Origin: Spirogloea muscicola
Taxonomy: Eukaryota > Streptophyta > Zygnematophyceae > Spirogloeales > Spirogloeaceae
DNA: 25,376 nucleotides
Direction: 5' to 3'
Assembly: GCA_009602725.1 (NCBI GenBank)
Contig: WELB01000042.1
Span: 16,133-41,508 of the forward strand
Of the stretch, positions 1 through 25,376 are shown in pieces. The translations under genes and the position numbers were made by a program. The notes beneath the pieces were generated by a model. It was not told where the DNA came from, did no database searches, and was given only the letters and a program-made list of their open reading frames with translations. Within the stretch, counting starts at the first letter, position 1; each line of letters opens with the position of its first letter.

Positions 1-188
1 TTACGAGTGAGGAGCCTCACATCCGACAGACTAGCTGCCGGTAAACTATCCCCCTGACGAAAGCCGGAGGCCGCAGCGAGAGCACGGCCAGCACGCAGAT
101 GCAAGGCGTGGGCCATGGACCGCTGGAGGGAGACGGACAAGCGCATACGATACACCTGAGCCCACGAGCCAGCGGCGTTGAAGTCAGC
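1..188 (-). mobile_element. 5'-truncated LINE-like fragment, subfamily A
   Basis: The minus strand encodes the C-terminal end of a retrotransposon protein. It has the core M-R-L-x-V-S-L-Q-R-S, then HALHLRAGRALAAASG, and ends LSDLRLLT.. at the left edge. The same DNA recurs at 8818-9005 and 22190-22310 (direct) and, for the terminal part, at 6838-6900 and 22875-22925 (inverted). The copy stops at the GAAGTCAGCC motif, where a subfamily B fragment begins. Its 3' tail lies outside the window. The protein segment resembles the region after the endonuclease domain in algal LINEs, by family memory only. Confidence 0.7.
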
Positions 189-345
189 CGATGCAGAGGG
201 AAGCTCAGTACCCGCGAGTGAGCAACATCAAGTCAGAGTAGCTCGCTGCAGGGAAAGAGGGCACTCCGCCGAGACCCAGAGGCAACAGCCATGGCACGGC
301 CTGCCCGCGTGTGGACGGCGTGGGCTAGGGAGCGTTGAAACGCCG
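189..345 (-). mobile_element. LINE-like fragment, subfamily B, lacking its 3' tail
   Basis: This is a copy of the B sequence also found at 8384-8620, 9322-9560 and 22630-22860. It starts at GATGCAGAGGGAAGCTC, so the hairpin tail that normally precedes this point on the plus strand is missing. The minus strand reads as the same protein end as subfamily A, with LQRS..AHAVHTRAGRA and SYSDLMLLTRGY-like residues, broken here by small indels. The other edge fades near 345. Both ends being cut suggests recombination or later insertion rather than simple 5' truncation. Confidence 0.65.
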
Positions 346-587
346 AAAGTGCCGGAGAGGTGCCAGTGACGAACAAAGGGAAGTCCAAGGAAATGGCTCT
401 TTCCCAAGTAGGGCGGTGGCGGTGATGCCAGCCGAGTGGAAAGAAGAAGAGTGGAAAGGGCACGCGGGGCTGGGCGGGGGTGAGCTGCTCTGGGCCCTGC
501 CAGCCTCGCTGCCGCGGCGCCAGCCCCCGCCCCCGGCGCCGCCCGCCCCCCGCGCACCGCACCGCACCTCGCCCTTCCACTCTCTGC

Positions 588-738
588 ATGCGCCTCCCTG
601 CCGCTGCCAGCCGCATCCCCCGCCTCGGCTTCCCCCGCCCCCTCCAGCCCTTCCCGCCCCCCCCCATGGGCGGCGAAGGTCCCACTCGTGGCTCTTGTGC
701 GGGACAGGGACCTGGGAAAGCGATACCTATCCATGTCA
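588..738 (+). other. Possible first exon of an unidentified gene
   Basis: An ATG at 588 is followed by codons for MRLPAAASRIPRLGFPRPL and a proline run. A second in-frame ATG at 666 reads MGGEGPTRGSC. A GT donor-like site follows CATGTCAG at 738. The long C homopolymer at about 658-665 makes the frame uncertain, and the neighbouring frame (VALVRDRDLGKRYLSMSG) looks at least as protein-like. No homologue is recognised and no partner exon was found, so this is a weak call based on composition and a plausible donor only. Confidence 0.15.
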
Positions 739-1502
739 GGTGCTTCTTACCTCGCCTCTCACGGAAGTAGCTTTCTCACAGCTCACACAGCCCTTGCCAC
801 GCCTGCGCAACAGCAGCCCTGTGCCCCTCATCCTTCCCACGCACCTGTCCAAGCCCGCCGACCCTGCCAGTCTGCCGGCAGCTGGATGTGGCCGGCACAC
901 CACCACCAACTCGTCGCCGACTGTGCAAAGTTCCATCCGGCCTGCTTGTTCTCAGCATGTCTGGCCATCCTTTGCAAAGAGCGAACGCCCAAAGGGGCAG
1001 CAAACCAGCTCCACTGGTATTGCTCTTGCAAGCCCTCCGAGGCGGGATGCTAGCCAACCCCCGTGCCTTGAGATCGGGGACTGCCACCTGCTTGGCGACA
1101 TGTGGAAGCCTGCGGATCGTGTGTAGGGCTGCTATCACCAATCCACAACCACGATCAATCAGATAAAGGGGAGTCATGCTTGCCTGGTGTGGCTTGCTCT
1201 GGGTCTAGGGTTTAAGCCGTACACCCCTTGCAGAATGGGGAGGATGTTTATGGTGCGAGTATCCACACATTCATGAGCTGCACCACCCTAGATTCTACAT
1301 TGCCTCTGTGCAAACTGGTCCTCGGGAATTTGCGTGCCCCACAGATATGCGTGCCCACTAGACATGCGCAAGACTGAGAATGGTCAACTACCCTTGATCT
1401 AGACAGCCCTGCAAGGCACGAGTTTGCAATATACTGTGAGGCTTTTTTCCTTGGCCGTACAGAGCGGGGGCAGTGCTACCATGTAAGCACATTAAGGGCA
1501 GT

Positions 1503-1508
1503 TTTATT
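1503..1508 (-). terminator. Possible poly(A) signal of the VID27-type gene
   Basis: The minus strand reads AATAAA about 350 nt after the TAG stop at 1860. Position and orientation fit a polyadenylation signal, but a hexamer occurs often by chance and green algae may use other signals. Confidence 0.25.
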
Positions 1509-1859
1509 TGAAACTCAATGTCCTGCACTGTGAACTGTAAATTCTCAAGGCAACGACTGTGGCCCATCCCTACATCTACATTGTCCTCGAGATCAGGGAA
1601 CGACGAAGATGTGCTTGGCAAAGTGCCGCTGTACATATGTACAGTAGTACGGATGACACCAGCATGGGAAGCTTGTCATGACCTTCTTGACCTCACACTG
1701 TGGTCGTAGTTGTCAGGGCAATCAGTCGCCACAGCTTGTTGTCCGTTCTATTCCTAGGGCGGTGGCCAGGAGTCACAACCCTGAATCTCAGAGGAGCTTA
1801 TCTATGGTACTGCTCGGTTGCTTTGCTTGTGACGAGTCACACAGTTTCACAGGGGCCGG

Positions 1860-4800
1860 CTACATGACATTGAAGGATGTCACTTGTTTCGGAGTTGCTA
1901 CAATCAACGGAGCTTCTGGTGTAGTGACTGAGTGATACTGATCATGCATGAATTTGCTGTCCACGATTGACTCATCCTTGGGTACCACCTACACAGGAAC
2001 ATTTACCCGAACCTCAAGACAGCACACCCACTGACCTGCCTCATCGAGTTCACCATCTCATCTATTACCGTCACGATAACCAAAACTTGCAAATGAGAGG
2101 CATTGTGAATGGAAGTGGTACTTGCTGGTCTGAGGCAGCATAGACATACCTTGTAGCAGTAGCAGGACTTGATTCCTTCGGACTGTCGATAGCATTCGTG
2201 ATCTATCTTCACTCGTCGAAAATTCCATATTACTGAATAATTTCCGACTGTTGCCACTATGTTGCGTTCTTGCCGATCACCATCGGTGATCTTCATAGAA
2301 GCAGCAGCAGAGGATGCTGTGAGTGGATAAGCGAGTACAAGCACCATACACCCGAGCAGGTGTGCAGGACATCAGAGCTGCTCCAGTCAAAAGACAGATT
2401 GGAAGAAAGCTTCAGGCAAAGCTGCGGCAGTTCTATCTTCACACCAACTCTGTGACTTACCCAAGAAAACTGGCCCTTCTGAAACCTCAAAGTGTCACCA
2501 GCTGCATGTGCGTCGACAGGATCCAAGCGAAGTATGCGAGGGGCTGCAATGTTTGAACCCATCCTAGCCACAAAGCCAAGCTTCTCCTTGCCATCTTTAT
2601 CCTTGAAGACCGTGGAGATGAGCATCAGATATGTGTCTGTCGTTGCCACCACCCAGTGTCCATCATATGTTACATCAATGTGCGTGATGGGCGACCCTGC
2701 ATACGAAGCAATGCTCAGAAAGGACTGCGAGGACAAATTCACTCGAAATTGCACCTAAGCATGGAATCTGCTGCCATCCCGTGAAACGTAGCAATCCACA
2801 TAACCAGGGCGTCAGTCCACTGCAACAGAATACGTGAGACTCGGGCACCGGAGGTCGAAGTTGGTGAGTTGTAGTACAACCTAGCCCTGGAAAGGAGGTC
2901 TTTGCCATCCGCATGCTGGTTGTGCTGTACAGGCGCACCTTCCCGTCTTTGCTGCCTACGGCAATGCAACCATCTCCCGTGGTAGCAAAGCACTGAAAAC
3001 TTGTGCCACGTGCAAAGCTGTGGCCATCTGACCACTCCAAGGCGGGACTACTCAAGTCTTGAACAACTCCCTGCCTTGCCCTCATGTCCCAGCGGCAAAG
3101 CCTGCAGGCGACAGCACTCTACTCAGAGCCAAAGTGTGACTGCTCTGACAGCTCAAAGCTCCCCTTATTACTGACTAGATGAAAGGCACCTAGATGAGCA
3201 GCAGACTGCAGATAGGCGGCCTCAATTGGTAAGACTGCTCAGCATGCTGAGTAAGGCATGGGCATGACTGATTGGGCATAGGGAGCATCAGGACCACTTT
3301 CAGAGCCATGTCCTGTGAAGGCTGCAACACGGACTCATCAAAGGACAAAAAGCTGGCACAGTGACTGGGGCTGATTGTCCTTAGGGACGAGTCGCAGGCA
3401 CGGATGATTCTCGGGATTCTCATAAGCAAGTGAGCAGAGGCTAAGATGGGGGGGATGTCAGAGGTGAATGGAGACAGGAAGCACACGCAACGAGGAAAGG
3501 CAAGGGGGACTGTATGCAGGCAAGCCCGAAGCAAATTACCTATTGTCATCCAAGCCAAGGAATGTGGAGTGCCCTGCGTCAAGCTGGGAGCTTTTCGAAT
3601 CATTGTTGATATCACGCATGTTGAGATCAACCCCGTCCTTGGCAAACCTCCATTCGGAAACAACTTTGCCCGTATCAATGTCCAGCTGCTTCACACCGCC
3701 TGCTGAATGGAGGGGCGTATCTGCTCCACCCGACGGGCTCATCAGCATCATATTTGTCTCCCCTTTGACCAGCATGCCCTTCCTCGGCGTAGTGTAAGCC
3801 TGCCCTTGGGGACCCTGAACGCGATGGGGGCAAATCGTCAAGGGAGAGGTTATGTACACCCCTTGTGAGAAGCAGACGGGGCTGTGATTCAGCTTCACAC
3901 AGGAGCCTGGGCAGCATCCAGCAAGGTGCCACCTACACACACGCTGATACACCAGCACACCTGAGCAGCACAGGCCACTTTACTTACAGCAATTTGGATG
4001 GACAAGTCGCCACCTTCGACGCCATCTTCCATGTTCTTGTAGACATCGATACCTCCAGCATGGAGTACATAGCTGACAGCGAGGAGAGGCATCTGAGCAC
4101 CTCAATCAGGACACCCGACTTCAAAACACAGGGAGCCGGGCTGAGGTGCACATGAGCCACTGGCAAGATGGCTCCTCTTCCTACCACTGCTTCCATGCTC
4201 CCCTCGGCAACCTCGAGCAGATGCCATGACAAGAGGGCCATGCATACGTGCAAGCCTCACCAGGTGTCATGCCCGGGAAAACTGCATCGGCATTCATCAG
4301 ACAAGGCCCTTTGGGACTTTTACTGCAGGGATGTGGACTTTGCAAACCTGTTCTTCAGTGCCCCCATCGTAAGGCTCTGGGCTCCACGTTTCACATCCCT
4401 ACGATAGGTCTCCTTCATCGGCGACTCAGGAGGGGGAGTCCCGTCTGGAGACTCCTGAGCATCCCACATAGTCTCGTCCCCATCCTCACCAGCTGCCCAG
4501 CCCATGAACTCCTTGCCAATGATCTGCTTACAAGACCACGAGTGGTGGCAACGATGTGAGCATTGAGATGGATGTGCAAGCGGGCACACGCATTGGATAG
4601 TGCACGAGAGGTTGATGAAGCAGCTTGACGCCCCACCTTCATGCGATTCTCGTGTGTAGCCTTCAGCTTGTAAAGATTCTCAAACATGCAGTCTTGATAG
4701 CGAAGTACAAAGGCCCGGTACTGATGAGCCTGGCCTGGCGGAAATTTCAGTGCCCAAACGCCAGCCGCGACAAAATCCATGCGGAGTTCCTCATCATTGA

Positions 4801-6120
4801 ACTTGGCCTAACGAGAGCAAGTAGCCCACGTATGCAGGCTCAATGTCTGAAAGGGTTTGCCAGAAAGCATGCAGGAATTGGGCAAGAGCTTGCTGGTAAA
4901 GGGCTTGTATAGCAGAAGCCAGAGAAGTTATTGCGACAGAGGACCTGGACCTGGACTGCAATCAAAGATGAGAGCAGTGTATAGCCACAAGCATACGTGG
5001 CAGATGCACGGGAAGCTGACGTGACAAGTACGCCTGCAGTCGAGTGAATTCAGCAGGCTGAGAGTATATGGGGCGCTGCAGAAGAGGAACCTGCAATCGC
5101 TCGCTGACGAGCGCTTGCACCTTGGCACCCACCAACAGGTGCCAGTCCTGCGGCACCTCTTCCTTGCCACGCCTGTTGGAAGAAAGAGAGCTCTACTCAG
5201 CTCCTCCTTGAGCTCAGCGAGCAGGTGGAGAGGCAACAAGAAGCAGGAAAGTGCACACTTCTGCAAGCTGGGCCCTCCATCCGTCCCCATCCTCGCCAGT
5301 GGCACCCGAGAGGAGACTGCACCTGGAAGTGGCGGCGTCCTCATCGTCCTCCTCTTCTTCGTCATCGTCCATCTCACCATCGTCCCCAAGGTGCGCAAAT
5401 CTCCAGCTTGTCAGCTTCTCGGCTGTCGCCCAGCGGCCAACCGCACCTGCCCCACCTGCCTCGACTCAGGAGACAACGCATCTGTCAGGCTCCAGGTGCG
5501 CCTCCTCCTTCCCCACTTCTGCACCCATCCAGCAAGGGCGCAGGGCGCTCGCCAGCGTGAGACAGGCATGGAAAGGCATGGCGGCTGCACGAGCATGGTC
5601 GCCAGGGGTGAGCTCTGGAGACAGACTGCGACAGCTGCAACTAGTGCTGGTCAGCCCTGCTATCGGAATGGCAACCTGCGCACAAGGAGGCGCTGAGGCT
5701 GTACAGAGTGACACGCGACCGTCGGTACCCAGGCACCCGGCCAGGTCAGGTACCAGACGTGGTGCCGCGGTTGGAGGCAAGAGTCACAGGTCAGCAAGGC
5801 CTGCAGAGCAGGAGCGGGTGATGGGGCTCTCTCCCGGGGCCAGTGACGGCAGGGGGTCCAACGTCGTGTTGGTCCCCGTCTCCCGCGTCCCACCCCCCTC
5901 CCCGACTGTTTAATGCGGCTCCTGAGGGCACGGCTGGTGTGCACGTGGGGCTGTCGGGCCAGCGGCGGGCAGGTGAGGGAGCGCAGGCGAGCGACGCACG
6001 CGAGGGCTGATGGCGCTCACCGACGTGGTGGTAGAGGCGTGGCGCCGTGGCAGCCTGCTCGGGGCCGCCCTCGGCCTGCAGGCAGTCGCGCGGGTGAGTG
6101 GCAGTGGCGGTGGCGGCCAT
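1860..6120 (-). CDS. VID27/DEM-like protein, 11 exons
   Basis: Exons in transcript order: 6120-6021, 5446-5323, 5172-5091, 4807-4637, 4523-4348, 4072-3988, 3799-3540, 3101-2881, 2696-2461, 2290-2150, 1988-1860. All junctions are GT-AG, phases agree, and the joined frame gives 574 residues. Landmarks: LYHHVGG spans the exon 1/2 junction, then AEKLTSWRF, an acidic Asp/Glu run (about residues 55-70), and a PH-like region with [22 protein letters not shown] and QDCMFENLY. The C-terminal propeller domain has [71 protein letters not shown] and a tail with [13 protein letters not shown]. These match plant Vid27-type/DEM proteins (about 600+ residues). Yeast Vid27 is linked to vacuolar import and degradation and tomato DEM to meristem formation; the molecular role is unknown. 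Exon 7 could instead start at 3814 (five more residues). The N terminus is shorter than in land plants, and poly-C plus an N precede the ATG, so an upstream start is possible. Confidence 0.9.
5447..6020 (-). other. First intron of the VID27-type gene
   Basis: The donor is CACGTCG before GTGAGC (6021/6020) and the acceptor GGGGCAG before GTGCGG (5447/5446), both phase 1. Splicing joins LYHHVG to [17 protein letters not shown], which aligns without a gap to the plant pattern KLYLHIGG..AKWVVSEKLTSYRF. At 574 nt it is the longest intron of the gene. An upstream acceptor 8 nt or so earlier is not excluded. Open frames on either strand inside it are not conserved-looking. Confidence 0.75.
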
Positions 6121-6340
6121 GGGGGGGGGGGNATTAGAAGAAAATTTCGTGTATTGGAAACAAACGACGGCCAAATGGCCAAATACAAAGGTAAGCACAT
6201 CTTAAGATCTACATAACCTACAGTAGATTGACCCGCTCAGTAACCACGGGTCAAAACATCAAGGTCGCTAACTGATGCCTGAATACTAGATGGCAGATAC
6301 GAAGCGCTTCTGCCACCAACTAGAGCTCGCCCAGCTTTTT
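6121..6340. other. Poly-G/N junction and AT-richer unassigned DNA
   Basis: A run of eleven or so G residues (6121-6131) is followed by an N at 6132, then composition drops sharply to AT-rich. This is the immediate upstream side of the VID27-type ATG. The N probably marks an unresolved homopolymer or a collapsed assembly gap. The plus-strand reading through the N is not credible as a gene. From 6140 to 6340 I see no gene or repeat. Confidence 0.5.
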
Positions 6341-6640
6341 TGTGCAAAGCATTAGCCTGAGCCCCCTGCAAACAGGCCGAAAGAAATTAGAAGAGCTGTT
6401 TGTGGTCTCGCAGCCCTTTCCACCTTTGGAAGTGGCGCTCCTGACGAAGGCGAGGGCTGTGAACAGCCAGCCCGAAAGAAGGAAGCGCGTCCAGCGCGTG
6501 AGAGCTGTGGCTGTGAGAGGCCAGCCCCCAAGCCCCAAAGAATGGACAAGGGCTGAAATGAATTGACAAGGTCCGAAGAAGAAGAAGAAAGTGCGAGGGG
6601 GCTGTAAGCGCTTTCCCATTAGCTTTTCCAGTAAGATAAT
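6340..6640. mobile_element. Degenerate LINE tail fragments, subfamily D
   Basis: Two hairpin-like motifs occur: GGGCTGTGAACAGCCAGCCC near 6448-6468 and GGCTGTGAGAGGCCAGCCC near 6510-6528. They are followed by GAATGGACAAGG and GAATTGACAAGGTCCGAAG. The second block matches 21725-21790, 21340-21400 and 23660-23720. GAAGAAGAAGAA near 6574-6587 resembles the simple-repeat end of other copies. No protein-coding part is retained. Confidence 0.5.
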
Positions 6641-6837
6641 CACTTAGTAACCTCCTGTAACCTCTACCTTGGAGGAGCTGTTTCTCTTTTACTTTCCGGA
6701 CTTATTGGTACTCGTCGTTGTTCGACCTCCCTCTGCTCATTCGGTTCCTTGCTTTTGTGACCTGTTTCATCCTTTTCCGCATCCTTTTGAGGCTCCTCAC
6801 TCGTTGCTATTGAGTGATTCGTCCTACCCCTTTTTGG
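6641..6837. other. Pyrimidine-rich unassigned stretch
   Basis: No gene is recognised. The plus strand is rich in TTCC/TTTCC, and at 6787-6830 it contains a diverged copy of the GAGGCTCCTCACTCGT..CTA motif seen at 6888-6915, so it is probably an old, plus-oriented subfamily A fragment. Confidence 0.35.
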
Positions 6838-7052
6838 AGGCTTTCGTCAGGGGGATAGTTTACCGGCAGCTAGTCTGTCGGATGTGAGGCTCCTCACTCG
6901 TAACTACTAAGTGGTCCATCCTCCCCCGTTCTGCCATAGCCTCTCAAGGCCCCGCAGTCGCTGCTTAGCTCGTAGTTTGGCCCCTTCGAACCTTGTCAAT
7001 TCTTTTCGGGCTGGCTTCTCACAGCCCTTGCCCCCATTGGGAGAGCCACTTC
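6838..7052 (+). mobile_element. LINE-like copy, subfamily A, plus orientation
   Basis: This is the reverse complement of the A sequence at about 8655-8880 and 10063-10256, and a near-identical direct copy of 22870-23082. It runs from the end of the coding part (GCTTTCGTCAGGGGGATAG..., then the CTCACTCGTAACTAC stop region) through the 3' tail. The tail carries GGGCTGGCTTCTCACAGCCC and ends ATTGGGAGAGCCACTTCTTCTCC. The 3' end abuts the 3' end of an oppositely oriented subfamily C copy at 7053. Confidence 0.75.
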
Positions 7053-7222
7053 TTCTCCTTGAGGATAGGGGCTGGGAAAAGCCAGCCCAGAAAAGAATGA
7101 GCAGAGTACGAGAAGGGGCCAGGGGAAGCACTGAGAAAACCAAGCACAACAATAAACTAAGCAGCTACGAAGCACTCAGTGACCCCTGCCAAGCAGCCTC
7201 AGGTCAGAGAGACTGGGCTCCT
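7053..7222 (-). mobile_element. 5'-truncated LINE-like copy, subfamily C
   Basis: The tail hairpin GGGGCTGGGAAAAGCCAGCCC lies at about 7068-7088. It is followed by the C 3' UTR (AGAAGGGGCCAGGGGAAGC...GCAGCTACGAAGCACTCAGTGACC) and the start of the coding end (AGACTGGGCTCCTGGAA). The same order occurs at 8200-8296, 10257-10555 and 23190-23640. The copy is cut at about 7222 where unrelated sequence begins. Confidence 0.7.
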
Positions 7223-7329
7223 GGAATAGATGCGGCTGCTGATATTCAAAGAGCGGCTGTAAGAGGCCAGCCAGATGCATACAGCTGTTCATGACGGAGC
7301 CACCAGGCTAGGCAGACAGGGCGCTCTTA

Positions 7330-7471
7330 GGGCCAATCTACACCGGGACGGCCGGGCGCAAATTGGCCTCCGTTTGGCCTCAAATCAGCAAGAATTTGAC
7401 CAATGCCGCTCCATACACTGCGCGACACGTACCCCTCGGCCGCGTCCGTCCGTCCCGGTGTCAAGTGGCCC
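7330..7471. mobile_element. Candidate MITE with terminal inverted repeats
   Basis: The left end reads GGGCCA-ATCT-ACACCGGGACGG. The reverse complement of the right end reads GGGCCA-CTTG-ACACCGGGACGG. These 22-nt termini differ only in the four middle positions and bound 142 bp with no coding capacity. Flanks are TTA on the left and TTC on the right, a possible decayed 3-bp target duplication. GGGCC-type ends with TTA duplications would fit a PIF/Harbinger-derived element, but the superfamily is an inference. Confidence 0.6.
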
Positions 7472-7522
7472 TTCAGTACCCCCGTGTCAGCAATAGGAAG
7501 TCAGATGAGCGGGAGGAAGAGG

Positions 7523-7960
7523 AAGTGCTCGCCCATGGAGAAGAGGGGCTGGCAAAGCCAGCCCTAAAAAGAATGGACAATGTCCAAAAGCCAAAGAAAG
7601 AGAAGCCGGCAGCGCTATGGCACAAAAAAGAAACGAAGCAGCTACGAAGCACTCAGTAACCCCTGCTAAGCAGCCTCAGGTCAGAGAGACTGGGTTCCTG
7701 GAAGCGGGTCCCCTGGCCAGAGCCAGAGGCAGCAGCGAGGGCTCTGCCTGCACGCAGGTGCAGCGCGCGGGCCATAGACCTCTGCAGCGGCCCTGCCAAG
7801 CGCATGCGGTACACCTGCGCTAGCGACCCTGCTGCATGGGAATCGACCGGCTCCCCATGGAAGCGGCGGACAATGGCGTGGCGGGAGAGCTGGTTGAGCA
7901 GCTCAAGCCACCGAGCGCCCAGCGCCCCGTGCGTATCGATGGTGAGGAAGAGCTACCCCG
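7523..7960 (-). mobile_element. Chimeric LINE-like copy: B tail joined to C body
   Basis: The tail at 7529-7610 is subfamily B (GGGCTGGCAAAGCCAGCCC, then GAATGGACAATGTCCA and AAGCCAAAGAAAGAG). At about 7615-7620 the sequence switches to the C 3' UTR (AAAAAAGAAACGAAGCAGCTACGAAGCACTCAG) and continues through the C coding end to about 7960, almost identical to 23285-23620. The minus strand encodes HGALGARWLELLNQLS-like residues, then YRMRLA.., LQRS and ALHLRAGRALAAASG, broken by a few indels. Confidence 0.65.
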
Positions 7961-8170
7961 CTGCGCAAGCCAGAGGCTGCTGCAAGGGCAAGGGTGCAAC
8001 CAGCGCGGCGGTGCAAAGGAAGCCCTTGGGACCGCTGTAGGGACATAGATAAACGCATGCGGTAGCAGGACACAAGAATCAAAAGGCACCGAGCCACCGG
8101 GAAGGGCTGCACCCTGTTCCCGGCGCCACTGGTCAGCTTGACATGCCAGCAGCGAAAGGAAGCGGGTCCC
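7961..8170 (-). mobile_element. LINE-like coding fragment, subfamily E
   Basis: The minus strand encodes CYRMRLSMSLQRS followed by LPLHRRAGCTLALAAASG. This is the same protein core as subfamilies A-C, but the nucleotide sequence differs clearly, so it is a fourth subfamily. It lacks a recognisable 3' tail of its own. The residues before the core are out of frame. It sits between the 5' side of the chimeric copy and a C tail at 8195. Confidence 0.55.
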
Positions 8171-8296
8171 CTGGAAGCGGGTCCCCTGGCCAGAAGAAGA
8201 AGAAAGGGCTCGCCCATTGAGGGTAGGGGCTGGAAAAGCCAGCCCAAAAAAGAAGGAACGAAGTACGAGAAGGGGGCCAGGGGAAGCGCTAAGAAG
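8171..8296 (-). mobile_element. Truncated tail, subfamily C
   Basis: A C-type end follows GAAGAAGAAGAAAG: GCTCGCCCATTGAGGGTAGGGGCTGGAAAAGCCAGCCC, with the hairpin at about 8225-8243. Then come about 50 nt of C 3' UTR (GTACGAGAAGGGGGCCAGGGGAAGCGCTAAG). It is cut at 8296, exactly where a B copy's 3' end starts. A duplicated GGAAGCGGGTCCCCTGG lies just left of it (8160-8190). Confidence 0.6.
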
Positions 8297-8621
8297 GTGC
8301 TCGCCCATAGAGAAGAATGGACAATGTCCAAAGCCAAAGAAAGAGGAGCCGGAAAAGGACTACACTCCAAAACAGAAGACGATGCAGAGGGAAGCTCAGT
8401 ACCCGCGAGTGAGCGACATCAAGTTTGAGTAGCTCGCTGGAGGGAAAGAGGCACTCCGCCGAGACCCAGAGGCGGCGGCCATAGCACGGCCTGCTCGCGT
8501 GTGGTCGGCGTAGGCAAGGGAGCGTTGAAAAGATACCGCCACGCGCATTCAGAATACCTGGGCGAGCGAACCGGCGGCGTTGAAGCCGGGCATCGCCCCT
8601 GGCAGACCCGGCCGCCGGTCA
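8297..8621 (-). mobile_element. LINE-like copy, subfamily B, missing the tail hairpin
   Basis: The copy begins GTGCTCGCCCATAGAGAAG and passes directly into AATGGACAATGTCCA, so the GGGCTGGC..GCCAGCCC hairpin present in other B copies is absent. The 3' UTR and coding end follow (AGAGGCGGCGGCC..., GAACCGGCGGCGTTGAAGCCGGGCATC) and stop at CGGCCGCCGGTC. Minus-strand codons give LQRS, AHAVHTRAGRA-type residues with indels. Loss spans about 28 nt compared with 9205-9250. Confidence 0.7.
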
Positions 8622-9187
8622 GAAGGAGGAAGTGCTCGCCCAAAGAGAAGAAAGTGGCACTCCCCATGGGGGCAAGGGCTGTGAAAAGCCAGCCCGAAAA
8701 AGAATTGACAAAGGTTCGAAGGGGCCAAATGATGGAGGGGCCTAAAAAGCGCTAAGCAGCTACTAAGGGGCCTGAAGAGGCTATGTCAGAACGGGGGAGG
8801 ATAGGCCACTCAGTAGTTACGAGTGAGGAGCCTCAAATCCGACAGACTAGCTGCCGGAAAACTATCCCCCCTGACGAAAGCCGGATGCCGCAGCGAGAGC
8901 CCGGCCAGCACGCAGATGCAAGGCGTGGGCCATGGATCGCTGAAGGGAGACGGACAATCGCATACGGTAGACCTGCGCCCACGAGCCAGCGGCGTTGAAG
9001 TCAGCCGGCTCACCGCGCCTGCGGGACACAGCGCGCCGCGCAAGCCTGGCCAGCAGGTCGAGCCACTGGGACCCGAGAGCCCCGTGCACGTCCTCAGCCA
9101 GGGGGACGAACTCATCTGCAGCCGGGTGGTCGGCGTGTTTGGCCGCCTTGCTGAGCGGCCTTCGCCGCAGCGAGAGGATGGGCTGGC
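8622..9187 (-). mobile_element. LINE-like copy, subfamily A, with long coding end
   Basis: A short B-tail remnant (8622-8654) is followed by an A tail: CCCATGGGGGCAAGGGCTGTGAAAAGCCAGCCC at about 8664-8696, then the A 3' UTR. A coding end runs from about 8818 up to about 9170. Minus-strand residues are clear: KHADH, DEFVPLA, HGALGSQWLDLLARLARRA, RRRGEPADFNAAGSWAQ, VYRMRLSVSLQRS, HALHLRAGRALAAASG and LSDLRLLTRNY. It is the best preserved A coding segment here and represents only the last part of a longer protein. Confidence 0.75.
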
Positions 9188-9748
9188 AAAGAAGACGTGC
9201 GCTCCCATAGAGAAGAGGGGCTGGCAAAGCCAGCCCAAAAAAGAATGGACAATGTCCAAAGCCAAAGAAAGAGGAGCCGGAATAAGGACTACACTACAAA
9301 ACACTGCAGAACACAGAGACGATGCAGGGAAGCTCAGTACCCACGAGTGAGCAACATCAGGTCTGAGTAGCTCGCTGCAGGGAAAGAGGCACTCCGCCGA
9401 GACCCAGAGGCGGCGGCCACAGCACGGCCTGCTCGCGTGTGGACGGCGTGGGCAAGGGAGCGTTGAAGCGATACGGCCAGGCGCATGCGGGAGACTTGTG
9501 CGAGCGAACCGGCGGCGTTGAAGCCGGGCATCGCCCCTGGCAGACCCGGCCGCCGGTCAATGGCCTGGCGAGCAAGCCGCTGAAGGAGATCCAGCCAGCG
9601 GCTGCCGAAAGCCCCGTGTACATCCGCCAGGGCCGCGAATTCATCTCCAACCGGGTGATCAGCATATTTTCGCTCCTTGCCCCGGGCCGCTTGGCCGACG
9701 ACGCCGATCTGGTGAGATTGGCGGAGTCGATGCAGTCAGTTGTCACCA
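9188..9748 (-). mobile_element. LINE-like copy, subfamily B
   Basis: The tail has GCTCCCATAGAGAAG, hairpin GGGCTGGCAAAGCCAGCCC at about 9218-9236 and dyad TGGACAATGTCCA at about 9246-9258, then the B 3' UTR. Minus-strand coding continues with SASFPAASYSDL, RAGRAVAAASG, RMRLAVSLQRSLAHAVHT and, after 9540, DVHGAFG-like and RWLDLLQRLARQA-like residues up to about 9660. This is the longest B copy in the window. Several frame breaks show it is not functional. Confidence 0.75.
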
Positions 9749-9759
9749 CATCAGCGGAA

Positions 9760-9990
9760 TGCATAGAGAAGAGGGGCTGGCAAAGCCAGCCCAAAAGAAA
9801 TGGACAATGTCCAAATGGCCTGACGGGCAAGCCGCTGGAGGAGATCCAGCCAGCGGCTGCCAAAAGCCCCGTGAGAACATCTATCGCCAGGGCCGCGAAC
9901 CATCACCAACCGGCTGATCAGCGTGTTTTCGCTCCTTGCCCCGAACCGCCAGGCCGACGGCATGTGCGAAACGTCGGGCTCCGTAGAGAG
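9760..9990 (-). mobile_element. Internally deleted LINE-like copy, subfamily B
   Basis: The tail (GAAGAGGGGCTGGCAAAGCCAGCCC and TGGACAATGTCCA) at 9768-9812 is followed at once by TGGCCTGACGGGCAAGCCGCTGGAGGAGATCCAG, which matches 9561-9600. Everything normally between (3' UTR and the YRMRL..LQRS coding core) is missing. Minus-strand residues include GSRWLDLLQRLARQA. The junction lies at a shared AATGGCC, suggesting deletion at a microhomology. Confidence 0.65.
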
Positions 9991-9994
9991 ACGA

Positions 9995-10060
9995 ATGGCA
10001 GGCCCTTAGGAGGCCCTTGTTTTAGGCTGGCTTTGCCAGCCCTTCTTCTCTATGAAGACG
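9995..10060 (+). mobile_element. LINE tail fragment in plus orientation
   Basis: The plus strand reads TAGGCTGGCTTTGCCAGCCC followed by TTCTTCTCTATGAAGACGAAG, the reverse complement of the tail at 9768-9790. It contains only tail sequence and faces the oppositely oriented A copy at 10061, another tail-to-tail joint. Confidence 0.55.
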
Positions 10061-10256
10061 AAGTGGCTCTCCCAATGGGGGCAAATGCTGTGAGAAGCCA
10101 GCCCGAAAAGAATTGACAAGGTTCGAAGGGGCCACTACGAGCTAAGCAGCGACCGCGGGGCCTGAAGAGGCTATGGCAGAACGGGGGAGGATGGACCACT
10201 CAGTAGTTACGAGTGAGGAGCCTCACATCCGACAGACTAGCTGCCGAAAAACTATC
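10061..10256 (-). mobile_element. 5'-truncated LINE-like copy, subfamily A
   Basis: The tail is CTCTCCCAATGGGGGCAAATGCTGTGAGAAGCCAGCCC (to about 10106), then GAATTGACAAGGTTCGAAGGGGCC and the A 3' UTR, ending shortly after the stop region (TTACGAGTGAGGAGCC...AAACTATCCCC). It is 5'-truncated at 10256, where the end of a C copy begins. Nearly identical to 6838-7052 in reverse orientation. Confidence 0.7.
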
Positions 10257-10555
10257 CCCGTCTCTATGGGCGCGCACTTCCTCTTAGGAAAGAGGGGCTG
10301 GCCAAGCCAGCTCAGAGAAGAACGAACAGAGGACGAGAAGGGGCCAGGAGAAGCACCAAGGACAACAAGCACAAGAAGAACCTGAGCAGCTACGAAGCAC
10401 TCGGTAACCCCTGCGAAGCAGCCGCAGGTCAGAGAAACTGGGCTCCTGGAAGCGGGTCCTCTGGCCATAGCCCGAGGCGGCAGCGAGAGCCCTGCCGGCA
10501 CGCAGGTGCAGCGCGCGGGCCATTGACCTCTGCAGCAAGACGGCCAAGCGCATGA
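10257..10555 (-). mobile_element. LINE-like copy, subfamily C, just upstream of VPS51
   Basis: The tail reads ATGGGCGCGCACTTCCTCTT, with hairpin GGGGCTGGCCAAGCCAGCTC at about 10295-10314. It continues through the C 3' UTR to the coding end, with minus-strand residues RMRLAVLLQRS, ARALHLRAGRALAAASG and FSDLRLLRRGY. It is truncated at GCGCATGAA near 10555, about 70 bp before the VPS51 ATG, so it lies in or next to that gene's promoter. Confidence 0.7.
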
Positions 10556-10626
10556 ACGGGCCCTGTGCTTAAGGTGGCCCTGATCGCGGTCTGCACCCCC
10601 CCCCCACCCTCCCCGCCGCCGCCGCC

Positions 10627-13600
10627 ATGGACGNCGAGGCGGCGCCGCCCTCGCCGCCCTCCTGGGCCAGCCCCTCGCCCCTGCGGCCGCCCCTGACGCC
10701 GCCCAGCATCAACACCAAGGGCTTCGACTCGGGCCTCTTCATGTCCAACCTGGTCGATCACCTGCCTGCCTCGGCCGCCGCTTGGACAGCGGCTGCCGCC
10801 TGTGCCCAGGGATGCATCTCCCCGCCGAGCTGCATGCGACACACCTTTGACGCCACGCGCAGCACCTTCTGGCCTTGTCACTCTGCACTTGCTCACGACG
10901 ACCTGATGACGTCTTCTGTCGACAGATCCACAGAGTTGACAAGATCCTCTCAAGCCTCGTCTCGTGCCTGCAGGATAAGCAAGCACCTTCTGCACTGCTC
11001 ACCTGCAATGGACATTCGTTGCACACTGCTTGACCGGCACGTGCACCTCTGCTCTGCTTTGCACAGCTGCATTCTACCCCGGTGGACGGGCTGCTGAAGA
11101 AGCACGTGGAGATGGCGGCAGAGATCAAGAATCTGGACAGTGACATGCAGATGCTGGTGTACGAGAACTACAACAAATTCATCAGCGCCACAGACACGAT
11201 ACGGAGGTAATAGGCTTACTTGTTGCACTGTTTGAAAGTGATGAGCACGTGCTCAGCAGCAAGCCTGGCACGGAAATGAAGGGGGGAATGTCCGTGCAGG
11301 ATGAAGGACAATGTAGCTGGCATGGAGACAAGCATGTCCTTGCTGCTCGAGACAGTGAGCCCCCACAAACGCCAGACCTCCCTGCTCACCTTGTGAACAG
11401 CACCTACCAGGCGACTTGGCCCTCAAGTCGTTGATGCCTGCTTAAAGCGATCTCATGGGGAGGCCTGTGACAGGTCATGCAAGAGGACATCAGCCTGCTA
11501 GCAAACTCTTCTGTACAGTGGCGTGCTATGTCTGATCCAGGTGACAGCTGTCAGAGCAAAAAGCGACGGAGTCAACATGACCCTCTCGCGGAGAAGGGAG
11601 GCCATTGAGCAGCTAAATGGCACTAGGAGCTTGCTCAGGAAAGTGCAGGTGAGTACCTGGGTGTACGTGCAAACCTAGGCAGACAAGTATTGAGAGCAGC
11701 AAGATTCTGTTGCAAACCCTGGCTGGCAGAGAACCAGGTGAAAGTCCTACGGTGCTAGTATGGGTCATTGCCCTGGCAGTTGGCTATCCAATTCAGCCGT
11801 GAAGTTGATGGCTGATGGGGCCAGCATGGGTCCAGCAAGTGTCAATTTGGTGGTTGTGGGACAGGGGCACTGGACCTCTCATAGGCTGTGCAAGTGCCTC
11901 ATTGGACCTTATTTGTTTGCTGAGCAAGCAGTTCATTTTCGACCTTCCAAAGCGTTTGCGCACATTTTTGGCCGAAGAGAATTACTCATCTGCGGTGTCG
12001 GCTTACATGGGTGCTCTGCCTATGTTGACAGTAAGTTCATAAGACCGGCTCGTGCTCTACTTGGCCAGCCACTTCATGATTGTCAGCTTGAATGTCGTAT
12101 TGAACACATCTCAAGCATGCCACCTTCATGTGACTGTGTATGTTGTACTAGGCCACCTACGCGTGTCGCCGAGATAATGTTCTGTTATTGCGGTCACTGA
12201 TGTGCAAAGTACATGCTCGCCTTGGGCTCCCAGGCGTATGGAAAGACTTCTTTTCAAAAGTGTCGGGAGGAAGCAGAGGAGGTTGTCCAGATCATCACCC
12301 AGCGTCTCAAGGTGAGGCCTTTTCTGTGGCCGTGTGAACCATTCCCAGCCAGATTGGTTTGGCATCTGGTGTGTACTGCTGCCCTAGGAGAGCTCTGGCG
12401 AGGAGGAGAAAGTAGAAGGCCATCACTCTTCTCCATTGCCGCTCACAGGTCAGGGCTTTGACTAAGTAGGAGTCAGTACCTTGCAGCAAAGCCTGGGAGG
12501 TGCAGGTAGCAGTACCTCAGGCATGCATCAACCTGCAGTCAAACAATGAAGCCACGTCAGAAGGGCTTTAGTAAGAGCTTTGGCAGTCTGAGCTCTTGAG
12601 ATGTCATTATCTGCTGGCATCAACCATAAGCAAGCCTGAGAGAGGCAGGATGTCCTTGAGGACTGAAGGCAGCATGATGATAAGCTCAGGAGCACCTGTA
12701 GATAGGCAGTAAAGGTTGCAGGGCCTGCCATAGTATGAGGTGTCGCAACGACCTCAATGGCCTTCGTGTGAGCTCTTGCTGGAGTAGCATAGCGGGCATG
12801 TGACCTTCAGGAATTGGTGCAACTTTTGCCTCGCACTTCATTGCACTACAAGTGCCTTACACAGGAGATCGTGTTGTCGGAGGACATCCCACTCCAAAGG
12901 AGGAGGGAGGCCACTTTTCTCCTTCAGCAGCTGAAGCAGCCGGTTCGCTCCTCGCCAGTCGTCGGTTCTTGATGAGTCTGTTGTAGCTCACACATGAGTA
13001 ATTGATCTGGGGTCATTTGTAGGTCAGGCAGCAATGCTCAGTGGCCGTTCCGTAACACCAGCTCGTCGAGCAACTATTAGCTGCTGTCCTGAGCTCTGAG
13101 GCTTCCTGTCAAGCCCTAGTCCTGATGATGGCTTATAGTGCACCCGCTTACCAGGTCGAGGAGCTGATGGAGTTTTACTTGACTGAGCACTGGGAACGCC
13201 TGCTAACAGCAGCAAGGCACGCTGCTCTCCAAGAAGGCATTGCTACTCCCAAGACACCCCGTTCTCTGCTGCATTCCCTCAATCAGGTAGACTGCTTGAG
13301 TATCTCTATGGCCCTCCTTACTACACATGTGTAGACCCATTTGACTTCTTAAGTCAAGATATAGAAACCACCCCAAACGGTCATCTAGATACTGAGTTTT
13401 AGCAGGGCCTCCCAGTCCTACCGTATGCTTCGTCTTTGATGCTTTGTCGTGCTTGAGAACGGGCATCCTGAGGTGCTGTGCATGACTAACTAGGTGGCAC
13501 TTCTTACAGCACACATGTGTACTGGAGTGCAGAGCTTCATGGATGACTTTGAAAAGTCAGCCAGCAACTTCCGAGAAATCTTCCCCATGGCTGAAAAGCG

Positions 13601-16600
13601 GCTCTTGGAGGCAACCAAGCATCTCTTTGACGAGTACTTCTCTTCGGTGGAGCAATCTTTTGGACCTGACAGCAGGGCTCCAACCGCAACTGAGCTCGTT
13701 GGAGCCCTCAGTAAGTCATACTTGCTCAAGTGGATGTATCAGTTTCAGTCCACCTCGCAGTGTCACCGTTGTGTGCGCACCTCCCTACTCACAAGCTTTG
13801 TGAGGAAGCTGCTGGCCGTCTTCCTCCGTCATCTTTTACAGTGCTGGAGATTGTGACCAATACTTTGAGGATGTTGTCCTTCGGCTCTCCAGGAACGCTG
13901 TCGGCAGATGTCGTCTCCTCCCACAAGCTTGTACCGGAGGCCAACCTTCCAGATCGAGCCTCCCAATTCATGGAAAGGGCTGTGAGACGCCACGTAAGCC
14001 GGGCTTTCATGCAGTTGCAGTCAAACACAGAAGCAGTGCTGGTCAACGCTCGTTCCAGAGCTGCAAGGTTACCAGGGGTTAGCATGCCCAGCATGTCAAC
14101 TGATCTGCAAGATGGCGACTTGGATTTGCCAGTCAGGCACCAGTCATCCAACAACAGGTTGCACGAAGCCTTGGAAGCTGCACAAGCAGCTGTCCTGGAT
14201 GGGAGTCTGCTAGTAATTCAGGTCTGTCTGCAAATATCACCAGCGGGTTGGTGCCTGCTCAACTCTGAACGACAAGCACAACACCGGAGATACAGAAGTT
14301 TGATGTTGCTCATCTCCCACGGAATCCGCAATTATTGTCACATTGTGTCCTTCCATGATTGACAGACAGTATTGGCTGCAACCCTGAACACAGGACTTGG
14401 AGATTCTCCTTGATGACGAAGTAGAGCTGCTAGCAGGCTGGCGGGATGTGTATGTCGATTTAGTGCAGCAGTGCTTCCAAGACTACTGTACCTCTTTGCA
14501 AGTGCAATTCATCAAGCTTTGCTTGGAGAACCGGGTGACCCTTGAGAGCGACAGAGTGCACCAAGGTGAAGGGGGTTCCCTGCTCTCCTGAAGAAATGTA
14601 GCTGTTGCTTGTTGCCTTAGGTACAAAACAATCCAGTTTTGCAGGACCTGGTAGTGCTTGAGCTACTGGCGTCAGCTTGAGCTGGCCATGGATGACGACA
14701 GAAGCTTGACTGATCCGGGTACTCATGCCAGTCTACCCTTCTCCAGGCTCACCTCCTGGGTTGGTGCTCTTCCTGTCGCGACTTGCACATTACATGGAGC
14801 AGATGGTCATTCCGCGTATCACTGAGGTTTGGCTAACATGCCAGTACTCTGACGCTGTGCCTGGCACTTGGACATTGCGAAAGTGGTTTGTACTCTAGAG
14901 GGGTTTTTGGAGCCCGCTTGCGATCCTGGCTTTGCTCAGTACTCAACAGATGCTGGCATTAAATAGCCATACCTGTGGTACGCCACCTGAGTCCAAAGAG
15001 CAGAGCACATGCCCTCCATCGCTTCAGATGAGCAGCCACTCGTCTGGTTTCTTACACATCATTCATGCTGTGCAGGCTCTCGCTGCATCATTTGCAAGTG
15101 GCGGTGCAAGAGGTGAAGGAGAGGGACCTTGTTTTATACCTGCAGACCTCTGTCGAACATTCAGAACGTTGTCAGAGAAGCTACTACATCAGGTCCATCT
15201 CGGCTGCTGTCAGCTGGTCAAACGATCACAGTGGAGCTCCATTGCTGTTGCTGCACAGAGCTTGTCTTCCCTTCCCCTATACGCTCTGTGCGTTCTTTGG
15301 GTCTCTGCAGTACTTGGACGGTGAGTCGCAGAGGCTTGGAAGGCTGGTCCGGAAAAGCATGGCAACACCAAATTGGCTAAAGTACAAGGAACCAAGGGGT
15401 GTTCGGATGATTGTTGATCTACTCCTGCAGGAGGTCGATCTCTTTGGTGCTCATGTGACTCCTTTGCATCACATCTGCATTCCTCTTCCTCCTCTTCTCC
15501 TTGTGTTTGCACCTCCTTTCGTTCCTGGAGTCCTGTGCCCTCCTCTTCCTGCTCGTCTTTGCCTGGCTCCTTCTCTCCTGTTCCTGGCATTCGCTCTCTT
15601 GCACACCAGTCTCTGCCAGCTGGAGCCGTGTACCAATCCTTAAGCATACCAGATGGTCAGCCTGCTGTGCTTGCCTTTCAGCCCTAGATGTGATGGAGTG
15701 GCTGGGGACAGGTTGCGGCAATGGAGGACGACGTGCAACAACTTCTTGAACCTGGTCCAAGGAGGTTGCTTTCGAAAAGCAGGGCAGTTGGTGACAACTC
15801 TGCTGGCTCTTCCGTGAGGACGAGGGAAGGCGAGAGATGGAGGGATGTTGGAGATGGGAGGGAGAGGGGTGAAGCAGAGGGAGGCTCAAGGGCACGCACC
15901 AAGCTCCTAGAGAGGGACGTCGCCAAGCTCTTTGCTCAGAAGCTGGAGCTCTTCAAGAAGCTTGAGGACAATCAGGTCTTTCTTCTCCTTCTACTGGGGG
16001 GTTTGTTCTCCTTCTACGGTCTATTAGCAGTTCGTCCTTATCTGTCTCAACATCTCTGATACCTGCACATTGCGGCTGAGCGACTCTCGCACGGTGATTC
16101 CACAGGCATCCGTGGTGTCGACCGTGGTTAAGTTGGGTCTCAAGAGCTTTCAGGAGTGCGTGAGATTGGAAACATTTGGAAAGAATGGCTATCGCCAGAT
16201 CCAGCTTGATATGCTATACTTGCGGCAGCCGTTGAGGGACTGCGTCGACGACTCGACAGTAGTGGACTTGTTGCTTGACGAGGTATAGACCACTGCTTTA
16301 CGAGGCCATCTATTTGCTGAGTACGAGCAAGCAATGCTCAATAGAAGGGCGGAGTGATGCTTCGTGCAGGTTGTGACAGGTTATCTTTAGGGCTGACAGA
16401 GTCAGCTCAGGATCAGAAGATGGCCATCTGTTTGGTGGAAGGATCCTTCTGTAGCTGCAACTGCACCTTCTGGACCGAGACGCACCGCAGCATAATGTGA
16501 CTGACTGCCCTTCTTGTGACTGTATGATCCGCAGGTCTGTGCGGCAGCTGCTGAGCGGTGCTTTGACCCAGTGCCGCTGGATAAGTCATTTGCAGAGGCC

Positions 16601-16651
16601 ATAGTCTTAGACAAGCGAACAAAGGAATCATCGCTCTTACCTCCTCACTAG
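10627..16651 (+). CDS. VPS51: VPS51-like tethering-complex subunit, 17 exons
   Basis: Exons: 10627-10752, 11067-11206, 11300-11354, 11541-11648, 11932-12030, 12234-12311, 12865-12942, 13155-13286, 13533-13710, 13842-14221, 14394-14565, 14747-14826, 15076-15192, 15311-15433, 15712-15975, 16106-16282, 16535-16651. All are GT-AG with matching phases; the joined frame gives 807 residues, close to the roughly 780 of land-plant VPS51. Landmarks: [20 protein letters not shown] and [17 protein letters not shown] (coiled-coil Vps51 domain, about residues 50-145), [77 protein letters not shown] and LLLDE near the end. VPS51 is a subunit of GARP (with VPS52-54) and EARP, which tether endosome-derived vesicles at the trans-Golgi and recycling endosomes. 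The ATG at 10627 sits in a strong GCCGCCATGG context; codon 3 contains an N. Exon 13 carries a Gly/Glu-rich insertion. Confidence 0.93.
12312..12864 (+). other. Sixth intron of VPS51
   Basis: This is the longest intron of the gene (553 nt), with donor AAG before GTGAGG and acceptor CTTACACAG. It holds no recognisable gene or element. Splicing joins QRLK to [14 protein letters not shown], keeping the coding phase. Confidence 0.75.
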
Positions 16652-17148
16652 TCATACTGTGACTCGATCAGACTCCCAATCAGACTCAGCAGCAAAATCG
16701 AGGAACAGCACTGGAAGTGCAAGCTTGGCAGTCGAGCAATTGCCCACCCCGTCGACCAATTAGCAGTCTGTCGTCCCTCTCCCATCAGTCAAAGTCTGTG
16801 TCCATCCATGTCATCCACTGAGAGTGTCGGCGACCAGGTCCTGATGGAAAATCGGCGAAGCCAACTTGTCTACCTTGTCAAGGAGACAAATGCAATCTCC
16901 CTTTAAACAGCCTAACATTGTTGCCCTGTGGCTAATAAAGACCAACGTGCCGGTCAAGGACAGCCAGTCATCGGTACTGCTACAAGTTCTTGGTAGCAAA
17001 GAAAGGAGTTGACCTGGCAGCTTGACCCAGGCTGCCCGGTGCTTGACGCACCTAATTGGCTGCCGACTGCGTGGTGGCAACTTTCATGGCTGCTGGGGTG
17101 GTGCATTTCGTCTCCTCTGCGCAGAGGCCTGAGCACCGACTGCTGCAC
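16652..17148. other. Convergent 3' interval between VPS51 and the MYB gene
   Basis: The two genes end facing each other, with 497 bp between stop codons, and both 3' UTRs must lie here. I see no coding region on either strand. An AATAAA on the plus strand at 16934-16939 could serve VPS51. Confidence 0.6.
16934..16939 (+). terminator. Possible poly(A) signal of VPS51
   Basis: AATAAA lies about 280 nt after the VPS51 TAG in an otherwise non-coding convergent interval. The distance is plausible for a 3' UTR, but a hexamer alone is weak evidence. Confidence 0.3.
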
Positions 17149-20100
17149 TCAGTGCCACTGGAATGTGTAATTGTATGAGGAGGCCAGCCTGGAGAGCACC
17201 TCGCTGACGCCAGCCTCTTTGGCAAGCTTCGACCCGGCCAGCTCCGTCAACTTCACCTCCAATTTCATCCTCTCTGTCGTCCGCGCCTTCTCTCCCCCGC
17301 TGGGCAGTGTGTAGTCATAGCCGGAGCTGAGGCTAGACGATGCCGGAGCAGCCATCAGCCCGTGCCCTCTGGACTGGAAGATGGGCTCAGACCTACTAGA
17401 ACCGTCTGCACCTGGCCTTCCCCAAGATGCGGAAGGCTCCTCCTCAAGAACCTCCGTTACTGCTCTCCTCTCGTCCAGCCTGGCCAGCACTCCGGGCTCG
17501 GCTTGCTCCTCCTCAACTGCTTGCCGGCAGTTGTCCAGGGTGACTGGCTGCGCTGGAATGGCTGACTGACCCACAAGCCTTCCTCGCAGGCGCTCGGGCA
17601 GGTCGTGGTCATCAAGCCAGGATGGTGTCCTGGCAGGCCCTGGTGACAATGAGGTGCTCTGAGGGACGCAACGAGCGTCTGGGGAGAGAGCCTCCCTCCC
17701 CACCACCTGGCCCAGGCAGGTGGGCCCCAGGCCCAGGCCCAGGCCCAGACCCAGGCCCAAGCCTCCAAGATGCATCTCCTCCACACCCGCTGCCTGCTCC
17801 TGGGCACCCAGTGGAGGTCCCGCTCGGGTCTCAAGCGTGGCATCACCCCTGACGCTGGAACTGCGAGCCTCGAAGTGTGAGAGACCCCTGAGCACGTCCC
17901 GTGTGCAGAGCTCTTCGTCCAGGAGATGACGAGCAGGCCGCAACTCCGAGGGGCCGACCTTGATTCCTTCCAGCACATCCTGCAATTGTGCGGCGGCACT
18001 GGCGGTTGGAAGACGGGGCCGTCCTGCACGTGCTCCACCGCTCCTCGAGCTCATGGAGGACCCCTGCTGCTCCAACATGGTCAGGAACATGCCACCAGAT
18101 TCAGGTCGGTCTGCAGTAGTCTTGCATTGGTAAACAGCGGAGCTACATGGTGAGATTCATGTCTCCGTACCAGTGACGGCACACCCTGGTCGGCGCCGAC
18201 GCCCGCGGTGAGGGCGTGGGGCACGGCCAGCGAGGCTTCCCGAGCCACAAGCCTCTTCTCGCCCTCCCCACCCGCGGGCTGGCTCAGCGCAAGCTCCAAG
18301 CGTGGACTCAGAATGTGACTTCCGGCTGCTCCCAGGCAGCCGGCCACGCTCCCCTCGTCAGCAGCCAGGGACTTCAGGAAGCTGGTGGGCAGAGCGAGCC
18401 CACTGCTCCAGGACTTTGCAGCCTCCCGCCGGATCTCGCCAGCCAGACGCTCCCCAGAGGCAGCCAGGTCAGCAGCATGCGTGCGCGCGCCTTCCGATGC
18501 TTCCAGAATGGCTTTGGGAACGCCTCTCTCTGCTCTGTCTGCTCTGTCTGCAGCCAGCTTCAAACTTGCTGGGTCCGGCAGCACGTGTCGGGCATCTCCG
18601 CCGGCTGATAGCGCAGTCGCTGCCCTGCGGGCAAGAGTGGCGGTGGCGGCGGCAGCAGTTGCAGCTTCCCGTTTTCCTGGCTCTGCGCTCCACGTTTCTT
18701 CCTGCCTCCACGCCTCTCCATCATCCTCGCTCAAATCTGCTGACTGCTCCCGCCTCCGTAGCTTGGCACCCCCGGCAGACGGTCGAGCCTTTGCTGCGCC
18801 AAGCAAACCCTCCTCCACCCTGTCGTACCTCGAAGGAGGCATGCCCCTCCTTGCTGTGCCCAAGCTCTCAGCACTGAGAGCCACAACCAGCTGCCGCGAG
18901 GCCCTCTCCTGATTGGCTGCAAGAAGTTCAGAGCGTGCTCCACCTGGGCTTCCCGTCAGCCCAAGCCCTCGCTCAGTGGCGGCCCCACGGACAACTTCCA
19001 CCTGCCGAAAGGCTTCCGCCACTCTCTCGCCTTCCTGCCGTTGTCGACGGATGCGGTTGGCCAGCGTGTGCCATCGACTCTGGAGCTGCGGTGTCAACCC
19101 ATGACAATGCAGGCCGTCATCATCCACGTCCCAGGCCAGCCACTCGGCGTTCTGAACCCTTTGCAGACGCGCGAACAGCACGGTATACACGGAGCGACCA
19201 AGGCATGTCAGGCATGAGTGGAAAGCTCGAGCAATGCATAGCCACCAGAGCCGGTCGCCATCAGAGCCAGGAGTGCTGTCCGATGCTTTGGAAACGGCAA
19301 CAACCAGCAAGGCTGGCAAGCTGCCAAGGGGCTAAGCAAGAAGCTCGACGCAGCTGAGGCTTAAATGCAGACGGATGAATACCAAAGGGCAAGCGCGCAG
19401 GGTGGAAACTGATTGCAGGGCTGTAAGCGCCCCAGGCATGGAGGCGGGCGGAGATGTCCCCTCGGCAGGCCGGCGAGACACGCACCTGGTAACCGGTCCT
19501 CCTGGGGAAGCAGTTGGCGGCGAGGGCGGTCCACTTGGTGCCCTTGTCCCACGACACCATCTCCATGAGCAGGCTGTCCTCCTCTGGGCTGAACGGGTCC
19601 CGCTTCACTGATGGGTCCAGGTAGCTGAACCACCTCAGGCGACAGCTCTGTGCATGCCGCCACCAAGGGGCCCCATCAGGCGCGGTCGCCGAGCACCGGG
19701 GCACAAGGGGTCTGTCTCGTCAGCGTGGCTGCAAGCTCGCCCTGGTGGGGTGGCCAGGGCACTCCTTCACCAGGCACCATCGGCCACTTTTGCAGCGAGC
19801 AGCAGTCCAGAGGGGCAGCAATTTTCGCGCTGGTGGTGCCTTTACCCCACTGCAGTCTTTGGCAGGAGCCCAAATCATATGCCAGGGCCTTGGGTCAAGG
19901 CCAAGTTGCATCGCAATGAATGTATTGCTGCTGCTAGCTGCTGGCTGGGGCTGGGGGGAGGCAAGCACGGAATGGCTCACTTGCGAGTCACGGCGGAGGC
20001 GCGTGTGGTCCTGCACGTGCCTCCAGTAGTCGACACCCCACTTCTGCACAAACTCGTTGAGCTCGCGGTCCTCCTCCGGCGTCCATGGGCCCCTCTCCTT

Positions 20101-20902
20101 GTCGAGCACTCGCGAGCGTGCATCGACCCCCTTGGGGCCTGGCCACGGCAGGGACGGGGAGCAGCGCTGCTTGAGGTCAGGGGCCACGAGAGAGGCCTCG
20201 GTGGATGCTCCAGACGAGGCTAGCTCTGTGACAGAGGTCAGAGCCGAGGAAGGGGCTGGAGCAGGCCGAGCTGGGCACACCCGTGCCACTGGTCCCCCAG
20301 CCGAGTCATGGGGGCGCAGGGATGCGTCACGAGCGAGGACAGCGTCGCAGGGCAGGTTGCAGCGGTTGCAAGAGCGAGAGTGCACAGGAGAGCGGGAGCG
20401 GCGTAGAGAGTGCAGCATGTGGCCAGGGTGGGGGAGAAGAGAGGCAGGTGGGCGGAGGGGGGCAAGGCAGAGAGAGGCAAGGGGAAGGTCCATGTACATG
20501 GGCAGAGGACAGGTGTGCACGAGGTCAGCCAGAGGCAGACAAGGAGGGGCGGGCGAGCGGAAGGAAGAGGAGGCGCAGAGAGCGGGGAAGAGGGAGGGGG
20601 AGGAGAGAGAGTCGGCGTGGAGAAGAGGCGAGCAGAGGAGGCCATCATGGTGAACAGAGGCGGGTGCAGAGGAGAAACAGGGCGGGGCCCCGCAGCAGCG
20701 GCAGAGGCAGGGTGAGAAGCGGGCAGCGCCGATGGATGTCCCCGGCGCATGGCCCGGATGGGGCCCCGGGCTGGCGCGGCGCTCACCGGAGAGGTTGGCC
20801 TTGCGGCGGCGCTTGCGCTGGTCGCGCGCCTGCGCCGCCGACGCCCTGGCGTCGTCGGGGGGCGGGGGCGCGGAGGGGGAGGGCGNGCGGCGGGGGATCC
20901 AT
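17149..20902 (-). CDS. R2R3-type MYB DNA-binding protein, 5 exons
   Basis: Exons in transcript order: 20902-20787, 20225-19981, 19647-19486, 19085 to 18171 (or 18185), and 18120 (or 18110) to 17149. Repeat R2 is GPWTPEEDRELNEFVQKWG..YWRHV, then SCRLRWFSYLDPSVKR. R3 is PFSPEEDSLLMEMV..GTKWTALA and RRTGYQ, completed across a splice by LQSRWHTLANR. The first Trp of R3 is Phe, as usual in plant R2R3-MYBs. A basic KRRRKAN stretch precedes the repeats and may be a nuclear signal. The roughly 600-residue C-terminal part is Ala/Glu/Arg-rich with a Gly-Leu repeat; no domain is recognised. The product is about 800 residues, long for an R2R3-MYB. Exon 1 contains an N at 20886; the frame from the ATG (20902, or 20932 in the same frame) reaches the repeats only if that N is not a real base. 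It is a likely transcription factor; its targets are unknown. Confidence 0.85.
17725..17763. repeat. GGCCCA hexanucleotide microsatellite in the MYB coding region
   Basis: CAGGCC-type hexamers repeat about six times with single changes. On the coding (minus) strand they give alternating Gly-Leu codons (about seven pairs), so the copy number can vary without breaking the frame. Confidence 0.85.
20226..20786 (-). other. First intron of the MYB gene, purine-rich on the plus strand
   Basis: A 561-nt intron with donor CTCTCCG before GTGAGC and acceptor TGTCACAG. Phase 1 joins NLS to ELASSGAST. Its coding-strand sequence is strongly pyrimidine-rich with CTCTCC/CCTCC repeats (about 20400-20640), which explains long chance open frames on both strands. 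Confidence 0.7.
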
Positions 20903-20989
20903 GGCCGCGTCGCCGCCGGCGCAGGGGCCCATGGCGGCGGGGGGCGCGCAGTCAACGGCGGGGGGACGGGGGGCAAAATGATCCTCGAC

Positions 20990-21224
20990 AAGGCATCGGC
21001 GGCGGCGGCGGCGGAGCCAATGGCTGGCGGCGCGCAACGGGCGTGGGGGCGCAGCCGACAGCGCGCTGCGACTCCACTTCCCCCTCGGCTGACTCCGCTC
21101 CCTCATCCCCCCACTCCAGGCGCTGCCGCTTCTGCCACTCACTCGCCCGAGTCCCGGAGAGTCGTTTCGAGCTCTTTGCGCCATCCGGCCCTTCCCGACA
21201 TTCTGTGTCGGCCTCTGCTTACTT
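20990..21224. other. Upstream region of the MYB gene
   Basis: GC-rich with a GGC trinucleotide run at about 20998-21013, becoming less GC-rich beyond 21130. It presumably contains the 5' UTR and promoter. No TATA box or recognisable site stands out. Long open frames here come from composition. Confidence 0.4.
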
Positions 21225-21335
21225 GCTGACGTCTTGGCGATTAGTATCTTGCTTCTTACGCCATCCGGCCCTTTCCTGTGGGCTGGCCTCGCACAGCCGC
21301 TGCTCTCCATCTGGAAGGGCTGTTTCAGAGGAAGC
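21225..21335 (+). mobile_element. LINE tail fragment, subfamily D, plus orientation
   Basis: TTAGTATCTTGCTTCTTACGCCATCCGGCCCTTTC followed by GGGCTGGCCTCGCACAGCC is the reverse complement of the D sequence at 21725-21800. A partial, older copy of the CGCCATCCGGCCCTTCC motif lies at 21179-21196. Only tail sequence remains. Confidence 0.55.
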
Positions 21336-21660
21336 GCGGCCAAATTGACTGGTGGCTGGGAGAGGCCAGTCCAAACGAAGTGGACAAGGTCTGGAGGAGC
21401 CGGATGGCGCAGAAAGCCGTTTCCTTTGCCTCTCTTCTCAAACAAGCAAGGGCTCTCCCCAAGAAGGGCGCAAGGGCCGTGCAAAGAAGAAAGTGCTCGC
21501 CCATAGAGAAGAGGGGCTGGCAACGCGAGCCCAATAAGGATAAAAAGTGTCCCAAGCCAAAGAAAGAGGTGCCGAAAGAGGACTACACTACAAAACACGA
21601 GACGATGCAGAGGAAGGCTCAGTACCCGCGAGTGAGCAACATCAAGTCAGAGTAGCGCCG
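21336..21660 (-). mobile_element. LINE-like fragments: D tail followed by degenerate B copy
   Basis: A D-type end (GGCTGGGAGAGGCCAGTCC, then GTGGACAAGGTCTGGAGGAGCCGGATGG) occupies about 21350-21410. A B copy starts at about 21488 (GTGCTCGCCCATAGAGAAG). Its hairpin has mutated to GGCTGGCAACGCGAGCCC and its second dyad to AAAAGTGTCCCAA, then GACTACACTACAAAACACGAG and the start of the B coding end to 21660. The stem mutations mark it as older than the other B copies. Confidence 0.55.
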
Positions 21661-21984
21661 CTGCAAAGCCAGCCCAGAGAGGATGGACAAGGTTCAAAAG
21701 AAAGAACCCGTCCAAATTGAGAGCGGTGGCTGTGAGAGGCCAGCCCAAAGGAATCGACAAGGTCTGAAAGGGCCGGATGGTGCAGGAAGCAAGATACTAT
21801 GTGCAAAGCCGTTCAAGGCAAGAGGGGCTTCTCTTTGCCCGTTCTTTTTTGGCTGGCCACTTCCTTAAATTGGGCGAGCTTCTTCTCACGGTTCATTCTT
21901 TCCCTGGGCTGGCCAATCACAGCCATCGCCCTCTACTGGAAAAGTCGTTCTCACGGGTCCTCACCTGTGTGGCTTGGCCCTCTT
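21661..21984. mobile_element. Mixed D-type tail fragments
   Basis: A partial tail (AAAGCCAGCCCAGAGAGGATGGACAAGGTTC) is followed by GGCTGTGAGAGGCCAGCCC at about 21728-21746, with GAATCGACAAGGTCTGAAAGGGCCGGATGG. From 21840 plus-oriented tail-like pieces appear (TTTTTTGGCTGGCCACTTCC, GGGCTGGCCAATCACAGCC). No coding sequence is kept. Confidence 0.45.
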
Positions 21985-22503
21985 GGCGAAAGTGGCTCTC
22001 CCAATGGGGGCAAGGGGCTGTGAGAAGCCAGCCCAAAAATGAATTGACAAGGTTCGAAGGGGCCAAGGTATGAAGGGGCCAAAAAGCGCTGTCACAGAAC
22101 TGGGAGAAATTGGACCATTCACTAGCTACGAACGTGGAGCCTCTGATCCGAAAGACTAGATGTCAGATAACAATCCCCTGACGAAAGCCAGAGGCCGCAG
22201 CGAGAGCACGGCCAGCACGCAGGTGTAAGGCGTGGGCCATGGACCGCTGAAGGGATGGAGAGTCGCATGCAGTATACCTGCGCTAAGGAGGCAGCGGCGT
22301 TGAAGTCAGCCTGCTCTCCTCGCCTGCGGGACACAACGCGCCGCGCAAGCCTGGCTAGCAGGTCGAGCCACTGGGACTCAAGAGCCCCGAGCACAACCCC
22401 GGCCAGTGGTACGAACTCGTCCTGAGCCGAGTGGTCAGCGTGTTTCGCCGCCTTGCTGCGAGCGGCGTTCGCCGCAGCACGGCCAGCCCTCGAGGCAGAA
22501 AGC
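21985..22503 (-). mobile_element. LINE-like copy, subfamily A, long version
   Basis: The tail has CTCCCAATGGGGGCAAGGGGCTGTGAGAAGCCAGCCC, then the A 3' UTR and the coding end. Minus-strand residues include ARSKAAKHADH, DEFVPLA, LESQWLDLLARLARRV, RRRGEQADFNAAASLAQ and VYCMRLS, with frame breaks afterwards. It is cut at about 22503, where GAAGAAGAAAGTGCTCGCC marks the 3' end of the next B copy. With the copy at 8655-9187 it defines the subfamily A coding end. Confidence 0.7.
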
Positions 22504-22866
22504 CCCAGATTAGAAGAAGAAAGTGCTCGCCTATAGAGAAGAGGGGCTGGCAAAGCCAGCCCAAAAAGAATGGACAATGTCCAAAGCCAAAGAAAGAGGT
22601 GCCGAAAAGGACTACACTACAGAATACGAGACGATGCAGAGGGAAGCTCAGTACCCGCGAGTGAGCAACATCAAGCCAGAGTAGCTCGCTGCAGGGAAAG
22701 AGGCACTCCGCCGAGACCTAGAGGCAGCAGCCAGAGCACGGCCTGCTCGCGTGTGGACGGCGTAGGCAAGGGAGCGTTGGAACGAGACCGCCAGGCGCAT
22801 ACGGAAGACCTGAGCGAGCGAACCGGCGGCGTTGCAGCCCGGGCAGCGCCCCCGGCCGGGTCTGCC
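22504..22866 (-). mobile_element. LINE-like copy, subfamily B
   Basis: Complete B tail: GCTCGCCTATAGAGAAG, hairpin GGGCTGGCAAAGCCAGCCC at about 22546-22564, dyad TGGACAATGTCCA at about 22570-22582, then the 3' UTR and the coding end up to CGGCGGCGTTGCAGCCCGGGCAG. Close to the copies at 9188 and 8297. It is 5'-truncated, and a plus-oriented A copy follows. Confidence 0.7.
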
Positions 22867-22867
22867 C

Positions 22868-23082
22868 TTCCCCTGGGGGATAGATTACCGGCAGCTAGTC
22901 TGTCGGATGTGAGGCTCCTCACTCGTAACTACTAAGCGGTCCATCCTCCCCCGTTCTGCCATAGCCTCTTCAGGCCCCGCAGTCGCTGCTTAGCTCGTAA
23001 TTTGGCCCCTTCGAACCTTGTCAATTCTTTTCGGGCTGGCTTCTCACAGCCCTTGCCCTCATTGGGAGAGCCACTTCTTCCC
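22868..23082 (+). mobile_element. LINE-like copy, subfamily A, plus orientation
   Basis: Near-identical to 6838-7052 over about 210 bp, from GGGGGATAGATTACCGG through the stop region to the tail GGGCTGGCTTCTCACAGCCC and CATTGGGAGAGCCACTTCTTCCCC. It then meets CTGGCAGACCCGGCCGCCGGTCC, a B body motif also present at 8598-8619 and 9538-9559. The high identity to the copy 16 kb away suggests recent activity or duplication. Confidence 0.7.
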
Positions 23083-23189
23083 CTGGCAGACCCGGCCGCC
23101 GGTCCATTGGAAATTGGAGCGGTCCACCACATCGGTGGTGGATCTTGGCAGCCGCGCGCCTCGCTGGAAAGAGCAAGAGAAGGGCTCGC
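23083..23189. other. Short joint region with a B-motif remnant and a palindrome
   Basis: A 22-bp B body motif (ends CGGCCGCCGGTC) is followed by CCACCACATCGGTGGTGG, an inverted repeat at about 23123-23140, and then sequence I cannot assign. Confidence 0.4.
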
Positions 23190-23640
23190 CCATTGAGGAT
23201 AGGGGCTGGAAAAAGCCAGCCCAGAAAAGAATGAACAAAGGACGAGAAGGGGCCAGGGGAAGTACGAAGAACAACAAGCACTAAAAAAGAAACGAAGCAG
23301 CTACGAAGCACTCAGTAACCCCTGCTAAGCAGCCTAAGGTCAGAGAGACTGGGTTCCTGGAAGCGGGTCCCCTGGCCAGAGCCAGAGGCAGCAGCGAGGG
23401 GCTCTGCCTGCACGCAGGTGCAGCGCGCGGGCCATAGACCTCTGCAGCGAGACGGCCAAGCGCATGCGGTACACCTGCGCTAGCGACCCTGCTGCATGGG
23501 AGTCCACCGGCTCCCCATGGAAGCGGCGGACAATGGCGTGACGTGAGAGCTGGTTGAGCAGCTCGAGCCACCGAGCGCCCAGCGCCCCGTGCGTATCGAT
23601 GGCGAGCGGGAAGAACTCGTCTTCCCGCGGGTGATCTAGG
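23190..23640 (-). mobile_element. LINE-like copy, subfamily C, long version
   Basis: The tail GGGCTCGCCCATTGAGGATAGGGGCTGG..AAAAAGCCAGCCC is followed by the C 3' UTR and the longest C coding end. Minus-strand residues, across a few indels, include EFFPLAIDTHGALGARWLELL, NQLSRHAI, HGEPVDSHAAG, YRMRLAVSLQRS, ARALHLRAGRALAAASG and SLSDLRLL. These give the subfamily C version of the shared C-terminal domain. It is 5'-truncated at about 23640. Confidence 0.7.
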
Positions 23641-23770
23641 GCAAGCGCGGCCAGATTAACTCGTGGCTGGGAGAGGCCAGCCCAAAAGAATGGACAAGGT
23701 CTGAAGGAGTCGGAATGCTAAGGACTGAAACAGCAGTAAGCCAACTCTCAGTAACCTCTCGGAAAGAGAT
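23641..23770 (-). mobile_element. LINE tail fragment, subfamily D
   Basis: GCGCGGCCAGATTAACTCGTGGCTGGGAGAGGCCAGCCC, then GAATGGACAAGGTCTGAAGGAGTCGG, matching 21335-21410. The tail ends in CTCAGTAACCTC, as in the other 3' UTRs. No coding part was seen. Confidence 0.5.
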
Positions 23771-23984
23771 GTTTCCTCTGTTCGCTGCCACGTCGCCACC
23801 GTCCCCCTGGTCCTACTCGCCGTGACCGCCTTCCTCGCAAAAAGAAAGAAAAGAAGACGCATCCAGCTCTCTCTTCCAGGAATCCCTCCGAATCCCTCCG
23901 GCTTGGGAGAGCCACTTCTTCTACCCGGCTCTCCGACGACCTCTTCCGGGCGGCCGTCCACCACCAACTCGGTCCCCCCGGCCT

Positions 23985-24585
23985 CCACTTTGTTTGGCTG
24001 GCATTCGACAGTGCGAATGTGGCCATCGTTCGGAGGATGAGATCTCTTTGGCAGCTCACATGCTTCAATGTATTGAGGGGAGTGAACGTAAAGCCTCCCA
24101 CAATCTTCTCAGAGACGCTATGTATGGCTTCGTGCACGAGGCACTTACCATGCGGCCATGGAGGTGCCGGGCATCATGCCAGTACTTCAGAAGCGCGGCA
24201 GACCTGACATCAGGCGTCTGGATATGGTTGCTACCCCCCGGAGCGGTGGGCCTCGCCTTCTCCTCGACGTCGTTCTTATCGACGCATTCCAACCAGGGGC
24301 ACCCACGCCGACTGTGCCAGGTTGGGCGACACATCATGCGGACAAGAAGAAGGAGCGACATTACAAGGACCACCCCCGGGTCGACCATTTCTTCCCATGC
24401 GCCACGCCATATGTGGCGAAGTGGTCTTCCTCTTCCATCGCCTTGCACAGCATGTCGATGCCCGCCGACGTAGTCGGGCGGGTAGCTTAGGGCATTCTAG
24501 TGTCCCGCAAGCCATCGCTGCCTGCTATAGAATGCGCGCTCCCAGGCACTCGCGATACACCAGCGTGCTGGGCGTGCATTAGGCC
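23985..24585 (+). pseudogene. Frameshifted LINE C-terminal region with endonuclease-like domain
   Basis: Three plus-strand frames in sequence read as one retrotransposon C terminus. First, from 23994, QCECGHRSEDEISLAAHMLQC gives C-x1-C-x12-H-x3-C (24012, 24018, 24057, 24069), then SHNLLRD. After a frame change near 24150, RGRPDIRRLDM..LLLDVVLIDAF gives PD-x19-D (Asp codons 24206 and 24266) and ends KERHYKDH..VDHFFP. After a second change, HAICGEV, FHRLAQHVDARR and IAACYRMR correspond to HGALG, LARLARRAV and VYRMR of the minus-oriented copies. A CCHC motif plus PD..D fits the restriction-like endonuclease of R2/Dualen-type LINEs (family memory). Both frameshifts make it inactive. It is a diverged relative rather than the direct source of subfamilies A-C. 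Confidence 0.6.
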
Positions 24586-24595
24586 AGGCTAATGG

Positions 24596-24926
24596 CTTCC
24601 GTGGTGGTGGTCTGGCTCCTCAGCTTAGCTTGTCAGATATGCATGTGCTCACTCGCGGATAGTAGTGTCCCTTTTAGCCAGCTCATTGCCCCGTTACCAG
24701 GACATTTGTAAGGTCAGATTTGGCCTCGCTTTATTTTCATGCGCACCGCGCGCCTTCTCTCTTCCGTGGTGGTGGTTTGGTGCCTCAGCTTAGCTTGTCA
24801 GATATGTATGTGCTCACTCGGGGATATTAGTGTCCCCCTTAGCCTGCTCATCACCCAGTTAACAGGTCATTTGTAAGGCTTGAATTGGCCTCCCTCTCAA
24901 TTTCATGCGCACCGCGCGCCTTCTCT
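24596..24926. repeat. Two tandem units of about 165 bp
   Basis: Unit 1 is 24596-24760 and unit 2 is 24761-24926. Both start CTTCCGTGGTGGTGGT, share CTCAGCTTAGCTTGTCAGATATG and ATGTGCTCACTCG, and end TTTCATGCGCACCGCGCGCC-TTCTCT. They differ by scattered substitutions. No coding potential or terminal inverted repeat was seen. They could be two units of a satellite or a duplicated element end. Confidence 0.85.
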
Positions 24927-25376
24927 CTTCCAGGAGAGCAGGCTGCTAGAGGAGTGAGGCAGCAGCAGTGGCAGGAGGAATGAGGGGGGGGGAAAGAGGG
25001 CCGGCAGTGCCGATTGGGGCCTTGTCAACCGGTCCTGCTGGAGCTGCTAGAGGAGGAGTGGAGCAGCAGCAGTAGCAGGAGGGCGGAGAATGGCAGTGGG
25101 GGGGAGGAGGCCCGGAAGTGCCATTGAGGGCCTTGTCGGCCTGGCCTGCGTCCGCTTCAGGAGCTGCTAGAGGAGTGGAGCAGCAGCAGTGGCTGGAGGG
25201 ATGGCGGGGGTGGGAAGGATGGCCAGAAATGCCGATAGAGGCCTTGTCGACCCGTCCTGCGTCCGCTTCTGGGGCTGCTGGAGGAGTGGGAAGCAGCAGC
25301 TGTGGCAGGAGGGTAGCGGGGGTGGGAGGGAGGGCCGGCAGTGCCGGGGCAGCCAAGAGCAGGGTGGCCGAAGGGA
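24927..25376. repeat. Minisatellite of about 100-120 bp units, truncated by the window edge
   Basis: GCTGCTAGAGGAG-type starts recur at about 24942, 25043, 25163 and 25273, each followed by AGCAGCAGC, GGCAGGAGG, a G-rich run, GCAGTGCCG-like and GGCCTTGTCG motifs. Spacings of roughly 101, 120 and 110 bp show unit-length variation. The minus strand is open for 136 codons with repeated AAPEADAG..VDKA residues, but no start, splice context or homologue supports a gene. Confidence 0.8.

Follow-up and report, generated by a model that had tools for sequence, protein, structure and literature searches.

Tail hairpins and LINE fragments at the locus

The window analysed here, a stretch of 25,376 nucleotides from Spirogloea muscicola, carries fragments of LINE copies of types A, B and C together with the hairpins that mark their tails (Table 1), and a VID27/DUF7135 gene and frames with Myb domains are among its neighbours. 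A strict scan for GGGCTGGC followed after 2-6 nt by CAGCCC, with no substitution allowed, found 12 distinct hairpins in the window, eight of which lie within 6340-10555, and sequence reading added three degenerate ones. The initial annotation had counted at least ten copies, which is valid because the three degenerate hairpins join the eight strict ones. Sites of the form GGGCTGGCTTT..CAGCCC occur eight times in the window and not once in 100 dinucleotide-preserving shuffles. Genome-wide, we found 1,721 exact copies of the B hairpin and 3,993 matches to the A pattern (GGGCTGGCTTYTCRCAGCCC), with reversed-pattern controls giving 0 in both cases, and very short tail-only copies were also present. 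An Rfam search of the window returned no family reaching its gathering score.

The hairpins had been described as lying on the minus strand and as being followed by an ATGGG(c/a)GAGC motif. Not all of them lie on that strand, the A hairpins at 7008 and 23033 being plus, and the motif does not extend to A, where the 3′ motif is ATTGGGAGAGC, nor to the copies at 7069 and 9774, where it is cut by other sequence.

Table 1. Tail hairpins and LINE protein fragments in the window (positions are those of the window).
Feature	Position	Strand	Basis and remarks
B-type tail hairpin, GGGCTGGC-TTT-GCCAGCCC	7546..7564	-	pattern scans
B-type tail hairpin	9218..9236	-	pattern scans
B-type tail hairpin	9774..9792	-	strict scan, sequence reading; 3′ motif broken after CTCTATG by another B copy
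B-type tail hairpin	22544..22562	-	pattern scans
Degenerate B-type hairpin (AGGCTGGCTTTGCCAGCCC)	10024..10042	+	sequence reading; very short copy
A-type tail hairpin, GGGCTG-GCTTCTCA-CAGCCC	7008..7027	+	strict scan
A-type tail hairpin	23033..23052	+	strict scan
A-type tail hairpin, loop GCTTTTCA	8676..8695	-	strict scan
A-type tail hairpin	22015..22034	-	strict scan
Degenerate A-type hairpin	10086..10104	-	sequence reading; within an inverted copy of 6978-7092
C-type tail hairpin	7069..7088	-	strict scan, sequence reading; 3′ motif lost after CTCAA
C-type tail hairpin	8227..8245	-	strict scan
C-type tail hairpin, GGGCTGG-CTTTTT-CCAGCCC	23203..23222	-	strict scan
Degenerate hairpin, same kind as the tail hairpins	10295..10313	-	sequence reading
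Hairpin from a further family (GGGCTGGCTGTTCACAGCCC)	6454..6473	-	strict scan
Half hairpin TTTGCCAGCCC	9180..9190	-	sequence reading; straight after a B tail end
LINE protein C-terminal part, B type	9337..9699	-	tblastn; 91% identity to L001 residues 1285-1406
LINE protein C-terminal part, B type	8399..8620	-	tblastn; 84%
LINE protein C-terminal part, A type	8850..9152	-	65% to B
LINE protein C-terminal part, C type	7656..7946	-	61% to B; DNA shares 95% identity with the 23399-23606 copy
LINE protein C-terminal part, C type	23315..23636	-	tblastn

The elements encode a single protein with a reverse transcriptase

Six full-length B elements of about 4.3 kb, which are 99.7-99.95% identical in pairwise comparison, each contain one long open frame that measures 1,386-1,433 aa between stops, and full-length C elements were also recovered (L025-L028), the B and C proteins being about 67-69% identical. 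The B protein contains a match to the RVT_1 domain of Pfam (E 2.4e-13), which bears out the LINE identity that had been proposed from the window, where a Pfam search of nine frames matched neither reverse transcriptase nor endonuclease within the LINE fragments. Of the 985 candidates in the genome-wide RVT_1 search, 150 were scored. When a profile of five sequences was searched against the PDB, the best three matches were R2 sequences (E 2.9e-7 to 2.6e-6) and the other three stood at chance level, while a phmmer search of the PDB with a single protein gave no match up to E 1 and NCBIfam gave only a sub-threshold match to group II reverse transcriptases. By this profile comparison the reverse transcriptase is, among solved structures, nearest to that of R2, a proximity that implies no clade placement.

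An apurinic-type endonuclease was not found in three full-length B frames searched against Pfam with E up to 1, where RVT_1 was the only match, although a diverged domain could escape such a search. The endonuclease is probably of the restriction-like type, judging from two motifs conserved in B and C that were spotted by eye and have no Pfam match (CxC..HxxxC and R-R-x-D-L...D-V-V-T-T-D), candidates for a C-terminal zinc knuckle and a PD-(D/E)xK-like endonuclease. Structure prediction of the region from the reverse transcriptase to the end of the protein gave a mean pLDDT of 36.

The hairpin occupies a fixed place before the 3′ end

Comparison of 110 3′ junctions showed that the tail end is conserved and that the flanks differ from one another, so that no single insertion site of the 28S rDNA type is seen among them. 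The hairpin keeps a fixed place about 25-28 nt upstream of the LINE 3′ end and is followed by a terminus of (TTC)n or TCTC, confirming that it lies just before the 3′ boundary of the element. Ends in (TTC)n of variable n, or in TCTC, were common among these junctions, and no poly(A) end was seen.

Tail and upstream sequence were compared on seven representatives of families A, B, C and D. Between families, the upstream 3′ UTRs are 0.48-0.65 identical (shuffles 0.45-0.58), whereas the tails are 0.66-0.83 identical (shuffles 0.53-0.58). The initial proposal of divergent upstream 3′ UTRs ahead of a similar tail thus describes most cross-family pairs of these representatives, but not C3 and D1, which are as similar upstream (0.65) as in the tail (0.66). 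The stem arms are identical across A, B and C, and the A-type hairpin, with 6 bp and a loop of 8 nt, has the weakest stem of the families. Compensatory stem changes, which had been suggested as a check, were absent: among 45 changed pairs in 80 decaying B copies, only one was changed on both sides, a test that is weak either way because the stem is nearly invariant from family to family and most individual copies are dead.

The tails of B and C fold better than shuffles (z -2.4 to -4.1), whereas two A tails (z -0.4) and one D stretch (z -0.8) fold no better than theirs. An outer helix between a TTGTCCAT-like upstream stretch and a downstream ATGGGCGA appeared in the minimum-energy folds of B1, B2, B3 and C3, and in a shifted form in C1, but was absent from those of C2, A and D1, and we do not claim it because D1 retains TTGTCCAT without a partner. 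Altogether, the earlier reading of the tail hairpin as a signal for the reverse transcriptase is partly supported.

A-type elements show a preference for inserting into the hairpin loop

We searched the sequence that follows 2,617 A-type tail ends and found the 3′ arm of the hairpin, CAGCCC, within 16 nt of 217 of them, against about 11-19 expected by chance for a 6-mer. At comparison sites after the same ends, GGGCTG was found 110 times, ATGGGC from the distal tract 45 times and a B body site three times. By a letter rule, the first 100 of the 217 cases comprised 76 in the same orientation, 6 in the opposite one and 18 others, and these 100 contained 70 distinct strings.

On the 5′ side of the insert, the matching half of the hairpin was present in all five clear cases first examined (L101-L105), and the 20 later cases included three clear ones (L118, L121 and L124), four partial ones (L111, L114, L120 and L127) and 13 that received no call. 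In seven of the eight clear cases the left half is consistent with a break just before AGCCC, unambiguously in L103, L104, L105 and L121, and if 1-3 shared bases are allowed in L102, L118 and L124; L101 lacks a clear repeat and departs from this break point. A repeat of about 6-8 nt spans the loop in seven of the eight, with one mismatch in the repeats of L103 and L121, and a rare TTTTACC variant flanks both sides of L102/L047.

A elements enter the tails of A, B, C and D, and the copies are spread over many contigs. Loop insertion accounts for about 8% of A ends, most insertions lying elsewhere, many of them at pyrimidine-rich places. In samples of B ends, clear loop insertions numbered 0 of 24 for the B3 type and 0 of 6 for B1, and 3 of 40 B2 ends were loop insertions, two of these three having near-identical flanks. 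The DNA of the hairpin is an insertion hot spot, as a preference and not as a strict rule. The initial annotation had missed this preference and the break point that recurs within the site, and in a literature search covering few subscription papers no LINE was described as entering the loop of the hairpin in its own tail. Within the window, the half hairpin at 9180..9190 is a possible loop insertion, its matching left half not being found in the window.

A proposed role of the tail as template tag and landing site

Since the families share a hairpin end and new copies enter the loop of older ones unusually often, the tail resembles an end label and a landing site at once. We consider it likely that the hairpin is the tail of R2-like LINE families A-D and serves as a template tag in RNA and as a preferred landing site in DNA. 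As read from the repeats, one strand is broken at the 5′ side of the loop, at about GGC/TTT (the slash marks the break; the exact bond is blurred by the TTC end of the insert), and the second strand at C/AGCCC, a few bases inside the 3′ arm, which yields a repeat of about 6-8 nt, the new copy entering at the loop and mostly in the same orientation. The element protein may choose its template by binding the tail in its own RNA, in the manner of the R2 and UnaL2 proteins, and such RNA recognition is plausible; the protein would also favour the tail sequence in DNA, so that every copy would offer a landing site to the next and nested clusters would grow. A bolder version, which we hold to be unlikely, is that one protein recognises the hairpin twice, as RNA template and as DNA target, perhaps as an extruded hairpin, making the tail a portable, self-renewing landing site; if true, this dual recognition would direct new insertions to dead relatives rather than to genes.

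The tail could instead be an RNA signal only, with landings that reflect a liking of the endonuclease and of the (TTC)n RNA end for any C/TTT or pyrimidine tract, since these abound in tails, which are themselves very numerous. Other insertions do lie at pyrimidine tracts, for instance before TTTG in several unrelated places, and insertions also enter the T-run that precedes the hairpin, as seen in the GGGCTG cases (among the first 100 of the 110, 66 same-orientation T-runs, 18 opposite and 16 without class). Yet the loop is hit more often than the GGGCTG and distal-tract sites, and the left break falls at one recurrent point. When the top 100 rows of the two lists are compared, 50 rows of the loop list are A-type loops by the letter rule and 7 rows of the GGGCTG list are A-type T-runs (TTTTC then GGGCTG), although this T-run matches C/TTT better than the loop does. 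We therefore find this explanation somewhat unlikely.

Half tails beside full tails might also arise if the reverse transcriptase jumped between RNA templates at the hairpin, with no insertion at all. R2-type enzymes are known to jump between templates, and partial tails in a chain, as in L113, would fit, but in the clear cases the half that is missing on one side is found across the insert and is of the same tail type, and the loop-spanning repeats, with the TTTTACC variant on either side of L102/L047, accompany it in all but one. Paired halves thus rule out this origin for the clear cases; it could hold for the 13 without a call, and as a general account it is very improbable. Template jumping could also have swapped tails between families, or the families could have diverged recently, leaving a shared hairpin that is under no selection. 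C bodies that carry B tails (L025 and L065), a hybrid tail in L073 and the even similarity of C3 and D1 speak for this, whereas the near-shuffle identity of the upstream 3′ UTRs in the remaining cross-family pairs, and stem arms shared unchanged by A, B and C while about one third of the B and C proteins differs, make it improbable. It is scarcely credible that a mobile palindrome in its own right, MITE or REP-like, inserted into LINE tails and gave rise to the hairpin: its copies number thousands and one B copy has a flipped loop AAA, but the tail motif follows in all ten B hairpins taken in list order and blind to context (L011-L020).

If a template tag that is also a landing site is the right reading, the growth of dense nested clusters would be explained by a LINE group that has its preferred target within its own 3′ tail. 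Thousands of natural insertions provide a sample from which target rules can be read, and a recognition surface shared by template and target choice in an R2-like protein becomes directly testable. The targets of sequence-specific LINEs listed in the excerpted part of one survey are rRNA, tRNA and spliced-leader genes, telomeric repeats, microsatellites and transposons (PMC4640811).

Comparison with known LINEs

The 3′ ends of UnaL2 are short terminal repeats, and stringent-type LINEs in general have such repeats in place of poly(A), as do the ends described here. The stringent-type elements UnaL2, ZfL2-1 and ZfL2-2 likewise have a short stem-loop in the 3′ tail, theirs being recognised by the element's protein, and for the zebrafish elements ZfL2-1 and ZfL2-2, of the L2 clade, assays showed that the EN-RT linker binds the tail, according to excerpts of PMC4176376. 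In the elements described here the reverse transcriptase is R2-like and tail recognition is predicted; the stem-loop upstream of the 3′ end and the non-poly(A) repeats of the stringent type are present in them, and compensatory stem changes are not seen. In an L1 lineage of maize and sorghum, as far as the excerpts of PMC3747384 go, the final ~45 nt are far more conserved than the rest, as here, and the hairpin is followed by a conserved motif, CGAG there and GGGCGAGC in B and C; its stem sequence, however, varies with compensatory changes, whereas A, B and C have identical arms here.

R2, the nearest solved relative of our reverse transcriptase, also makes a single protein. The excerpted account of its target-primed reverse transcription states that only RNAs with the R2 3′ UTR are used, and that R2 occupies one 28S rDNA site (PMC4117753), while the elements described here are dispersed and prefer their own tails.

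In green algae, Zepp and Zepp-like LINEs insert into existing copies and form arrays of 3′ ends, similar to what we observed, and in Coccomyxa Zepp makes one cluster per chromosome, in the parts of PMC8226300 and PMC3446292 that treat them. Zepp is described as an L1-clade element with a poly(A) end (PMC8226300, PMC3747384); our elements share the nested insertion, but end in (TTC)n or TCTC and have a reverse transcriptase nearest to R2 in the PDB. Nesting as such was thus already known from Zepp, and what is new here is the hairpin DNA as an insertion hot spot: compared with these accounts of Zepp, the copies lie on many contigs, A elements insert across families, and the site is a hairpin loop.

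Hairpin-tailed LINE ends in the window and in the genome

The initial annotation had described at least ten hairpin copies on the minus strand, and most of this held: a strict scan (GGGCTGGC..CAGCCC) identified 12 distinct hairpins across the whole window, including 8 within the LINE-like interval (see table), and reading the sequence added 3 more degenerate hairpins in the window; copies are mainly on the minus strand, although 2 of the strict A hits have plus-strand orientation. One hairpin form occurred at 8 window sites versus 0 in 100 shuffles. Most of the window copies represent LINE 3' ends that are truncated, and minus-strand frames upstream of their hairpins match the C-terminus of the LINE protein.

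In the assembly containing the window (153 Mb, 471 contigs), the exact B hairpin was found in 1,721 copies and the A pattern in 3,993, each with 0 for the reversed control. Searches with three C-terminal peptides returned 19,211, 16,186 and 14,845 first-look candidates, with 150 scored per peptide.

Hairpin types and positions of features in the window, in retrieved locus L001 and elsewhere in the assembly
Feature	Position	Strand	Description
B-type hairpin			GGGCTGGC-TTT-GCCAGCCC
A-type hairpin			GGGCTG-8 nt-CAGCCC
C-type hairpin			GGGCTGG-5 or 6 nt-CCAGCCC
D-type hairpin			Ends CAGCCA; seen in retrieved genome loci; 1 of the further types
LINE-like interval	Window 6340-10555	mainly minus	Truncated LINE 3' ends
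Another LINE family	Window 24596-24931		2 tandem copies of the 3' end, period 165; tail without the GGGCTGG hairpin, terminating ATGCGCACCGCGCGCCTTCTCTCTTC; similar tail in L015 and L022
Minisatellite	Window 24942-25333		Period 111, 3.5 copies
VID27-like frames	Window ~2675-4807	minus	Match VID27, with DUF7135 upstream
Myb frames	Window 19261-21102	minus	Carry Myb DNA-binding domains
Inverted join	L001 ~800-850		Full-length B copy with an inverted A-3'-UTR-like piece joined at its 5' end; the join looks like a twin-priming or jumping product
Variant B tail	G000:C12:293889-293951		Loop AAA in place of TTT, as though the hairpin were flipped

The hairpin lies near the 3' end of LINEs, among them the recently mobile B family

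Six B copies (loci L001-L006 of the same assembly) align over ~4.27-4.31 kb with 99.7-99.95% identity, indicating recent movement of the B family. Each has a single open frame of 1,386-1,433 aa from stop to stop, which in L001 stops 93 nt upstream of the hairpin. Pfam searches with 3 of these frames detected RVT_1 (E 2.4e-13) and found no apurinic-type endonuclease, while a profile built from five sequences of the RT-to-end region gave R2 proteins as the best solved relatives (E 2.9e-7), later matches being at chance level. Identity between the B and C proteins is 67-69%. Conserved at the C-terminus of the LINE protein are the knuckle CxC..HxxxC and the stretch R-R-x-D-L..D-V-V-T-T-D, which we take to resemble the restriction-like endonuclease of R2-group elements, a putative assignment (structure prediction with mean pLDDT 36).

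The claim that the hairpin marks the 3' end was also confirmed, since the tail end is conserved at 110 3' junctions and the flanks differ, commonly after (TTC)n or TCTC; these junctions came from the loci retrieved up to then and the window, and needed a tail-end motif and an upstream CAGCC, so that only tails with both were counted. The hairpin-to-end distance is 27-28 nt, one terminal TTC or TCTC included (4 representatives), and the tail motif, sometimes in variant form, lies downstream of 10/10 B hairpins (L011-L020, the first 10 of the exact-B-hairpin list, context ignored). That upstream 3' UTRs differ and the tail stays alike is true between families in general, with identities of 0.66-0.83 in the tail (shuffles 0.53-0.58) versus 0.48-0.65 upstream, at shuffle level (0.45-0.58) or slightly over, but not for the pair of representatives C3 and D1, equally alike in both.

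Compared with dinucleotide shuffles, folding is better for B and C tails (z -3.3, -2.4, -4.1 and -3.5) but not for A tails (z -0.4 for each of 2 copies), and a single D stretch, cut from the T-run on and extending into the flank, folds no better than shuffles (z -0.8). The compensatory stem changes proposed as a check scarcely appeared. The hairpin arms are identical across A, B and C, leaving nothing to compensate between these families. Out of 80 B copies chosen by flanks only, 74 were alignable and 41 of these have perfect stems; changes affect 45 stem pairs, of which 27 are broken and 18 can still form, 17 of them as G-T and one through substitutions on both sides. Compensation is not expected here because the copies in this set are mostly dead. 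The position and conservation of the hairpin, and the parallels with R2, UnaL2 and maize L1, lead us to infer that it would have a role in the RNA.

LINE ends are found within the hairpin loops of other tails

A 3' flank starting within the loop of another tail was observed at 5 of 20 A loci retrieved regardless of flanks (L045, L047, L051, L056 and L058). On the 5' side of these same five insertions (retrieved as L101-L105), the matching left half of the hairpin, of the same tail type, directly precedes the insert in 5/5, with D, C, A, A and B tails as respective targets. Two further loci, L106 and L107, are less clear; the site in L106 (CTGGCTTTTGCC|CAGCC) resembles a hairpin but possibly not that of a tail. 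In 20 later loop cases, drawn from the CAGCCC-followed A-type ends counted below and inspected over 1.6 kb upstream each, the matching half was clear in 3 (L118, L121 and L124) and partial in 4 (L111, L114, L127, and L120 with a left arm of merely CTCTGGC), the other 13 having a 5' end that was out of reach, N or complex.

In 7/8 clear cases the left half is consistent with a break immediately preceding AGCCC, unambiguously in L103, L104, L105 and L121, and with one insert-shared base allowed in L102, two in L124 and three in L118; bearing on L118, an A precedes GCTCG in the insert's own sequence in 11/11 copies examined. The same 7 cases display a repeat of ~6-8 nt (TTTTACC, TTTTCGC, TTTGCC, TTTTCC and similar), with one mismatch each in L103 and L121, and L101 has no clear repeat. 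Template jumping as the origin of the half tails is ruled out for the clear cases by these matching 5' halves, the recurrent break point and the repeats.

Loop insertions compared with other sites

Among 2,617 A-type ends, defined by GGGAGAGCCACTTC and with anchors sought within 16 nt, CAGCCC follows 217, GGGCTG (mostly the T-run just upstream of the hairpin) 110, ATGGGC (the tract 3' of the hairpin in B and C) 45 and GTACTGAGC (located in the B body, ~95 nt before the hairpin) 3, with a chance expectation of ~11-19 per 6-mer at these offsets. Fisher tests gave p ~2e-62 for loop versus body and p ~1e-9 for loop versus GGGCTG, treating junctions as independent though duplicated regions violate that; the first 100 loop junctions comprise 70 distinct strings. 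The ratios are approximate because neither length nor copy number is equal among the anchors; the retrieved loci, a non-random sample, contain 27 matches to GTACTGAGC and 38 to the exact B hairpin.

By a letter rule, orientation in the first 100 loop rows was same in 76, opposite in 6 and other in 18. Forty flanks of B copies included 3 same-orientation loop cases, of which 2 have near-identical flanks, together with 1 opposite-orientation case and 2 insertions into the distal tract. In the 110-junction set, where 12 pattern-flagged rows were read and 5 dropped as doubtful or non-tail, clear loop cases numbered 5/35 for A, 1/23 for C, 1/22 for B2/C3, 0/24 for B3 and 0/6 for B1.

Numerous other insertions precede TTT or TTC within pyrimidine tracts, showing that a loose C|TTT preference exists, and a bare T-run preference of this kind might explain the loop insertions too. 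However, when the first 100 rows of each list are compared, A loops account for 50 in the loop list and A T-runs (TTTTC) for 7 in the GGGCTG list, although these T-runs fit C|TTT better, and the second break recurs within the stem arm. Considering these two observations, we favor the view that the tail sequence itself would be recognized, whether as a duplex or as an extruded hairpin, rather than a preference for T-runs alone.

Known systems and possible tail exchange between families

Published work describes a tail hairpin like that of A, B and C in stringent-type LINEs (PMC4176376; PMC3747384), the exclusive use of 3'-UTR-bearing RNA by R2 (PMC4117753), transposons and microsatellites among the targets of sequence-specific LINEs (PMC4640811), and nested insertion of Zepp into existing copies (PMC8226300, PMC3446292), much as A ends enter tails here. 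In the literature searched, which lay mostly outside subscription journals, we found no description of an element that inserts into its own tail's hairpin loop.

In L025, a C body and the start of a C 3' UTR are joined to a B tail with unrelated sequence after it; L065 is similar, and L073 carries a hybrid tail. Such joins could form if cDNA synthesis began on a B tail and then shifted to C RNA, or alternatively by insertion followed by deletion. The last 120 bases of L113 contain 4 full or partial tails in a chain (B, C, A, B), in which every element seems to have entered the tail of its successor.
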